From Candidatus Litorirhabdus singularis (lineage in GTDB: Bacteria > Pseudomonadota > Gammaproteobacteria > Pseudomonadales > Halieaceae), in NCBI RefSeq assembly GCF_026262625.1, contig NZ_SHNN01000004.1, positions 62,001 to 126,000 of the forward strand: DNA of 64,000 bases. Reading direction: 5' to 3'. Below are positions 1 through 64,000 of the stretch, in pieces. A program made the position numbers and the translations under genes. Under the pieces are notes generated by a model that was not told the DNA's origin, did no database searches, and worked only from the letters and a program-made list of their open reading frames with translations. Numbering within the stretch: position 1 is the stretch's first letter; every line of letters starts with the position of its first letter.

Positions 1-633
1 CTAGGTGGCTGCTCCGGGTATGAACTCAAGAATTTGGCCAAGTCGGATATCGATATGGTTGCGGACGAGTTCATTGACGAGACTCGTGTATTGGTAAGCG
101 AGTTGACGGTTAAACTTTATGGCCGCAACCCGGATCAGTTACGCAAGACACAGGGCCTGAGTGTCGAAGACCGTTTGCAGCAGTTACGCTCCCAGAGCGG
201 GCCGCTGGATTTTGCTGAACTGGGTGGTCGGCAGGAAGTTGCGGCACTGGAACTGGTATTTGACCCTGAGTTTCGAGGTGATCGGGTATTTGCCCTGGTG
301 GTCGGACTCAGTGGTATGCTGCGCTACGCCTATGGTTACAATGATGAATTATTCATGTTCGACCAGCTTGATAGCGCGCGGCTGCTGGCCAGCGCTGAGA
401 ACGTGGATGTGTTGCTATGGCGACTGAAGCATTCTCGTAAAGCCAATGGGCGGCCCTTCCTGATTACCAGTGAGTATCGGGGTATCACGGACAACCTCAG
501 TTTCGAACGGCTATTTGGCAAGCTGATTGTGTTGCAGGAAATGATGGCCAGGATTGTGGACGATTCCGGGCACCGCGGCGTTAATAGGGCCGTCAAGGCG
601 GTCGGTAGTGTATTTGTGCCACTACCGTTGTAA
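1..633 (+). CDS. Lipoprotein of unknown function (5' end cut off)
   Basis: The reading frame is open from the first base of the window, and residues 1-4 in that frame read L-G-G-C, a lipobox. The gene therefore starts upstream of the window and encodes a lipoprotein whose mature part starts at that Cys and runs about 207 residues. A TTG at 34 could be called as a start, but it would discard the lipobox. The mature part is mixed alpha/beta, with one hydrophobic stretch near residues 95-105. I do not recognise the family. It is probably membrane anchored and periplasm facing. It lies 60 bp upstream of pdxH on the same strand, with no obvious shared function. Confidence 0.7.
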   Translation, partial: LGGCSGYELKNLAKSDIDMVADEFIDETRVLVSELTVKLYGRNPDQLRKTQGLSVEDRLQQLRSQSGPLDFAELGGRQEVAALELVFDPEFRGDRVFALVVGLSGMLRYAYGYNDELFMFDQLDSARLLASAENVDVLLWRLKHSRKANGRPFLITSEYRGITDNLSFERLFGKLIVLQEMMARIVDDSGHRGVNRAVKAVGSVFVPLPL

Positions 634-693
634 AACAGCCGTGGTGAACCAATGCCTTGGTAAACCAAACTAGCGTGTTGCCCTGGAGGGAAC

Positions 694-1332
694 GTGAATA
701 TAGAAGATTTTCGTCGGGAGTATCTGCTGCAGGGGCTCAAGCGCTCGGATCTGCACGATGACCCTACCGAGCAGTTTGAAACCTGGTTGGCCCAGGCGGT
801 CAGTGGCGGTATCGCGGACCCCACGGCAATGGTCTTGGCGACCGTAGACGCCAATGGAAGGCCCTGGCAGCGGATGGTGCTGCTAAAGGATTTCGGCCAT
901 CAGGGGTTCGTTTTTTACACTAATTCCGATAGCAACAAAGCGCAGGATATCGCGGCTAATGCGTCAGTGTGTCTGCACTTTCCCTGGAATGTGCTGGAGC
1001 GACAGGTGATAGTCGCCGGCAACGCGGCAAAGATCAGCAATGTGGAAACTGCCCGTTATTTCTTATCGCGGCCGCGCGAAAGCCAGTTGGCAGCGTGGGC
1101 ATCGGCTCAAAGTCGGCCCATTTCTGCGCGTCAGGTGCTGTTAGAGAAATTTGCCCAGATGCAGGAAAAATTCAAGCAGGGGGAAATCCCGGTGCCGGCG
1201 TTCTGGAGCGGCTATCGGGTGGTGCCGCGTGAGTTGGAATTTTGGCAGGGCGGTGCCAATCGACTGCACGACCGTTTCCGCTACCTGCGCAATGCAAAGG
1301 ACGGCTGGGATATACGTCGGCTGGCACCCTGA
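694..1332 (+). CDS. pdxH: Pyridoxine/pyridoxamine 5'-phosphate oxidase
   Basis: FMN enzyme that oxidises PNP or PMP to pyridoxal 5'-phosphate in vitamin B6 synthesis and salvage; cytosolic homodimer. At 212 aa it is the usual size. It has the N-terminal substrate arm (R-x-E-Y near residue 8), the FMN-binding core (RMVLLKDF, then FVFYTNSDSNKA) and the C-terminal dimerisation block ending in W-x-I-x-RLAP, typical of PdxH. The GTG start at 694 is preceded by GGAGGG at 685-690, which fixes it. Family knowledge gives the function; the motifs are visible. Confidence 0.96.
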   Translation: MNIEDFRREYLLQGLKRSDLHDDPTEQFETWLAQAVSGGIADPTAMVLATVDANGRPWQRMVLLKDFGHQGFVFYTNSDSNKAQDIAANASVCLHFPWNVLERQVIVAGNAAKISNVETARYFLSRPRESQLAAWASAQSRPISARQVLLEKFAQMQEKFKQGEIPVPAFWSGYRVVPRELEFWQGGANRLHDRFRYLRNAKDGWDIRRLAP

Positions 1333-1353
1333 TAACGGTCTGCAACCGTTCTG

Positions 1354-2640
1354 CTATTTGGCCTGGCGTGAGCGAAAATAGCTTGGGTCCTGCTCGATTC
1401 CCAGCAGGCGACGCCGGATCATATCCAGGCCGGCGGCGGCAATCATAGTTTGAAACAGGGTGCGTTCAACCGGCCACAGCAAGCAACGGGTCTGGATATT
1501 ATCGCGACTGCCCCAGGCGAGCCATACAGTGCCCACTGGCTTTTCTTCAGTACCGCCGTCAGGACCGGCGACACCCGAGACCGCGATACCGTAGTCGGCG
1601 TCGGCGCGCTGCATAGCACCCTTTGCCATAGCTATCACAACACCCTCGCTGACCGCCCCGGACTGTTGCAGTAGCGATTCTGGAACATCTAGCACTGTTT
1701 GTTTGATGCTATTGGCATAGGTCACAAAGCCGGCGTGAAAAGCAGCGGAAGAACCCGGTATACGGGTTAGCATGCTGGCTATCAGGCCGCCGGTGCAGGA
1801 CTCTGCCGTGGTCAATGTCTCGCCCCTGTCTGCAAGAAGGGTGACCACCTGCTGCGCCAGACTGCTATCACCCTCACCGATGATGTGATCGCCAAACAAC
1901 TGGTAGAGCTTTTCTTTGCAGGCAAGCTGGGCGTCTCTGGCAGCGGGGTCGGATACCGTCAATTTTATTTCCATTTGCGGTGCGCCGGCGCGAAACCCCA
2001 GCTCTACCTGAGCTGGCCAGTCGCTGTATTGGTCGGAGATAATTTGTTGTGCGGTGGATTCGCCCAGCCCGAAAGTCTGCAAGCGGATGATGTCGACCTC
2101 GCCCGACTTGCCCAGCCGTTCGCGCAAGTTCTGCAGAATATTGTCGAGCATCAGGCGTAATTCGCTGGGTACACCCGGCGTGCAGATGACGAGGCAACCC
2201 TCAACTTCCAGTTCAAACCCCACTGCGCTGCCGATGGCGTTATCAACGATGGTGGCTCCGGCTGGCAGTAGCGCTTGCTTGAGGTTGGCTGCGTTAACCG
2301 CGGCGCCACGCGCTTCACACCAGTTCTCTATGTGCAGGCGTGCTAGCGGGTTTTCCTGCAGTGGCACGTCGGCGACCGCTGCCAGTATCTCTGCGGTGAG
2401 ATCGTCAATGGTTGGGCCAAGCCCGCCATTGACGATGACGACGTCAGATTGCTTGCATAGATCACGTAGCTCTGCGGTAAGTAATGCGGGCGCATCGCCG
2501 ACAGTAACCTTGCGGTGAATGGCAATGCCAAGTTCTGCGAGGCGCAGGGCTATCATCGAGGAATTGGAATCCACGGTGTCGCCGCTCATGATCTCGTTGC
2601 CAGTTAACAGCAGCTGCACTACCGGGTTATGTTGATTCAT
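1354..2640 (-). CDS. cinA: CinA-family protein: MocF-like domain plus NMN deamidase domain
   Basis: Residues 1-170 form the MoCF/CinA N-terminal domain (LLLTGNEIMSGDTVDSN). The last 160 residues form the CinA C-terminal amidohydrolase domain (AESCTGGLIASMLTRIPGSS), which in proteobacteria hydrolyses nicotinamide mononucleotide to nicotinate mononucleotide in pyridine-nucleotide recycling. The 428-residue product beginning MNQHN is preferred over a longer frame reaching 2841, because a GGAG sits just upstream of 2640 and the homologous domain starts there. It is convergent with pdxH and divergent from the pqi-like operon. Cytosolic. Confidence 0.92.
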   Translation of the reverse strand: MNQHNPVVQLLLTGNEIMSGDTVDSNSSMIALRLAELGIAIHRKVTVGDAPALLTAELRDLCKQSDVVIVNGGLGPTIDDLTAEILAAVADVPLQENPLARLHIENWCEARGAAVNAANLKQALLPAGATIVDNAIGSAVGFELEVEGCLVICTPGVPSELRLMLDNILQNLRERLGKSGEVDIIRLQTFGLGESTAQQIISDQYSDWPAQVELGFRAGAPQMEIKLTVSDPAARDAQLACKEKLYQLFGDHIIGEGDSSLAQQVVTLLADRGETLTTAESCTGGLIASMLTRIPGSSAAFHAGFVTYANSIKQTVLDVPESLLQQSGAVSEGVVIAMAKGAMQRADADYGIAVSGVAGPDGGTEEKPVGTVWLAWGSRDNIQTRCLLWPVERTLFQTMIAAAGLDMIRRRLLGIEQDPSYFRSRQAK

Positions 2641-2745
2641 GTTTGATCTCCTTGGGGTGCCATAGGATAACGGGGTGCGTGCAACTGTGGAAGCTGGAGT
2701 ATCTGCGGTATCATGCGTCGATGTGTAAGCAAGGTAAATTTTAGA

Positions 2746-3354
2746 ATGGCGACGCTGATCGGCTGCCAGGGCTGCGACATGTTGGTGGATCTGACGGCGA
2801 TGCCCGAAGGCGGGCGTGCCAATTGTCCCCGTTGCGGACATTTCCTCGCGCGCTATCGCAGCGATGCTGTGGCACGGGCGCTAGCCTACTGTATCAGTGC
2901 TGCGATTGCGTTGGTGATTGCCAACTGTTTTGCATTTTTGACGATGGGTGCGGCCGGACTACAGACCACCATGACCCTGCCCGAGACGGCGATCATGCTA
3001 TATCGTTACGGTATGCCGGATCTGGCTATTTTAGTGGGCGGATTCATTTTGGTGCTGCCGGCGTTGGCGTTGACGCTGATAATGGCTATCTGTGTGCCAT
3101 TGACGTTGGGCTATGCGGCGCCCTGGCTAGTCGATTCTGCGCGCGTTTTGTACACACTGAACGAGTGGTCGATGGTAGAGGTGTTTCTGATTGGCGTGAT
3201 CGTGAGTCTGGTTAAATTGTCACAGATGGCGGAAGTGCAGCTGGGCTATTCCTTCTGGGCTTATGTTGCCTTCAGCGTATTTTTCACCTTGGCGGTTTCG
3301 ACGCTGGATCGGTTTCACTGCTGGCAGCGAATCGAAGCGGTGCAGCTCTCGTGA
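2746..3354 (+). CDS. PqiA/LetA-family membrane protein, first copy
   Basis: About 202 residues. A Cys4 rubredoxin-like zinc ribbon (C-x2-C near residue 8, C-x2-C-G near residue 28) precedes four hydrophobic helices, the half-PqiA layout. A conserved N-E-W-S-M-V-E-V-F motif near residue 145 is typical of the family. E. coli PqiA and LetA carry two such units in one chain; here two separate genes each carry one. Likely an inner-membrane partner of the MCE protein in lipid transport between membranes. An alternative in-frame ATG lies at 2713; 2746 is preferred because AAGG lies about 11 nt upstream and the zinc ribbon begins at once. The stop overlaps the next gene. Confidence 0.88.
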   Translation: MATLIGCQGCDMLVDLTAMPEGGRANCPRCGHFLARYRSDAVARALAYCISAAIALVIANCFAFLTMGAAGLQTTMTLPETAIMLYRYGMPDLAILVGGFILVLPALALTLIMAICVPLTLGYAAPWLVDSARVLYTLNEWSMVEVFLIGVIVSLVKLSQMAEVQLGYSFWAYVAFSVFFTLAVSTLDRFHCWQRIEAVQLS

Positions 3355-3968
3355 ACCCCGCCGCTACCGCTGCCGCGCGTGGGCTCGCTTCCTGTCACCT
3401 CTGTTGCAAACTGGTAGCAGCAGACGTCGCGCACTGCCCTCGCTGTGGCGCGCATATGCATCAGCGCAAAGTCGATAGCCTGCAGCGCACGCTGGCCTTG
3501 TTGGTGACTGCCAGTGTGCTTTATATCCCGGCGAATATTTACCCCATCATGATTACGGACCAATTCGGTACCTCTATCGAGAGCACCATCATTGGGGGTG
3601 TCGTGCTATTGATAAACCTGGGCTCGTGGCCGATAGCGCTGGTCATTTTTGTCGCTAGCGTGATGGTGCCGCTGTCCAAATTTTTCGCCCTGTACTATTT
3701 AGCCTGGTCAGTGCATCGTCAGCCAGCCTCAGGTAACCGCCAGCGCACCTTGCTCTACACTCTCACTGAACTGATTGGCAAATGGTCGATGGTGGACGTG
3801 TTCGTGGTGGCGATTCTGGTTGCCTTGGTGCATCTGGGTGGCTTACTGGTCATCAGGCCGGGTATCGCGGCCGTTTCTTTTGCCGGTGTAGTCATAGTGA
3901 CGATGTTGGCAGCACACAGTTTTGACCCCCGTTTACTTTGGGATAAAGAGGAACAGAATAATGGATGA
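3351..3968 (+). CDS. PqiA/LetA-family membrane protein, second copy
   Basis: 205 residues starting at GTG 3351, which overlaps the preceding stop and implies translational coupling. It carries its own zinc ribbon (C-x2-C near residue 15 and C-x2-C-G near residue 29), then four membrane helices and the K-W-S-M-V-D-V-F motif matching the N-E-W-S-M-V-E-V-F motif of its neighbour. The two genes together correspond to a single two-unit PqiA. The 3' end overlaps the MCE-protein start by 8 nt. Role inferred from family and context: inner-membrane component of an MCE lipid transporter. Confidence 0.88.
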   Translation: MNPAATAAARGLASCHLCCKLVAADVAHCPRCGAHMHQRKVDSLQRTLALLVTASVLYIPANIYPIMITDQFGTSIESTIIGGVVLLINLGSWPIALVIFVASVMVPLSKFFALYYLAWSVHRQPASGNRQRTLLYTLTELIGKWSMVDVFVVAILVALVHLGGLLVIRPGIAAVSFAGVVIVTMLAAHSFDPRLLWDKEEQNNG

Positions 3969-5577
3969 AGCTAAGCCGGCGCTCGCGACCGGTCCGAAAG
4001 TGTCGGCGGTGTGGGTTTTACCGCTGATTGCGCTGGCACTGGGGGCCTGGGTTGTCTTTTACACGCTTAGTACGCGTGGCCCGGTGGTGGAGGTGCGCTT
4101 TGCCAATGCAGCTGGACTGATGGCACAGAAAACCAAAGTTAAGTATCGCGACGTGGAAATTGGGGTGGTGCAAAGTATCCGTCTCGGTCATCGTCAGGGC
4201 GGGATTGTTGCCACTATTCAGCTACAGCCGGAAGCAGAGCAATTGCTGGGCGACGACGCGCGTTTCTGGGTGGTGACTGCGCGGGTGGGTGCCGGCAGTA
4301 TTACCGGCCTCGAAACGCTTTTGTCGGGCGCCTATATAGAAATGTCCCCGGCTCAGGTCGCGTCCAAAAAACGTGACTATGAAGCGTTGGATAGCCCCCC
4401 TTGGACCGCGCCGGACGCCGCCGGTATTCGGCTGCAACTGAGCAGTGAGCATGCACATTCCTTGGCGCCGGGAGATGCCGTGGTTTACCGCGGTTTTAAG
4501 GTCGGTCGTGTCGAGAGCAGTAGCTTCGATCCGGTTAGCCGGCGAGTTAACTATCAAATTTTTATCGATGCGCCCTATGATGGCCTGATCGACAGTTCTA
4601 TCCGATTCTGGGATATCAGCGGGATTTCACTGAAGATGGATGCGGGCGGCTTCGAGTTATCCATGGGGTCTTTGCAGACCATTTTGCTGGGAGGTATTAC
4701 TTTTGGTACGCCCAGAGGGATGGCTAAAGGAACACCGGTGGAATCCGGAACGTCGTTCATTTTACACAAAAATTATGCCGAAATTATGCAAGACCCCTAC
4801 CGTTACGGTATCTATTATGTGGTGCAGTTCAGCCAGTCAATCCGCGGCTTGAAGCCAGGTGCCCCGGTCGAGTACCGCGGAATTAACCTGGGCTACGTGG
4901 TCAGGATAATGCTGTCTGAAATGCTGGGAGAGAAGTCACTGGAAGGTACCGGTGGTCCGATTCCTGTGCTTATTTACCTGGAACCCGGTCGACTGGAAAT
5001 CGGGGATAGTCAGGAGCTTGCAGAGAAACTGCGCGAATCGATCGCAGTCAGCGTGAACAATGGCATGCGCGCCAGTCTCGCCTCGGGCAACCTGTTAACC
5101 GGTGCGATGTATGTAGGTCTGGATTTCTTCCCTGATGACGAGACTCAATCCTTGGGCAGCTATGGAGAATACCCGACTATTCCGACGATCAGCGGTGATT
5201 TTGGCCGGATCATGCAACAAGTCACCCAGTTTCTGGAAAAATTGAACGATCTGCCGCTGGACGCGACTTTCAGTGGTCTGAATGAAGCGGTTGCTGAATT
5301 GCAGGGTAATCTTTCTGCGCTGCGTGGGATTCTGGATGACGCCGATACACAGGCACTGACAGGTCAGTTGCTGCAGGTTTTGCAGCAGCTTGAGAAGGTG
5401 GCGGGGGGGCTCACGCCAGATTCGCCAGTCTATCAATCACTGAACGCCAGCTTACGTGATCTCAACGTGACGCTGAAAAATGTCAGTGACGTAAGTCGCA
5501 CGATTTCAGAAAAACCCAATGCCCTGATTATGCCGGTAGAAATACCCGCGGACCCGATACCGGAGGCCAGACCGTGA
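3961..5577 (+). CDS. pqiB: PqiB-like protein with three MCE domains
   Basis: 538 residues, close to the usual PqiB length. One N-terminal membrane anchor (VWVLPLIALALGAWVVFYTL, residues 18-37) is followed by three MCE domains starting near residues 40, 155 and 275; repeats of the V-x-Y-R-G-x-x-x-G-x-V type are visible in each. A long helical C-terminus (residues 405-520) would form the periplasm-spanning needle known for PqiB hexamers. The ATG at 3961 is chosen over an upstream ATG at 3922 because it leaves only a short overlap and gives a standard N-terminus. Part of a four-gene overlapping operon for phospholipid movement between membranes. Confidence 0.92.
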   Translation: MDEAKPALATGPKVSAVWVLPLIALALGAWVVFYTLSTRGPVVEVRFANAAGLMAQKTKVKYRDVEIGVVQSIRLGHRQGGIVATIQLQPEAEQLLGDDARFWVVTARVGAGSITGLETLLSGAYIEMSPAQVASKKRDYEALDSPPWTAPDAAGIRLQLSSEHAHSLAPGDAVVYRGFKVGRVESSSFDPVSRRVNYQIFIDAPYDGLIDSSIRFWDISGISLKMDAGGFELSMGSLQTILLGGITFGTPRGMAKGTPVESGTSFILHKNYAEIMQDPYRYGIYYVVQFSQSIRGLKPGAPVEYRGINLGYVVRIMLSEMLGEKSLEGTGGPIPVLIYLEPGRLEIGDSQELAEKLRESIAVSVNNGMRASLASGNLLTGAMYVGLDFFPDDETQSLGSYGEYPTIPTISGDFGRIMQQVTQFLEKLNDLPLDATFSGLNEAVAELQGNLSALRGILDDADTQALTGQLLQVLQQLEKVAGGLTPDSPVYQSLNASLRDLNVTLKNVSDVSRTISEKPNALIMPVEIPADPIPEARP

Positions 5578-6131
5578 GAATCATTTTACTGCTTAGTCTG
5601 TTAATAGCCGGCTGCAGCAGCCAGCCGGTAACAGCGCCCGAAATATATCTACTGCGCTCAGCGGCAGCGCAAGCGCCACAGGCAACGGCGCTGGCGCCAC
5701 CACAGGTTGGCCTGGCCGCAGTCACCGTAGCCGATTATCTGGATCAGCCTGGCTTAGTGTTGGAAACCGACAGTGGCACCTTGCACCGCGCCCGCCAACA
5801 TCTGTGGGCGGAGCCGCTGCGCACAAGTCTGCTGCGCTTCATGGCTAATGAAGTCGGAACGGCGCTGCAGGCGCCGGTTGCGGTCGGCGCATTGGTGCAG
5901 CAGGAGTTGCCGCAGATTTCGATCCGAATCGATCAACTGCACGGCAGCAACGATGGTGCTGCTGTGCTGGTGGCGTACTGGGAATATGCCGCTGTCGACG
6001 GGGCGATCCAGTCCTATCGTTTTACGCGCCAGCAGGCCCTGGCTGACGATGGCTACGCGGCGCTGGTGGCGGCGGAGAAAAGCCTGTTGATTCAACTCGC
6101 CGAGGCCATTGCTGCCGCGCTCGAGGGCTAG
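5574..6131 (+). CDS. pqiC: PqiC-like outer-membrane lipoprotein
   Basis: 185 residues from GTG 5574, overlapping the MCE gene stop. The signal peptide ends in a lipobox (LLIAGC), so this is a lipoprotein. The mature part matches the ABC-transport auxiliary/PqiC class (about 180 aa; early E-I-Y-L-L-R block and L-Y-D-Q-P-like segment). In E. coli PqiC sits on the outer membrane and docks the PqiB needle. The position as last gene of the cluster supports the call. Confidence 0.88.
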   Translation: MRIILLLSLLIAGCSSQPVTAPEIYLLRSAAAQAPQATALAPPQVGLAAVTVADYLDQPGLVLETDSGTLHRARQHLWAEPLRTSLLRFMANEVGTALQAPVAVGALVQQELPQISIRIDQLHGSNDGAAVLVAYWEYAAVDGAIQSYRFTRQQALADDGYAALVAAEKSLLIQLAEAIAAALEG

Positions 6132-6134
6132 CCC

Positions 6135-6698
6135 ATGCTCAAGTACTGTTCTGAATGTGGTCAGACCCTGCGCATGGCAACGCACGCTGCGGGCCATGGT
6201 TACTGTGAGCGCTGCCAACAGGAGCGTTGGGACCATCCTTCGGTAATGCTCACGTGCTTTATATCCTGTGGTCAAAAGCTGCTCTGGATTCAGCGTAAGC
6301 TAGAACCGCGCAGCGGCTTCTGGGCAATTCCCGGTGGTTTTATGGAGGCCGGTGAAACAATGGCTGAGGGTGCTGCTCGGGAGCTTTGGGAAGAGGCGGG
6401 TGTTCGGCTCGATCCGGAGCAGTTGGATTTCTATATGACCGGCACGATTACCTTTATTAATCAGGTTTATGTCGCGTTTCGCGCCGCCGTCGACGAAGAA
6501 GTTTGCCTAGCGGGTGACGAAGCCCTGGCGGTTGAGTTCTTCTCTCGCGACCAGTGTCCCTGGGACGAGGTTGCCTATCCCGAGGTTAATGACTCCATTC
6601 GTGAGGCCTACGATGACCTTGAGCGCGGCGTGTTTCTGCAGTATCAGGGTGAGATGACCGAAGAAATTTACCGATTGACCCCGATACAGACACGTTAA
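6135..6698 (+). CDS. NUDIX hydrolase with N-terminal zinc ribbon
   Basis: 187 residues. An N-terminal C-x2-C plus C-x2-C ribbon (residues 5-31) precedes a NUDIX fold. The Nudix box begins at GGFMEAGE near residue 69 and continues through R-E-L-W-E-E-A-G, with all catalytic Glu residues present. Proteins of this build hydrolyse nucleoside-diphosphate derivatives such as ADP-ribose or NADH; the exact substrate cannot be read from the sequence. It follows pqiC after 3 nt and is probably in the same transcript. Confidence 0.87.
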   Translation: MLKYCSECGQTLRMATHAAGHGYCERCQQERWDHPSVMLTCFISCGQKLLWIQRKLEPRSGFWAIPGGFMEAGETMAEGAARELWEEAGVRLDPEQLDFYMTGTITFINQVYVAFRAAVDEEVCLAGDEALAVEFFSRDQCPWDEVAYPEVNDSIREAYDDLERGVFLQYQGEMTEEIYRLTPIQTR

Positions 6699-6714
6699 GC
6701 TCGCACTGACGTTA

Positions 6715-7320
6715 TCAGAAGCCGCCGTGTTGCTGCAGGTGCTCCAGTTCCTCTGCCGTAGATTGGCGCTGTAAGATCGCGTTGCGATGGGGGAAGCGGC
6801 CAAATTTGAAGATCACGTCGCGGTGGGCTACCGCATATTGTCTGAACCCAGCTACTGCTTGGTGAGCCGCCTGTGGGCATTGGGTGAGTAGCTGGTCGAA
6901 CAGGGCGACCCCTTCATCCTGCACGCTCAGGCTTTCTGAGTGTTCGTAGGGAATGTAGATAAACACCCGGTGGCTCAGGGGTAGTTTCAGGTGTTGCCCG
7001 CTGCTGACCAGACGACGGCAAATTTTCAGGGCCAGCAGGTCTCCAGAAAATGATTTGGGCGTTGCTCGAAACACGTTGCGGGTAAACTGGTCGAGTAGCA
7101 ACACTAGCGCCACACTGCCTGGCAGAGTGTCCCGCCAGACGGTTAGCTCGTCCTTCAGCGCAGCTTCTATCAGGTTCAGAAAATGATCCCGGATATAGTC
7201 GTCAGTAGTGCTGCTGGATTTAAACCAGAGCTGCTGCTGTGGTGCGACAGCCATCCCCATTGGGTCGAGTTGGCCGAACCAGTATTCGAGAATCTCGTTG
7301 ATACTTTCGCTGTTAATCAT
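6715..7320 (-). CDS. DUF924-family protein
   Basis: 201 residues. Recognisable DUF924 features: an early I-L-E-Y-W-F-G motif, the L-D-Q-F-T-R-N-V-F-R block near residue 75, and the C-terminal F-x-R-x-P-H-R-N motif. The family has a TPR-like all-helical fold and no established function. The ATG at 7320 is favoured over one at 7359 because the family N-terminus begins immediately after it. It is convergent with the NUDIX gene and divergent from the alcohol dehydrogenase. Confidence 0.85.
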   Translation of the reverse strand: MINSESINEILEYWFGQLDPMGMAVAPQQQLWFKSSSTTDDYIRDHFLNLIEAALKDELTVWRDTLPGSVALVLLLDQFTRNVFRATPKSFSGDLLALKICRRLVSSGQHLKLPLSHRVFIYIPYEHSESLSVQDEGVALFDQLLTQCPQAAHQAVAGFRQYAVAHRDVIFKFGRFPHRNAILQRQSTAEELEHLQQHGGF

Positions 7321-7364
7321 TGTGATAAGGTTACTGTCCCTTTTTTGTAACGGTAGCATGAGTG

Positions 7365-8531
7365 ATGAGCGCAGTAGCCATAAATTTACCCAGAATATTG
7401 CGTGTGGGCGCCGGCGCCAGCACTGAATTAGTGGCCACCATGGCGCAGTTGGGTGTCTCGAATCCGCTACTGGTGACCGACCCCTTTATGGTGCAGCAGG
7501 GTTATGCCGGAGCATTGGAACAGCAGCTTAAGGAAGCGGGCCTGCCCTGCGCGGTGTTCGCTGATTCGGTACCCGACCCCACCACAGACTCGGTGGCTGC
7601 TGCGACTCATAAATTACAGGCGGGTGGCCATGACTGTGTAGTGGCACTTGGCGGCGGCAGTTCCATTGACACCGCCAAAGCCGCAGCGGTCATGGTGCAG
7701 CGTGACGGACCCATGCGAGACTACAAAGTACCCTGCGCAATCGACACCGGGCTGCCCGTCATCGCCGTGCCAACCACCGCCGGAACCGGCTCAGAGGTGA
7801 CGCGGGCGGCGGTCATTACTGATACCGAAACTCAGGAGAAGATGCTGTGTATGGGGCTGGGTCTGGTGCCAGTGGCCGCTCTGGTGGACTATGAGCTGAC
7901 ACTGACAATGCCCTATCGTCTTAGCGCAGACACCGGCATAGACAGCCTCTGCCACGCCATGGAAGCTTATGTGAGCCGCAAGGCCAACGCCTTTACCGAC
8001 GGTATTGCTTTGACCGCTATGGCAGCCATTCATACGCATATCCGCACTGCCTGCGCGGAGCCAGACAATCGGGTCGCACGCGAGGCGATGATGCTGGCGG
8101 CGACACAGGGTGGCATGGCTTTTTCCAATGCTTCAGTGACACTGATTCATGGCATGAGCCGCCCCATTGGCGCTCATTTTCATGTTCCCCATGGGCTCAG
8201 CAATGCCATGCTGCTACCAGAAGTTACCGCTTGGTCAGTGTCTGGTGCTGAGCGGCGCTATGCCGATTGCGCGCGTATCATGGGTCTTGCCCGCACCGCG
8301 GACAATGATCAGCTGGCTACCGACAAACTGATTGCCGGACTACGCCAGCTAAATGCTGACCTGCAGGTCCCAGGCCCTGCCGAGTGGGGTGTGGCGCAGC
8401 AAAGCTGGGATCAGCTGATGCCGCTTATGGCACAGCAGGCGCTGGATTCAGGGTCTCCGTCCAATAACCCCAGGATTCCCGACGTCGAAGAAATTGCACA
8501 ACTGTATCAGCGGGTATGGGACGCCGCCTGA
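7365..8531 (+). CDS. Iron-containing (group III) alcohol dehydrogenase
   Basis: 388 residues, standard for the family. Visible features: the NAD-binding G-G-G-S-S-I-D-T-A-K loop near residue 96, PTTAGTGSEVT near residue 138, and the metal ligands in D-T-G-I-D-S-L-C-H-A-M-E (Asp and His), S-x2-H-G-M-S-R-P-I-G-A-H-F and H-V-P-H-G. It oxidises alcohols or reduces aldehydes with NAD(H), using Fe2+ or Zn2+; the substrate is unknown. GTG at 7362 immediately precedes the chosen ATG. Cytosolic. Confidence 0.9.
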   Translation: MSAVAINLPRILRVGAGASTELVATMAQLGVSNPLLVTDPFMVQQGYAGALEQQLKEAGLPCAVFADSVPDPTTDSVAAATHKLQAGGHDCVVALGGGSSIDTAKAAAVMVQRDGPMRDYKVPCAIDTGLPVIAVPTTAGTGSEVTRAAVITDTETQEKMLCMGLGLVPVAALVDYELTLTMPYRLSADTGIDSLCHAMEAYVSRKANAFTDGIALTAMAAIHTHIRTACAEPDNRVAREAMMLAATQGGMAFSNASVTLIHGMSRPIGAHFHVPHGLSNAMLLPEVTAWSVSGAERRYADCARIMGLARTADNDQLATDKLIAGLRQLNADLQVPGPAEWGVAQQSWDQLMPLMAQQALDSGSPSNNPRIPDVEEIAQLYQRVWDAA

Positions 8532-8618
8532 GGCTGAAAAACGCGCGCTAAAACCTGCCGGTGGCTTACATTGTAAGCGCTGTTTGAGTAGAATCTCGGT
8601 CCCATTTCCAGAGCCGGT

Positions 8619-9428
8619 ATGCCAGCCATGAGACGAGTCGTATTTAATCAGAAAGGTGGTGTGGGTAAAACCAGTATCACCTGTAATCTGGCTGCCATTA
8701 GCGCGGCCATGGGTCTGCGCACGCTGGTTATCGATCTGGACGTGCAGGGGAATACCACCCATTACCTGGTCGGTGAAATTGACGCCGAGGCCTACCCGGC
8801 TGAAGCTCAGGGGGTCGCGGCACTGTTTAAACAGACTGTGGGTTCGCGCCGCATGGCAGCTAACCCGGATGCTTTTGTCTGGGAAACACCCTATGAAAAC
8901 CTATACCTGATGCCATCTAGCCCGATTCTGACCGCTATGGAAAAGGAACTGGAGTCTCGCTATAAGATATACAAGCTGCGCGATGCGCTGGACAAACTGG
9001 ATGAGGAATACGATCGCATCTATATCGATACGCCACCAAACTTCAATTTTTACAGCAAGTCGGCGCTGATAGCGGCGCAGTCACTGGTGATTCCGTTCGA
9101 CTGTGACAGTTTTGCGCGTCAGTCGCTGTATAGTTTGATGGACAATATTGTGGAGCTGCAAGAAGATCACAACCCGGATCTGGCGGTAGAGGGCATTGTC
9201 ATCAATCAATTCAACAGTCAGGCACGCTTGCCGGGTGAACTGGTTGCCGAACTCCAGGAGGAGGGTCTGCCAATCTTTGACACCTACCTGTCGGCATCGG
9301 TAAAAATGCGTGAGTCCCATCGCGATCATCGTCCTCTGATTGACCTTGCTCCCAGTCACAAATTGACCGCACAGTTTCTGGCACTGCACGAAGAGCTTGA
9401 AGCTAACGTAAAACGCCTGAAGCGCTAA
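8619..9428 (+). CDS. ParA-family ATPase
   Basis: 269 residues. A deviant Walker A (NQKGGVGKTSITCNLA) at residues 10-25, Walker A' (V-I-D-L-D-V-Q-G-N) and Walker B-like I-Y-I-D-T-P-P-N are intact. No ParB or centromere repeats are visible nearby, so this is more likely a chromosomal orphan ParA/MinD-type positioning ATPase than a plasmid partition gene. ATG at 8619. The downstream symporter starts 25 nt after its stop. Confidence 0.88.
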   Translation: MPAMRRVVFNQKGGVGKTSITCNLAAISAAMGLRTLVIDLDVQGNTTHYLVGEIDAEAYPAEAQGVAALFKQTVGSRRMAANPDAFVWETPYENLYLMPSSPILTAMEKELESRYKIYKLRDALDKLDEEYDRIYIDTPPNFNFYSKSALIAAQSLVIPFDCDSFARQSLYSLMDNIVELQEDHNPDLAVEGIVINQFNSQARLPGELVAELQEEGLPIFDTYLSASVKMRESHRDHRPLIDLAPSHKLTAQFLALHEELEANVKRLKR

Positions 9429-9453
9429 CGCAGCCTCGGCGCCACTAGCGGCC

Positions 9454-10890
9454 ATGCAGACTATGAGCGATGACGTGGTACTCGATGGCGTTGGGTTGGC
9501 TCTGGTGTTTGGCTATCTGGCCAGCCTGCTGCTTATAGGTTGGCTGGCAAACCGCGCGCGCGGCGCCGCCGGGGCACGAGACTTCTATCTGGCGGGTAGT
9601 TCACTCGGTCTGGTGAGTCTTTTCTTTACACTTTATGCTACCCAGTACAGCGGCAATACGCTTTTGGCAGCGCCGGGCAAAGCCTATCGTACCGGTTTTG
9701 ATGGCCTGGCTATTATGCTTGCAGTGATGGGTGTGGTTCTGGTTTACGCCACGTTTGCCACTCGTTTGAACCGCTTGGCGCAACAGCACGGGTTTATCAC
9801 AGTCGCTGATTTTGTGCAGTGGCGCTTTCATAATCCACGGCTGGCCCTGCTGCTGAACCTGGTGCTGATAGTCACGCTGTGTACTTTTGCGCTGGGCAAC
9901 TTCAAGGCCATCGGACTATTGCTGGAGAGCGTTAGCGGCGGCATGATCGGCTTTGCCACAGCGGTGCTGGTGCTGGCGCTAATCATGGGGGTTTACGAAA
10001 GTCTGGGTGGCATGCGCGGCGTAGTTTGGACGGATGTCCTACAGGGACTCCTGCTGTTGCTGGGCTGCCTGATTATTTTTTATAGCGTACATGCCACCAG
10101 TGGTGCTCAGAGCGTAACCCATTGGCCGGGTGCCATGGCGGAGTTACAGCGCTATGCCCGGAATGACCTGCAGCCGATTCACTTTCTGAGTCTGGTGGTG
10201 TTGATAGCGGTGGGTGCTGCGGTTTACCCGCAGGCCCTACAACGCATTTATGCTGCGCGTGATGCGAGTGTTTTGAAGCGCTCATACCGATTGATGTTTT
10301 TTATGCCACTGCTGACCACCTTGCCGATGATCCTGGTAGGGATGAGCGTGGCAGAGTGGCTGCCGGCACTACCGGAGCAGGATTCTGAGCGAGTTATTAT
10401 TCTCGCCATCCAGAAGGTAATCGGCAGCTGGCCCGCTATGAGCTGGCTATTGATTCTGTGTTTGGCGGCGGCTTTGGCGGCTATTATGTCGACCATTGAC
10501 TCGGCGCTATTAACCTTGGGATCCATCCTCACTCAAGATGTGCTGCAGCGTGATGAAGACGGCGTGCACTCGCTGCGTCGTTCGCGGCTAACCTCCTGGT
10601 GCCTGACTCTGTTGCTGGCGCTACTGGCAATAGTGCTACCACAGACTATCTGGGCGCTGATGGTGTTCAAGTTCGAGCTGTTGATACAGGTGGCTCCGGC
10701 CATTATTCTCGGCGTGCGCTGGCGCCAGCTGCGCGGTAGTGCGGTGTTGGCAGGGCTGGTGATTGGGCTGTGTTGCGCGGTGGGATTTAAACTGTGGGGT
10801 ACTGAACCCTGGGGTATTCATAGCGGTGTCTGGGGCCTGCTGGCGAATTTGCTGGTACTGGTACTATGGCAGCGGTGGTCGCGTGATTGA
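9454..10890 (+). CDS. Sodium:solute symporter (SSF family)
   Basis: 478 residues with about 13 hydrophobic segments. The family signature region A-R-D-F-Y-L-A-G-S-S-L-G (residues 40-51), followed by a T-Q-Y-S-G-N-T block, marks the sodium:solute symporter superfamily. It moves an organic solute with Na+ across the inner membrane; the substrate is not readable. ATG at 9463 is an alternative start. The last 8 nt overlap the next gene, which encodes an exported chorismate mutase, so the two may share a role in aromatic compound use (inference). Confidence 0.85.
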   Translation: MQTMSDDVVLDGVGLALVFGYLASLLLIGWLANRARGAAGARDFYLAGSSLGLVSLFFTLYATQYSGNTLLAAPGKAYRTGFDGLAIMLAVMGVVLVYATFATRLNRLAQQHGFITVADFVQWRFHNPRLALLLNLVLIVTLCTFALGNFKAIGLLLESVSGGMIGFATAVLVLALIMGVYESLGGMRGVVWTDVLQGLLLLLGCLIIFYSVHATSGAQSVTHWPGAMAELQRYARNDLQPIHFLSLVVLIAVGAAVYPQALQRIYAARDASVLKRSYRLMFFMPLLTTLPMILVGMSVAEWLPALPEQDSERVIILAIQKVIGSWPAMSWLLILCLAAALAAIMSTIDSALLTLGSILTQDVLQRDEDGVHSLRRSRLTSWCLTLLLALLAIVLPQTIWALMVFKFELLIQVAPAIILGVRWRQLRGSAVLAGLVIGLCCAVGFKLWGTEPWGIHSGVWGLLANLLVLVLWQRWSRD

Positions 10891-11410
10891 GCGTTGGACA
10901 TTACTGTTGTTGCTTGGGCTGTGCCAGATACCGGTAGCGATAGCCTGTAGCAGCGAGGATGTATTTGATCTGGTGAGCCAACGATTGGCCTACATGCCCG
11001 CCGTTGCGAACGCTAAATACGCGTTGGGTATGCCTGTAGAAGATCTGACACGTGAGGCGGTGGTGTTGGAGCAAAGTCGCGACAAGGCTGCGGCGGCGGG
11101 CCTGCCGGAAACGGCGGTGGTGGATCTGATGATGGCGCAGATGAAAGTCGCCAAGGCGATACAGCGACGTGAGCCGGAGCGACTAGAGGATACTATCGAT
11201 GGTCGGGAGCTGTTGGCAGATATTCGTCCGCAGCTGTCGGCACTGGGCCGGTTACAGCTGCAGACACTGGCGTGCCTGCGACATCAGGGGGTGTTGCTGT
11301 TGCCAGCGGAGTTTGCGTTATTTAATACTTATCTTGAGCCCCGGCAACTGCCGCGCGATGAAGCGCAGCTGCTGTTTATGAGTCTGCAGGTGCTATTGGC
11401 CGCGCCCTGA
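10883..11410 (+). CDS. Exported chorismate mutase (AroQ gamma type)
   Basis: 175 residues from GTG 10883, overlapping the symporter gene by 8 nt. The N-terminal 21 residues form a signal peptide (WTLLLLLGLCQIPVAIA then CSS). The mature part is all-helical and carries the AroQ pattern: L-V-S-Q-R-L then V-A-x2-K near residue 45, R-D-x-A near residue 73 and a Q-M-K-V-A-K-A-I-Q segment. It would convert chorismate to prephenate outside the cytoplasm. Secreted AroQ-gamma enzymes are known in some Gram-negative bacteria. A longer frame begins at 10763 inside the symporter gene but lacks a plausible start. Confidence 0.8.
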   Translation: MIERWTLLLLLGLCQIPVAIACSSEDVFDLVSQRLAYMPAVANAKYALGMPVEDLTREAVVLEQSRDKAAAAGLPETAVVDLMMAQMKVAKAIQRREPERLEDTIDGRELLADIRPQLSALGRLQLQTLACLRHQGVLLLPAEFALFNTYLEPRQLPRDEAQLLFMSLQVLLAAP

Positions 11411-11417
11411 CGCAGCG

Positions 11418-12548
11418 CTACGTTTCTGGCATCAGATTGTTGAGTCGCTCCACGGCATCCACATACTCGCTGAGCAGATTAAACATCACAGTACGGACGT
11501 TTTCCTGCTCGCCAATCTGGCCGATCACTTGCCCGCAAGGGTTGAAGGCAACTTTCTGGCATTCGCCGACATTGGCATAGGTAGCGGTGCGACGCATGCC
11601 ATCGGAGGTGACCATACCTTGTAGCGGCATACCCAAAGGATCGGGTGTGTCAGGACGCTCCCAGGCTTCGGTCCATTCATTCTTCAGCATGCGGCAGGTT
11701 TTACCGGTCCAGGACCGCGAGCGTATGGTGTCTTCGCTGGTCGCGTTTAGCAGCGAATCACGTTGCGCTTCTTCAATATGTGCTTCTTCTACCGTTAGCC
11801 ACAGTGAGCCGGTCCAGACACCCGCGGCGCCCATGGCCAGAGCCGAAGCAATTTGGCGGCCATTACCAATACCGCCAGCTGCCAGCATCGGAGTATCTCC
11901 CAGCGCATCTACTATCTGCGGCCACAGTACTACCGAGCCGATCTCGCCGGTATGGCCGCCACCTTCACCGCCCTGAGCGACGACGAAATCTAAGCCGGCC
12001 GCTTTGTGTGCCAGCGCCTGCTTAACCTTGCCACACAGCGCACCTATCAGGCGGCCGCTGTCTTGCACCATCTTGATCTTGTCCGCGGGGGGTGTGCCTA
12101 GGGCGTTGGCGATCATCCGGCATCCGGGCCGTGTCAGTGCTTCTTCCAGTAACGGGGTTGCGGTGGCATCGGTCCAGCCCATCAGTCCCATGCTATTGGT
12201 GCCATCAGGCCATTCCGGAACGCCGGCGTCGGATAGCAGTTTCTGGGCGAAGTCCATATGCCCCTGCGGCACCATTTTCCAGAGCTGTTCCTCCATCTCT
12301 TCAGCCGTCATATCACCCATGCCTTCATACTTCTCTGGGATGACAATATCCACGCCGTAGGGCTTGTCCCCAATATGCGCGTCGATCCAGTCGAGTTCTT
12401 CCTTCAGCTGCTCTGGGCTGAAACCCACAGCTCCGAGTACGCCGATGCCGCCGGCCTTACTGACCGCTACGACTACATCGCGGCAGTGAGTGAAGGCGAA
12501 AATCGGGTAGTCGATACCGAGTTGCTCACACAATTGGTTTTTCATCAT
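11418..12548 (-). CDS. Nitronate monooxygenase/2-nitropropane dioxygenase family flavoprotein
   Basis: 376 residues. A TIM-barrel FMN enzyme, seen from the early Y-P-I-F-A-F block, G-G-I-G-V-L-G-A near residue 33, V-A-Q-G-G-E-G-G-G-H-T-G-E near residue 190 and A-A-G-G-I-G-N-G-R near residue 218. The family oxidises alkyl nitronates, but many members are enoyl reductases or uncharacterised, so the substrate is open. ATG at 12545 is an equally possible start. Convergent with the chorismate mutase gene. Confidence 0.85.
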   Translation of the reverse strand: MMKNQLCEQLGIDYPIFAFTHCRDVVVAVSKAGGIGVLGAVGFSPEQLKEELDWIDAHIGDKPYGVDIVIPEKYEGMGDMTAEEMEEQLWKMVPQGHMDFAQKLLSDAGVPEWPDGTNSMGLMGWTDATATPLLEEALTRPGCRMIANALGTPPADKIKMVQDSGRLIGALCGKVKQALAHKAAGLDFVVAQGGEGGGHTGEIGSVVLWPQIVDALGDTPMLAAGGIGNGRQIASALAMGAAGVWTGSLWLTVEEAHIEEAQRDSLLNATSEDTIRSRSWTGKTCRMLKNEWTEAWERPDTPDPLGMPLQGMVTSDGMRRTATYANVGECQKVAFNPCGQVIGQIGEQENVRTVMFNLLSEYVDAVERLNNLMPET

Positions 12549-12748
12549 TAGTTACCAGACTGGCTATTGAGGACTGCTTAGTATTCGCGAGCGGCGTACT
12601 CTCGGCAATTGTCGGTCAATGCCATTTATGACTGGCGAAATTGATCAACACAGAGGGTCATAAGGTTATGATTGTTGGTTATTTGTCTTCCCCCGCCGGA
12701 TTCTATAACCTTGCTGACCTTGAGGATTTGGCAAATTAGCACCGACCT

Positions 12749-13375
12749 ATGACGATTGATCTCGACAGTGTGAACTTGCAACTGCGCGATGCTAGCGCGG
12801 ACACCATTGTGCGCTGGGCTCTGGAGCAGGATTTGCCGACCATGGCTACCACCAGTTTTGGTCGCAATGCCGCGGTAATGTTACATCTGGTTAGCCGTGT
12901 CGATACGCGTGTGCCCACAGTATGGGTAGACACTGGGTATAACCTGCGCGATACCTATATTGTTGCCGAGCGTTTGATCAACGATCTGCAGCTTAATATG
13001 CATATCTATGGCCCGGAGATGACCTCAGAGCGACGTAACGCCATCATGGGTGGTGTGCCCACCATCGAAGATGAAGAGTTGCACCAGGAGTTCACCCGCC
13101 AGGTTAAACTGGAACCGTTTGCGAAGGCGATTGCAGACCTACAGCCGGAGCTCTGGTTGACTGGTATTCGCCGCGAGGAAACCGAGCACCGGCAAGGCCT
13201 GGATATCGTTTCACGTGATGCCCGCGGTATTGTGAAAGTCGCGCCTATTTTTAATTGGACCGAGCAGGACCTTGACGATTACATGGAGCAACATCAGCTG
13301 CCCACCTGCCGGCATTACTTTGACCCCACCAAGGTGCACGATGGCCGTGAATGTGGATTGCATACTGCTGCTTGA
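12749..13375 (+). CDS. cysH: Phosphoadenylyl-sulfate (PAPS) reductase
   Basis: 208 residues. Visible: T-T-S-F-G-R-N-A-A-V-M-L-H (PP-loop), V-x-T-G-Y-N-L-R-D-T-Y, T-G-I-R-R-E-E-T-E-H-R and the C-terminal R-E-C-G-L-H-T with the catalytic Cys. It reduces PAPS to sulfite with thioredoxin in assimilatory sulfate reduction. The extra Cys pairs that bind a 4Fe-4S cluster in APS reductases are absent, so PAPS is the likely substrate. The 200-bp region upstream is shared with the divergent flavoprotein gene and holds an 8-bp inverted repeat (AAGGTTAT near 12661, ATAACCTT near 12706). Confidence 0.9.
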   Translation: MTIDLDSVNLQLRDASADTIVRWALEQDLPTMATTSFGRNAAVMLHLVSRVDTRVPTVWVDTGYNLRDTYIVAERLINDLQLNMHIYGPEMTSERRNAIMGGVPTIEDEELHQEFTRQVKLEPFAKAIADLQPELWLTGIRREETEHRQGLDIVSRDARGIVKVAPIFNWTEQDLDDYMEQHQLPTCRHYFDPTKVHDGRECGLHTAA

Positions 13376-13404
13376 GAGGATCGGCGTTTAGTCTCCTTCC
13401 AGCC

Positions 13405-13440
13405 ATAAAAAGCCGGCCGCGTCATAGACGGGGCCGGCAA
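13405..13440 (-). terminator. Rho-independent terminator
   Basis: GCCGGCC at 13412-13418 and GGCCGGC at 13432-13438 form a perfect 7-bp GC stem with a 13-nt loop. On the minus strand it is followed by a T run (13407-13411). It lies just beyond the stop of the 43-codon gene at 13465-13596, which supports that small gene as real. Confidence 0.75.
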
Positions 13441-13464
13441 AAGCCCTGCGGCTCATGAAACTGT

Positions 13465-13596
13465 TTAGGGTGCTAGCGCAGCAACGCCCACCGCCAATAC
13501 CACCGCAAAGCCAACGAAACAGAGCACAAAGTTGCGCAGGTTCTTCATGGTCTCGATATCGTGTTGAGTATCAGCTTCCAAGATATGTTGTGTCAT
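13465..13596 (-). CDS. Small single-pass membrane protein, 43 aa
   Basis: Too short for ordinary gene calling, but well supported. ATG at 13594-13596 is preceded on its strand by AGGAG at optimal spacing, and the frame runs 43 codons to TAA followed by a strong terminator. The protein is a polar N-terminal half (MTQHILEADTQHDIETMKN) then one hydrophobic helix (FVLCFVGFAVVLAVGVAALA). No family recognised. The facing intergenic region holds an FNR/Anr-type box at 13679-13692, so oxygen-dependent expression is possible (inference). Confidence 0.7.
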   Translation of the reverse strand: MTQHILEADTQHDIETMKNLRNFVLCFVGFAVVLAVGVAALAP

Positions 13597-13678
13597 CGTT
13601 TTGTCTCCTGCTGGCTTGGTGATCTGTGGGTTTGAAAAAGCAATGACTAGAGACTAGTTGACCCGGAGAAATGACACC

Positions 13679-13692
13679 TTGATTTATATCAA
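13679..13692. promoter_or_regulatory. FNR/Anr-type box TTGAT-TTAT-ATCAA
   Basis: A perfect TTGAT-N4-ATCAA palindrome, the consensus for FNR/Anr/DNR regulators. It lies 83 bp upstream of the 43-codon membrane protein start (minus strand) and 106 bp upstream of the TPR lipoprotein start (plus strand), so it could serve either. The site is seen; the regulation is inferred. Confidence 0.55.
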
Positions 13693-13797
13693 GCGTAGCA
13701 CCGGTAGCGGCTTAATTGATGCGTATGGCGAAAGCCTGTTACAACGATTAGAATCAGAGCGATAGCCGTGCGATACCCGGCTATGTGGAGACGGTTC

Positions 13798-14973
13798 ATG
13801 GCTATTCAGTACGGGAGGTTTCGGACCCGGCTACTGCTCAGTACCCTGGTGCTGCTTGCCGGCTGTGCGGCCACCTTCACGCCAGTGCCTGCGGTCAACT
13901 CACTGGATGCGCTGCAAGTCTCCGCTGACCGTAAAGTAACCCCTGAGCAGGCGCTCGCAAACATTGAGCTGCCGGCATTGATTGAACTTAACGACGACAT
14001 GCGTGATTGGGTCGATCGTTATGTACGCAGTGCTCGTAACCCGCGCACCAGGCTGGAACTACTGCATTCCAGTTTGCGTAGTGGGGCTTTGCATGGGCTT
14101 GACTACGATGTGGACGCAGACGGCAGCGCTCAGCAGGCCTTCGTGAACGGTAAAGCGAACTGCCTGGCTTATGCCAATCTGCTGGTCGGCATGGCGAGAT
14201 ATGCAGGCTTGGATGCGGATTATCAACTGTTGACCCTGCGCCCGGATTTTTCTCGCTTTGGTACCCGGGTAGCGGTGCAACAGCATGTTAATGTACTGGT
14301 CACGCTCCGTGACAGTTCGCGCTACAGTGTCGACTTGGATCCGCCCCCGCGCGATGCTGTTTCAGCCAGTCGTGCCTTGAAAGATCGCGAAGCGTTTGCG
14401 TTATATCACAACAATCTGGCGATGAATTACCTGCGTAGTGATGACCTGGAGCCTGCCTATGGGCATGCTTTACAGGCGTTGTCGCTGAGTCCGCAGTCGG
14501 AGTTTCTGTGGATAAACCTGGGCGTAGTCTACAGTCGGTCTGGACAAATCTCTGCTTCAGCGCAGAGCTATCATCAGGCGCTGGCGCTAAACCCCGACGC
14601 GGGCTCGGCGATGAATAACCTGTTGGTGCTGCACAGTCGCGCCGGAGATACACGGCAAGCAGATTATTGGGAGCAGGCCGTTGCTGACCACCAGCAACGC
14701 AACCCCTATTATTACGTGTCGCTCGGCGAAGCCGCAGCGCTCAACGGTGAGCTTGATGAAGCCTTGGTGCACTATCAGGAGGCGATTGCGCGTAAGGACT
14801 CAGACCCTGAGTTCTATTTCAGTATTGCCCGTCTCTACCTGGAGTTGCAGCAGCCCCAGCTCAGCATTGAGTATGCAGAAAAAGCCATTGAGCACGCGGT
14901 ATTGATGCAGCAGCGACGCGAATATGAAGCCTTTCTGTCACAACTGACAGACGCTACATTGGCGGCTCTCTAG
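13798..14973 (+). CDS. Lipoprotein with transglutaminase-like and TPR domains
   Basis: 391 residues from ATG 13798, chosen over GTG 13768 because GGAG lies about 9 nt upstream and the signal peptide with lipobox (LVLLAGC) then begins normally. Residues 50-180 resemble a transglutaminase/DUF-type cysteine-protease fold, with the Cys in K-A-N-C-L-A-Y-A-N-L near residue 122 and an H-V-N-V-L block near residue 166. Residues 200-370 hold about four TPR units (A-Y-x-H-A-L-x-L-S-P; A-L-A-L-N-P-D). Such proteins are periplasmic lipoproteins of unknown role. Confidence 0.8.
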   Translation: MAIQYGRFRTRLLLSTLVLLAGCAATFTPVPAVNSLDALQVSADRKVTPEQALANIELPALIELNDDMRDWVDRYVRSARNPRTRLELLHSSLRSGALHGLDYDVDADGSAQQAFVNGKANCLAYANLLVGMARYAGLDADYQLLTLRPDFSRFGTRVAVQQHVNVLVTLRDSSRYSVDLDPPPRDAVSASRALKDREAFALYHNNLAMNYLRSDDLEPAYGHALQALSLSPQSEFLWINLGVVYSRSGQISASAQSYHQALALNPDAGSAMNNLLVLHSRAGDTRQADYWEQAVADHQQRNPYYYVSLGEAAALNGELDEALVHYQEAIARKDSDPEFYFSIARLYLELQQPQLSIEYAEKAIEHAVLMQQRREYEAFLSQLTDATLAAL

Positions 14974-14977
14974 TTAG

Positions 14978-15358
14978 TTAATTGCTGAGCGTCGCGCGGA
15001 TGTAAGCGCGCTGGTTATATTTGCCAGACAGGCGTGACAAAAAATTAGTCATCTTCATCTGCCAGCCATACTTTTGCTGCAGCGCACTGAGTGCATTGTC
15101 TATATCCGCAGAAGAGGTCAGTACCTCGGCCCGAGTTTCCAGCCAAGGACCGGTGACTTTGCCAGATACCGTGCAGGCTGCTACTTCGGATTTATCTGAA
15201 TTGCGCAAACGTTTGACCTTGCCGGCCTCCGCTGCAGAAAAAATGTAGAGTGCGTCGCCTTCCTGTGCAAACCACACAGGAGTGGCAACTTTCGCCCCAG
15301 ATTTTCTAAAGGTGGCAAAACTCAGGTAAGCCGCCCGTTGGAGAGTATCCCTGCCCAT
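14978..15358 (-). CDS. PPOX-class flavin-binding protein
   Basis: 126 residues with the split-barrel FMN/F420-binding layout of the pyridoxamine-phosphate-oxidase-like superfamily: an early Y-L-S-F-A-T-F-R-K-S-G, then A-T-P-V-W-F and the central L-Y-I-F-S-A-A-E-A-G-K-V-K-R-L-R-N block. Substrate unknown. It is convergent with the TPR lipoprotein gene (4 nt between stops). Confidence 0.75.
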   Translation of the reverse strand: MGRDTLQRAAYLSFATFRKSGAKVATPVWFAQEGDALYIFSAAEAGKVKRLRNSDKSEVAACTVSGKVTGPWLETRAEVLTSSADIDNALSALQQKYGWQMKMTNFLSRLSGKYNQRAYIRATLSN

Positions 15359-15462
15359 AGTTCACCCCATTTAACCAGAGCCGCTATTGTAAACTGCTTG
15401 GTATTCAAACTGTCGGGTATTTCTGAAAGAATGGTGGATTAATTTTCAGGTAGGAGTCAGGC

Positions 15463-16413
15463 ATGGCGGTTCAATTGGGTGAGGAAACCACCACCGATGA
15501 TGTCATCAGTGGTGTCGATCTCAGCGGTAAGACGGCTGTGGTCACCGGCGGTTCGGCCGGGCTTGGGGTTGAAACAGCACGGGTTCTGGCTGGAGCTGGA
15601 GCGCGGGTCATTATGGCGGCCCGGGACCAGGCTAAACTGCAGGTAGCGGTAGACCAAATTATGGCGGCTGATGCCAATGCCAAGCTGGAAACGCTGATCG
15701 TGGACCTGGCTGACTTGTCCAGTGTGCGCGCGGCCGCGGCTGAATTGCTGGAGCGCTGCCCGCGCATTGACCTGTTGATCAACAATGCCGGTGTCATGGC
15801 CTGTCCGCTGGCGCATACCAGCGATGGCTTTGAACTGCAGTTTGGTACTAACCACCTCGGGCACTTTGTGTTCACTTGTTCGCTGGTACCGAGTCTGCTG
15901 GCGGCAGCGCCAGCCAGAGTGGTCAATCTCAGTTCGGCGGGCCACAAGATGGGCTCAGTGAATCTTGATGATCCTAATTTTGAACAGCGAGAGTATGAAA
16001 AGTGGCTGGCGTATGGGCAGTCCAAGACCGCCAACGTGCAGTTTTCCGTGGCGCTGAATGCGCGTCTCAGCGGGCGCGGCGTGACGGTTAATGCGGTGCA
16101 TCCGGGCATGATCATGACTGAATTGGGGCGTCACTTGCAGCCCGCAGATATCGAGGCACTGCAGGCGCGTTCGGCAGGTCTGGACACTAGCTTCAAGAGT
16201 ATTCCAGCAGGAGCTGCCACCAGCGTCTGGGCCGCAACCAGTGCAGAGCTGGAAGGTCGTGGCGGACTTTACCTTGAGGACTGTCATGTCGCAGAGCCGG
16301 TGAACGATAGTAACCCCGCCGGTGGTTACACTGACTACGCGCTGGATGCCGAGGCTGCCGAAGGACTCTGGCAGCTGTCCGAGCGATTGGTCAAGCAGAC
16401 ATTTGAGATATAG
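15463..16413 (+). CDS. Short-chain dehydrogenase/reductase
   Basis: 316 residues. Classical SDR signatures: V-V-T-G-G-S-A-G-L-G for NAD(P) binding near residue 27, N-N-A-G-V-M near residue 107, catalytic Ser in N-L-S-S-A-G and Y-G-Q-S-K (Tyr/Lys) near residue 185. It resembles the retinol dehydrogenase/oxidoreductase-like SDRs; substrate unknown. AGGAG lies 8-12 nt upstream of the ATG. Possibly cotranscribed with the SYLF gene that follows. Confidence 0.9.
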   Translation: MAVQLGEETTTDDVISGVDLSGKTAVVTGGSAGLGVETARVLAGAGARVIMAARDQAKLQVAVDQIMAADANAKLETLIVDLADLSSVRAAAAELLERCPRIDLLINNAGVMACPLAHTSDGFELQFGTNHLGHFVFTCSLVPSLLAAAPARVVNLSSAGHKMGSVNLDDPNFEQREYEKWLAYGQSKTANVQFSVALNARLSGRGVTVNAVHPGMIMTELGRHLQPADIEALQARSAGLDTSFKSIPAGAATSVWAATSAELEGRGGLYLEDCHVAEPVNDSNPAGGYTDYALDAEAAEGLWQLSERLVKQTFEI

Positions 16414-16430
16414 GTTTTAGGAGTATGAAG

Positions 16431-16970
16431 ATGCAAATTTCCAGAGTTTTGTTACTGGCGAGTCTGTGCTTGTTAAGCGCATTCACGCAGGCGGCCGCTA
16501 AAGAGGTCATTGATGCCAAGGCCGAGGAGGCGCTGATGGTATTTGAGAAAGAAAGCCCCTCTGGCGCGAAGCTGGTGCGGGAGGCCGCTGGTGTGCTTAT
16601 TTTTCCCAATATGATCAAGATGAGTTTTGGTCCAGGTGGTGAGTACGGAGAAGGGGTTCTGTTTATCGACGGGGAGCCTGTGCGTTATTACTCTACCGCG
16701 CGGGAGACAATGATCTTTGCCGAGGGCGCCACATTTAAGGCCCAAATGCTGCTGTTCATGACTCGGGAGAGCTTGTCCAGCTTTTTGGCGAGCAAAGGTT
16801 ACAAGCCGGGCGCTAACGGCAGAGTGGCGATGGCTAGCCTCGACGGCAGCGGCAAGGTGAAACCTGATGTGAAGCAGGCTCCTTTGATCGGCTTTTCTTT
16901 TTCAGACCTTGGCATGATGGCTGATGAAACGCTGCACGGCTATAAATTCGTCGGTATAAGTCGTCGTTAG
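16431..16970 (+). CDS. Exported SYLF-domain (Ysc84-like) protein
   Basis: 179 residues. The signal peptide ([18 protein letters not shown]) is followed by a SYLF/lipid-binding domain: [10 protein letters not shown] near residue 50, G-P-G-G-E-Y-G-E-G and a closing L-H-G-Y-K-F. Family members bind membrane lipids; the bacterial role is unclear. An ATG at 16425 is only 1 nt after AGGAG, whereas 16431 has ideal spacing, so 16431 is the chosen start. Confidence 0.78.
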
Positions 16971-16977
16971 CGCGGTG

Positions 16978-18381
16978 ATGGGGGTTGATCGGGTGGATGT
17001 TGCGGATGTTCTGAAGGGCCTTGTGCCTATCGGTGATGAGGTGACCGTGAAGGGTTGGATACGCAGTAAGCGGGATTCCAAAGCCGGTATCTCGTTCCTG
17101 GCCATCAATGACGGCAGTAGCCTGGATTCGGTGCAGGCGGTAGTGCCGCAGGAGCTGGAGAACTACGCCGACGAGGTGTTAGCCATTACCACTGGCTGTG
17201 CCGTTGTTGTGTCTGGTCTGGTGGTGGCGTCGGAAGGTAAGGGCCAAAATATTGAGATACACGCGGCTAGCGTGTCCGTGTTGGGTTGGGTCGATAATCC
17301 TGAAGCCTATCCCATCGCTAAAAAGCGACACAGCTTCGAGTTTTTGCGTGGGGTAGCCCATTTGCGACCGCGCACCAATAGTTTTGGGGCCATTACGCGG
17401 GTGCGCAGTACGCTGGCTAACGCGGTACACAACTACTTCCATGGAGAGGGCTTCCAGTGGATTAACACCCCCATTATCACAGCCAGCGATTGCGAGGGGG
17501 CAGGTGAGCTGTTTCGCGTCAGCACCCTGGACTTGCAAAATATCCCCACAGCAGCCGATGGCAGTGTGGATTTTGGTAATGATTTTTTTGGGGCGGAAGC
17601 ATTTCTCACCGTCTCAGGCCAGCTGAACGTCGAAGCTTACTGCCTGGCGATGAGCAAAGTGTATACCTTTGGGCCTACCTTTCGCGCTGAAAATTCCAAC
17701 ACCAGTCGCCATTTGGCAGAGTTTTGGATGGTCGAGCCGGAGATCGCTTTTGCTGATCTGGCTGCAGATGCGGATCTGGCCGAGGATCTGTTGAAGTATG
17801 TGTTTACCCGCGTGCTGGAAGAGCGCGAGGATGACATGGCGTTTTTCCAGCAGCGCATCGATGACCAGGTCATCGATCGCTTACGCACTGTTATAGATTC
17901 AAGTTTTGAGCGCATTGAGTACACCGAGGCCATACGCATTTTGCAAGATTGTGATCACAAGTTTGAGTTTCCGGTGCAGTGGGGCGCGGATTTGCAGTCT
18001 GAGCATGAGCGCTATTTGGCGGAGACACATATAGGCAGACCCACGGTGGTGATGAATTATCCCAAGGACATCAAGGCCTTCTACATGCGGCTGAATGATG
18101 ACGGGAAAACGGTAGCGGCGATGGATGTCCTGGCACCCGGTATCGGCGAAATTATCGGCGGCAGCCAACGCGAGGAGCGTCTGGATGTGCTTGATGCGAG
18201 AATGGCTGAGCAAGGGTTGAGCGGTGAATTGGGGTGGTATCGTGATTTGCGCCGGTATGGAACTGTGCCACACGCTGGCTTTGGTCTTGGCTTTGAGAGA
18301 TTGCTGAACTATGTGACCGGAATGGAAAACATTCGCGATGCTATTCCGTTCCCCAGAACACCGGGTTCGGCGCAGTTTTAG
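16978..18381 (+). CDS. asnS: Asparaginyl-tRNA synthetase
   Basis: 467 residues, matching E. coli AsnS closely from residue 10 onward. N-terminal OB-fold anticodon-binding domain ([14 protein letters not shown]), then class II catalytic motifs: motif 2 [15 protein letters not shown] and motif 3 G-F-G-L-G-F-E-R-L near the C-terminus. Charges tRNA-Asn with asparagine. The GTG at 16975 just upstream is an alternative start. It follows the SYLF gene by 7 nt. Confidence 0.96.
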
Positions 18382-18461
18382 TAAAGAATGAGTACTGTGC
18401 TGGTGTTTACGTGACGCGATTGTGAAAAATTACCCAAAATCGGTCAAAAAATAGTCAATCT

Positions 18462-18782
18462 GTGAGCCATACTGAAAGTATGAATTCTCTCGCTGACAGT
18501 GTTGTGGTCACGGAGCTGGCCATCGTAGACCTGTTCACCAAATTGATATTTGGCGCTGATGCTGAGCTCAGCCAAACTGAGCTGCATATTCTCGGTGCAC
18601 TGCGCGCGGTCGAGAGCAGTCTGCTGCTGCAATCGGGACGCGATGTGGGTTTCTACCTGCGGGCGCTATGCGTCAGTGACATGATAACCCTGGTGAATCG
18701 GGTGCATGAGCAGTCGGCGTTGAGCCATCGTGCGTCAACGGCACAGAGTCCTGTCACAGCTGCACTTTCGATCAGCCCCTAG
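18462..18782 (+). CDS. Hypothetical protein, about 106 aa
   Basis: Mostly helical, with no recognised family. Either GTG 18462 or ATG 18480 could be the start; neither has a strong ribosome-binding site. The stop codon overlaps the stop of the convergent RNase gene. Its coding-like composition and the absence of a competing gene make it plausible rather than certain. Confidence 0.5.
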   Translation: MSHTESMNSLADSVVVTELAIVDLFTKLIFGADAELSQTELHILGALRAVESSLLLQSGRDVGFYLRALCVSDMITLVNRVHEQSALSHRASTAQSPVTAALSISP

Positions 18783-20731
18783 GTATCGCTGGGCGCTGGC
18801 TCATCCTGTAGCGGCGAGAACAAAATTTCACGGGTCTTGGCGTCTACCTTAGTTAGCTTGACGCGCACCGGGCGTTCCAGCTGAAATTGGCGATCGCCAC
18901 TGGTAAGGCTGGCGGTCCAGCGGTCGTAACTGAATTTCTCCGGCACGTTACGCAAATCCACCACCCCTTCGATACCATTTTCTAGCAGCCTGACGGTAAA
19001 ACCGTTGCTATTGAGGTGACTGATAGTGGCTTCGTAGTCGGCGCCCACTTTATCCTGCATGAATACGCATTTGAGCCATTTCTCTGCATCCATACTGGCG
19101 GCGCGAGCCCGGGTTACGCGTTGCTGCAATACCTTCAGTTGTTCCTGGCTTACCAACTGTTCTGCTTCGTCATGCAGGACTTGTTTAATCTGGCGGTGTG
19201 CAAGGAAATCCGCGTACTTGCGCAAAGGCGAAGTGCAGTTACTGTAGCAGGGAAGCGCCATGCCCATGTGGGGCCCGGGCTTGGTGCTCAATTCTGCTCG
19301 CGTCAGCAGGCGGTTAACCATTGAGCGCAGCGGCAGGCCAGCGGGGCTTGCTGCCAGCAATTTCATAATGGCTCGGTAGTTGGCGACCTCGTCCAGTGGC
19401 TTGGCGATGAAGTCGGGCAAAAATTTTGCGACAAACTTTTTAACCTCTTGACTCCGGTCTGTACGGAAACCATCGTGACGAACAAACGGTCCATCCCTAC
19501 CGTTATCCGCCAGGAAAAGCGCACAGCTGCGGTTAGCGGCAATCATGCACTCCTCGACCAGGCGCTGCGACTGCAGCTTCTCGTGTTGCTCTATATGGTC
19601 GATTTTCTTGTGTTCATTCATATACCAGCGATATTCGGTGCGGTCTTCCATCACTAGTTCACGGGCCTCACGATGGCTGCGTAGCGCACGGAACACCTGA
19701 TACAGCGCCTCCAGCGGGGTGGCGTGGCTCATCAACTCGTCATAGTTGCCAGACAGGTAGCGGTCAACTTGCAGGTAACTGAGCTTGGCACGTGAGCGCA
19801 CTGTGGCTTCAATGAATTCGAAGTGGCCGACGGCGCCCTCATCGGTGACGCTGATTTTACAGACTAGCGCTGGACGCAGCTGGTCTTCAGCCAGTGCACA
19901 GGTTTCCTGGGACAGCCGTTCCGGCATCATCGCAATAGCGTCACCGTGAAAGTACACTGAGGTGCCGCGTGCGGCAATTTCCTGTTCGAGCAATGAGCCG
20001 GGCTCAATATAGGTGCCGGGGTCGGCGATAGCGACATACAGGAACCAGCCCTCGCTATTACTCTCCGCATACAGCGCATCATCGATGTCCTGCGTGCGGG
20101 CAGAGTCTATGCTGACAAACTCGAGATCGGTGAGGTCACGACGCCGCTGTTGCTCCAACGGTTTGACCTTAGCCAGCTGTTGTTCCAATTCGGCGCTGGC
20201 TTCGCTGCTCCACTCCCGGGGCAGTTCGTACTTTGCCTCGACCAGGGCGTTTTCGATGCCCGGCGAGTCGCTGGCGCCCAATACGCGCAGAACTTTAGCC
20301 TGCGGTCTGCCGTCCTTAATGGGGTGACGCAGTACCGCGCTGGTAACGTAGTCTCCTTCTTTGACACCGTTGCGAGCGTGGGGCGGCAAAAACAGCCAGC
20401 GAGACACCCGGGGCAGGTCCGGTTCTACGAACAGCGCTTTGCCCTTGCGCACACAACGCCCAGTGAACACACCGATAGGACAATCAATCAGTCGCTCAAT
20501 ATCAGCGACCAGTTTGTCGCCTTTGTCGGGGCGTATACAGACCCTGACTCGGTCGTCAGGAAAGGCCTTGAGCATTTCATCGGGCGGAATAAATATTTCA
20601 CGCCCATCAGCGAGCACGGCAAATCCGTACCGCGAGTGAGTGCCTTTGACAGTCGCGTCAGCATGCTCTTTCTCAGCCACCATCTGATCCTTCAGACCTT
20701 TCAGCTGGGAGAGCGAATCCTTATTGAGCAT
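18779..20731 (-). CDS. VacB/RNase II-family 3'-5' exoribonuclease
   Basis: 650 residues. An N-terminal cold-shock-like OB region is followed by the RNB catalytic domain beginning near residue 200 with D-S-A-R-T-Q-D-I-D-D-A-L-Y, which carries the metal-binding Asp residues. A C-terminal S1 domain lies at about 560-640 (V-G-A-D-Y-E-A-T-I then N-G-I-E-G-V-V-D-L). It degrades RNA processively from the 3' end. The length matches RNase II-like members rather than the longer RNase R, and there is no Lys-rich tail. Confidence 0.9.
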   Translation of the reverse strand: MLNKDSLSQLKGLKDQMVAEKEHADATVKGTHSRYGFAVLADGREIFIPPDEMLKAFPDDRVRVCIRPDKGDKLVADIERLIDCPIGVFTGRCVRKGKALFVEPDLPRVSRWLFLPPHARNGVKEGDYVTSAVLRHPIKDGRPQAKVLRVLGASDSPGIENALVEAKYELPREWSSEASAELEQQLAKVKPLEQQRRRDLTDLEFVSIDSARTQDIDDALYAESNSEGWFLYVAIADPGTYIEPGSLLEQEIAARGTSVYFHGDAIAMMPERLSQETCALAEDQLRPALVCKISVTDEGAVGHFEFIEATVRSRAKLSYLQVDRYLSGNYDELMSHATPLEALYQVFRALRSHREARELVMEDRTEYRWYMNEHKKIDHIEQHEKLQSQRLVEECMIAANRSCALFLADNGRDGPFVRHDGFRTDRSQEVKKFVAKFLPDFIAKPLDEVANYRAIMKLLAASPAGLPLRSMVNRLLTRAELSTKPGPHMGMALPCYSNCTSPLRKYADFLAHRQIKQVLHDEAEQLVSQEQLKVLQQRVTRARAASMDAEKWLKCVFMQDKVGADYEATISHLNSNGFTVRLLENGIEGVVDLRNVPEKFSYDRWTASLTSGDRQFQLERPVRVKLTKVDAKTREILFSPLQDEPAPSDT

Positions 20732-21156
20732 TGGTTAACCGGAATAATCATTAGAGGCGGCTATGCTAGCCCATATCCGGTGGAATGTCAGGTTGGCAGG
20801 CGCGCACCGCGCGATTTTTAGAACAAAGTTCTCCTGGCGTTGACATTGCATGAAAAACGGTTTGATAATGACAGCAGATCATGTGGTTTGCAGATCAGGC
20901 CGGGAAAAATATTTGAAGATTTTCCAGTCGTCACAGGCACTGGCATTATCTTGGTGATGCCGCTGCTGAAGACGAACCCCAAGGCGCTAATCTTACGCGC
21001 TTCTCTTGAGCTTCCCCCGCTCGGGCCCCCATCGCGCCAACATTTGCTACATTTTGATCTCTACAAGCGTCATTACCCTTTGCCCAAAAAGGTTTTACGC
21101 CGGCCTTTTTATGCGCAAACACTTATTCCAAAACCCACTTTCATGAGGATGTATCT
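20732..21156. other. 425-bp intergenic region, probable phoH leader
   Basis: A divergent spacer between the RNase gene and phoH. It contains a sigma-70 promoter candidate at 20840-20869 and then about 290 nt of untranslated leader. Near the end, AAAAAGG at 21087 and CCTTTTT at 21107 form a short inverted repeat. A 114-codon frame crosses this region, but it lacks a ribosome-binding site and protein-like composition and is not called. Confidence 0.5.
20840..20869 (+). promoter_or_regulatory. Sigma-70-type promoter for the phoH transcript
   Basis: TTGACA at 20840-20845 and GATAAT at 20864-20869, separated by 18 bp. It points toward phoH and, because of the insertion, also toward the coupled phoH copy carried by the mobile element. 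Confidence 0.55.
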
Positions 21157-22469
21157 ATGGACTCAGGCGTCGCCTTGCGCGTAGAAGTGCCAGCACCGGC
21201 CAATGTTTCACAAAAAATTTATGTGCTGGATACGAATGTCCTGCTGCATGACCCGACGTCAGTGCTCGCGTTTAAGGAGCATCGTCTGGTGATCCCCATG
21301 ACGGTGCTGGAGGAGCTTGACGATATCAAGGACCGGCGCGATAAGACGGTAAGTCGAGAGGCGCGCATTGCCATTCAGATGATTGACAAGGTAGTGGGTT
21401 CTGCCAGCACGCAGCAGATTCAAGATGGGGTGCCGATTACCGGATCTGTTCTGGACGGTGAACCCGGTCGATTGTCGATCTACCAGGACCAACTGCTGGA
21501 TGACAATACGGCGATACCTTACCTGAACGATACTCATGACAAGGCCAACGATAACCGGATAATTAATGTTGCTCTCCAGCTACAGTCGGCTAACCCGGGG
21601 GCTTTTGTATGCCTGGTTACCAAAGATATTAACATGCGGCTTAAGGCCAAAGGTTCAGGGCTGGAGCATGTAGAAGATTACCGGCGGGACCGAGTGCTGG
21701 ACGATATTGACCTGCTGGCGCGTGGGTATGAGGCGATGCCAGGTAACTTCTGGGATGGTATCCGCGATGTTGACACGCTGCGCGAGGGTAATTTGACTTT
21801 GCATAGAGTCTCGCGTGAAGACCTGCCTAACGCCTACCCGAACATGTTTCTTTACGATGACAACGAATTTTTCGCCTATGTTAAGCGGCTCGATGACACG
21901 CATGTCTATCTGCACTGCGATAGCAAGACCAACTTGATGAACCGCAATTTTTGGGGCTTGTCACCGCGCAATCTTGAGCAGGCGATGGCCATGGAGTTGA
22001 TTAATGATGACTCGGTCGATATGACTGTGTTGACGGGTCCAGCTGGTTCCGGAAAAACGCTAATCGCACTGGCTTACGGCCTGCATGCCATTTTAGAACA
22101 AAAAAAGTACACCAAGCTGATCGTCGCCAGATCGACCCCGCCGATTGCCGAAGATATTGGGTTTCTGCCCGGTACCGAAGAAGAGAAAATGGCGCCCTGG
22201 CTGGCGGCTTTTGATGACAACTTGGAGATTTTGCACGGTACCGATGAGTGTAGCAACGGCAGTATTGAGTACGTCAAGGAACGCGCCAATATTCAGTTCA
22301 AGTCGCTGAACTTTATGCGCGGGCGTTCATTCAACAATGCTTACATTATTATTGATGAGAGCCAGGGCTTGACGCAATTCCAGCTTAAGTCGGTCATTAC
22401 CCGGGTGGGCGCAGATTCCAAGATCGTGGTGCTCGGCAACTTGGCGCAGATCGATAACAAATACATCAC

Positions 22470-22474
22470 TCCGC
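22470..22474 (+). repeat. Left copy of the 5-bp direct repeat TCCGC at the insertion junction
   Basis: TCCGC occurs here and at 62765-62769. Joining 22474 to 62770 restores one copy and a continuous phoH reading frame, as expected for site-specific integration with a short crossover region. Confidence 0.85.
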
Positions 22475-22492
22475 ACCCAATTCCTAATTATG
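22475..22492 (+). repeat. Left terminal inverted repeat of the element
   Basis: ACCCAATTCCTAATTATG. The reverse complement of the right end reads ACCCCATTCTTATTATG, differing by two substitutions and one single-base gap. Further GTTACCCC/GGGGTAAC motifs lie just inside (about 22534-22541 and 22602-22609) and GGGTAAC recurs at 62701-62707, possibly extra recombinase-binding sites. Confidence 0.75.
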
Positions 22493-22682
22493 GTGAAAAA
22501 GTGTTACCTCGCCGGTTTTACAGGGCTAGCGCGGGGGTAACAGGAAATAAGAGCAAAGTAATGCCAATGTCGAGTGTTGGATACAATTCAAAATATGCTT
22601 TGTTACCCCTTACTGCCGAAAATGATGGTGTTCATAATGAACATAAGTCGCCATATACAGCAAAGTGCATGGAGGCAGCATA

Positions 22683-24059
22683 ATGATAAATGGGAAAAGT
22701 CATCCACGCGTACTTGATACCAGTGCACTCGTACATGACCCGAAATCGCTGCTTGCATACAGTGACGATGTCTATATTTGCCTGACAGTTTTAGAAGAGC
22801 TGGATAGTCTAAAAGAGAGGATAGATAAATCTGTAAGCGCTGATGCGCGTGCGTGCATCAAGATGCTTGAGGATATTATTAACGGGCATTCTGCTGATGA
22901 GATGGAGATGGGAATTCTGTTGCCCTCTACCGAAACCACTAAAAGAGGCAGGCTCTTCATTGGTATCGATACACAGCTTGAATTTGCAGAAGCGCTTAAA
23001 CATGGTATTGGCAGCGATGCTGACAATAGAATTATTAATTACGCTCTGCATCTACAAAAAAAACTCGGGGAAGATGTTTGTATAGTTACCCGAGATATCA
23101 ATATGCGGCTAAAGGCGCGCACGATTGGTGTCGCGGCAGAGGATGTGCCTGTTGATAATCAGATAACGGATATTGATCTTCTTTATTCAGGCGTGGAGGT
23201 TTTTAAGGGTGATCTGTTTGACCTGCTAGAGAGGGAATCTCAGTTTTCAGTGTCAGACGGTGTCTATCGTTTTGAGCGGTCTTTGTTCAATGATGAAGCC
23301 CAGGTAAATATGTACTGGTATGATGATGTCGGGCATATCGGGAAGATAACTCAAATCGACGAAGATGGCGTTTACTGTGTGTTACTTCCTCCTAAGCAGG
23401 AAAAAATCTGGGGCATAAGCCCAAAAAATCCTCGGCAGGCGATAGCATTGTCTCAATTAACTGATCCGGATTACGATCTAAATATTTTGCTGGGGCCAGC
23501 TGGTTCCGGAAAGACTTTTCTAGCGGTTGCGGCAGCGCTACACGAAGTGGTAGAAACCAAAAAGTACAAAAAAATAGTGGTCGTACGGTCGAGAGATTTC
23601 ATGGACGATGATCCTGGTTTTCTCCCTGGTGATTTGAAAGAAAAATCGATACCGCTAATGGCTGGAATAACGGATGCCTTGATTTCGATGCATGACAGCG
23701 ATGATACAGAGCATGCCACGATGGCGACAGTTGAGCATATTATCGAGAGAGCCAATATTGAATTTACCAGTATGGCCTACTTTAGAGGGCGGTCACTAGA
23801 CAATGCGTTTCTTATCATTGATGAGGCGCAAAATATGACTCGTGCGCAAATGAAAGGAATGTTATCAAGGCAAGGCGCTTCTTCGCGTACGGTTGTTTGT
23901 GGAAACTTAAACCAAGTGGACGACAAGTTTGTAACGGCTCTTTCGAGTGGTGCCAGCGCAGCAGTCAATGTTTATAGGGACTATGAAAAGGGTTCGGTCT
24001 TAATCTTTGATGAGGTGGAGCGTAGTTCTCTTGCTCAGTTTACTGAAGAGAATTTCTGA
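22683..24059 (+). CDS. PIN-PhoH ATPase carried by the mobile element
   Basis: 458 residues and complete. PIN domain start R-V-L-D-T-S-A-L-V-H-D-P, Walker A G-P-A-G-S-G-K-T near residue 271, Walker B A-F-L-I-I-D-E-A-Q-N, and the conserved ending V-E-R-S-S-L-A-Q-F-T-E-E-N-F that the disrupted host copy lost. The start ATG overlaps the host stop (TAATG at 22681-22685), so ribosomes finishing the chimera can reinitiate here. Codon use is visibly more AT-rich than in the host gene, indicating a different origin. It probably compensates for loss of the host PhoH (inference). Confidence 0.9.
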   Translation: MINGKSHPRVLDTSALVHDPKSLLAYSDDVYICLTVLEELDSLKERIDKSVSADARACIKMLEDIINGHSADEMEMGILLPSTETTKRGRLFIGIDTQLEFAEALKHGIGSDADNRIINYALHLQKKLGEDVCIVTRDINMRLKARTIGVAAEDVPVDNQITDIDLLYSGVEVFKGDLFDLLERESQFSVSDGVYRFERSLFNDEAQVNMYWYDDVGHIGKITQIDEDGVYCVLLPPKQEKIWGISPKNPRQAIALSQLTDPDYDLNILLGPAGSGKTFLAVAAALHEVVETKKYKKIVVVRSRDFMDDDPGFLPGDLKEKSIPLMAGITDALISMHDSDDTEHATMATVEHIIERANIEFTSMAYFRGRSLDNAFLIIDEAQNMTRAQMKGMLSRQGASSRTVVCGNLNQVDDKFVTALSSGASAAVNVYRDYEKGSVLIFDEVERSSLAQFTEENF

Positions 24060-24305
24060 CGGAACTGTATCTTGGCTCAATTAAGCTTATCGGCGTTGAA
24101 GCTTCGCAACTAGGCTGAAATATTTTGCGATGTTCGGACCCTGCTGGCGGAGTCCGGACACCCATAAAGTGTCACTGACAATCAAAATAGCGCCCTGATT
24201 TTAATGCGTATTAGCATTTATTGGTGACATGGCTTTTGGGAGGCCATTTTTAGCAAGCAGACAGCGAAACCCGGGGGATAATTGAAAATAAAATGCCACT
24301 TGGTA
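24060..24305. other. Spacer between phoH copy and cadR-like gene
   Basis: 246 bp with no gene. A hairpin (TTCGGAC at 24132-24138 with GTCCGGA at 24153-24159) may terminate the phoH transcript, but no T run follows. No element end is supported here. Confidence 0.4.
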
Positions 24306-24716
24306 TTAGTCGTTTTCTTGCTGTGCCGTAGACAAACTCCGTAAAATTCCACACTTTTCGATTGTGCGATCATCTGTGCAGCTAACACGAAGAGTAAGCA
24401 ATTTTCGCCGCAACTCTTCCAGGTCACGCATTCGAAGCTCAACCTGTGCTATATGCGAGTCAACCAACTCTGAAACGTTATTGCACCCCATATCCCGCGA
24501 ATTGTTGAGTTCAATAAGGTGTCGGATCTCTGCTATAGACAGGTCAAGACTCCGGCACTGCTTTATGAACAATACCTTGTCCAGCGCGGAGCGATTATAT
24601 AGACGAAAATTACCCTGGCTACGTTGGGTCGACGGAAGCAGCTGCTCTTTTTCGTAGTAGCGGATAGCCTGCACCGAGCAGCCAGTGCGGCTCGCCAACT
24701 CTCCAATTTTGTACAT
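24306..24716 (-). CDS. cadR: MerR-family Cd/Pb-type metal regulator (CadR-like)
   Basis: 136 residues. N-terminal MerR HTH (K-I-G-E-L-A-S-R-T-G-C-S-V-Q-A-I-R-Y-Y-E), a dimerisation helix, and a C-terminal metal site with S-C-T-D-D-R-T-I-E-K-C-G, the spacing seen in CadR/PbrR regulators, plus an upstream Cys in D-M-G-C-N-N. It faces a CDF-type transporter gene across a 75-bp region holding a perfect MerR-type dyad, so it likely activates that transporter in response to Cd, Pb or Zn. Cytosolic. Confidence 0.85.
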   Translation of the reverse strand: MYKIGELASRTGCSVQAIRYYEKEQLLPSTQRSQGNFRLYNRSALDKVLFIKQCRSLDLSIAEIRHLIELNNSRDMGCNNVSELVDSHIAQVELRMRDLEELRRKLLTLRVSCTDDRTIEKCGILRSLSTAQQEND

Positions 24717-24730
24717 ATATTCTTTGCGCC

Positions 24731-24761
24731 TTGACTCTATAGTAACTATAGATACTACAGT
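24731..24761 (+). promoter_or_regulatory. MerR-type operator/promoter of the cation transporter
   Basis: TTGACT at 24731-24736 is followed by the perfect dyad CTATAGT-A-ACTATAG (24737-24751) and a weak -10 (TACAGT at 24756-24761) at 19-bp spacing. The overlong spacer with a dyad inside is the hallmark of MerR-activated promoters, and the sequence is close to known CadR boxes. Confidence 0.75.
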
Positions 24762-24791
24762 ACAGCCAATTGCCCAAGCAAGGCCAGAACA

Positions 24792-25688
24792 ATGTCAGAC
24801 CAATCCGAGACTTCTAATCAAGATGACGACACCCGTAATGAGTCTTCATCTGTAAAAGAGCCGCAAAGCTCACCTGGCGTCGTGAGCACATTTGAGGTGC
24901 CTAAAATGGACTGCCCCTCAGAGGAGCAGCTAATCCTGATGGCTTTGGAAGATATCGAGCCCCCGGTGATCTTGAACTTTGACACGCCAAATCGCCGCCT
25001 AAGTGTATATCACACTGCGGGAGCATCCGGAATCGAAGAACGGCTGTCGGCTCTCGGACTGGGCGCGAGGTTGCTCGATAAGCGCTCAGCACAGGTCAGT
25101 GAAGTGGACCAAGCCGAAGCTGAACAGCAAGCGTCCGACAAAAGACAAGCTCGCATACTCAAACTACTGTTAGCCATTAACGCGGTTATGTTTGGACTGG
25201 AATTTTCCGTCGGTGTGCTCGCCCAGTCTACCGGTCTTATAGCAGACTCTCTTGATATGTTTGCCGACGCCGCCGTATATGGCATCGCTCTATATGCCGT
25301 CGGGCGCAGCGTGGTATTGAAGGTTCGGGCAGCTCATCTGGCAGGCTGGCTGCAGGTTGTTCTTGCACTCGGGGCTTTGAGTGAAGTCATCAGACGATTT
25401 GTCTTTGGCAGTGATCCCGAGTCAACCCTCATGATGTCATTTGGGTTCGTTGCTCTCATTGCAAATGTTCTTTGCCTAGTACTCATTGCGAAGAGTAAGG
25501 ATGAAGGTGCGCATATGAAGGCAAGCTGGATTTTTTCTGCCAACGATGTCATTGCGAATGTCGGCGTGATACTGGCCGGATTTCTCGTAGCACTCACAGG
25601 CTCTAATACGCCCGACCTCGTTATCGGATTAGTTATTGCCGTTATCGTGCTAAACGGCGGGAGGCGGATACTAAAGCTTCAATCATGA
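24792..25688 (+). CDS. CDF-superfamily cation transporter with HMA-like N-terminus
   Basis: 298 residues. A polar leader and an HMA-like segment (E-V-P-K-M-D-C-P-S-E-E-Q near residue 38) precede five or six membrane helices starting near residue 118. A D-S-L-D-M-F-A-D site in TM2 fits CDF metal binding. The matching TM5 site reads N-D-V-I-A-N instead of H-x3-D, and the usual cytoplasmic C-terminal domain is missing. It probably exports a divalent cation under control of the adjacent CadR-like regulator. Confidence 0.8.
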   Translation: MSDQSETSNQDDDTRNESSSVKEPQSSPGVVSTFEVPKMDCPSEEQLILMALEDIEPPVILNFDTPNRRLSVYHTAGASGIEERLSALGLGARLLDKRSAQVSEVDQAEAEQQASDKRQARILKLLLAINAVMFGLEFSVGVLAQSTGLIADSLDMFADAAVYGIALYAVGRSVVLKVRAAHLAGWLQVVLALGALSEVIRRFVFGSDPESTLMMSFGFVALIANVLCLVLIAKSKDEGAHMKASWIFSANDVIANVGVILAGFLVALTGSNTPDLVIGLVIAVIVLNGGRRILKLQS

Positions 25689-25734
25689 ACAAATAGGGTA
25701 GATAAAAATGGGTTAGGCATGTAGTCGTTGTTGC

Positions 25735-25788
25735 CGTGAAAGTCCCTCAGGCGGGAGTGGCGATGTCGCCTTGGACGCACTTTTCACG
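25735..25788 (+). ncRNA. Candidate structured leader RNA upstream of a methyltransferase
   Basis: CGTGAAA (25735-25741) pairs with TTTCACG (25782-25788), GTCC (25742-25745) with GGAC (25773-25776), CTC (25746-25748) with GAG (25755-25757), and GGCGA (25759-25763) with TCGCC (25766-25770). This gives a compact closed multi-branch fold 37 nt before the ATG. It matches no riboswitch I recognise. Structure is seen by inspection only; function is unknown. Confidence 0.35.
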
Positions 25789-25825
25789 TAAGCCCCTTAA
25801 TTATACTAGGGAGAAAACTGGAATC

Positions 25826-26485
25826 ATGTCACAAGAAAAGAATTTTACTCCGGCGCTTGGTTATACTGCCCTTACACCGATTTATGACTTGGCGGTCAGA
25901 GCTCTCACGCGAGAGGAGACCTGGCGCTCTGAATTGCTCGAGCAAATTAGACCCTCGCAGAGCGACCGTATTCTGGATGTAGGGTGCGGCACTGGATCTT
26001 TGGCAATTAGGATGAAAAAGATCAACACAGAATGTGAAGTACATGGAATTGATCCGGATGCCGCCATACTTACCAGAGCACGAAAAAAGGCGAACGCTGC
26101 CAATGTCGATATCACATTTCATAACGGTTTTTTGCATCCGAATATGCTTGCGCAGCTCGGTCGATTCTCAAAGATTGTATCGAGCCTCGTGTTTCACCAA
26201 ACCGCGCTTGACTCGAAAAGGGATATTCTCGAATCCACGAGAAAGCTATTGCTGCCTGGCGGAAAGTTATACGTTGCAGACTATGGGCTTCAACGTACAC
26301 CGCTGATGCGAACGCTCTTTCGCTGCACCGTTCAGGCTATTGATGGTGTGAAAGATACGCAGCATAACGCTAATGGCTGCATGCCAGAGCTAGTCGCTAC
26401 AAGCGGGTTTACGAGCATAGCTGAGGCCCGGGTAATCCCAACGCCAACAGGCTCAATATCAATCTACACAGCGATCCGGCCCTAG
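25826..26485 (+). CDS. Class I SAM-dependent methyltransferase
   Basis: 219 residues from ATG 25826, with GGGAG upstream. SAM motif I I-L-D-V-G-C-G-T-G-S-L near residue 51, then G-I-D-P-D-A in motif II and L-P-G-G-K-L-Y-V-A-D after the core. An L-G-Y-T-A-L-T-P-I-Y-D leader is shared with the broken gene at 46881. Methyltransferases of this type occur in metal and metalloid resistance islands, but the substrate is not readable. Confidence 0.8.
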   Translation: MSQEKNFTPALGYTALTPIYDLAVRALTREETWRSELLEQIRPSQSDRILDVGCGTGSLAIRMKKINTECEVHGIDPDAAILTRARKKANAANVDITFHNGFLHPNMLAQLGRFSKIVSSLVFHQTALDSKRDILESTRKLLLPGGKLYVADYGLQRTPLMRTLFRCTVQAIDGVKDTQHNANGCMPELVATSGFTSIAEARVIPTPTGSISIYTAIRP

Positions 26486-26608
26486 GCACCATATAAACGG
26501 GCTACCCTGAAGGGATAATATCCCGAATTACATCATGTGATCCTGGTTAGAATGTATAATTGCAATGACAAAGCGTGAAATTAATTTCCTAAAAATAGGC
26601 GGAAGATT

Positions 26609-27499
26609 TTGAACGGACATTCTCATCATCATTCGAATATTTCGGACAACAGTTCAGAGCGAATAGGGCTGGCTTTTTTTCTTAATGTTGCTTTCACGAT
26701 TATAGAGTTCGTTGGCGGCTGGCTTACCAACAGCACGGCAATCATGGCAGATGCGGTGCATGATCTGGGAGATAGCTTGTCAATTGGCAGTGCGTGGCTG
26801 CTCAATCGCTTGGGCAGGAGAAGTGCGGATAAAGAATTTACCTACGGTTATCGAAGGCTATCGCTATTTGGCGCATTGTTGAATGGAGTGGTCTTACTTA
26901 TCGGTTCTATTTGGGTGTTATCTGAGGCGATTCCCCGCCTGGCAAATCCAGTGATGCCGATGGCGGAAGGCATGCTGGCACTGGCGATACTAGGCGTGAG
27001 TGTGAACGGCTACGCAGCATATAAACTCAGTCACGGCACAACATTGAATGAGCGTGTCCTAAATTGGCATCTGCTTGAGGACGTCCTTGGATGGGTTGCG
27101 GTACTTATCGTATCGATAGTGCTGCAATTCAAGTCTTGGCCCATTCTCGATCCGGTCCTATCTATAGGCTTCACGCTATTTATCTTGTTTAATGTGTTCA
27201 GAAATATCGTTGTTACCTTGAAGCTTTTCCTACAGGCTGTTCCAGATAAAAAGCTGTTGGAAAATATCAGGCAGTCATTGCTAGCTGATGGTGAGGTAGA
27301 TGGAGTGCATCATTTGCATCTCTGGTCTCTTGATGGCGAACACCATGTCTTAACAGCGCACATAGTGGTGTCACCCGAGCTTAACAGCAAAAGCCACAAA
27401 GACCTGCGAGCGCGGATAAACCAGGGGTTAAGCGAATTTGGTTTAAATCATACAACGATTGAAATTGAATTTGCAGACGAGGAATGTCGCGATGCCTGA
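26609..27499 (+). CDS. czcD: CDF-family heavy-metal efflux protein (CzcD-like)
   Basis: 296 residues from TTG 26609. His-rich start (H-S-H-H-H-S), six membrane helices, both canonical H-x3-D metal sites (H-D-L-G-D in TM2 and H-L-L-E-D in TM5), and the cytoplasmic C-terminal domain with H-H-L-H-L-W-S-L-D-G. It exports Zn2+, Cd2+ or Co2+ from the cytoplasm in exchange for protons. Unlike the CDF protein at 24792, this one is complete. Confidence 0.87.
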   Translation: MNGHSHHHSNISDNSSERIGLAFFLNVAFTIIEFVGGWLTNSTAIMADAVHDLGDSLSIGSAWLLNRLGRRSADKEFTYGYRRLSLFGALLNGVVLLIGSIWVLSEAIPRLANPVMPMAEGMLALAILGVSVNGYAAYKLSHGTTLNERVLNWHLLEDVLGWVAVLIVSIVLQFKSWPILDPVLSIGFTLFILFNVFRNIVVTLKLFLQAVPDKKLLENIRQSLLADGEVDGVHHLHLWSLDGEHHVLTAHIVVSPELNSKSHKDLRARINQGLSEFGLNHTTIEIEFADEECRDA

Positions 27500-27594
27500 T
27501 CGTTCTGTAATGAGCAAACGAGCTCGAATCTGGCCCTTCGGATGACAAACAAAGAGAAGAGAGCTAGCTTGCAGCAGGCAAAGGGCGAAATAAT

Positions 27595-28161
27595 ATGAAT
27601 GAATCGGTAATAATAATTATCATTCATCAGTTAGTATACCAGGGGATGTTTTTTGCGAAGAACTTCATCTTACGGCGTCGACTGGGAAGACCAATTCGGG
27701 GCACAAACAAAGAGGCCAGTATATTCATCGGTTTCTTTCTTATTTTTCTTGGTCTTACATTTTTTGAGGCTTTCCAGATTGACGGGGGTATTGCATCATC
27801 CTCCACATGGGATATCGCCGCTTACTCTCTGGGCATGATCTTAATGTGCGCCAGCGTTCTAATTGCTAGGGCTTCCCTAAAGGACTTGGGTGACTCATGG
27901 CGAGTTGGGGTGATTGAGGACCAGCGGACGACGTTGATAGAAACTGGCATTTATGGAATCAGTAGGAATCCATACTTTGTCGCTTACCTTTTGCTGTTCG
28001 CCGCCTACACAGTTTTCCTGCAGAGCCTGCTGTTACTGATACTATCAGGTATTGGTTTTGGACTGATTCACAGGCTAGTTCGTAACGAAGAGAACTATCT
28101 ATCAAAGCAACACGGCGACACCTACCAAAAATACAAAAAGGATGTGCACCGTTATTTATAG
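27595..28161 (+). CDS. Membrane-bound isoprenylcysteine-type methyltransferase family protein
   Basis: 188 residues with four or five membrane helices. The conserved ending G-I-Y-G-I-S-R-N-P-Y-F-V-A, E-E-N-Y-L and a final Y-x-K-Y-K-K-D-V-x-R-Y-L is the signature of the ICMT/PEMT-like integral membrane methyltransferases. Members are often found beside metal efflux genes; the substrate is unknown. Confidence 0.75.
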   Translation: MNESVIIIIIHQLVYQGMFFAKNFILRRRLGRPIRGTNKEASIFIGFFLIFLGLTFFEAFQIDGGIASSSTWDIAAYSLGMILMCASVLIARASLKDLGDSWRVGVIEDQRTTLIETGIYGISRNPYFVAYLLLFAAYTVFLQSLLLLILSGIGFGLIHRLVRNEENYLSKQHGDTYQKYKKDVHRYL

Positions 28162-28733
28162 ATACTGCAAGCCAAGTAAGGCAGGTCCCGGCCTGCCCCT
28201 GGAAAACGTCAGCCTTCTTTAATCGAGATAGTGTAACTCTGCGGAATCGTAATGTTGTTGCCATTTTGACCGAGATCAATTTTTGGTCGCACCCACAGTG
28301 ACATTGTCACTGAATTCTTTAAGCAGCCAGTGAAATAATATTGGTGGGAAGTAGTGCATCGTAGGAATTTGATATAAAGGACGAAGTCACACTGGATCGG
28401 GTCATCAGGTTTGGCAGCTGCCGAGCCCGCAACCGTATGGCAACCCACAGTGAGCCCAGCGGGAGTGAACAGTGACATTCAACCAATTCTACGAATGAAA
28501 TTTCCCAAGGATATAGGCGATCTCACTGTCTATTGGCAGCCGCGGGCAAGTGTACGGGCGGTATTGCAATGCCGTGCGGCGCTGGATTTAGGGTCACTAC
28601 CCTGACCGCTTACTCGCTCCGTATACCCGCTGCGTCGGAAGTAAAACAGACGGAAATATTTAACAGTCCCCCAGAAATCGTGTAAGCTTCTGGTCGATCT
28701 TCGTTTCCTGGTCAAAAAACTGGTTCAAACTGA
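28162..28733. other. 572-bp region without a confident gene
   Basis: An 89-codon frame on the minus strand (28209-28478) has four Cys and no ribosome-binding site; it could be a small gene or a remnant. Nothing else is supported. The region probably holds the promoter of the CzcI-like/czcCBA genes near its right end. Confidence 0.3.
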
Positions 28734-29090
28734 ATGCTAAAATTTCGCCGCCATATCGCCATTTTTGTTCTGGCGCTGTTTACCTGCCAGTCGGTTATGG
28801 CGGGGCTCGGTGAACATTTGGCGTTTTCCGGTGATCAGGCTATGGAATCACAGCACCAGAGCTTTGTGGGCCATTTTACTAATGGTGAAGCAAAGCATGC
28901 CGAGCGAGGCTTACCGGGCCTGGTGGACACAGATTGCTGTCACGCCCACGGGCACTGCCATACCCTGGCTTTTGTCGGTGTTGTAGCGCTTGGACCGGAA
29001 TATCACGGGGCAAATTTTACAGCACTATACTCTGATTCTTACCACTTCCTGTATTACGACCCACTTCTAAGACCCCCAGCCAGCGCCTGA
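28734..29090 (+). CDS. CzcI-like exported Cys/His-rich small protein
   Basis: 118 residues with a signal peptide (AIFVLALFTCQSVMAG) and a metal-binding-type cluster D-C-C-H-A-H-G-H-C-H near residue 68. Position directly before czcC and size fit the CzcI family of periplasmic metal-responsive proteins, whose role is thought to be regulatory. The identity is inferred from context and composition. Confidence 0.6.
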   Translation: MLKFRRHIAIFVLALFTCQSVMAGLGEHLAFSGDQAMESQHQSFVGHFTNGEAKHAERGLPGLVDTDCCHAHGHCHTLAFVGVVALGPEYHGANFTALYSDSYHFLYYDPLLRPPASA

Positions 29091-29279
29091 TTTCGCCATT
29101 TTTGGCGGATTAGCGCGCTCTACTGCTTAGCTCTCTTCTTGATATTTTTCGATGCTGGTTACTTGCCGGCCGGATGTCTGTCCCTCTGAATAGAGTTTAC
29201 CGGTAGCTGCGTAGCTTCGAGCTTGCGTGTTTTGGCGACACGCCAGGCAAATAGCTAGACGTAGATAAGGGTTAACAGG

Positions 29280-30623
29280 ATGTATCAATTCTTTTGCGGA
29301 GTAAATAACCGCAACTTGGGGCGTTATCGGCGCTCGACGAGAGCAGTGGTCGGCTATCTCTTCGCCGCGATACTGGCGGTTCCGGCACATGCCGATGAAT
29401 CCCAAAACACAACGATGACGCTCGGGTCGGCGGTGCAGCTCGCCTTGTCTGAAAATCCAGAACTTCAGGTCTATCGCTTCAGGGAACTGGGTCTACAAGG
29501 ACTGGCTAGAACCGCGAATCTGCGACCCCAACTTGAATTGAGCGCCGAGGCGGAAAATTTCGGCGGCACCGATGATTTTAATGGTACCGATGGTGCTGAG
29601 TTTACCCTGGCCCTCTCGTCCGTAATTGAACTGGGCGGTAAAAGGGATGCGCGGGTTGCCGCTGTACATTCACAGCGTAAGCTTTTTGACGGTGAGCGGC
29701 AGGCGCTGGCCCTGGATTTGATGGGAGAGGTGACGCGTCGTTATGTTGATGTCGTCGCCGCGCAGGCTCGTCTCGACCTTGCGGCCAATGCCAGGACACT
29801 TGCAACAGAGGTAGTCGAATCGGTGGAGCGCCGCACCCAGGCCGGTGCTGCCCCGGAGGCCGAACTCCTGAGAGCTCGTGCCCAACTGGCTCAGGCACAA
29901 CTTCAGGTGAGAACCACGCAAAATCGCTTACATGCCTCACGATTGTCACTGTCAGTGCTCTGGGGCGATGTAGAACCCGACTTCGTACGGGTGGACGGCA
30001 GCCTGGCTAACCTTGGCAGCATCGGTGATTTCGAAGCGCTTTTTCAGCGTGCCGTAGAAAACCCAGCGATTACCAGCTTCGCCAGCGAGGAACGGTTGAG
30101 AGAGGCTGAGTTGCAACTCGCCCAAACGCAATCCAGAACCGATATTGGCTGGTCCGTCGGTATCCGGCAGTTCCAGGACACGAACGATACAGCGCTGGTC
30201 GCCGGGCTAAGTATTCCCCTGAATACGTCGGGACGTAATGCCGGGGCTCTCCAGTCTGCGCGGGCCGCGCGGGATGAAGTCTCGGTCCGACGTGAATCCG
30301 CCATGCTGGCGCTGCGGGCTCGCCTTTTCGAAGCCTACCAGCAGCGCAGGCTTGGGATTGAGACCGCGAGTTCGCTTCGAGAGGATGTGATACCTGCATT
30401 GACACGTGCGCTGCAGCAGACCCAGGCGGCCTATGAGAGTGGCCGTTACGGATACCAGGAATGGATGGCCGCACGGCAGGAGCTGATCTCGGCGGAATAT
30501 GCCTTGATCGACGCAGCTGCAGCCTCACTCCAAAATGGCGCCACAATCGAACAACTGACGTCTGAACCCCTATTACCTTCGTTGGAACCTGGTTCCAGTG
30601 AGACCGAGCAGGAAACTGAGTAA
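29280..30623 (+). CDS. czcC: CzcC-like outer-membrane efflux protein (TolC family)
   Basis: 447 residues. A signal peptide ends near residue 38 (A-V-P-A-H-A-D). The two long helical halves of the TolC/OEP fold follow, with an early L-x-L-A-L-S-E-N-P-E-L block and V-I-E-L-G-G-K-R-D-A-R near residue 118, typical of CzcC. It forms the outer-membrane channel of the CzcCBA tripartite pump. Its stop overlaps the czcB start (TAATG). Confidence 0.88.
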   Translation: MYQFFCGVNNRNLGRYRRSTRAVVGYLFAAILAVPAHADESQNTTMTLGSAVQLALSENPELQVYRFRELGLQGLARTANLRPQLELSAEAENFGGTDDFNGTDGAEFTLALSSVIELGGKRDARVAAVHSQRKLFDGERQALALDLMGEVTRRYVDVVAAQARLDLAANARTLATEVVESVERRTQAGAAPEAELLRARAQLAQAQLQVRTTQNRLHASRLSLSVLWGDVEPDFVRVDGSLANLGSIGDFEALFQRAVENPAITSFASEERLREAELQLAQTQSRTDIGWSVGIRQFQDTNDTALVAGLSIPLNTSGRNAGALQSARAARDEVSVRRESAMLALRARLFEAYQQRRLGIETASSLREDVIPALTRALQQTQAAYESGRYGYQEWMAARQELISAEYALIDAAAASLQNGATIEQLTSEPLLPSLEPGSSETEQETE

Positions 30624-31681
30624 TGCAAACACTTATACGATACCGCAACACGTCCTGGCTGCACTTGATCATATTGGCAATTTCGCTGAGTTGGATAACT
30701 ACGCCCGTCTATGCAGAATCGGCAGATTCAAATCCGCTATATCACCTCGTGCCGCGCTGGCTGACGCTACTGATATTGGCAGTCGCATTGGTTTGGATGA
30801 TACAGCCTGCCCATGGTGAGTCACCCGCACCGGATGGTCATGAACAAGAAGAGGTTCACAGTGAGGAAGGTCATATTCCTCTAACGCCTGAACAAATCAA
30901 ACATGCTGGATTTGCCATTGATCGTGTCGGTCCTGCGAGTATCCGGGAGACCTTACCCCTATATGGACAGATCGTGCCCAATGCGGAGCGCGAGCATACT
31001 GTCTCGGCGCGGTTCCCGGGCGTCATTCGCAAGGTTACCAAGCAGGTGGGCGATTCCGTGAAACAGGGTGAAACGCTCGCTACCGTTGAAAGTAACGAGA
31101 GCCTCAAATCCTACGCAGTCGTCGCATCGTTGACGGGTATCGTAGCTGAGCGCAATGCGAATGTGGGCGAGCAGACCGGTGACAGGGAAATGTTTGTCAT
31201 TGGCGATTACTCCACAGTCTGGGTCGATGTGGCAGTGTTTCCGGGTGATCTCTCCAAAGTCCGTGTGGGGAAAGGAGTATTGATCGCGAATAATGATGCC
31301 TCTGTTCGCGGCGAAGGCAGGATTATTGCGATATCTCCCACTGGCAGCCGGGCCAACCAAACCACAACGGCGCGAGTATTGCTTGATAACCCGGCGCGAC
31401 AGTGGGTGCCAGGTCATTTTGTGAGTGCAGAAGTCGTTCTGTCTGAGACTGCCGTGCCGATTGCTATCCGTGAGGAGGCCGTCCAGATCATGGGGGACGA
31501 GACTGTTGTTTTCGTCGCGAGTGATGAAGGATTCGAGGCGCGACCGGTAACGCTGGGCCGCAGTGATGGGCAACTCAGGGAGGTCCTGACGGGGCTTGAA
31601 GCAGGGGAGGAATATGTAACGGCAAACAGCTTTATTCTCAAGTCTGAGCTTGGCAAGGAGGACGCCGAACATGGGCACTGA
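30623..31681 (+). CDS. czcB: CzcB-like periplasmic adaptor with a duplicated signal segment
   Basis: 352 residues. The adaptor core is canonical: an I-P-L-T-P-E-Q-I-K entry, a barrel-sandwich hybrid domain with P-G-V-I-R and G-x-S-V-K-Q-G-E-T-L-A, then beta-barrel and membrane-proximal domains. The N-terminus is odd. Two similar signal-like segments occur 34 residues apart: W-L-H-L-I-I-L-A-I-S-L-S-W with V-Y-A-E-S, and W-L-T-L-L-I-L-A-V-A-L-V-W with A-H-G-E-S. It joins CzcA to CzcC in the periplasm. A 90-bp gap precedes czcA. Confidence 0.87.
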   Translation: MQTLIRYRNTSWLHLIILAISLSWITTPVYAESADSNPLYHLVPRWLTLLILAVALVWMIQPAHGESPAPDGHEQEEVHSEEGHIPLTPEQIKHAGFAIDRVGPASIRETLPLYGQIVPNAEREHTVSARFPGVIRKVTKQVGDSVKQGETLATVESNESLKSYAVVASLTGIVAERNANVGEQTGDREMFVIGDYSTVWVDVAVFPGDLSKVRVGKGVLIANNDASVRGEGRIIAISPTGSRANQTTTARVLLDNPARQWVPGHFVSAEVVLSETAVPIAIREEAVQIMGDETVVFVASDEGFEARPVTLGRSDGQLREVLTGLEAGEEYVTANSFILKSELGKEDAEHGH

Positions 31682-31771
31682 GATCCGTAGCAAAGAGTAC
31701 AAGCGATTGGCAGGCAGCTTTCTGGTGCGCCACCGAATCAGTATCCCATTTGCCTGTAGCGAGTTCTCCGT

Positions 31772-34700
31772 ATGATTGATGCACTGATACAATTTTCGAT
31801 CGCCCGCCGCTGGTTGGTCATGTTCCTGGTTATGGCAGCGGCCACAGTAGGTGTCTGGAACTATCAAAATCTGCCTATCGATGCAGTACCGGATATCACT
31901 AACGTGCAGGTGCAGATCAACACGGAGGCGCCCGGCTACTCGCCACTTGAAGTTGAGCAACGGATCACTTATCTGGTTGAGCTGGCCATTACCGGGCTGC
32001 CCTATGTAGAGGAGACGCGCTCCCTTTCACGGTACGCCCTGTCGCAGGTCACCGTCGTGTTTGAGAAAGGCACCGATATCTATTTTGCGCGCAACCTCAT
32101 CAACGAGCGGTTACAGCAAGCAAAAAGCGAGATGCCGGCGGGCATTGAACCGGTGATGGGGCCTGTCGCCACCGGTCTGGGAGAAATATTCCATTACGTC
32201 GTCAGTGCTGAGCCTGATGCCAGGCAGGAAAATGGCGAACCCTACGATGCCACCGCACTGCGTACCCTGCAGGACTGGGTGATCAGGCCGCAGCTGCGGC
32301 TGGTGCCCGGTGTGACGGAAATCAACACCATCGGCGGTTTTGAGAAGGAATTCCATATTACGCCCGATCCGGCCAGCTTACTGGCCTACGGCCTGACCTT
32401 TGATGACCTGGTGGAAGCGCTTCCCAAAAATAATGCCAACGTGGGAGCCGGTTATATCGAAAAGAATGGTGAGCAGTACCTGATTCGAGCGCCAGGGCAG
32501 GTTTCTGATATAGCGGCAATTGAGGCGGTTATTGTCACCTATCGCGACTCCGTGCCGGTGACTATCGGCGATCTAGCACAGGTGGGTTTTGGCAAGCAAT
32601 TGCGCACCGGCGCTGCCACCCTCGATGGCGAGGAAACCGTCCTGGGCACTGCGGTAATGCTGCTGGGTGCGAATAGCCGCACCGTGTCGGAAGCCGTGTC
32701 AGAAAAGCTGGTCGAGATCAACAAGACACTGCCGGATGGCGTATCGGCGAAACCGGTCTATAACCGGACCGTGCTGGTGGACAAGACCATCAGCACGGTG
32801 CAGACCAATCTGCTGGAGGGGGCTGTACTCGTTGTCATCGTGCTATTGATGATGCTGGGTAATGTCCGCGCGGCGCTGCTCACCGCCATGGTCATTCCAC
32901 TGTCCATGCTCATGTTGATTACGGGGATGGTTGAAACGAAAGTGAGCGCCAACCTGATGAGTTTGGGTGCGCTGGATTTTGGCCTGATCGTCGATGGCGC
33001 CGTCATTATCGTTGAAAATTGCATTCTTCGACTTGCGGAGCGCCAGCACCACCTGGGACGGATTCTCAAGCTCGATGAGCGATTGCAGACGGTATTTGCG
33101 GCAACTCGCGAGGTGTTCACGCCCAGTCTCATCAGCGTGCTGGTGGTCATCCTGGTCAACTTGCCTATTCTCGCCCTCACCGGTGTCGAAGGCAAAATGT
33201 TCACCCCGATGGCACTGGCCGTGATCATGGCCCTGGTCTCGGCGTTGATTCTCTCTCTTACCTTCGTGCCCGCCGCGGTCGCATTGCTGCTGACTGGCCG
33301 AATTGAAGAGAAAGACAATGCCATTGTTCGCACGGCCAAGCGGCTGTATCTCCCTACTCTGGCTGCTGCGCTCCGGTTTCGGGTACCGGTATTAATGGGC
33401 GCTGTGTTGCTTGTGCTGGGCTGTGGATGGTTGGCCACGCGGATGGGCGCCGAATTCATTCCCAACCTGGATGAAGGCGATGTCGCAATTCAGGCTTTAC
33501 GCATCCCGGGCACGAGCCTGACCCAGTCGCTCGAGATGCAGTTCCAGCTGGAAAAGGCGGTACTCGAATTGCCCGAGGTGAAAACCTATTTTTCGCGAGT
33601 GGGCACCGCCGAGGTCGCCAGTGATCCGATGGGCCCCAATATCTCTGACGGCTATGTCATGCTGAAGTCCCGGGAAGAATGGCCAGATCCAGACAAAACC
33701 AAGGCACGGCTGCTGGATGAAATACAGGCGAAACTGGCGTTATTGTCCGGCAATGCCTTTGAAATCAGCCAGCCGATTCAATTGCGATTCAACGAGTTAA
33801 TTTCGGGTGTGCGCTCTGATCTCGGGGTTAAAGTGTTTGGTGACGATCTGTCTCAGTTGCTCCGGTCGGGAAATGAAATCGCGGAGGTGATTAACACTAT
33901 TCCCGGTGCGGAAGGCGTGAAGGTTGAGCAGGTCTCGGGTTTGCCAATCCTGTCTGTCGAATCGAATCGAAAGGCCTTGTACCGCTATGGTCTCAATGTT
34001 GCCGATGTTCAGGATGTTCTCGCCGCTGCCACCGGTGGGGAGGATGCGGGCCTGGTGTTCGAAGGCGATCGGCGGTTTGCAATCGTGGTGCGGCTGACGG
34101 AACGGTTGCGTAGCGATTTGAACGCGCTGGAGCGTTTGCCCATACCGCTGCCACAGGGTGGCTATGTGCCATTGGGTGAGGTAGCCAGCTTGACACTCGC
34201 ACCCGGCGCGAACCAGATTTCCCGTGAGAATGGCAAGCGGCGCCTGGTGGTCAGCGCCAATGTACGCGGTCGCGACCTGGCCGGTTTTGTAGCCGAAGTC
34301 CAGCAGAAACTGGATGAGCAAGTAAAAATACCGCCCGGCTACTGGTTGAGCTACGGCGGTACGTTCGAGCAACTGGAATCGGCCACGAAACGACTCAGTC
34401 TGTTGGTGCCGGTGACGCTGGTAATGATATTCGCGCTGTTGATGATGACCTTTGGCTCGGCGAAAGACGCGGCGCTGGTGTTCAGCGGGGTGCCACTGGC
34501 GCTGACGGGAGGTGTCGTGTCGCTGTGGCTGCGTGATATCCCCCTATCAATTACTGCTGGGGTTGGATTCATCACTCTGTGCGGGGTCTCGGTCCTGACG
34601 GGCGTCATGATGGTGTCCGCCTTTCGGGACGGCCTCGCGAACGGCAAGGATATCGATACTTCGATACACGACGGGGCATTGCTCAGATTGCGCCCCATTC

Positions 34701-34912
34701 TGATGGTCGCCCTGGTTGCGGCACTGGGGTTTTTGCCCATGGCGCTCAATACCAGCACCGGCGCGGAGGTTCAGCGTCCTCTGGCGACAGTGGTCATCGG
34801 CGGGATCATGTCCTCGACCCTTTTAACGCTCATTGTATTGCCCGGTCTCTATCGAATGGCCTATCGGAAACCAAGAACGGAGGCTCTTGGCGAGGAGGTG
34901 GTTACACCGTGA
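31772..34912 (+). CDS. czcA: CzcA-like heavy-metal RND efflux pump
   Basis: 1046 residues, the normal HME-RND length. The N-terminus has the first membrane helix and the P-I-D-A-V-P-D-I-T-N-V-Q-V-Q motif. TM4 carries D-F-G-L-I-V-D-G-A-V-I-I-V-E-N, with the paired Asp residues that define Zn/Co/Cd-type CzcA pumps. Twelve membrane helices and two large periplasmic loops are apparent. It drives export of divalent cations with proton import. Confidence 0.93.
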   Translation: MIDALIQFSIARRWLVMFLVMAAATVGVWNYQNLPIDAVPDITNVQVQINTEAPGYSPLEVEQRITYLVELAITGLPYVEETRSLSRYALSQVTVVFEKGTDIYFARNLINERLQQAKSEMPAGIEPVMGPVATGLGEIFHYVVSAEPDARQENGEPYDATALRTLQDWVIRPQLRLVPGVTEINTIGGFEKEFHITPDPASLLAYGLTFDDLVEALPKNNANVGAGYIEKNGEQYLIRAPGQVSDIAAIEAVIVTYRDSVPVTIGDLAQVGFGKQLRTGAATLDGEETVLGTAVMLLGANSRTVSEAVSEKLVEINKTLPDGVSAKPVYNRTVLVDKTISTVQTNLLEGAVLVVIVLLMMLGNVRAALLTAMVIPLSMLMLITGMVETKVSANLMSLGALDFGLIVDGAVIIVENCILRLAERQHHLGRILKLDERLQTVFAATREVFTPSLISVLVVILVNLPILALTGVEGKMFTPMALAVIMALVSALILSLTFVPAAVALLLTGRIEEKDNAIVRTAKRLYLPTLAAALRFRVPVLMGAVLLVLGCGWLATRMGAEFIPNLDEGDVAIQALRIPGTSLTQSLEMQFQLEKAVLELPEVKTYFSRVGTAEVASDPMGPNISDGYVMLKSREEWPDPDKTKARLLDEIQAKLALLSGNAFEISQPIQLRFNELISGVRSDLGVKVFGDDLSQLLRSGNEIAEVINTIPGAEGVKVEQVSGLPILSVESNRKALYRYGLNVADVQDVLAAATGGEDAGLVFEGDRRFAIVVRLTERLRSDLNALERLPIPLPQGGYVPLGEVASLTLAPGANQISRENGKRRLVVSANVRGRDLAGFVAEVQQKLDEQVKIPPGYWLSYGGTFEQLESATKRLSLLVPVTLVMIFALLMMTFGSAKDAALVFSGVPLALTGGVVSLWLRDIPLSITAGVGFITLCGVSVLTGVMMVSAFRDGLANGKDIDTSIHDGALLRLRPILMVALVAALGFLPMALNTSTGAEVQRPLATVVIGGIMSSTLLTLIVLPGLYRMAYRKPRTEALGEEVVTP

Positions 34913-34952
34913 CACGGATGTGGACTCACGCAAACACTTTATCGAGGTATCT

Positions 34953-35285
34953 ATGAAACAAATCAAAGCTTTTGTACACCACATCCGTTCAGCGGCAGTA
35001 GTGGACGCACTGAGCGATGCCGGTTTTTCTAATATTACGCTGCTTGATGTCAAAGGGACTTTGAAGCCCCTGTCTGAGTCGGAGCAGGCTTACTCGGCTG
35101 AGGTGCGGCTGGCGATCATTTCCGAAGTGAGAGTTTCGCTCGTTTGCGATGACGCCGACGTCGATTTAGCAACCGATACTATCAGGCAAGCGGGCCGAAT
35201 CGGGTCGAATACCTCGGGTTGGGTCTACGTTAGCCCGATTGAAGAGGCTCTTCCAATAGGAGGCCATGATGGCGGGCCTAAGTAA
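34953..35285 (+). CDS. PII-like/CutA-fold protein linked to Czc
   Basis: 110 residues from ATG 34953, 40 nt after the czcA stop. Predicted ferredoxin-like PII fold: M-K-Q-I-K-A-F-V start, a T-loop-like middle, and R-x-G-S-N-T-S-G-W-V-Y-V near the end. PII-family genes beside heavy-metal RND pumps are common and may sense the metal or a nucleotide. The exact ligand is unknown. Confidence 0.75.
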   Translation: MKQIKAFVHHIRSAAVVDALSDAGFSNITLLDVKGTLKPLSESEQAYSAEVRLAIISEVRVSLVCDDADVDLATDTIRQAGRIGSNTSGWVYVSPIEEALPIGGHDGGPK

Positions 35286-35380
35286 ACGCAAAGCGGGTCG
35301 GGTACAGATAGGCCAGGCGGTGACCACCTGTGATAGCCGTAGATATCGCTAGCAAACGAGATGGAGTGGAGGAGACAACT

Positions 35381-35578
35381 ATGCAACGCAGTACTGACCC
35401 GCCTACCGGGGTACATTTTCATGCCGAGCGCATCCACCGTATCAATGGGCTGTGGTACTACCTGACCCGAGAGGGCGCCAATGTGGGTCCATTCGCAACC
35501 AAGGACAGTGCAAAGAAACACCTTGTCCATTTTTTGGGAACTGGAGAAAAGATGGCGGCCGAGGAACCGGACCGGTAA
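35381..35578 (+). CDS. Small conserved-type protein (DUF6316-like)
   Basis: 65 residues from ATG 35381, preceded by the strong ribosome-binding site GGAGGA (35367-35373 region). The core R-I-N-G-L-W-Y-Y-L-T-R-E-G-A-N-V-G-P-F resembles the short DUF6316-type proteins of marine gammaproteobacteria, as I recall them. Function unknown. Confidence 0.6.
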   Translation: MQRSTDPPTGVHFHAERIHRINGLWYYLTREGANVGPFATKDSAKKHLVHFLGTGEKMAAEEPDR

Positions 35579-35597
35579 CAGCCTAGCGCATTGTAGA

Positions 35598-35891
35598 ATG
35601 CTTCTGGCGCCGGTTATGACCAATGCTGCCGCCTATCAAGAGGCCATCGTGAATCGTAGCGGGGGCCTATTCGACGCCAGAGTTTCTGAGCGCGCCGAGC
35701 GACTGGCCCCATTGAAAGGTGAACTTGTAGAAAATGAGGCGAGCCTGAAGGCGATGCCAGAGGCCCAGTCTGATCTGAGGGAAGAGCTGGAGAACATTCT
35801 CCAGACGATTGATAAATTGAACGTGGTCAATGCTCAGCTGGTCACCTTGGGGCGCTTCAGGCCGCTATGGCAGAGGTACAGAAAAAGGTGA
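35598..35891 (+). CDS. Hypothetical helical protein, possible gene fragment
   Basis: 97 residues from ATG 35598 (or 79 from 35652, a GTG, or 92 from ATG 35616). Predicted as a charged coiled coil around L-x3-L-x-E-N-E-A-S-L. No family recognised and no clear ribosome-binding site. It may be a remnant in the seam between the czc and cop clusters. Confidence 0.35.
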   Translation: MLLAPVMTNAAAYQEAIVNRSGGLFDARVSERAERLAPLKGELVENEASLKAMPEAQSDLREELENILQTIDKLNVVNAQLVTLGRFRPLWQRYRKR

Positions 35892-36027
35892 ATGAGCGCG
35901 CCGCGAAAAATAGGGTGGGGTAGCTACTGTACCCTTGCGGCGATGCGAGCCAAAATAGGGGCAGTTGCGGTTTAGACTTGCCTAAATCGCCGCATTTGTG
36001 CTTGTATTAGATAAGGAGAGAAAATAT

Positions 36028-36429
36028 ATGCTGCATAAGATCGTAATGGCGCTGATGATTTGGGGGTTGGTTCTTCAACCTCTGACGGCTGCCGTGCCCG
36101 ATCTAATGCCTGCAGACAGTTCTTCTACAGCCGTCGTGGTCATTGATAGCGTTGACGCCATGGCTTCTCACCACGCTATAAACGACGACGATGCCCCTCC
36201 CTGCCATGACATGGTAGACGAAGTTCAAAATTCAATGGATTGCGCCGATTGTGAAGATGGATGTGCGAGTAGTGTCTGTGCCTCTTCCTGTTCTTTTAGT
36301 AGTCCTGCAGTAGTTAACCAATTGATGCCGAAGCTCGCGCAACACACGCCTGTTCGTGCTGTCGGAAGCAATGATGCCCTAATTCAAGGCCGTCTCACCC
36401 GCATTTTCCACCCCCCGAAACACGCTTGA
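36028..36429 (+). CDS. Exported Cys-rich protein beside the copper cluster
   Basis: 133 residues from ATG 36028, with GGAGAG upstream. A signal peptide (M-A-L-M-I-W-G-L-V-L-Q-P-L-T-A-A) precedes a segment with eight Cys in about 35 residues (C-H-D-M, C-A-D-C-E-D-G-C-A-S-S-V-C-A-S-S-C). It is likely a periplasmic metal-binding or metal-sensing peptide. It is analogous in position and style to the protein at 28734, though the sequences are not clearly related. Confidence 0.6.
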   Translation: MLHKIVMALMIWGLVLQPLTAAVPDLMPADSSSTAVVVIDSVDAMASHHAINDDDAPPCHDMVDEVQNSMDCADCEDGCASSVCASSCSFSSPAVVNQLMPKLAQHTPVRAVGSNDALIQGRLTRIFHPPKHA

Positions 36430-36483
36430 CCCCTCTTAGAGCGCGCCAGCGCTCGCCTGAAGAAACTTTGTTGGCTTAGACCA

Positions 36484-36515
36484 TTGACCTAGGTGTTACT
36501 CCTAGGTTGTACGCT
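36484..36515 (+). promoter_or_regulatory. CueR/MerR-type operator-promoter
   Basis: TTGACC at 36484-36489, then an inverted repeat ACCTAGG (36487-36493) and CCTAGGT (36501-36507) with a 7-nt centre, then a weak -10 (TACGCT at 36510-36515) at 20-bp spacing. This resembles copper-responsive MerR promoters and lies 97 bp before the merR-copA pair, suggesting autoregulation. Confidence 0.7.
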
Positions 36516-36611
36516 AATCTCAGCGAATATCCTAAGTGTTGATTACGAGCCATATCTTGTGTGAAAGCGAGATTGATAACCGTCACGGAAGCCCGTAGTC
36601 ACTAGCGAAAG

Positions 36612-37088
36612 ATGCAGAAAATGAGAACAGTCACAGCCGTTGCGAGACAGTATGGAGTCAGTCCGGACGCGGTCCGGCATTACACCAAACTGGGACTACT
36701 TCGCCCGCTACGTAGTGAGATCAATGGCTATCGATACTTCGATTTGGCGCAGGAAAACAAGCTTGCCTTCATCCTATCGGCCAAGAAACTGGGTTTCAGC
36801 CTTAAAGAAATTGGACAAATCCTGCATACCGCAGAACAAGGCGACACACCCTGTCCTCTCGTTCGAGAACTCATCCAAAAGCGACTCTCAGAGATACGAG
36901 AAGAAGTTGCTGAATCACAGCGTCTGGTATCCCGGCTGGAAGTAGCCTGCGATAAATGGCGCGAGTTGCCAGACCGCATGCCTTCGGGCGATTCGATCTG
37001 TCATCTGATCGAAACTTGGCAGGCCTTGGTAACTGAGCCTGCCGAAAAGACTAAAACCCAAGAGACGCAACATGAACAAGCCCGTTGA
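36612..37088 (+). CDS. MerR-family regulator of the copper cluster
   Basis: 158 residues. N-terminal HTH ([21 protein letters not shown]) and dimerisation helix; a T-P-C-P-L-V motif near residue 77 may be part of the metal site. It overlaps the downstream P-type ATPase gene by 17 nt, so it regulates its own operon. The inducer is probably Cu+ or Ag+ from context. ATG 36621 is an alternative start. Confidence 0.82.
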
Positions 37089-39354
37089 GCAAAAAGACAC
37101 ACGCCAATCTGACGGCGGCGGTTCGCACCCGATCTACCTGAACGTTATTGATGCGTCATGTGCGAGCTGCGTCGACAAAATCGAGCGTGCGTTAAAGGCT
37201 GTGCCGGGCGTTAAGGATGCCGCTATGAACCTTGCGCAACGAAGTGTGGCGGTAACCGGCCATGTAGAGGGAAGCTCGCTGATTAAAGCGATTGAGTCTG
37301 CTGGCTACACCGCAAAAATGGCGGGTGACCCCTCTGATCGGGATAGCATTGACGAGCAGGAAAAATCAGACGAGGTGTATTACCGCAGGCTTCTGCGAGA
37401 AACATGGGCCGCCCTCTCGTTGGGTGTCCCGCTTATGGTCTACGGACTCTTTATCGGAGAAATGAGCGTCAACTCTCCGGGCCAGCGTTTGGCCTGGCTT
37501 TCAGTAGGTGTTGCAACGCTTGTTGTCATGTACTGGGCAGGCAAGCATTTTTATGTCGGCGCGTGGAAATCCTTCCTTAATCATTCGGCAAATATGGACA
37601 CGCTGATAGCGCTTGGCACTGGGACGGCCTGGATCTACTCCATGTTTGTCGTGCTGTTTCCCGACATCGTTCCCGAAATGGCCCGGCATGTCTATTTCGA
37701 AGCCACGGCCATGATTATCGGTCTTATTAACCTTGGCCTGGCGCTGGAAATTCGAGCAAGGGGTAAGACGTCTCTAGCGATCAAGCGATTGATTGGTTTG
37801 CAGCCCAAACTCGCGCGTGTCATTCGCGAAGGGCAAGAACTAGACGTAGCGATTGAGAGTGTCGCTTTGGGTGAGCATCTGCGCGTTCGCCCCGGCGAGA
37901 AGCTTCCTGTGGATGGTGTTGTACTCGAGGGTCACACGACTATCGATGAATCTATGCTTACCGGTGAGCCTATGCCCATTGAAAAGGGGCCTGGCGATAC
38001 CGTTGTTGCGGGAACAATAAATCGGAGTGGAACTGTCATCTTCGAGGCGACAAAGGTGGGCAAAGACACGGCGCTTGCACAAATCATCCAAATGGTGAAG
38101 CGAGCACAGAACTCCAAGCCGCCGATTGGTCGATTGGCTGATGTGATATCTGCCTACTTTGTGCCTGTCGTGATGATCATAGCCGTACTGAGCGCGTTGG
38201 TTTGGTTGAACTTCGGGCCGGAGCCGCGTTTGGCGTTCGCGATTGTCTGCGCAACCACTGTCCTGATTATTGCCTGCCCCTGCGCATTGGGGCTAGCCAC
38301 ACCGATGTCGGTCATGGTGGGCGTGGGGAAGGCGGCAGAAGCAGGCGTACTCATTCGTAACGGGGAGGCCTTGCAAACTGCATCAAAGCTATCGGCCATG
38401 GTACTGGATAAAACCGGGACGATTACGTTGGGGCAACCAAGAGTAACGGAGATCGAGCTTGTTGCAGGAGGCCTGGAAGAGCATGTTCTCTCGCTAGCGG
38501 CCAGCCTGGAATCCGGCTCGGAGCATCCGCTTGCACAATCGATCGTCGCTTCAGCCAAGGAACGCGGTATCTCCATTGAAAAAGTCGAGTCCTTCAAAGC
38601 CATCGCCGGGCACGGCGTGAGCGGTAAAGTTGGCGCTCATGAGTTGCTCTTTGGAAACGAGCGTCTCATGAACAAGCATGGCATAGAGCTGGGTGACTCT
38701 GTGGCTAAGGGGCAGGCTATGGCTGCCCGAGCCCAGACACCTATGTACTTCAGCGTGGACGGTCGGCTCGACGCTATCATCGCCGTAGAAGATCCCATTA
38801 AGGAAGATTCCATATCGGCGATTAATCGTCTCAAAGAGGACGGTGTTCGCATCATTATGCTCACCGGGGACAATCGCGACACCGCCAAGGCGGTAGCGCA
38901 GCGCGTTGGCATCGAGGAGTTCTACGCAGAAGTCCTGCCCGGACAAAAATCTGAAAAAATCTCTGAATTGCAGGCCCGGGGCGAAATCGTGGGTATGTCC
39001 GGCGACGGTATCAATGATGCTCCTGCGCTGGCGCTCGCGAATGTTGGGTTTGCGATCGGAACCGGAACAGACGTGGCCATTGAGAGCGCCGATATCACGC
39101 TGATGCGTGGTTCATTACATGGTCTGGCCGATGCTATCGAAGTCAGTAAGGCTACGATGGCAAACATCAAGCAGAATCTCGTTGGCGCGTTTATCTACAA
39201 CGTAGCGGGTGTTCCCGTTGCTGCCGGTGTCCTGTATCCCTTTATCGGCATCCTTTTGAATCCCGTTATCGCTGGAGCAGCGATGGCGTTTTCATCTCTT
39301 ACCGTTGTTACCAACGCCAACCGGCTCCGCCTATTCAAGGCGAGCGCAGCATGA
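37072..39354 (+). CDS. copA: CopA-like heavy-metal P1B-type ATPase
   Basis: 760 residues. One N-terminal HMA domain with the metal motif D-A-S-C-A-S-C (residues 26-32), eight membrane helices, the actuator T-G-E-P motif, the channel motif C-P-C-A-L-G, the phosphorylation motif D-K-T-G-T and the hinge G-D-G-I-N-D. The C-P-C and N-terminal Cys pair mark a Cu+/Ag+ exporter. It pumps the metal from the cytoplasm to the periplasm, where the CusCBA pump encoded downstream can take it out. Confidence 0.93.
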
Positions 39355-39366
39355 GGAGAATTTAGG

Positions 39367-39732
39367 ATGATGTTAGTCAATGTAGCAGGACTGATCGTGA
39401 TCGCACTCATTGTGTGGTGGTTCTGGCTGTACAAGCCTAAAGCCGCCTCAGACATCGGTGGCGACACAGTGATACTTGTCGCCAACGGCACTTACGATCC
39501 CGCGCGCCTGTCTATCCCTCCGGGGAAACCCGCAACCTTGAAGTTCCTAAGAGAAGATGAGTCGCCATGTTCAGCGGTTGTTGTATTCGCGGATCTAGAT
39601 ATCAGCAAAGACTTGCCGGTTGGAAAAGTTTCAGAAGTCACGCTGCCTGCGTTGCCTTCTGGCGAATATCCATTCACTTGCCAGATGCAGATGTATCGGG
39701 GCGATCTGATTGTAGAGGAGAACGAGAAATGA
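39367..39732 (+). CDS. Membrane-anchored cupredoxin-domain protein
   Basis: 121 residues: one N-terminal membrane helix (I-V-I-A-L-I-V-W-W-F-W-L) and a cupredoxin domain with a C-x8-13-type copper site around E-S-P-C-S-A and Y-P-F-T-C-Q-M-Q-M, where Cys and Met ligands can be seen. Likely a periplasmic copper carrier between CopA and the Cus pump (inference). The stop overlaps the next start (ATGA). Confidence 0.78.
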   Translation: MMLVNVAGLIVIALIVWWFWLYKPKAASDIGGDTVILVANGTYDPARLSIPPGKPATLKFLREDESPCSAVVVFADLDISKDLPVGKVSEVTLPALPSGEYPFTCQMQMYRGDLIVEENEK

Positions 39733-40025
39733 ACAGCAGCCAGCATAAATCAAAGCAATGGTTCACGACTAAAAGCATCTTTATTGCGTCTATAGCGGGG
39801 GCAGGGCTTTACTATCTATGGATCGAACATCACTCGCATCTTACCCACTTCTTGCCCTATGCCATTTTCTTACTCTGCCCAGTCATTCATATATTTATGC
39901 ATGGTGGGCATTCGCATAAGCAAAGTGGAAACACGGCAATGGAAGAGCCTGGCCAATCAGCTCCAAGCCAGTCTCTACCTGAGGGTGAACCAAAGCCAGA
40001 AAACAGTACAACGAGAAAGGAATAG
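39729..40025 (+). CDS. DUF2933-like small membrane protein
   Basis: 98 residues. Two hydrophobic helices are joined by a His-rich turn (W-I-E-H-H-S-H-L-T-H), with H-G-G-H-S-H after the second helix and a polar, proline-rich tail. Fits the DUF2933 family seen in copper clusters. Overlaps the cupredoxin gene by 4 nt, indicating cotranslation. Confidence 0.7.
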   Translation: MNSSQHKSKQWFTTKSIFIASIAGAGLYYLWIEHHSHLTHFLPYAIFLLCPVIHIFMHGGHSHKQSGNTAMEEPGQSAPSQSLPEGEPKPENSTTRKE

Positions 40026-40030
40026 CCAGC

Positions 40031-41398
40031 ATGTTTAGTTTCCAATCCAAAATGGTTGCCGCCCGGGCCAGGCGCGTCGGTATACCCTTTTTGGGATTCC
40101 CGGTAGAAGTCAGATTGCTCGTTTGGTGCGTGATGCTATTGGTGCCAATTAGCGCGGGGGCTTCGCAGAGTGATCGGGGTACATCGGACCTCACGGTGCA
40201 AGCTGCTGTAGTTGTTGCTCTTGAGGACAATCCTAGCTTAGCCGCCATGCAGATGCGTTATGAAGCGATGCAGGAAGTGCCTAGTCAGGTGGGCACCCTG
40301 CCAGACCCGATGGTTAACCTCAACGCGATGAACTTTCCGACCGACAGCTTTGATCGGGACCAGGAGGGTATGACGCAGCTCCAGTTCGGTTTCAGCCAGG
40401 TATTTCCGTTTCCCGGAAAGCTGGATCTCAAGGAAGAAGCCGCGACATTCGAGGCAGTCGCTGCTGGATATTCGGTCGACGAAATGCGCGTGCGTCTCGC
40501 CAACTCAGTAAAAACGACGTGGTGGCAGATCTACTACCTTGACCGAGCGCTTGAAACACTCGAGAAAAACAAGGAACTCCTGCGGCAATTTATCTCGGTA
40601 GCGAAGACCAAGTATGAAACCGGCAAGGGTCTACAGCAGGATATTTTGCTCGCACAATTAGAGCTGTCTAAGTTGATGGATCAGGGTATCAAACTCGTGG
40701 CTCTGAGAAAGCACCAGGCCATCAAGCTTAATACGCTCATGGACAGACCGGCTAGCGACCAGATTTCTCTTGTTGCACCCCAATACCGAGGAATGCCAGA
40801 CATTCTGAGCGAAGCAGCGCTGTTCGAGCTTGCCGACGATGCGCGACCAAAGCTAAAAGAAAGGGAAATACAAGTCGAGGCCGCCCGCTCACGTTTAGCA
40901 CTGGCCGAGAGGGACAGGTATCCAGACTTCAAGCTCGGGGTAATGTACGGCGAAAGGACCGGGGACAACCCGCCTTTCATGGGAGGCTCTCGCGCAGACC
41001 TTTTCTCTGTCATGGTCGGAGCCAAAATACCGCTCTACGCGGGCCGCAGGCAATCGCGAGCGATCTCTCAGAAAAACGCTGAACTGGCTAGAAATCAGTA
41101 CGCACTTATTGACGAAAAGGGCGTGGTGAGAGCCGCCATTGCCGGTGCTGCAACGGATTACCAAAGATCGCGAGAGCAATATGAGTTGTTCGCGAAAGGA
41201 ATTATTCCTCAGGCCGAGCAGACGGTTCAGTCAATGCTTGCCGCCTATCAGGTCAGCGAAGTCGACTTTCTCAATCTGGTACGAAGCCAAATGACATTGT
41301 TTAACTACGAGCTTTTGTACTGGAAATCAGTCAGTGAAGCCAGGCAGGCGCTTGCGCGTCTGGAAGCCGCAGTAGGAAAGGGATCTATCTATGAATAA
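40031..41398 (+). CDS. cusC: CusC-like outer-membrane efflux protein (TolC family)
   Basis: 455 residues with a signal sequence (residues 24-44) and the TolC/OEP helical repeats. The segment L-P-D-P-M-V-N-L near residue 90 and F-P-F-P-G-K-L-D near 130 are typical of copper-type CusC relatives. It forms the outer channel of the CusCBA pump. The 3' end overlaps cusB by 8 nt. Confidence 0.87.
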   Translation: MFSFQSKMVAARARRVGIPFLGFPVEVRLLVWCVMLLVPISAGASQSDRGTSDLTVQAAVVVALEDNPSLAAMQMRYEAMQEVPSQVGTLPDPMVNLNAMNFPTDSFDRDQEGMTQLQFGFSQVFPFPGKLDLKEEAATFEAVAAGYSVDEMRVRLANSVKTTWWQIYYLDRALETLEKNKELLRQFISVAKTKYETGKGLQQDILLAQLELSKLMDQGIKLVALRKHQAIKLNTLMDRPASDQISLVAPQYRGMPDILSEAALFELADDARPKLKEREIQVEAARSRLALAERDRYPDFKLGVMYGERTGDNPPFMGGSRADLFSVMVGAKIPLYAGRRQSRAISQKNAELARNQYALIDEKGVVRAAIAGAATDYQRSREQYELFAKGIIPQAEQTVQSMLAAYQVSEVDFLNLVRSQMTLFNYELLYWKSVSEARQALARLEAAVGKGSIYE

Positions 41399-42884
41399 GA
41401 CAACCGCAATTGTAGGGGTCATGATGCTTGGGGTCGGTCTCGCGGCAGGGTACTTCCTCTCCCAGGGGAAAAGCCAAGGCCAGCCGGTGGCTGCCGGGAA
41501 CGTGGAAGAACCTCTGTATTACCGTAACCCCATGAATCCAAACGTGACATCGCCGGTACCAGCGAAGGATTCGATGGGTATGGATTACATCCCGGTCTAT
41601 GCGGAACAAGAGAAACCAAAGGCCGAACGCGAAATACTCTACTACAGAAACCCCATGAATCCATCTGTGACCTCTCCCACACCGATGAAGGACTCGATGG
41701 GCATGGATTACGTGCCCGTCTATGCCGAAGGGGAGAGCAGCGATGTTGTCGGGACGGTCAGTATTGATCCTGTGATCGTCCAGAACATTGGGGTAAGAAC
41801 GGCTACTGCAAAGTCCGAATCGATAAGCCGAACCCTCCGCACCGTTGGCCGCGTAGATTTTGATGAAGAACGTATGGCACGGCTTCACCCCAAAGTCCAG
41901 GGATGGATCGAAGAACTGCGGGTCGATAAAACCGGGGAAACCGTCACGAAGGACGACATACTGCTCAGTATCTATTCACCCCAGCTGGTGTCCACTCAGC
42001 AGGAGTATCTGCTTGCTTTGAACAATCTCAAAGCGCTAGGTGAGAGCCCGATTGAGGAAATCCGTCAGGGGGCTAAGGATCTCGCGAGGAGCTCCCGTGA
42101 ACGACTTCAGTTCCTGGATGTGCCCGAGCATCAGATTCGCGAGCTCGAACAGACCAGAGAAGTAAAGAAGACGATACATATCCATTCACCAGTCGATGGG
42201 ACCGTGCTGCGTATCGGGGCGCGCCAAGGCCAGCATGTGAGCCCTCAGACGGAGCTGTATATGCTCGCGGATCTCAGGCGGGTATGGGTACTAGCGGATA
42301 TTTACGAAAACGAAATTCCATGGGTGAACGTTGGCGATGAGGTCGAAATGACCCTCACGTCCGTGCCGGGGAAGACCTTCAGAGGCGAGGTTGCCTACAT
42401 CTATCCCTATTCCGAAGCCAAGACCAGAACCACCAAAGTTAGACTGGTGTTTGATAACACCGACCTGTTGCTACGCCCGGACATGTTCTCAGAAGTCAGA
42501 ATACTGTCCGATACCCGCGAGGAATCTGTTGTCGTACCCTCAGAAGCCGTAGTTCGATCAGGAGGAAGTCCGCAGATATTTGTTGTAAGAGAGCCCGGAA
42601 AATTTGAACCCAGAACAGTCAGGCTTGGCGTTGAATCAGACGGTCGCATTGAAGTGATTGATGGCGTAAGCGCTGGTGAGGAAGTGGTCACATCCGCGCA
42701 ATTCCTCGTTGATTCTGAGTCCAAATTGCGCGAAGCCACCGCGAAGATGATGGAAGCGCTCAAGGCCGGTGACGCTAACACACAAAGCGACCACTCTGAT
42801 CATACTGGCATGTCTCATGAAATGGATATGGAGACAGAACACCAGATGGACGAGGATATACACGGGGGCATGAATCATGATTAA
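41391..42884 (+). CDS. cusB: CusB-like adaptor with two heavy-metal-binding-domain repeats
   Basis: 497 residues. A single membrane anchor (residues 6-24) is followed by two near-identical copies of an HMBD-like unit (residues 42-74 and 83-115), each with N-P-M-N-P and D-S-M-G-M-D-Y. The Cys residues normal in this domain (C-P-M-H-P, C-P-x-C-G-M) are replaced, leaving Met clusters suited to Cu+/Ag+. The rest is a standard RND adaptor. A Met/His-rich C-terminus (G-M-S-H-E-M-D-M-E) also fits copper. Periplasmic. Confidence 0.88.
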   Translation: MNKTTAIVGVMMLGVGLAAGYFLSQGKSQGQPVAAGNVEEPLYYRNPMNPNVTSPVPAKDSMGMDYIPVYAEQEKPKAEREILYYRNPMNPSVTSPTPMKDSMGMDYVPVYAEGESSDVVGTVSIDPVIVQNIGVRTATAKSESISRTLRTVGRVDFDEERMARLHPKVQGWIEELRVDKTGETVTKDDILLSIYSPQLVSTQQEYLLALNNLKALGESPIEEIRQGAKDLARSSRERLQFLDVPEHQIRELEQTREVKKTIHIHSPVDGTVLRIGARQGQHVSPQTELYMLADLRRVWVLADIYENEIPWVNVGDEVEMTLTSVPGKTFRGEVAYIYPYSEAKTRTTKVRLVFDNTDLLLRPDMFSEVRILSDTREESVVVPSEAVVRSGGSPQIFVVREPGKFEPRTVRLGVESDGRIEVIDGVSAGEEVVTSAQFLVDSESKLREATAKMMEALKAGDANTQSDHSDHTGMSHEMDMETEHQMDEDIHGGMNHD

Positions 42885-45800
42885 GGCGATCATCAATGCC
42901 TCGCTTCGCGACCGATTCATGGTTCTCGTAGCTACGTTTATTATTGGGGCGGTCGGCATATTTGCCTACAAGAATGTGCCTCTTGATGCGATTCCAGACC
43001 TGTCGGATGTTCAGGTCATCATATTCACCGAATATCCCGGTCAGTCCCCGCAGGTTGTAGAGGACCAGGTCACCTACCCGCTGACGACCTCGATGCTCGC
43101 GGTCCCTGATACCAAGGTTGTGCGTGGCTATTCGTTTTTTGGCCTGTCGTTTGTCTACATCATTTTTGAAGATGGAACGGATATGTATTGGGCACGCTCC
43201 CGCGTGCTGGAATCTCTCAACTATGTCAGTGGCCGATTACCTAAAGGCGTAACACCCACGCTGGGTCCCGACGCTACGGGCGTGGGCTGGGTTTATGAAT
43301 ACGCATTGGTCGATAGAACCGGTAAACACGACCTCTCTGAGCTTCGATCTTTGCAGGATTGGTATTTGCGCTACCCGTTGCAGACGGTCAATGGCGTATC
43401 AGAAGTGGCCTCTGTAGGCGGGTATGTCAAACAGTACCAGGTCGAGGTCGATCCGAATGCCTTGCTTCGCTATAACATCCCGCTCGAAAAAGTCCGAATG
43501 GCGATCAAGACGTCCAACAAAGACGTGGGGGGTCGATTAGTGGAAATGGCTGAGACCGAGTACATGGTGCGCGGCCTTGGGTATATCCAGTCCATAGAGG
43601 ACCTTAACGCGATACCGGTTTCCGTGGATCAGAATGGCACCCCAATCCGCTTGCGAGATGTTGCCCACGTCCAGATCGGTCCCGAGCTGCGGCGCGGGCT
43701 TGTCGATCTGAATGGCGAGGGCGAGGTCGCGGGCGGCGTTGTCATTATGCGCTTTGGTGAGAACGCACTGGCAACGATTCAAGCAGTGCGGGAAAAGCTA
43801 GAGGAGCTCAAAGCAGGACTTCCCGACGGTGTTGAGATCGTCCCGGTCTATGATCGTGGCGACCTGATTGAACGCGCAGTCAAAAGCCTGAATACCTCCC
43901 TCATGCAGGAACTGGTGATCGTAAGCATTGTGGTCATTCTGTTCCTGCTGCATGCCCGTTCCGCATTCGTGGTCATTATCACATTGCCGCTGGGTGTATT
44001 GATGGCGTTCATTGTCATGCGTCTGCAGGGCCTGAATGCCAATATCATGTCGCTGGGCGGTATCGCCATCACGATCGGGACCATGGTGGACGGGGCGATT
44101 GTCATGGTCGAGAACGCCCACAGCCGACTTGCGATAGCGCGCGATGCCAAGAGTAGTGAGCTTACGATAGATGAACGCTGGAGGACGATCGGTGAATCCT
44201 GCCAGGAGGTTGGCCCTGCGCTGTTTTTCTCGCTTTTAGTTATTACCGTATCGTTCTTGCCGATTTTCACTATGCAGGCACAAGAGGGTAGGCTTTTTAG
44301 CCCCCTGGCATTCACGGCGACCTATGCAATGGCAGCCTCCGCGATACTAGCTATCACGCTGGTACCGGTAATGATGGGCTACTTCCTGCGAGGCAAAATC
44401 ATTGCGGAACACAAGAACCCGCTAAATCGAGCGCTTCATGCGCTTCACCGGCCGGTTCTGAAAACGGCGATGCGCTGGCGCGTCGTAACCGTCGTGTGCG
44501 CCCTGGCGCTCCTTGGGGCAACGTATTACCCCTACTCAAAGCTGGGGAGTGAGTTTATGCCACCGTTGGATGAGGGCGATATTCTCTATATGCCGACCAC
44601 CTTCCCCGGTATTTCCATTACCAAAGCCAAAGAGCTTTTACAGCAAACAGATAAGATCCTCACGACATTCCCGGAAGTCCATCACGTGTTTGGCAAAGTG
44701 GGGCGAGCAGAAACGGCGACAGATTCTGCGCCGCTGGCGATGATTGAAACCACGGTTCGATTGAGGCCAAAAGATGAGTGGCCAGATCCAGGAAAGACGA
44801 CGAAAGAACTGATGAGCGAGATGGATGCCGCGATTCAATTTCCAGGTCTAGCAAACGCGTGGACTATGCCGATAAAAACCCGAATCGATATGCTTTCCAC
44901 CGGCATCAAAACGCCTATCGGCATAAAGGTATCGGGCCCGGACCTCAACGTCCTGCAGGAGGTCTCGCAGGATATCGAGCAGGCCATGAAAACACTTCCC
45001 GAAACGACATCGGCCTTCGGTGACCGCGCTGTAGGAGGGTATTACCTGGATTTCGATATCCACCGAGAAAGTGCGGCGCGCTATGGGCTGACCGTCGGCG
45101 CGGTGCAAGACGTGATTCAAAGCGCCATCGGCGGTATGAACATTACCGAAACGGTCGAAGGCCTTGAGCGATATCCAGTAAATCTGCGCTATCCGAGAGA
45201 ACTGAGGGATGACATGGAGACGCTCAAGCGCGTACTCATACCCACCCCAACAGGGGCCCAAGTACCCCTCTCTCTCGTGGCTGACATCAGCTACACAAGG
45301 GGGCCGCCAGTCATAAAAAGCGAGGATGCAAGGCCCAATGCCTGGATATATGTCGATATATCTACCTCGGATATTGGTGGTTTTGTCAGCAAGGCCAAAG
45401 GGGTAATCAATCAGCAGGTGAACGTCCCAGCTGGTTATACACTCACATGGTCAGGTCAGTTTGAATACATGGAAAGAGCGGCTAAACGGCTGAGTATCGT
45501 TGCGCCAGCGACGCTCTTTATCATCTTTTTGCTACTGTACTTCAATTTCAGAAATGTCATCGAACCTGTAGTTGTGATGATGTCGATCCCTTTTGGGCTG
45601 ATAGGAGGCATATGGCTCATCTACTTTAATGACTACAACATGTCTGTTGCCGTGGCGGTCGGGTTCATCGCGCTCGCTGGAATGGCGGCGGAGATTGGCG
45701 TTCTGGTGTTGAGCTTTATCGATACAGAAATTGCCCTACGCAGAAAAGAAAGCAGTAGGCGTCTCACATTGGAAGAGGTCAGAGACGCAGTACTGAGCGC

Positions 45801-46071
45801 TACTTCAAAGCGCGTCAGACCAGTGGCCATGACGGCAATTTCTACCATGGCTGGCCTGATACCGATTATGCTGAGTAGCGGTACCGGATCAGATGTTACG
45901 CACCGAATTGCCGCTCCCATGTTAGGCGGCATGCTAACAGTCATGATACTCAATCTTCTGGTGCTGCCGGTGATCTATAGCTTCGTTCTACAATTCCAGG
46001 AAACGCGGCGGGTTATTGTCGATCAATCCGAGCCGGAGTCAGAAGATGGTGTCGTAGGAGCAGCGCCATGA
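42877..46071 (+). CDS. cusA: CusA-like copper/silver RND efflux pump
   Basis: 1064 residues. N-terminal P-L-D-A-I-P-D-L-S-D-V-Q-V-I motif. TM4 reads I-T-I-G-T-M-V-D-G-A-I-V-M-V-E-N-A-H, the CusA form rather than the D-F-G-x3-D form of CzcA, which points to monovalent Cu+/Ag+. Twelve membrane helices. It exports periplasmic copper or silver through CusB and CusC. Confidence 0.93.
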   Translation: MIKAIINASLRDRFMVLVATFIIGAVGIFAYKNVPLDAIPDLSDVQVIIFTEYPGQSPQVVEDQVTYPLTTSMLAVPDTKVVRGYSFFGLSFVYIIFEDGTDMYWARSRVLESLNYVSGRLPKGVTPTLGPDATGVGWVYEYALVDRTGKHDLSELRSLQDWYLRYPLQTVNGVSEVASVGGYVKQYQVEVDPNALLRYNIPLEKVRMAIKTSNKDVGGRLVEMAETEYMVRGLGYIQSIEDLNAIPVSVDQNGTPIRLRDVAHVQIGPELRRGLVDLNGEGEVAGGVVIMRFGENALATIQAVREKLEELKAGLPDGVEIVPVYDRGDLIERAVKSLNTSLMQELVIVSIVVILFLLHARSAFVVIITLPLGVLMAFIVMRLQGLNANIMSLGGIAITIGTMVDGAIVMVENAHSRLAIARDAKSSELTIDERWRTIGESCQEVGPALFFSLLVITVSFLPIFTMQAQEGRLFSPLAFTATYAMAASAILAITLVPVMMGYFLRGKIIAEHKNPLNRALHALHRPVLKTAMRWRVVTVVCALALLGATYYPYSKLGSEFMPPLDEGDILYMPTTFPGISITKAKELLQQTDKILTTFPEVHHVFGKVGRAETATDSAPLAMIETTVRLRPKDEWPDPGKTTKELMSEMDAAIQFPGLANAWTMPIKTRIDMLSTGIKTPIGIKVSGPDLNVLQEVSQDIEQAMKTLPETTSAFGDRAVGGYYLDFDIHRESAARYGLTVGAVQDVIQSAIGGMNITETVEGLERYPVNLRYPRELRDDMETLKRVLIPTPTGAQVPLSLVADISYTRGPPVIKSEDARPNAWIYVDISTSDIGGFVSKAKGVINQQVNVPAGYTLTWSGQFEYMERAAKRLSIVAPATLFIIFLLLYFNFRNVIEPVVVMMSIPFGLIGGIWLIYFNDYNMSVAVAVGFIALAGMAAEIGVLVLSFIDTEIALRRKESSRRLTLEEVRDAVLSATSKRVRPVAMTAISTMAGLIPIMLSSGTGSDVTHRIAAPMLGGMLTVMILNLLVLPVIYSFVLQFQETRRVIVDQSEPESEDGVVGAAP

Positions 46072-46559
46072 TAGCCGCCATGCTGCTCGCATTTGGACTG
46101 GTTTCGCTGACATTTCTATTTCACTACCGCGTGTTGCTTTGGCTCGGTTCAAGGGGTCCACGGCTCGGGCTATCGACGCAGGCCCTGGTGCTTGTAATCG
46201 TCGTGACGCTCTTCCTTGTCCACATCGCCGAGATTGGAATCTACGCCTTTACCTATGGTATGTCGGTGTCTTTTCTTGATTTGGGCGTTTTCGAGGGCGC
46301 GGCGGTAACAGACGCGATGAGCTTTCTCTACTACTCAGGCGTGATCTACACCACGCTTGGACTGGGAGACATCGAACCTCAGGGGCACATTCGTTTCATC
46401 ACAGCCATGGAAGCCCTCAGCGGTTTTCTACTAATCACCTGGTCCGCATCATTCACATTTCTGGCAATGGGGCGTCTGTGGCCTTGGGAAAATCATTGCG
46501 CCACATCAATTCAGCATGTGGACGTAACATTGGTCACCGAGAAAGGAGAAAAACAATGA
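46068..46559 (+). CDS. Two-TM potassium-channel-like protein
   Basis: 163 residues, three hydrophobic helices and a pore-loop signature Y-T-T-L-G-L-G-D-I near residue 105, matching the T-x-G-Y-G-D filter of ion channels with Leu for Tyr. Relatives occur in copper islands downstream of cusA. Ion and role are unknown; the filter change may alter selectivity. It overlaps cusA by 4 nt. Confidence 0.7.
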   Translation: MIAAMLLAFGLVSLTFLFHYRVLLWLGSRGPRLGLSTQALVLVIVVTLFLVHIAEIGIYAFTYGMSVSFLDLGVFEGAAVTDAMSFLYYSGVIYTTLGLGDIEPQGHIRFITAMEALSGFLLITWSASFTFLAMGRLWPWENHCATSIQHVDVTLVTEKGEKQ

Positions 46560-46804
46560 TCTATCCGAAAAAATTTGCCGTAGCGAGCGCGGCAACAGCA
46601 GCATTTCTATGGATAGCTTGTAGCGCACTGGTCGCTATTTTGCCTGAAGCCATGTGGCAAATGACAGGTTACATGTTGCACATAGAAATCTCACAGATGA
46701 ATTGGGCCATGAATTGGACGGGCTTTTGCATTGGATTGGTGAGCTGGAGTGTTGTCGCCGGAATTGCAGGTGGTGTGCTGGCAGCAATATATATCCGCCT
46801 TTGA
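46556..46804 (+). CDS. DUF5676-like small membrane protein
   Basis: 82 residues from ATG 46556, overlapping the previous stop. Two hydrophobic segments with F-L-W-I-A-C-S-A-L-V-A-I-L-P near residue 18, the DUF5676 pattern. Probably the last gene of the cus operon. A short dyad (TCTAGG-GAT-CCTAGA at about 46818) follows. Confidence 0.65.
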   Translation: MIYPKKFAVASAATAAFLWIACSALVAILPEAMWQMTGYMLHIEISQMNWAMNWTGFCIGLVSWSVVAGIAGGVLAAIYIRL

Positions 46805-46880
46805 TATCTAGCAACTCTAGGGATCCTAGAAAACTGAAGTGTAGCGTCTCTTTCTGTTTGATGCAGAAGACAAATAACGC

Positions 46881-47135
46881 GTGAGCGAAATTGGTGAAAG
46901 TATGGGAAATAGAGCGGATTTACCCGATGATTATGTGCCTGCATTGGGATTCGACTGGCTGACATCAATCTATGATCCAGTTGTTCAGCTTACAACCAGG
47001 GACACGTTCGTAAAACGAACTCTGATTGAAAAGGCTGAATTTGGCGATGGAATGAAGGTGTTGGATATGGCATTCACGGCCAGGCGAGTCGCATCAATGA
47101 AATTTTTCTCGCGTGTATGTGACAGATCTAGGTAG
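46881..47135 (+). pseudogene. Truncated class I methyltransferase
   Basis: The first 60 residues look like the start of a SAM methyltransferase (A-L-G-F-D-W-L-T-S-I-Y-D-P-V, then K-V-L-D-M). The frame diverges exactly at SAM motif I, where G-C-G-T-G is expected, and stops 22 residues later. The leader resembles that of the intact enzyme at 25826 (L-G-Y-T-A-L-T-P-I-Y-D). The 3' part is missing, so this marks a rearrangement seam between the metal half and the defence half of the element. Confidence 0.75.
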
Positions 47136-47163
47136 CCAACTTGATGGCACCCTGAGCAATCGG

Positions 47164-48510
47164 TCACACGTCGGAAACTAGAGCTATAAAATCTGATAAT
47201 GGTTGTTCTGCATTGTCAAAGAGGACACGGAAGTCGGACTCAGTGCTTTTAAACTCGGCTTCAATTCTTCGAAGTTTCTTCTTAGTGAAATAGTTAGTAG
47301 CAAACTTAGACCCTAAGGCGTCACTCAATAAGCTCTCTGAAGTCTTTAATCCTTTGATACAGGAGCTATGCAATTCTCTGAGCCTCTCAATATCCTCGCA
47401 GTAACTAACATCTTTCCCTGAAAGAATTGAAAGTGCGACCCGTACGGCAATACCTTTCCCCGTTTGCCTAAAGTTTTGGTCTGCGGCCAAAATTCCAAAA
47501 AAACGCCTTCCGAAGGCTGCCTGCTGGCCCTGGCTAGCTACAGTAATGAATTTGACGAATTCCACCGGAACGCAGGATATGGGACTCAAATTGGTAGTCA
47601 GATCGCAGGTGATCTGGAACCGTACTGTGCTGTCGCCGCTGGAGAATCCATCGATCGTGGTAAATTTTTGAGCGTTTACAGCGCTTGAGAGCTCCGCGAA
47701 GGCGTCTCTCGCCCTGCTGTGTGTAAGATTAGGTTCTCTAAGTAAGTATCGCAACGTTGACGTCTTTAGCACATACCGATGCTGCGCGATACGGTGCGAC
47801 TTTTGTACGGTAACAATCACACACAGCAGAATACGCAGCTTAATCGATGAGCGTTTCAACCCGGGATATGCGATGAGAGAAATCGGCACTGGTACGCTAC
47901 GCCCCAGTTCTTTTGTCGCCCTCTGCAGAAAATTTGCCTCGATTATTGATGGTGGGCCCTCCGTTTCAACCAAGGCACGTTCTGCTTCTTCAATGGGATA
48001 TCTGGCTTCAACAGTGGCGGGAGGTTCAGCAATGGACTTAGATATAGATTCGGACTTTCTATCTAGGTGAGTGCCTTCCATGAAGTCTGGCTGCCACTCG
48101 CAATTCCCACGTAGTTTTGTGAGAACTGGCTTCGCGTCTGATTTCCAGGCTCTCTGAAGGTACTCCTTGTTCAGTATTTCCCAACTTCTTCCGGGACCTA
48201 GGCGACGACATTCGTCATATGCTGCCAGAATAAGGCGCTTCTCTGCAGCCTCTATAACGCTATTCTTTGTGCCAAATGGGAATTTGGCGAGTACCACTTT
48301 GTGCCATCCAGACGTTGCCATTTCCTCGCCGAAGCATAGAACGGTATTGGCTATAACTCGATTTAATTCCGAAGATCCAGAAATGTAAGCTACATTTTCG
48401 CCAGAAGATTTACCAATATAGGAGATGGTCTTAGATCCATTTACAGAGAAATATACCTCGTAGATATGAGGAAAAAGCGGCTCAAAGATTTCGTCTCTGA
48501 TAATTGGCAT
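47164..48510 (-). CDS. Protein with GIY-YIG-nuclease-like N-terminus, unknown C-terminal domain
   Basis: 448 residues. The first 120 match the GIY-YIG nuclease pattern with H-I-Y for G-I-Y: H-I-Y-E-V-Y-F (residues 15-21), S-Y-I-G-K-S (31-36), an Arg near 51, an E-A-A-E-K-R-L-I helix near 88 and W-E-I-L-N-K near 110. These are the expected catalytic Tyr, Tyr, Arg, Glu and Asn positions. Residues 190-370 look like a winged-helix or initiator-like DNA-binding region, not identified further. It is divergent from a small XRE regulator with a shared palindrome. A defence nuclease or an element-maintenance factor are both possible. Confidence 0.5.
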   Translation of the reverse strand: MPIIRDEIFEPLFPHIYEVYFSVNGSKTISYIGKSSGENVAYISGSSELNRVIANTVLCFGEEMATSGWHKVVLAKFPFGTKNSVIEAAEKRLILAAYDECRRLGPGRSWEILNKEYLQRAWKSDAKPVLTKLRGNCEWQPDFMEGTHLDRKSESISKSIAEPPATVEARYPIEEAERALVETEGPPSIIEANFLQRATKELGRSVPVPISLIAYPGLKRSSIKLRILLCVIVTVQKSHRIAQHRYVLKTSTLRYLLREPNLTHSRARDAFAELSSAVNAQKFTTIDGFSSGDSTVRFQITCDLTTNLSPISCVPVEFVKFITVASQGQQAAFGRRFFGILAADQNFRQTGKGIAVRVALSILSGKDVSYCEDIERLRELHSSCIKGLKTSESLLSDALGSKFATNYFTKKKLRRIEAEFKSTESDFRVLFDNAEQPLSDFIALVSDV

Positions 48511-48584
48511 GCCGGTAGTGTCTCCAACAAGATCTAGCCTGACTCTCTATTTAGGTGGCCCATCTTTTTCTATTTCAGAAAAAT

Positions 48585-48615
48585 GAGCATTATAGCCCGT
48601 GGTGTTATAACGCTC
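48585..48615. promoter_or_regulatory. Palindromic operator between the GIY-YIG-like gene and the XRE regulator
   Basis: GAGCATTATA (48585-48594) and TATAACGCTC (48606-48615) form an inverted repeat with one mismatch and an 11-nt centre. Its location 40 bp before the XRE start and 75 bp before the divergent gene suggests joint control by the XRE protein. Confidence 0.6.
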
Positions 48616-48655
48616 AATTGCGGATATTCCTGATTTTTAACAGGAGGCCGTTTTT

Positions 48656-48865
48656 GTGGAAACCTATCTTAGAGTGATCGGACAAAATGTTAGGTCTACT
48701 AGAAAAGCGCAGGGTGTATCACAGGAGGCTCTGGCGGACATGGCGGGTATTGACCGTAGTCACATGGGTTTTATAGAGCGGGGTAAAAAAGACATTCGAA
48801 TTAGCACGCTGGTTAAGGTAGCCGGAGCGCTTAATGTCGATCCAGCAAAGTTGTTCGAGTGCTAG
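48656..48865 (+). CDS. Small XRE-family HTH regulator
   Basis: 69 residues from GTG 48656, preceded by AGGAGG at 48641-48646. A nearly bare lambda-repressor-type HTH: S-Q-E-A-L-A-D-M-A-G-I-D-R-S-H-M-G-F-I-E-R-G. Size and form are like restriction-modification controller proteins. It probably binds the adjacent palindrome and controls the divergent GIY-YIG-like gene (inference). Convergent with cap3. Confidence 0.82.
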   Translation: METYLRVIGQNVRSTRKAQGVSQEALADMAGIDRSHMGFIERGKKDIRISTLVKVAGALNVDPAKLFEC

Positions 48866-48877
48866 CCACCATAAAAG

Positions 48878-49357
48878 TTAAGGTTCAGTGATATTGCCCA
48901 CCTTTTCTATCGCTGGCTTCTGGACGCTTCCATGTGCGTAAAAAATTTCCGCGCTCTCTGTTCCTTGAATAATGAGAATCATCGCCCTGGGGGGAAGTTG
49001 AGATAGCCACTCGTTCCTATCTAGGGGGGAAGGTGAGGGAATGGGCTCCGGGTGAGTGTGCCACTCACCCAAATACGTAATCTCGCCTCCTGACTTTTCC
49101 CACCATTGGTCAGCAATTTTTTGATGATGACCTGCTGCTCGCGAGAAACTGTATTTCGTTGCTATGTCATGTTTGCCCGGGTAGGTGGCAGCCACGATCT
49201 CTATATGTGATCCTCGATACCGTCCTAATAATACTCCCCCCGCTTCATTCTGGTCTTGTCTTTGTGCATAGCTGTCGATGCTACTTCTCACGGCACCAGA
49301 GATTAGAAGAAGCCCACCATTGGTTAGGTGTGCCACTAGGTCTGGCAGCATGGACAT
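48878..49357 (-). CDS. cap3: CBASS Cap3: JAB/MPN isopeptidase
   Basis: 159 residues. A complete JAMM metalloprotease site is visible: Glu in E-A-G-G-V-L-L-G (residues 38-45) and H-T-H-P-E-P-I-P-S-P-S-P-L-D (H-x-H-x7-S-x2-D). In type II CBASS, Cap3 cuts the bond that Cap2 makes between the CD-NTase C-terminus and its targets, resetting the system. It overlaps cap2 by 22 nt and is the last gene of the operon. Confidence 0.9.
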   Translation of the reverse strand: MSMLPDLVAHLTNGGLLLISGAVRSSIDSYAQRQDQNEAGGVLLGRYRGSHIEIVAATYPGKHDIATKYSFSRAAGHHQKIADQWWEKSGGEITYLGEWHTHPEPIPSPSPLDRNEWLSQLPPRAMILIIQGTESAEIFYAHGSVQKPAIEKVGNITEP

Positions 49358-51108
49358 TCCTTCAGGGGCTTGAGGTCAGCACTCTTTGTGTCGCAGGCTC
49401 TTGGATCGAGGGAAATATGCCTGAAGCGAGGGGCCGGTGAATTGTTAATCCAGTCAAGACTTTGAGCTTGAGCTAGGCCCGCCGCAGTTACCGATGCTTG
49501 CGTAGGAAATGGTAGAAAGCCTCCGATCCCGCAGGGCCTAGGTTGCCATGAAGGAATTTCTACTCCGTTTTTAAATAGCTGAAATCTTTCCCCAATTTTC
49601 CCTGTCGAGTCTCTAGTTTTTAGGCATGCATAACATGCAAGACCACTGCCTGGTTGATCGAGTAATGTTCTCGCCGCGAGACCACCCGCGTCAATCCAGC
49701 CATAGAGAACAGGTACCATGTATTCACTACGATGAGCCTCGTGGCAGAGTGACGTGGAAAAGGTAATTTCTCCAGTTGTGTCCACCACCAGGTCGTATTG
49801 TTTCGCGAAAGCCTCATACTCGCAGGGATCAACCTTGCTTGGAATCGCATGCACGCAGCCTCCCACAGGGGGGTTGTCATTCAGTTCGGTTGCTAGGGCA
49901 GTGGCCTTGTTCTGACCAAGGTATCTACTAGACAATAGATGCCGACCGAGATTTTCTGGATGAAGTTCATCTGCATCATACAGTGCGAGCGAACCACCAC
50001 CCGTTCCGGCGCCGGCATGTTGAAGTAGCGAAGCTACATATCCGCCCAGTGTGCCACAACCGATCACGGCAATGTTTATTGTGGAAAGGTTTCGCTCGTA
50101 AACCAAATTTCTTGTGTAGACTGTGCTGGCTCGAACGTCCCTGACATTTAGTCGTTGAAATGTATCAGCGGACTCGTACTTCTGGAGGCTAGATAACAGT
50201 GAGACTTTTCGATGAAGTGGGACATCAAGCTTTTTCTGTCGTCCACGTCTACCAGGTCGGGTGCGTTTGAACTTTTCGCGTATCACTCTCCGGCTTCTAT
50301 TTGATCTAAATGAAAGTAAGCCACCAAGAAACATGCCTTGAAGCTGAAAAATGAAGAAACAAGAGCTGCTAGTCGCTATATGTTCGAACGCCTGAGTGAC
50401 CAGCCTCTGATAAGAAGCCTGATGGCCAGAAGCCTTTAGCCAGGCCGCGACATGAGTGAACTGCGTTGGCGGCCAATCTTTATCGGGTATTTCAATATCG
50501 GTTGGTAGCGAAACTATGACTGCGTGCCCCGTTCCTATCTGCTCGGCGTTCTGCCTTTTTCTTCTCCAATCTCGAGTTCCTGTGGCGTCATCAGCCACGA
50601 TAATTTCGCCAAGCTTTGTTCCAGCAGGATCAAGATAGTGAAAATACTCGTATACAATGTTTTTAGAGGATTCAGCCGCTAAATAAACAAGTTCCTCATT
50701 ATTTTGTTGCCAATAGGCTGGCAGTTCTCTTCTAAATTCCTGCTGTAAAAGTTCTGGCTTGGTCGCGTACTGATCCAGTAAATGATGTAATGATGCCAAT
50801 ACGAGCGTGATGTTACCCACAGGGTCGTATCTGTCGAACTCGGCCCCCTGATCATCCAGGTAGCATAGATGCTTGTCGGCAAATACGTGGGGTAAGCGAG
50901 TGGGAAGCGAATCGGGCTTTGAAAGCAGAATTACGTCGGGTTTCCGAACAAAAAACGGGTCGAAAATTTCTATTTGGATCGGAAAATCTAAGTCAGACTT
51001 ACTAAGTACTCCGCCGTAAATGTGTTTAGAGATAGAAGCTGAGCGCCTGAAACCATTGGCAGCAAGCACAAAGTGGATGCTTTGAAGGCAGACCGTCTCG
51101 TCACTCAT
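49336..51108 (-). CDS. cap2: CBASS Cap2: fused E2-E1 conjugation enzyme
   Basis: 590 residues. The N-terminal E2-like domain has a candidate catalytic Cys in A-D-K-H-L-C-Y-L-D-D near residue 82. The C-terminal half is a ThiF/E1 adenylation domain with N-I-A-V-I-G-C-G-T-L-G-G near residue 347 and Y-D-A-D-E-L-H-P-E-N; Cys pairs near the C-terminus (A-C-Y-A-C, C-P-C-C) complete it. Cap2 ligates the CD-NTase to partners and primes it for signalling. Its start overlaps the CD-NTase stop by one base. Confidence 0.9.
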   Translation of the reverse strand: MSDETVCLQSIHFVLAANGFRRSASISKHIYGGVLSKSDLDFPIQIEIFDPFFVRKPDVILLSKPDSLPTRLPHVFADKHLCYLDDQGAEFDRYDPVGNITLVLASLHHLLDQYATKPELLQQEFRRELPAYWQQNNEELVYLAAESSKNIVYEYFHYLDPAGTKLGEIIVADDATGTRDWRRKRQNAEQIGTGHAVIVSLPTDIEIPDKDWPPTQFTHVAAWLKASGHQASYQRLVTQAFEHIATSSSCFFIFQLQGMFLGGLLSFRSNRSRRVIREKFKRTRPGRRGRQKKLDVPLHRKVSLLSSLQKYESADTFQRLNVRDVRASTVYTRNLVYERNLSTINIAVIGCGTLGGYVASLLQHAGAGTGGGSLALYDADELHPENLGRHLLSSRYLGQNKATALATELNDNPPVGGCVHAIPSKVDPCEYEAFAKQYDLVVDTTGEITFSTSLCHEAHRSEYMVPVLYGWIDAGGLAARTLLDQPGSGLACYACLKTRDSTGKIGERFQLFKNGVEIPSWQPRPCGIGGFLPFPTQASVTAAGLAQAQSLDWINNSPAPRFRHISLDPRACDTKSADLKPLKECPCCQT

Positions 51109-52307
51109 CAGCCAGATCTGTGTCCAGAACGCATGGTGCCGATTTCCGGTTCAGGCTGTGCATCGATAGGTGTTGATGTGACGACCGCTGCTGCAATCGC
51201 CCCCGCCAAAGAGACCCAATCTGGTCGCCGCGGAAAACGATCACCCCAGTATAGCCTGAAAATATCCACGACCTGGATTGGAGAGCTTGCTTGCTGAAGT
51301 GCACCCACCACATCAGTTGATAGTTGATTAGCGGCCCGAATAATTTCCGCGATTTGTTCGGGTGACACGTTGCGGGGAAATATGATTTCCTTTTCCGAGA
51401 CGGGGTTGCGAACATCCACTGAGAGCTTCTCGGGCAGTGCTTTCACAACCTGAAGCAAAGCGTCGCTATCGGAGTAAAACTCTCTGTCAGAGTCTCTAAA
51501 GACTTCCCAAGTGCAGATCATCAGCGCTATTGAAGTCGGTCCACCACTAGGCCATGTATTGTCGCGCCAGGCTTTCAGGTAGCGACAGACGTTGGTAAGG
51601 CGCTCGCCAAACACGATCTGTTCATTCTCAAACCAGGCTTGAATCTGGATGGGATCGCTTTCCACCCAGTGCCCTGTGTCCCTGAGAGCGAGGTACACCT
51701 TTTCTCCGGCCAGCATTCGCCGAAGGCTAAGGTCATCCGATTCATTCAAAACGGACCTTTTCAGTGTAGAGCGGCCGGCGGCTTTCTGGAGGTCATCAAA
51801 CTTCTCTACAGGTATGGCATAGAGAGGGACATCGATATGGATGTCATGCGATATCTCCAGTCGTGCGCATGTGTTCTTTTCTATGAAGCGCCACCCCTGC
51901 TCACGGGCGAGTTCTTTCAGGGCTTCGTCAACAATACTAAAAAATATTTCTTTATTGACGATAGGTCTATCTCGCATGGCCTCTAGGGGGAGGTAAACAC
52001 CGTCGTCAAGATCTAGTTGCTGCGGTGGAATTTGAGCTGGTACATTTTGGGTTCCATAGGCAAAGGAGCCCTGAGGCCAGAACCTGGGCTCAATATTCTG
52101 GAATACCTGCCTATCTGTCTCCTCCATTCGGCACAAGTATTCATCGTTTGATTTTGCTCGGGTAAATGCGGATTTCAGTGTATTCCTTACTTTGGTCCTC
52201 GCGTCTTTCATAAGCGCGAGCTGGCTATCATCAACATCTAGTTCATTGATAAATCTATCGCTCTGAAAGCGCTTGACCAACAAATCACTAACGTCATACT
52301 TCGGCAT
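51108..52307 (-). CDS. dncV: CBASS DncV-like CD-NTase (cyclic dinucleotide synthase)
   Basis: 399 residues. Nucleotidyltransferase core: W-P-Q-G-S-F-A-Y-G-T (residues 77-86), Q-L-D-L-D-D-G-V-Y-L-P with the metal-binding D-x-D, and a third Asp in H-I-D-V-P-L-Y. This closely follows V. cholerae DncV (clade A), which makes 3',3'-cGAMP on phage infection; the product here is inferred from that likeness. The protein ends in ...R-S-G-H-R-S-G, and a terminal Gly is what Cap2 needs for conjugation. Confidence 0.9.
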   Translation of the reverse strand: MPKYDVSDLLVKRFQSDRFINELDVDDSQLALMKDARTKVRNTLKSAFTRAKSNDEYLCRMEETDRQVFQNIEPRFWPQGSFAYGTQNVPAQIPPQQLDLDDGVYLPLEAMRDRPIVNKEIFFSIVDEALKELAREQGWRFIEKNTCARLEISHDIHIDVPLYAIPVEKFDDLQKAAGRSTLKRSVLNESDDLSLRRMLAGEKVYLALRDTGHWVESDPIQIQAWFENEQIVFGERLTNVCRYLKAWRDNTWPSGGPTSIALMICTWEVFRDSDREFYSDSDALLQVVKALPEKLSVDVRNPVSEKEIIFPRNVSPEQIAEIIRAANQLSTDVVGALQQASSPIQVVDIFRLYWGDRFPRRPDWVSLAGAIAAAVVTSTPIDAQPEPEIGTMRSGHRSG

Positions 52308-52319
52308 GCATCTTCTCCT

Positions 52320-53330
52320 TTACGGCTCGTGTGGGCCCGTGATCGGCCGCACGGATGCGGTATGTTGGAATAGTTCGATAATTTCCTTGTCGTTCACGCG
52401 CTGGCCAGCTCTATTCCTGGCATGCCCGCGTAGTATTTCCGCTGCAGCATCAGAGCCGTTATCGAGTGATAGGAGATTGGCTTGCTGCTCGGTGGCTTCG
52501 CTGTCGATGATTTCTAGGCGGCTGTCGAGCAGCATGCGCGCCATATCAAAATGCAGCTGCTCGCCAATAGACATCGACAGACTTATTATGTCCTTACCAA
52601 ATCCCCAGCCTTTATAGCCGAGATCGAGAGGCTTCTCGTGATTGACAGCCAGTCCCTGCCCCATGTTTCCGATACACAACCCTGATATTTGCTCCAACTG
52701 CGCACCACATGCTCTGCGAAGTTCGACTATTCCCATCAGGATTGGGTTGTTTGCGGCTAGCCCGCCGTCAACAAATCTATCTCCTTCGATGGAGTGGATA
52801 GGAAAGTACGTGGGTGCAGCACTGGTGGCCAGCGCGACATCAACCAGTGTTCTCGCGCCATCCTGGTAAAACATCGAATTGTGGGGCGTTTTGAATGCCC
52901 GCATTCGCCCCACTGTGTAGTTGATTGCAGGTATGAGCGCACAGCTGGCTAGATCTTTAACTTTCCGCTCGTCGAAAATATCCTCAAGCGCAGATTTAAG
53001 CGGACCCGCTTGATACTGAGCATTCCTGATTTGCCCCACATCTTTCTTTGAAAGGCCTAGCCGCCAAAATCTCTCGGTTGTGTGGTTGTCTGGAAATGGA
53101 GGGAAGATATTCTTACGATGCTTTTCGAATGTAGCCAAGATAGCCGAAGCGGGGATATGGGCAGCGAGCCCTAGCGCCAGAATGCCGCCAATCGAGGTTC
53201 CACAGATCATGTCGAAGCATGACGCGATAGGCACCTTAAATCGCGATTCGAGTTCGGCGAGAACCTGGGCTGTATACACGCCCCTGGCTCCTCCTCCACT
53301 CAAGGCTAGAACTTGATATTTTTGGTCCAT
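52320..53330 (-). CDS. capV: CBASS effector CapV: patatin-like phospholipase
   Basis: 336 residues from ATG 53330. Patatin motifs: oxyanion hole S-G-G-G-A-R-G-V-Y near residue 10, nucleophile elbow G-T-S-I-G-G near residue 44, and catalytic Asp in D-G-G near residue 190. Activated by the cyclic dinucleotide, CapV degrades membrane phospholipids and kills the infected cell. The frame extends to 53399 (ATGs at 53399 and 53366), but the patatin domain starts right after 53330. First gene of the capV-dncV-cap2-cap3 operon, the V. cholerae order; 12 nt separate it from dncV. Confidence 0.9.
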   Translation of the reverse strand: MDQKYQVLALSGGGARGVYTAQVLAELESRFKVPIASCFDMICGTSIGGILALGLAAHIPASAILATFEKHRKNIFPPFPDNHTTERFWRLGLSKKDVGQIRNAQYQAGPLKSALEDIFDERKVKDLASCALIPAINYTVGRMRAFKTPHNSMFYQDGARTLVDVALATSAAPTYFPIHSIEGDRFVDGGLAANNPILMGIVELRRACGAQLEQISGLCIGNMGQGLAVNHEKPLDLGYKGWGFGKDIISLSMSIGEQLHFDMARMLLDSRLEIIDSEATEQQANLLSLDNGSDAAAEILRGHARNRAGQRVNDKEIIELFQHTASVRPITGPHEP

Positions 53331-53471
53331 TATTTTCCACGCAGCCTCTTTTTGGGCATTCCACATACTACATATGGGGGCTTTCCGTTCATATATCAAC
53401 TATATACAGAAAATTAATGGCTCTTTAGAGTGCGGTTGCAGCACTGACCAGTTCGTGGCCGGTGTTTTTCA

Positions 53472-53510
53472 TTGAACATGGTACTATATGGTAGGTATGA
53501 TACCGTACCA
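53472..53510 (+). promoter_or_regulatory. Promoter with nested palindromes for the KfrA-type gene
   Basis: TTGAAC (53472-53477) and TATGAT (53496-53501) with an 18-bp spacer. Overlapping them are two nested inverted repeats: outer TGGTAC (53479-53484) with GTACCA (53505-53510), inner GGTA-TGA-TACC (53494-53504). This looks like an autoregulatory operator. The divergent CBASS operon begins 142-73 bp to the left. Confidence 0.6.
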
Positions 53511-53535
53511 AACCGTATGCACCGAGAGCCTGAAC

Positions 53536-54150
53536 ATGAGAAATATCTCCAGCGAAAAACGCGAAGCTATCACCCAGGCAGCTGACCGGCTGGTCAGCGA
53601 GGGGAGGGAGCAACCCACGAATGATGACGTTCGTACTGCAATGGGAGGGGGGTCTATTGCAGACATCTCTCCAGTAATGCGTGAATGGCGTGAAAGTCGG
53701 AGCAGCATTTCGGCCAGAGTAGAGATGCCAGATGCGGCCAAAAAGGCCGGTGACAAATTCGTTGGCCAGCTCTGGTTGACACTTAATCAGCTCACGAGCG
53801 GTGCCGTCGAAAATACTCGTCAAGAATGTGAGGAGAGAATAAAGGTGTACGAGGCTGAAAAGGATGAGGCCTTCAGCGAAATTGAACTTCTTGAGAGCAA
53901 AATTTCCTCGCTTGAAGACTCATTGAGCGGTATTCAGCAAAACTTCGATGACGCAAGTGGTGAGGTACGGGATCTTCTCGATAAAGTGAGGTCTCTGGAT
54001 GTGGAGCGCGAAAAAGCAATCACACAGGCTAATGCCGTACGAGAGGCGCTGGAGGATAGCCAGGCCCAGTTGAAAGAAGCCCGTGCCTCGAACTCAAAGC
54101 TCCAGGACAAGTTAATTTCTCTCGTCGAGGATGCGGAAAAGAAAACTTGA
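53536..54150 (+). CDS. KfrA_N-domain DNA-binding coiled-coil protein
   Basis: 204 residues from ATG 53536. Residues 1-110 match the plasmid KfrA N-terminal HTH domain: I-T-Q-A-A-D-R-L-V-S-E-G-R-E-Q-P-T-N-D-D-V-R near residue 12 and I-A-D-I-S-P-V-M-R-E-W-R. The rest is a long coiled coil. KfrA proteins bind palindromes in their own promoters and support plasmid structure or partition. Here it faces the CBASS operon across a short region, so it may also tune that promoter (inference). Confidence 0.75.
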   Translation: MRNISSEKREAITQAADRLVSEGREQPTNDDVRTAMGGGSIADISPVMREWRESRSSISARVEMPDAAKKAGDKFVGQLWLTLNQLTSGAVENTRQECEERIKVYEAEKDEAFSEIELLESKISSLEDSLSGIQQNFDDASGEVRDLLDKVRSLDVEREKAITQANAVREALEDSQAQLKEARASNSKLQDKLISLVEDAEKKT

Positions 54151-54260
54151 AGCGAAGATTCAGCGGGGCGTAGAGTTACTTATGTAAGAAGCCAGACCCT
54201 ACCTGATATCTAGTCAGGCTTCGTCGCCTCATATTTGTGCCAGTACAGCCGTTTGGTAAA

Positions 54261-54293
54261 GCAAGTGAAGCGGCGGTGAAGTCGTTCACTTGC
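54261..54293. terminator. Hairpin between convergent kfrA-like and kinase genes
   Basis: GCAAGTGAA (54261-54269) and TTCACTTGC (54285-54293) form a perfect 9-bp stem with a 15-nt loop, located between two converging genes. T runs are poor on both sides, so it is a weak or bidirectional terminator at best. Confidence 0.4.
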
Positions 54294-54309
54294 ACATCTT
54301 CTTAGCTGT

Positions 54310-55347
54310 CTACGGTAGGTTTCCTAGTACAAAATCCTGTAGTAGCCTTTTTACTCGTTGCTCAGCCATTCTACTGCTTAGCTGCCCAAAACAGAGGGCA
54401 CTAATTCTACGCAGGTTATGCCTGCTCGCGCCCCTCTTCACTTCAATGCTCCAGTCAGAATTGGCATCGGACACCATGGTAATTTGGTGAATTTTCTTAT
54501 TGTGACTGCTACTCCACTGGAAGCCATTCGCCAGCAGTTTTTCATTCCAATTTAGGCGGACTTCCAGCTGCTCTACTGCATGACGAAGGTCCGTGACAGA
54601 TTGAAATCGTTTGTTTGGATCAAGATTCAAACAACGATTAATCAGGGTTCTAATTGGGCGGGTAACAAAGCGCCTGTAGCTTTTCCTATCTGGGTACTTG
54701 CCAGACAGTACGAGTTTCTGCAACTCTGCGGAAGGCACCGGTGGCAGAAAAGCATCTCCATTGACTAAGCGGTACAGTGTGACCCCGCAGGCATAGATTT
54801 CCCCTAGTTCGGAATAAGGATTGCCAATATGCACTTCCGGAGGTACGTGGAGTGTATAAACATAGCCCTTCATTCCGAAGGCGGCTGGATCAACACCCGC
54901 GGGAATTGAAAGTCCAAAATCGGATAGCTTTCCCTCGCCAGTTGTTCCGATAAGAATGTTCGCAGGCTTAATGTCACGGTGAAGTATTGACTGCGAATGA
55001 GAGTATTCCAGCCCTCTGAGTACATCGATCATTATTCGCTTTGCGCGTGAGAGATCTACATAACCACCTTTCGCTTCATCTTCGAGGCTACCTTTCGGCA
55101 AATACTCCATAGCAACATATAGGCGACCATCATCCATTGTTCCGGCTTCTTCGACTTTAACAACATTTGCATGCTCTGCTGCCTTAAGCACCTGGGCCTC
55201 GTGGAAAAAATTCTGGGTGTTTACGACTTTCTCTGGAGGAATTAGCTTTACTGCTCGCTCTGTTTGCAAGCCAGTGTCTATAGCCAACCACACCTCTCCG
55301 AAATACCCCGCGCCCAACCTTTTCTTGAAGTCAAATCCAACTGCCAT
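54310..55347 (-). CDS. Hanks-type Ser/Thr protein kinase with C-terminal extension
   Basis: 345 residues. All kinase motifs are present: G-A-G-Y-F-G-E-V-W (residues 12-20), the Lys in R-A-V-K-L near residue 34, H-R-D-I-K-P-A-N near residue 124, D-F-G near residue 143, and P-P-E in place of A-P-E. The domain ends near 265; the last 80 residues are an unrecognised extension. No membrane helix, so it is cytosolic, unlike PknB-type receptors. It is translationally coupled to the RNase H-fold-like gene upstream (TGATG at 55345-55349), which suggests a two-part system. Confidence 0.88.
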   Translation of the reverse strand: MAVGFDFKKRLGAGYFGEVWLAIDTGLQTERAVKLIPPEKVVNTQNFFHEAQVLKAAEHANVVKVEEAGTMDDGRLYVAMEYLPKGSLEDEAKGGYVDLSRAKRIMIDVLRGLEYSHSQSILHRDIKPANILIGTTGEGKLSDFGLSIPAGVDPAAFGMKGYVYTLHVPPEVHIGNPYSELGEIYACGVTLYRLVNGDAFLPPVPSAELQKLVLSGKYPDRKSYRRFVTRPIRTLINRCLNLDPNKRFQSVTDLRHAVEQLEVRLNWNEKLLANGFQWSSSHNKKIHQITMVSDANSDWSIEVKRGASRHNLRRISALCFGQLSSRMAEQRVKRLLQDFVLGNLP

Positions 55348-55820
55348 CAGAGAAGTTCACTCCATGCGGATAGAATGGCGTCTTTCTCTTTATCACCATA
55401 ATCTGAAAAATTTGGAATCATGCTGGTGTCCAGCTCGGTTTTTAGCAATTTAGCCTTTCCTTTTAGTCCAAGGTCTTTTGCAAGCGTGGAACCCATCTTT
55501 TTGTAGACGGCCTTAAGACCAACATTTGCTGCGGCTATGTATGCCGTCGCCTCATTCTCTACCCGTTCCTCGAACGTATTTCCCTTTGAGCGCCCCTCAA
55601 ATCGTTTTATCGTGACTATGGAAATCCCTTCGTGCCTAGCAAATATTCCGTCAATTTCTTGAACGAGCCATTTAAGAGTCTGTGATCTATGGAATCCTTT
55701 TGGGCATACTACAGTGCTCAGTTCAACAATGTTAGGACTTGCTTTTGTCGAGTCCATGACGGCAAACGTGTAGTCCGAGTTACTAAATCGCAGGCCTAGT
55801 GAAATCCGTTTCTTTGCCAT
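55347..55820 (-). CDS. Small RNase H-fold-like protein paired with the kinase
   Basis: 157 residues. Its order of elements (I-S-L-G-L-R-F start, V-T-I-K-R-F-E-G-R-S-K-G-N centre, closing G-D-K-E-K-D-A-I-L-S-A-W) recalls the RuvC/RNase H-like fold and in particular DUF3010-type proteins; this is recalled from pattern, not aligned. Full catalytic acids are not evident, so it may be a binding rather than a cutting domain. It shares one base with the kinase start. Function unknown. Confidence 0.55.
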   Translation of the reverse strand: MAKKRISLGLRFSNSDYTFAVMDSTKASPNIVELSTVVCPKGFHRSQTLKWLVQEIDGIFARHEGISIVTIKRFEGRSKGNTFEERVENEATAYIAAANVGLKAVYKKMGSTLAKDLGLKGKAKLLKTELDTSMIPNFSDYGDKEKDAILSAWSELL

Positions 55821-55958
55821 TTCGACTCCTGGATTGAAAATGAAGAGTTAAGTATATTGACCAAGCTCGCTGAAAAATTGGATTCTAATAATACTGCGTC
55901 AGCATGCTTGCATGATCTTGGGCATTTCGTCTAAACGCAGATAAATATCGTAACTCTA

Positions 55959-56417
55959 CTATTTCTCTTTGTTAGGTTTGATAGGGATTAACTCGCCTGT
56001 ATCAGTATCTATTTCCGTATGATACTTTACTCTAAGTTCAGAGCGTAATAGATCGTTGAATCGGTACATCTCAGTTAGGCTGACAATCAGTTTCTTCTCG
56101 TTATCCTTGAGCTCCACCGGTTCGAGTTCTGCCAGACGTTCTTTTAGTTGGCTGTTTTTCTCGGATGCGCTGTGAAGTCGGGCCTCGAGAGAAGCGATTT
56201 TATCATTGGCCGCCTGCTCTTCAAGTTCAGACTTCCTTGTTGCCTCTGCGTCTTCGATTTCGCCTCGAATGTCCTCGTAAGCGCTCTTTCGAAAGAGCGT
56301 GTGACTTACGCCAGCTTTTTTCGCGACTGTGTTCTTATTGATCTTCGCATGGGGCTGATTTTTAAGCTCGCAAAGAGCTTTTTTGAGTAAATCTTTTGCA
56401 GTCAGGTCTGAACTCAT
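55959..56417 (-). CDS. Small HTH/coiled-coil recombination accessory protein (TnpC/GmtX-like)
   Basis: 152 residues. An N-terminal HTH (N-T-V-A-K-K-A-G-V-S-H-T-L-F-R-K near residue 28) is followed by a coiled coil (residues 60-120). It overlaps the preceding recombinase gene by 4 nt and is the last gene of the operon. Its layout fits TnpC of Tn554 and the small third protein of related trio modules, which assist or bias integration. Confidence 0.65.
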   Translation of the reverse strand: MSSDLTAKDLLKKALCELKNQPHAKINKNTVAKKAGVSHTLFRKSAYEDIRGEIEDAEATRKSELEEQAANDKIASLEARLHSASEKNSQLKERLAELEPVELKDNEKKLIVSLTEMYRFNDLLRSELRVKYHTEIDTDTGELIPIKPNKEK

Positions 56418-58468
56418 GACGTAGTCTCCACTATGAGTGGGTTGCTATCCGTCAAAATGATCGAAGCGGCCTTGCTGGTGTTTTTCCAGCTTTGAGCGAG
56501 TAATTCGAAATCGGCTTGTTTGCTAGCCGGTAACTCGTAATATACAGCGAGTTTTCTATCAGCAAAACCTTTCATGGCTCGCCAATGAACACGCTGACGC
56601 TCAGTAACGACATAGTTAGGACAGTAAACGCAGCCACTAGGTATCCCTACATTTTTTAACTTACAATCGGAGCCGCCAGTGCAGTAGCCATGGGGTAATC
56701 CGCGTATATCACGAATATTCTGTACCAGAAAGTTAGCGTAGGCGTTTAAGTCTTTGAAGTGTATTTGTTTGATTGTGCGACCGGTGCTGCTGGCTTCTGT
56801 TGCTTTGACCGAGAATACGAGTTCCTTTGCACCTTTGTTAAGTATTTCGCCACCAGCGCCCTTCAAGACACCTTCGGAGGCCTCCTGTGCAATCTCTTGT
56901 GCAATATTATCGACGAGCAACTCTTGAAAGTCTTCGAATAGGCCTATTAGTTCATCTGCGGTTTCATAGCCACGCGCTGTATAAACCAACGTCATAGAGC
57001 TGGCCAGATGTTTGTACTGATGTTTGATGTCATCCAAATCACCGAGTCGATTAGCAATAATAAACCAGGCGAAAGTATGGCGGAACATATGTGAAGTGAT
57101 GTTGAACTCGCTGCCAGCGCTATACTTATCGCCGCGTTTGTTCCCGCGTGTGGATTTGTAGTTACAGCCTAGGGACTCAAGTTGATCGATGTCTTGTGTG
57201 GTCAATGTAAATCGTAAATGATGTAACGAAAACTTGGAGGCTTTTGACGGATCGTTTGATTCACTACCCAGTCTAGCCTCTGTAAAGTTAATGGATGTAA
57301 GGTTGTCTGCAACTCCAAAGAGAAGCTTACGCTTGAGCCCTTCTGTCAGTCGGTGCTTTAGCTCTGTAGGTAGTACGTCACTATGCTTTTCCAAGATAAT
57401 TTCAGCCCTTTTATGCATTGCGAGAACGTAGCGCTCTAATAGCGTAACTGCATCGTAGGTATCCTGATTTGCTACCCATAGCATCACAACTTCGCTCTCG
57501 TCAGTTTTCGTGAGGGTGGCCTCAATGTAAAACCGCCCATCTTTCCTTTTGGCGCAGCCTATTTTGCAGGACAAAGCTTCTTCCTTACGCATTCCTGTGT
57601 AAGCCAATATGTATACCAGCACATAGAGTTTTAGGTTGTCGAATGCGAGATAGCCTTCTTTCAGTCTGCTGTTAAATTTCTCGCCTAGGCCTACCCTGAC
57701 CAAACTAGAAGTGTTGCTTACGGGCTTGCATACTCGTGCTTGTGCAAGAGCTTCGATATAATGAGTATTAATGGAGTCCCATGCTTCGAACGCAGCGCTT
57801 GCCTCGTGCAAGCGCCTCTCACACTGAGCGATTACTTGTTTCAAAATGCTGGATGGGATGATGGGGTGGGATAAGACTACTTGCTTCCTGTTGAGATCAA
57901 TGCCATGTCTCGCTATTTCATCCCAGAATATTTCACAGGTCCTTGGAGTCAGAAGACCGTAATTCAAGTGCTCTTGAAAAAACCTGAATTGGTGAGTGTA
58001 GATCTGATCCCCTTCTCCGAGCCTCAATACATCGCAAATAAAGTTAACAATATGGTTTCGGATAATCAGTTCAGGTAAAGTATTAAATTCAGCTAAGGAT
58101 GCAATATCTTTGTCTTTTAAATAGCTTCCTAGTTTGATTGCGGGGGCAGCTTGTAGAGTGACGCTGTCAAATTTTTGTCCGTTTCCACCTTCATACAACC
58201 CAACGTTAGATGCTAGTAAAACAGCGGCTTTGATTTCATGTTTTGTTTGGATGGGAAGCCCTGAGAAGTCCACAGAGCGCTTTGCGTTCTCTCTCCATAT
58301 ATCGTCACCAAAACGGACGTCTCCGTGAAGAAAATGATTCAAACTAGTGACACTTGCAATAGGAACGGACTGTACTAGTTGATGGTCGATATCACTATAG
58401 GGAGTAATTGTCAGCAGCCCGGTCTCGTCTGGTTCTGCTATCTGCTCCATCAAGTCAATCAGATTCAT
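56414..58468 (-). CDS. Tyrosine recombinase (TnpB-like), 684 aa
   Basis: A large recombinase with a complete catalytic set in the C-terminal half: Arg in A-Y-T-G-M-R-K-E-E-A near residue 295, H-M-F-R-H near 460, His in Y-K-H-L-A and Tyr in L-V-Y-T-A-R near 490. A Cys-rich patch near residue 600 (C-T-G-G-S-D-C-K, G-C-V-Y-C-P-N-Y) looks like a zinc site, as in TnpB-type proteins. It likely acts with the upstream recombinase during insertion into phoH. It starts 4 nt after the 934-aa gene. Confidence 0.85.
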   Translation of the reverse strand: MNLIDLMEQIAEPDETGLLTITPYSDIDHQLVQSVPIASVTSLNHFLHGDVRFGDDIWRENAKRSVDFSGLPIQTKHEIKAAVLLASNVGLYEGGNGQKFDSVTLQAAPAIKLGSYLKDKDIASLAEFNTLPELIIRNHIVNFICDVLRLGEGDQIYTHQFRFFQEHLNYGLLTPRTCEIFWDEIARHGIDLNRKQVVLSHPIIPSSILKQVIAQCERRLHEASAAFEAWDSINTHYIEALAQARVCKPVSNTSSLVRVGLGEKFNSRLKEGYLAFDNLKLYVLVYILAYTGMRKEEALSCKIGCAKRKDGRFYIEATLTKTDESEVVMLWVANQDTYDAVTLLERYVLAMHKRAEIILEKHSDVLPTELKHRLTEGLKRKLLFGVADNLTSINFTEARLGSESNDPSKASKFSLHHLRFTLTTQDIDQLESLGCNYKSTRGNKRGDKYSAGSEFNITSHMFRHTFAWFIIANRLGDLDDIKHQYKHLASSMTLVYTARGYETADELIGLFEDFQELLVDNIAQEIAQEASEGVLKGAGGEILNKGAKELVFSVKATEASSTGRTIKQIHFKDLNAYANFLVQNIRDIRGLPHGYCTGGSDCKLKNVGIPSGCVYCPNYVVTERQRVHWRAMKGFADRKLAVYYELPASKQADFELLAQSWKNTSKAASIILTDSNPLIVETTS

Positions 58469-58472
58469 TGTG

Positions 58473-61277
58473 TCACCCGGTTTCTGCTAAAAGCGCCCAA
58501 TCTTCATGGCACCCTTTTGTTTTCATTAACTGTTTTCCGCTACTTATGGCATCACTATTGATGGCAGCAAGATCCTCTAGTATTTCGTCAACACGTTTTT
58601 CCAGCTCATCAATGTACCTGGCCTGGTCAGTGACTTCTTCGTAATCCGATACAGCGCGTTGCATTTCACCGACAATGTACTCTTTGTAGGATAACAGGCG
58701 CCACACGTGTTCTGCATCGGCGATAACCCGGAAGTGGCGACAGAACAAGCAAGCGTTGAAGTCCGAGCAACGAGGGCTTTCATTGTCGACCTCTTTGTTT
58801 AGGTGTTTGTGTGTATTGAGATAGGCGATAGCTTCAGCATCATTTCCTTGCGATGTGCAGCGCCCACTAGGCGTCTGTTTAGAATCGTCAGGTATATCTG
58901 TAACAATAATAATATCATCTGAAATTGGTCTCCCGGTGAAATAGTTCGCCATGATGCTTGTGGCTGAAGATAGGGTTTCCTCTGAACGAATTCCATTATC
59001 ACGAAGATAAACATCCAGGAAAACTTTTAGCGAATGTTGCCCCGCCTTTTTGTATTCTTTGAAGTTTCTGGAAAACTGTTTGTAAATATAATTGAGTCCA
59101 CCCTTTCTGATGCGCTGACAGTTGAATTGAATGTTACATTCGTTTCGTCTAAGTATAATGTTAAGCTTCGATGTAAAATTCTTAAAACTGAATCCACGCA
59201 CTTTTCCCTTAGTGTCAATGTATAGTGGTAGTCGATATTTGAGCTTGCTTTTTTCGGGTAATTCCCCGCGTATGTCCGATGGAAAATTATCTCGGATAGC
59301 TTTAAGGTCGCGTAGGGCGTTGGTCACTTCAGTGCCGAACACTATTCCTTCCTTTTCCAGGTCGTCGGAGCTCATTTCAAATTCATAGAATTGAGTTTCG
59401 TAATCCGCCCGCTTTTTAAAAAGCCTAACAAAGTGTCTAGCTTGGCTAGATGATGAGGTATTTAATTGCAGGATATCATCAACCTCAAGCGTCAATACTG
59501 GTGCAAGGTTCCATCCAGTTTTTATTAGTACTCGCCCTAATCGTAATACTTGCTCATCATGAAGTGATAAATTACGGTCACAAAGAGCAAGCTCTATCGC
59601 ATATGCCAGTGATGCTACATCTTCAATGCTGTAGTAGTCCGACTCTGACAAAGTTCTTTTATGTCGCTCCCTTTTACCGGCTGATACTGCGTAAGACTTA
59701 ACCTCTGCCAATTTGTAATGTTTACAGAGGCGGCTGATAGCAGATTGATACTGTTTGGCGCTGTCAACTGATAGAATATTTTTTTCGAATGCTTCTCTTA
59801 TGCTGTACCGAACTCTCTTAAATATTTTAGAGTTGTTCATCTTTAAAGCGTAGATTCCGTATTCAGAAAGTAACGACATGTCAGTGTCATCTAGATGACT
59901 AAGGTGGTTGAGAAATACGGCCTTAATGGTTGTCACCTGTCCAAAAATCGTAGTTTCTGCTTTGACATCGCCGTCAATGCGGCCCAGCTCGTACGCTGCG
60001 TAGTCAATGATATGTTGAGTTAGTAGGCTGGAGATCTCCGCGATACCAGAAAGATCTATGTTACTGTATTCATCGTCACCCGAATCGCAGGGAACGGACA
60101 CTGTGTACTTTAAGAAGTTGTGGACTCTATGGGATGTTTCATGAAGTGTGTTGTACATTCTGAGAATTTCACCGAACGAATCTCGGGCTCTCTTATCTTC
60201 TATGCCATAGACCGCCAACAAAAGATCCGCATCATGCAACAGGAATGCTTCGATTCCGTGAGTGTTAAGGTCTTCCAAGAATGGTAGGTGCTCTTTGTGA
60301 TCAACCATGGAGCTACTAATTTTGGTCAACCTCGTTATAGCGCTGACGGCCTTTAACTCTCCTTTGTCTTTGTAGACTGCGTCAATATATGTCTGGCATT
60401 GACGGTACCATTTTGGCGAAAGTTGGTAGACCCAGAATGCGCCCTTCGACATGCTTCCAGCGCGTAGATTGTGTTGGTTGCGCTGGGCATGCTTCGCCAC
60501 ATTGCCATGCAGCTTTGGATTGTTAAGTTTCCGAACATTTCCCAGCCGGGAATGGTCACCTCGATTTGTTTGTGAAAGAAGAATTTTGAAGTAGTTGTCA
60601 TCATCTAGAGCATCAGCTAGCACTTGGCCACCACTGACGAAATCATCTACATATGGGTCAAATCTACTCTTGGATAAGGAGGCTTGCATAGCGTGTATTG
60701 AATGCCTATATTTAGCTCCACCTCCGGGTCCGGAAAGTATCTTATCTGCCAGCTCCTTAAAATCGATTATCCAGTTGACTGGGTATGTGTACATTGGGGC
60801 TATGTTAATAGTTGTTCCGAGCATGACCACCCGGCTAGGTGGCCACAGGTCTTGATTCTTTGAATGAGTCTTCGCCAGGTTCGTTATTCCGTTGAGAATT
60901 GAGCCGCCCCGTTGGGTAAGTGTCCTCTCTTCTGCCGCCTCAAATAGATAAAGCTCTTGTTCAATATTCGCCCATTTAGTAGCGTCGTCTAGTAGGGTGA
61001 AGCCTTCATCTATAAAGTTTTGGAAATGAGCTCCTTCACCGGGCTGTTTGAATGACCGAATGTAAACTAGTAGGTCTTTCAGTCGCTCAGCTGTCACATC
61101 GTGGCCTGCGCAGGTCCGTTCAGTGTCAGGCCTGCATGCCTCGGTGAGAATTGTGATCACATCTTGTGCGAACTGTTCCGAGTAGGACTCAAACTCTCGT
61201 ACGAGGGTTAGGCTACGAGGAGGGATCACGACGCATTTACTCGATCCATCACTTCTTGATAGATATCTACTACCCAT
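58473..61277 (-). CDS. Large degenerate recombinase-like protein, 934 aa
   Basis: The second gene of the operon, overlapping the first by 52 nt. A recombinase fold is suggested near residues 600-790: I-K-T-G-W-N-L-A-P-V-L-T-L-E-V-D-D-I has Asn where catalytic Arg is expected; R-I-R-K-G-G-L-N-Y replaces H-x2-R; and A-G-Q-H-S-L-K-V-F-L-D-V-Y keeps the His-Tyr spacing. A Cys/His patch (C-S-D-F-N-A-C-L-F-C-R-H-F near residue 850) parallels the zinc patch of its neighbour. Probably a non-cleaving structural partner. Confidence 0.7.
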   Translation of the reverse strand: MGSRYLSRSDGSSKCVVIPPRSLTLVREFESYSEQFAQDVITILTEACRPDTERTCAGHDVTAERLKDLLVYIRSFKQPGEGAHFQNFIDEGFTLLDDATKWANIEQELYLFEAAEERTLTQRGGSILNGITNLAKTHSKNQDLWPPSRVVMLGTTINIAPMYTYPVNWIIDFKELADKILSGPGGGAKYRHSIHAMQASLSKSRFDPYVDDFVSGGQVLADALDDDNYFKILLSQTNRGDHSRLGNVRKLNNPKLHGNVAKHAQRNQHNLRAGSMSKGAFWVYQLSPKWYRQCQTYIDAVYKDKGELKAVSAITRLTKISSSMVDHKEHLPFLEDLNTHGIEAFLLHDADLLLAVYGIEDKRARDSFGEILRMYNTLHETSHRVHNFLKYTVSVPCDSGDDEYSNIDLSGIAEISSLLTQHIIDYAAYELGRIDGDVKAETTIFGQVTTIKAVFLNHLSHLDDTDMSLLSEYGIYALKMNNSKIFKRVRYSIREAFEKNILSVDSAKQYQSAISRLCKHYKLAEVKSYAVSAGKRERHKRTLSESDYYSIEDVASLAYAIELALCDRNLSLHDEQVLRLGRVLIKTGWNLAPVLTLEVDDILQLNTSSSSQARHFVRLFKKRADYETQFYEFEMSSDDLEKEGIVFGTEVTNALRDLKAIRDNFPSDIRGELPEKSKLKYRLPLYIDTKGKVRGFSFKNFTSKLNIILRRNECNIQFNCQRIRKGGLNYIYKQFSRNFKEYKKAGQHSLKVFLDVYLRDNGIRSEETLSSATSIMANYFTGRPISDDIIIVTDIPDDSKQTPSGRCTSQGNDAEAIAYLNTHKHLNKEVDNESPRCSDFNACLFCRHFRVIADAEHVWRLLSYKEYIVGEMQRAVSDYEEVTDQARYIDELEKRVDEILEDLAAINSDAISSGKQLMKTKGCHEDWALLAETG

Positions 61278-62674
61278 GGCTCCATTGCGCCATGTTTTCC
61301 AGCTTTTCCTTCGAGTGCGAAGTCGAGATAGAGCTGCGTGGTTTTAAATGTTTCATGGGAGAGAAGCAGTATGAGCTTGGCTTTTATTTCGTTTGGCGTG
61401 TAACCCTTTTTTAGAAGGGCGATGGCCCAGTAAGTAGCGAACGTGGCTCGAAGATCGTGGAAGTCTCTGTCTAGTCTTGGTAGTCCACGCTCCTTTAGTT
61501 CTAGGCGACATTTCTGGATAGTATTTGTAACAGTTGACTCTGACATTCGTTCGCCATCGCGATTAATGAATAGTGGAAGCGGATGATCGGGGTTATTCAT
61601 ACCATATCTGGTTTCATGCTTTAGGCGGCGTCTCGTATAGATATCATCTTGAGTATATCCCCAGAGCATCTGCATCAAGGTTGGTGAAATTCTCAGGTTC
61701 GTCGATTTGTCAAATTTGCGAACTAAATTCAGTGAGAAGCTGAAACGATTCTCGGCTGGATCAATAATGTCTTTGTAGTCGATCTGGACAACTTCAAATA
61801 CGCGTAGTCCAGCAAAAAGGGCACACCTTATGAATAGTCCATAGGTTCGGTGAGCATAGATTTTGGTGTTCATCAGTAATCTGAGTTCTTCCGCTGTATA
61901 CGCACTCAAACCTTCGCGTGGGTGACGGCTTTTTCTTTTAGCTGTTTTAGGAATTGACAGGTTGCTCACATAAGACTCGATTGCTCGCATATTCACGGGT
62001 TTAGAGCCAGGCATCGAAAAAGTTGCTTCTGCGTCGTCCTTTCGTTTGACGGAAATTGATTTGAGATGGATAGAAAAGGGAAGGAACTTAACTGTTGACC
62101 TTTTGTATGACCAAAGATAGAACGCTCTTACATTGCTTAATATTCTTTGGCAGCGATTGAATGCCAACTTCTGGCTTTCCACCTGCTTTACTAAAAATTG
62201 TTGAAAACGCCATACTGGCAGTAGGGCTTCAGCTTCGTCGAGACTATTAGGGTCATAGTTTTCCGGGATCGCAATTATTTCCTCATAGGATATGTCCTGT
62301 TCGATCATCCAGTCGAGATACTTCCGTAAGTCTTTTGCAATTGGTATTAGACTCTCGGTCTTCAGCTCCGGGGCTTTTTTGGATGCTAAGTGTCCTTCGC
62401 TCCAGACTCGCTTTTCCGTCTCAGTATGCTTGGATTTTTTGAGCGAGAAGTTGCCGAGCCTACGATCAATTAGGAAAAGGTTGAACTCCATGCATTCTCT
62501 GAGACGATGTGGGCACGACAGTAATGGGAAGTCGGGGAGGATTCTATCCCGGTGATAACGGAGTACGCGTACTGTGTGCTCACCGATATCTCCCTCTACT
62601 AGCTTGCCATCGGTGTTGGTTTCAAAGTACGGCAATGCCCCAAGATTGATTTGCGTTTTTATTATGCGCGTCAT
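61226..62674 (-). CDS. Tyrosine recombinase/integrase (TnpA/GmtY-like), 482 aa
   Basis: The first gene of the recombination operon, 95 bp inside the right end of the element. Catalytic residues are complete: Arg in F-A-G-L-R-V-F-E-V-V near residue 285, H-D-L-R-A-T-F-A near residue 405, His in L-L-S-H-E-T-F-K and Tyr in L-Y-L-D-F near the C-terminus. It is the likely main integrase for the phoH site. Its promoter must lie within 62675-62769, overlapping the right inverted repeat, so expression may depend on whether the element is integrated or circular (inference). Confidence 0.87.
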   Translation of the reverse strand: MTRIIKTQINLGALPYFETNTDGKLVEGDIGEHTVRVLRYHRDRILPDFPLLSCPHRLRECMEFNLFLIDRRLGNFSLKKSKHTETEKRVWSEGHLASKKAPELKTESLIPIAKDLRKYLDWMIEQDISYEEIIAIPENYDPNSLDEAEALLPVWRFQQFLVKQVESQKLAFNRCQRILSNVRAFYLWSYKRSTVKFLPFSIHLKSISVKRKDDAEATFSMPGSKPVNMRAIESYVSNLSIPKTAKRKSRHPREGLSAYTAEELRLLMNTKIYAHRTYGLFIRCALFAGLRVFEVVQIDYKDIIDPAENRFSFSLNLVRKFDKSTNLRISPTLMQMLWGYTQDDIYTRRRLKHETRYGMNNPDHPLPLFINRDGERMSESTVTNTIQKCRLELKERGLPRLDRDFHDLRATFATYWAIALLKKGYTPNEIKAKLILLLSHETFKTTQLYLDFALEGKAGKHGAMEPWVVDIYQEVMDRVNAS

Positions 62675-62744
62675 GACTACTCATGCGTCTATGGTCGTAT
62701 GGGTAACGAAATATAGCACGTATTTAAAGATGGGGTTGTAGTAA

Positions 62745-62761
62745 CATAATAAGAATGGGGT
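62745..62761 (-). repeat. Right terminal inverted repeat of the element
   Basis: CATAATAAGAATGGGGT, the inverted counterpart of the left end at 22475-22492. It lies 3 nt from the TCCGC junction repeat. Confidence 0.75.
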
Positions 62762-62764
62762 AAG

Positions 62765-62769
62765 TCCGC
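62765..62769 (+). repeat. Right copy of the 5-bp direct repeat TCCGC
   Basis: Pairs with 22470-22474. The phoH reading frame resumes here in the same codon phase (CCG followed by CTG). Confidence 0.85.
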
Positions 62770-62888
62770 TGACGTCGGGGCTGACCTATCTGGTTGAGAA
62801 AACAAAACACTACCCACATGCAGGGATCATGCATGTAAACGGTATAGAGCGCAGCCGCCTGGCGGCGTTTGCGGAGGAAAATTTGTAG
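62769..62888 (+). pseudogene. phoH: Displaced 3' end of the host phoH gene
   Basis: 39 codons plus TAG that complete the PhoH ATPase C-terminus: L-T-S-G-L-T-Y-L-V-E-K at the start and G-I-E-R-S-R-L-A-A-F-A-E-E-N-L at the end, matching the conserved close of the family and of the element-borne copy (V-E-R-S-S-L-A-Q-F-T-E-E-N-F). It has no start codon of its own and is the strongest proof of the insertion. Confidence 0.93.
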
Positions 62889-63073
62889 TTCAGTGCGGGG
62901 TGGGTTTAGGCGCCGCGCCTGGCAAAATATCTGCGCGCCAGTTGTGACTACAGCCGTTGACTGGTGCCTTGCCTGCAGTCCGTCGAAAAGTGTCACCTGA
63001 AGCTCATTATGGCTCGCATTAGTAGTAGCGCTGACGCATACTTCACGGCTTTTTTTGCGGGGAATTTCTGCCG

Positions 63074-64000
63074 ATGCTGCCTTCTATTACCGACCGCCTT
63101 GCCGCTGAGCTCGAGGTGCGCCCGGCGCAGGTTACTGCCACCGTAAATCTGCTGGACGAAGGCGCGACCGTGCCTTTTATCGCGCGCTATCGCAAGGAAG
63201 TTACCGGCTCGCTGGACGATAACCAGCTAAGACTGCTGGCTGAGAGGCTACTGTATCTGCGTGAGCTGGAAGATCGACGCAAAGTTGTTATCGCCAGTAT
63301 TCAGGAACAGGACAAACTAGCCCCTGGATTACTTCAGCAATTAGAGAACGCGGAAACCCGCAGTCGGTTGGAAGATCTTTACTTGCCCTACAAGCCGCGG
63401 CGGGTAACCAAAGCACAGCTTGCCCGAGAGGCGGGTCTGGAGCCGCTGGCGGACACGCTGCTAGCAGACCCAGCGCAACATCCAGAGCTTATCGCCGCAG
63501 GGTTTGTAGACGCCGATAAAGGCGTGGCAGATACCAAGGCCGCATTGGACGGAGCACGCCAGATTCTAATGGAGCGTTTTGCCGAAGACGCAGATCTGAT
63601 CGAAAAGGTGCGTAAGTTTTTGCGCGAAGAAAGCCTGCTGGTGTCTGTGGTGGTGTCTGGCAAGGAGGAGGAGGGCGCCAAATTTCGCGACTACTTCGAA
63701 CATCATGAAGCGCTGGGTACGGTGCCTTCGCATCGGGCGCTGGCTATGTTCAGAGGGCGTAATGAAGGTTGCCTCAATCTATCCCTGCAACTACAACCGG
63801 ACGAGGATATTACAGCCAGTCACCCCTGCGAGGCCGTTATTGCCAATCACTGGCATATTAATACGGCCGAGCGTGCGGCCGATAAATGGCTGTCCGAGGT
63901 TGTCCGCTGGACCTGGCGCATCAAATTGTTGACGCATATTCAGACTGACCTGTTGGGTCAACTACGCACGCGGGCTGAGGCTGAGGCCATTGCGGTGTTT
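63074..64000 (+). CDS. tex: Tex-family RNA-binding transcription accessory protein (3' end outside window)
   Basis: 309 residues are in the window from ATG 63074 with no frameshift. N-terminal Tex features: I-T-D-R-L-A-A-E-L near residue 5, T-V-P-F-I-A-R-Y-R-K-E-V-T-G near 35, and L-E-D-L-Y-L-P-Y-K-P-R-R near 100. The YqgF and S1 domains would follow beyond the window. GGGGAA lies about 11 nt upstream. Before the insertion tex lay 185 bp downstream of phoH. Confidence 0.93.
   Translation, partial: MLPSITDRLAAELEVRPAQVTATVNLLDEGATVPFIARYRKEVTGSLDDNQLRLLAERLLYLRELEDRRKVVIASIQEQDKLAPGLLQQLENAETRSRLEDLYLPYKPRRVTKAQLAREAGLEPLADTLLADPAQHPELIAAGFVDADKGVADTKAALDGARQILMERFAEDADLIEKVRKFLREESLLVSVVVSGKEEEGAKFRDYFEHHEALGTVPSHRALAMFRGRNEGCLNLSLQLQPDEDITASHPCEAVIANHWHINTAERAADKWLSEVVRWTWRIKLLTHIQTDLLGQLRTRAEAEAIAVF

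Follow-up and report, generated by a model that had tools for sequence, protein, structure and literature searches.

Genomic islands that break a conserved gene and bring a substitute for it have been described before. In the RME elements of Vibrio cholerae S24 and V. parahaemolyticus 090-96, as far as the accessible parts of the reports go, an island of ~30 kb lies inside recA, with a complete, divergent and functional recA at one end, the recombinase genes at the other, and flanks that share, or are bordered by, a few bases (PMC4405046; PMC4334540). Tn6283 (SE-6283), a four-gene tyrosine-recombinase element in E. coli bcp, carries a homologue 54.8% identical, for which the accessible text suggests compensation and cites the RME parallel (PMC5991714). 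The principle of break-and-replace is therefore already known from the recA islands, and has been suggested for bcp. Strand-biased circularizing integrative elements (SEs) are characterized, in the part of the account available, by genes in the order catalytic, non-catalytic, catalytic, small, by inverted-repeat ends and by 6-bp spacers (PMC10214605). GInts, in the accessible part of their description, have their four-gene operon at one end, carry large cargo, insert site-specifically into genes by 6-nt staggered cuts, and end in direct imperfect repeats of 10-17 nt; they lie preferentially at gene ends, or drive the target with a promoter of their own (PMC5385486).

Here we analyse an island in the window, by which we mean the whole 64,000-nucleotide stretch studied (Candidatus Litorirhabdus singularis, contig NZ_SHNN01000004.1, positions 62,001 to 126,000). 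As in the RME islands, so far as those are described in the text available, a conserved gene is split by an island that carries a complete divergent copy of it. The target, however, is phoH2 and not recA; the RME recA has its own LexA-controlled promoter region (PMC4405046), whereas the copy here overlaps the broken gene; and the Vibrio insertions lie at nearly the same position (494, 491), whereas phoH islands use three or four. Tn6283 sits in another gene, and the accessible text describes no overlap with the broken gene. In the literature searched, mostly without subscription papers, we found no phoH as a target of such islands, and the word phoH is absent from the main texts of the GInt (PMC5385486) and SE (PMC10214605) papers. 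The novelty lies in the target, in several entry points served by a single replacement, in an overlap with the broken gene that is conserved, and in free-standing copies of the replacement.

The broken phoH gene and the element's copy

The host PIN-PhoH reading frame (21157-22683, +) is split at codons 438-439 by an island of 40,289 bases (22474-62762; ~40.3 kb). The 3' part of the gene (62769-62885, ending ...NGIERSRLAAFAEENL) adjoins the recombinase operon at the island's far end, and the flanks, joined with the left spacer, form a single open gene of 478 codons. The gene rnr adjoins phoH here, as it does in 28 of 30 loci of relatives. The features of the two ends are:

21157..22467 (+): host PIN-PhoH gene, 5' portion (codons 1-437); above cut-off for PF13638 and PF02562; groups with host genes of its own family
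22468..22473 (+): phoH-side 6-bp spacer ACTCCG (our reading), coding T-P, against S-P in all 8 own-family genes compared
22474..22680 (+): end of the element, with inverted repeat CACCCAATTC... and a tail of 69 codons that stays open in the frame of the host gene
22681..22685 (+): TAATG, in which the chimera's stop and the start of the element phoH overlap
22683..24059 (+): element-borne complete PIN-PhoH, 458 aa; PF13638, PF02562; element clade; purifying selection
62763..62768 (+): recombinase-side 6-bp spacer AGTCCG (our reading); inverted repeat GAATGGGGTA ends at 62762
62769..62888 (+): 3' remnant of the host phoH, codons 440-478 and stop

A preliminary description of this DNA had proposed that the disrupted phoH runs into a foreign tail whose stop overlaps the start of a complete PIN-PhoH gene. 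Both points are confirmed: 69 codons follow the junction, and at 22681-22685 the stop of the chimera (TAA, 22681-22683) overlaps the ATG at 22683 that opens the 458-aa protein. A small correction concerns the boundary of the element: by our reading the host arm ends at 22467, the spacer occupies 22468-22473 and the element begins at 22474. A host promoter had been placed at 20840; the site is present (11 of 12 bases), but the region holds four such promoter-like sites against 5.5 ± 2.3 in shuffled sequence, so that it gives no evidence of a promoter.

We compared the spacers with eight own-family host genes chosen from those at hand, whose protein reads I-S-P-L-T-S-G. The right spacer codes S-P and the left T-P; on this comparison the right spacer is probably native host sequence, and the left one was probably brought in with the element. 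By our reading this agrees with the rule given for SEs, in the text available, that one spacer is native and the other brought in.

The element's protein consists of an N-terminal PIN domain and a C-terminal PhoH ATPase (PF13638, 82.3 bits; PF02562, 161.6 bits; both over cut-off), and it retains the C-terminal E-R-S block that it had been said to keep, ending DEVERSSLAQFTEENF. Against the NCBIfam equivalog NF053827 (cut-off 680) it reaches 156 bits, and the host chimera, with 198 bits, is also below; the element protein is filed as a PIN-PhoH of the PhoH2 type, not as an NF053827 equivalog. It is 40% identical to the host protein over 424 columns, and the G+C of its gene is 0.442, against 0.515 for the host phoH and 0.555 for the left flank. 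With the separate clade described below, these values bear out the earlier statement that the copy is divergent and AT-rich, and the identity and the tree rule out a simple duplication of the host gene. A phage origin was also rejected: the best phage match of the protein (36.8%), viral contigs (31-36%) and plasmids (≤37.7%) are no closer than hosts, although the protein does match a PHROG PhoH family. A third PhoH protein of the genome, on another contig, is presumably of the ordinary YbeZ type, as judged by size and score.

The recombinase operon and the cargo of the island

At the far end the element carries four genes, listed here from the first to the last:

61226..62674 (-): first gene, 482 aa, catalytic tyrosine recombinase (IntA/GinA-like); PF00589 Phage_integrase, 41 bits
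58473..61277 (-): second gene, 934 aa, Tfp-like by order; without family match
56414..58468 (-): third gene, 684 aa, catalytic tyrosine recombinase (IntB-like by order); PF00589, 36.5 bits
55959..56417 (-): fourth gene, 152 aa, Srap/GinD-like by position

Residues R291, H406, R409, H440 and Y449 of the first protein are invariant in 8 aligned rows, and R294, H460, R463, H487 and Y496 of the third in 6, the catalytic assignment being our reading in both cases. The second protein shows no such R-H-R-H-Y set in 7 rows and, at the limits used, matched nothing in Pfam, NCBIfam or PHROG. The operon thus has the order intA-tfp-intB-srap with catalytic residues in the first and third proteins only. 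This gene order matches SEs, to which we liken the island by their published description in so far as it is accessible; the inverted-repeat ends and the 6-bp spacers fit them at site A by our reading and less well at site B. The place of the operon, the large cargo, the site-specific insertion into a gene and the 6-nt staggered cuts are points of likeness to GInts. In GInts, however, as the available text has it, GinA and GinB are catalytic and the third protein (GinC) is without the first catalytic arginine, whereas here the second protein is non-catalytic. The name ginABCD was therefore set aside, the catalytic residues fitting the SE order better. In a comparison with an SE-like Vibrio plasmid operon, IntA and IntB align (probabilities of 99.1% and 98.7%) and the second and fourth proteins do not (2.5% and 2.9%), but the second gene of that operon is itself split.

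At 24306-46071 the cargo between these ends holds what we take to be metal-resistance genes, with a MerR-type regulator, cation-efflux proteins and a CusA/CzcA-type pump. Near the recombinase operon (48878-53399, -) lie genes for a phospholipase-type effector, an oligonucleotide cyclase, and E1-E2 and JAB proteins, all strong PADLOC matches, which resemble a type II CBASS-like defence set. Directly behind the operon (54310-55820, -) are a Ser/Thr protein kinase, whose best PADLOC match is mad6 of a defence system, and a 157-aa protein.

Recurrence, entry points and ancestry

When the 482-aa protein was used to scan one genome per species, a single relative was returned, Idiomarina rhizosphaerae (61%); the scan is uninformative on rarity, since it missed a 63% relative found later. 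In I. rhizosphaerae phoH is broken at the identical place, and the broken part is followed by an element PhoH with 66% identity to ours. Of 246 genomes of the I. rhizosphaerae family, 12 have a match at E ≤ 1e-25, this species among them, as have three of 390 genomes of the order of our organism, its own genome included. Nine of the 14 relatives (G435, G498, G500, G488, G462, G618, G493, G661, G568), all from the I. rhizosphaerae family, have, immediately after the broken host phoH, an element-type PhoH that shares 66-79% identity with ours. The other five (G438, G456, G523, G156, G277) have no element-type PhoH and a full-length PhoH2, and their IntA is 33-35% identical. An element-type phoH just inside the phoH-side junction, in the direction of the host gene, is thus present in 10 of 10 inspected phoH islands, and in 0 of 5 related operons elsewhere. 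Islands at phoH without such a gene were looked for beside similar recombinase operons; among the 10 inspected there was none.

The operons of the five relatives without an element-type PhoH adjoin genes that we read as type I restriction genes. Related four-gene operons at loci L118, L119, L120, L051, L052 and L153 adjoin hsdM-like and short hsdS-like genes, with a second such set on the other side in L118, L119, L051 and L052 and not in L120; L153 has annotated hsd genes on both sides. These operons possibly represent another case of break-and-replace, of restriction specificity.

All four operon genes are recognized in the present island (G000) and in G435, G498, G500, G462 and G618. The third gene is interrupted in G493, and in G661, whose island ends are on separate contigs, intA is cut off by the end of its contig. 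The G500 island contains hardly anything besides phoH and the four operon genes, and its 3' remnant was not found. The recognizable operon is reduced to intA and part of the second gene in G488, and to a piece of intA in G568. The element phoH is open and full-length in all ten islands; in G488 and G568, where the operon is reduced, it has therefore outlasted it.

Searched by PhoH, at the limits used, the element type was found in 8 genomes out of the 394 from the order of G435 and in one out of 369 from our organism's class, its own. Of 196 family genomes searched with an intact host-type PhoH2, 185 gave matches, and among the matches listed only that of G568 is visibly truncated (32-419 of 497). 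At least two PhoH2 matches were found in 21 family genomes, of which 8 are islands described here; the other 13, namely G468, G476, G504, G540, G543, G569, G577, G578, G588, G589, G607, G617 and G630, stand outside the count of 10 of 10 and are the likeliest place for counter-examples or further islands. G575 has a single, weak match. A second broken phoH, in G032 (L043 1297-2728), was set aside as an assembly error or pseudogene, being frameshifted near its end without any insert. PhoH2 is missing from some genomes of the order and of one genus, so that the gene is not always needed.

In the ten islands three recombinase lineages enter phoH, at Walker A, at Walker B, near sensor I and at the point used in the present island:

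Left site A, after codon 437: G000, G435, G498, G500
Left site B, codon 400, immediately ahead of the Walker B aspartate: G618, G493, G568
Left site C, directly after Walker A GPAGSGKT, codon 301: G488, G462, G661
Right junction A: G000, G435, G498, G488
Right junction B: G618, G493, G661
Right junction D, around codon 426, before GNLAQID: G462, G568

By our reading the 6-bp spacer also fits G435 and G498 and fits site B less well; the site-B ends share GTGATTTTA. As for direct repeats, TCCGC alone is common to both ends at site A here, and 9 nt at site B in G618. IntA proteins group by right junction, with identities of 44-63% (A), 92-97% (B) and 93% (D) within groups and 36-48% between them; IntA of G500 falls with group A (45-57%), and those of G568 and G661 are partial sequences. 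The element PhoH is more conserved than the recombinases, at 66-94% identity across the ten islands. At sites A and B and behind Walker A the bases of the element copy differ from those of the host gene, so that the element copy is itself probably no insertion target, and would be immune. Left and right break points are unlike in 4 of 10 islands (G488, G462, G661, G568), the left always being upstream of the right. Such ends could arise if one insertion succeeded another and two element phoH copies then recombined; reading through the G488 and G462 islands revealed neither the second operon nor the second element phoH expected under that scheme.

The tail between junction and element gene (61-69 codons) is open in the host frame in 7 of 7 left junctions at sites A and B, where each other forward frame holds 2-8 stops. 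In dinucleotide shuffles the frequency of an open tail was 1.7% for the present island and 0.35-1.45% for six others, figures that are not independent because the tails are partly homologous. The tails are very unlike in sequence and differ in length by whole codons, which indicates that the conserved thing is the open frame. TAATG is kept in 6 of these 7 junctions; in the exception, G500, the stop is TAG and a gap precedes the element gene. The site-C islands (3 of 10) have a shorter tail, a gap and an element gene with its own purine-rich leader, without overlap, and because of this gap overlap coupling is not universal. RNA structure at the overlap is no more stable than in shuffles (z 0.36). 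The coupling design recurs, then, in 6 of 7 islands and at two different entry points. Transcription from the host promoter, coupled translation and functional rescue are presumed.

A tree built from 57 PhoH2 proteins places the 13 element-type copies in a monophyletic group (100/100), apart from the host copies. The broken host genes, six and our own, group with their own host lineages, our host copy pairing with L026 of its own family; the deeper root is unsure because of long outgroup branches. A placement of the second copy in the host lineage was looked for in this tree and was not seen. Values of pN/pS among element copies are 0.05-0.31 (78 pairs, with dS computed for 3 and the rest saturated), and the copies are under purifying selection.

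Three genomes of one genus (G719, G738, G835) have an element-type PhoH2 at another place:

L111 6934-8316: free-standing element-type phoH, shared neighbours
L112 11958-13340: the same
L115 13067-14449: the same

Upstream of each lies what we take to be an aldo/keto reductase-like gene. The stretches read contain neither a recombinase operon nor a broken phoH, and the one further PhoH that exceeds the Pfam cut-off in these genomes is of the YbeZ kind. Of nine genomes of this genus, three have the element type, two a host-type PhoH2 and four neither (E ≤ 1e-45). The three copies nest beside G568 inside the element clade (97/88), which suggests that here the replacement outlived its island.

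Explanations for the element-borne phoH

The arrangement of a broken host phoH followed at TAATG by an element copy is confirmed as real and recurrent, and the gene-replacement strategy proposed in the preliminary description gains support from the copy in 10 of 10 inspected islands, the distinct element clade and the overlap in 6 of 7. We consider it quite likely that the element cuts PhoH2 and supplies a diverged PhoH2 through the start of the broken gene, with expression and rescue as presumed consequences. A four-gene tyrosine-recombinase integrative element would enter the coding sequence of the PIN-PhoH (PhoH2) ATPase and remove its C-terminal part. The phoH-side end of the element would serve at once as recombination site, in-frame extension of the host gene and leader of the element PhoH2, a complete diverged protein encoded by the element's first gene. 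Ribosomes finishing the chimera could restart at TAATG, so that the host promoter would go on supplying the cell with a PhoH2 and the insertion would be cheap. Points that weigh against this reading are the three site-C islands without overlap, the unlike break points of four islands, and the genomes that do without any PhoH2.

Were the gene ordinary cargo, its place beside the host gene would be accidental or the product of recombination between two homologous genes. The large cargo does vary, and PhoH genes are common on phages and plasmids, but the contrast between 10 of 10 phoH islands and 0 of 5 other operons, the constant place just inside the phoH-side junction in the direction of the host gene, and the G500 island, where phoH is nearly the sole other content, together with the kept overlap, make this highly unlikely. 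It is also very unlikely that the gene is part of an addiction or toxin-antitoxin system in which PIN, as an RNase, punishes loss of the island: the PIN domain is there and mycobacterial PhoH2 is tied to toxin-antitoxin biology, yet the domain plan is that of the replaced host gene, no conserved partner gene lies beside the element phoH in the junctions read, and in three genomes the gene is free-standing. The protein could instead help recombination, or be a modified PhoH2 that alters host physiology for the element's benefit, as its identity of only ~40% to host copies and its conservation across recombinase lineages might indicate; five related operons manage without it, however, and the G719 group keeps the gene without an operon in the stretches read, so that we regard this too as improbable.

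The remaining alternative concerns origin and is compatible with break-and-replace. The G719 group may be the donor, its native gene having been captured by an island, in which case the free-standing copies were not domesticated. In favour of this, the gene of that group is solitary, its neighbours are conserved, and the stretches read hold no recombinase operon; against it, the tree places the three copies within the element clade, beside G568 (97/88), and a host-type PhoH2 is present in two further genomes of the genus. The weak root of the element clade does not settle the direction, and we hold the donor role to be possible, if rather unlikely.

Beyond break-and-replace itself, we lean slightly towards a broader reading, in which the element family is built round one host gene: the replacement phoH would be constant, the recombinases would have been retargeted several times within that gene, always to stretches coding ATPase motifs that can hardly change, the end would combine site, tail and ribosome feeder, and the host might finally keep the copy.

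With these islands, what were single cases (the recA islands and bcp) become a comparative case of one strategy, in which elements enter conserved coding sequence, usually deemed too costly, and pay with a replacement gene. If this is true, mobile elements can replace core genes with foreign alleles, and trees of core genes may be misled; retargeting of the recombinases would be confined to the gene whose replacement is carried; and the islands would be a natural counterpart of engineered disrupt-and-rescue constructs.
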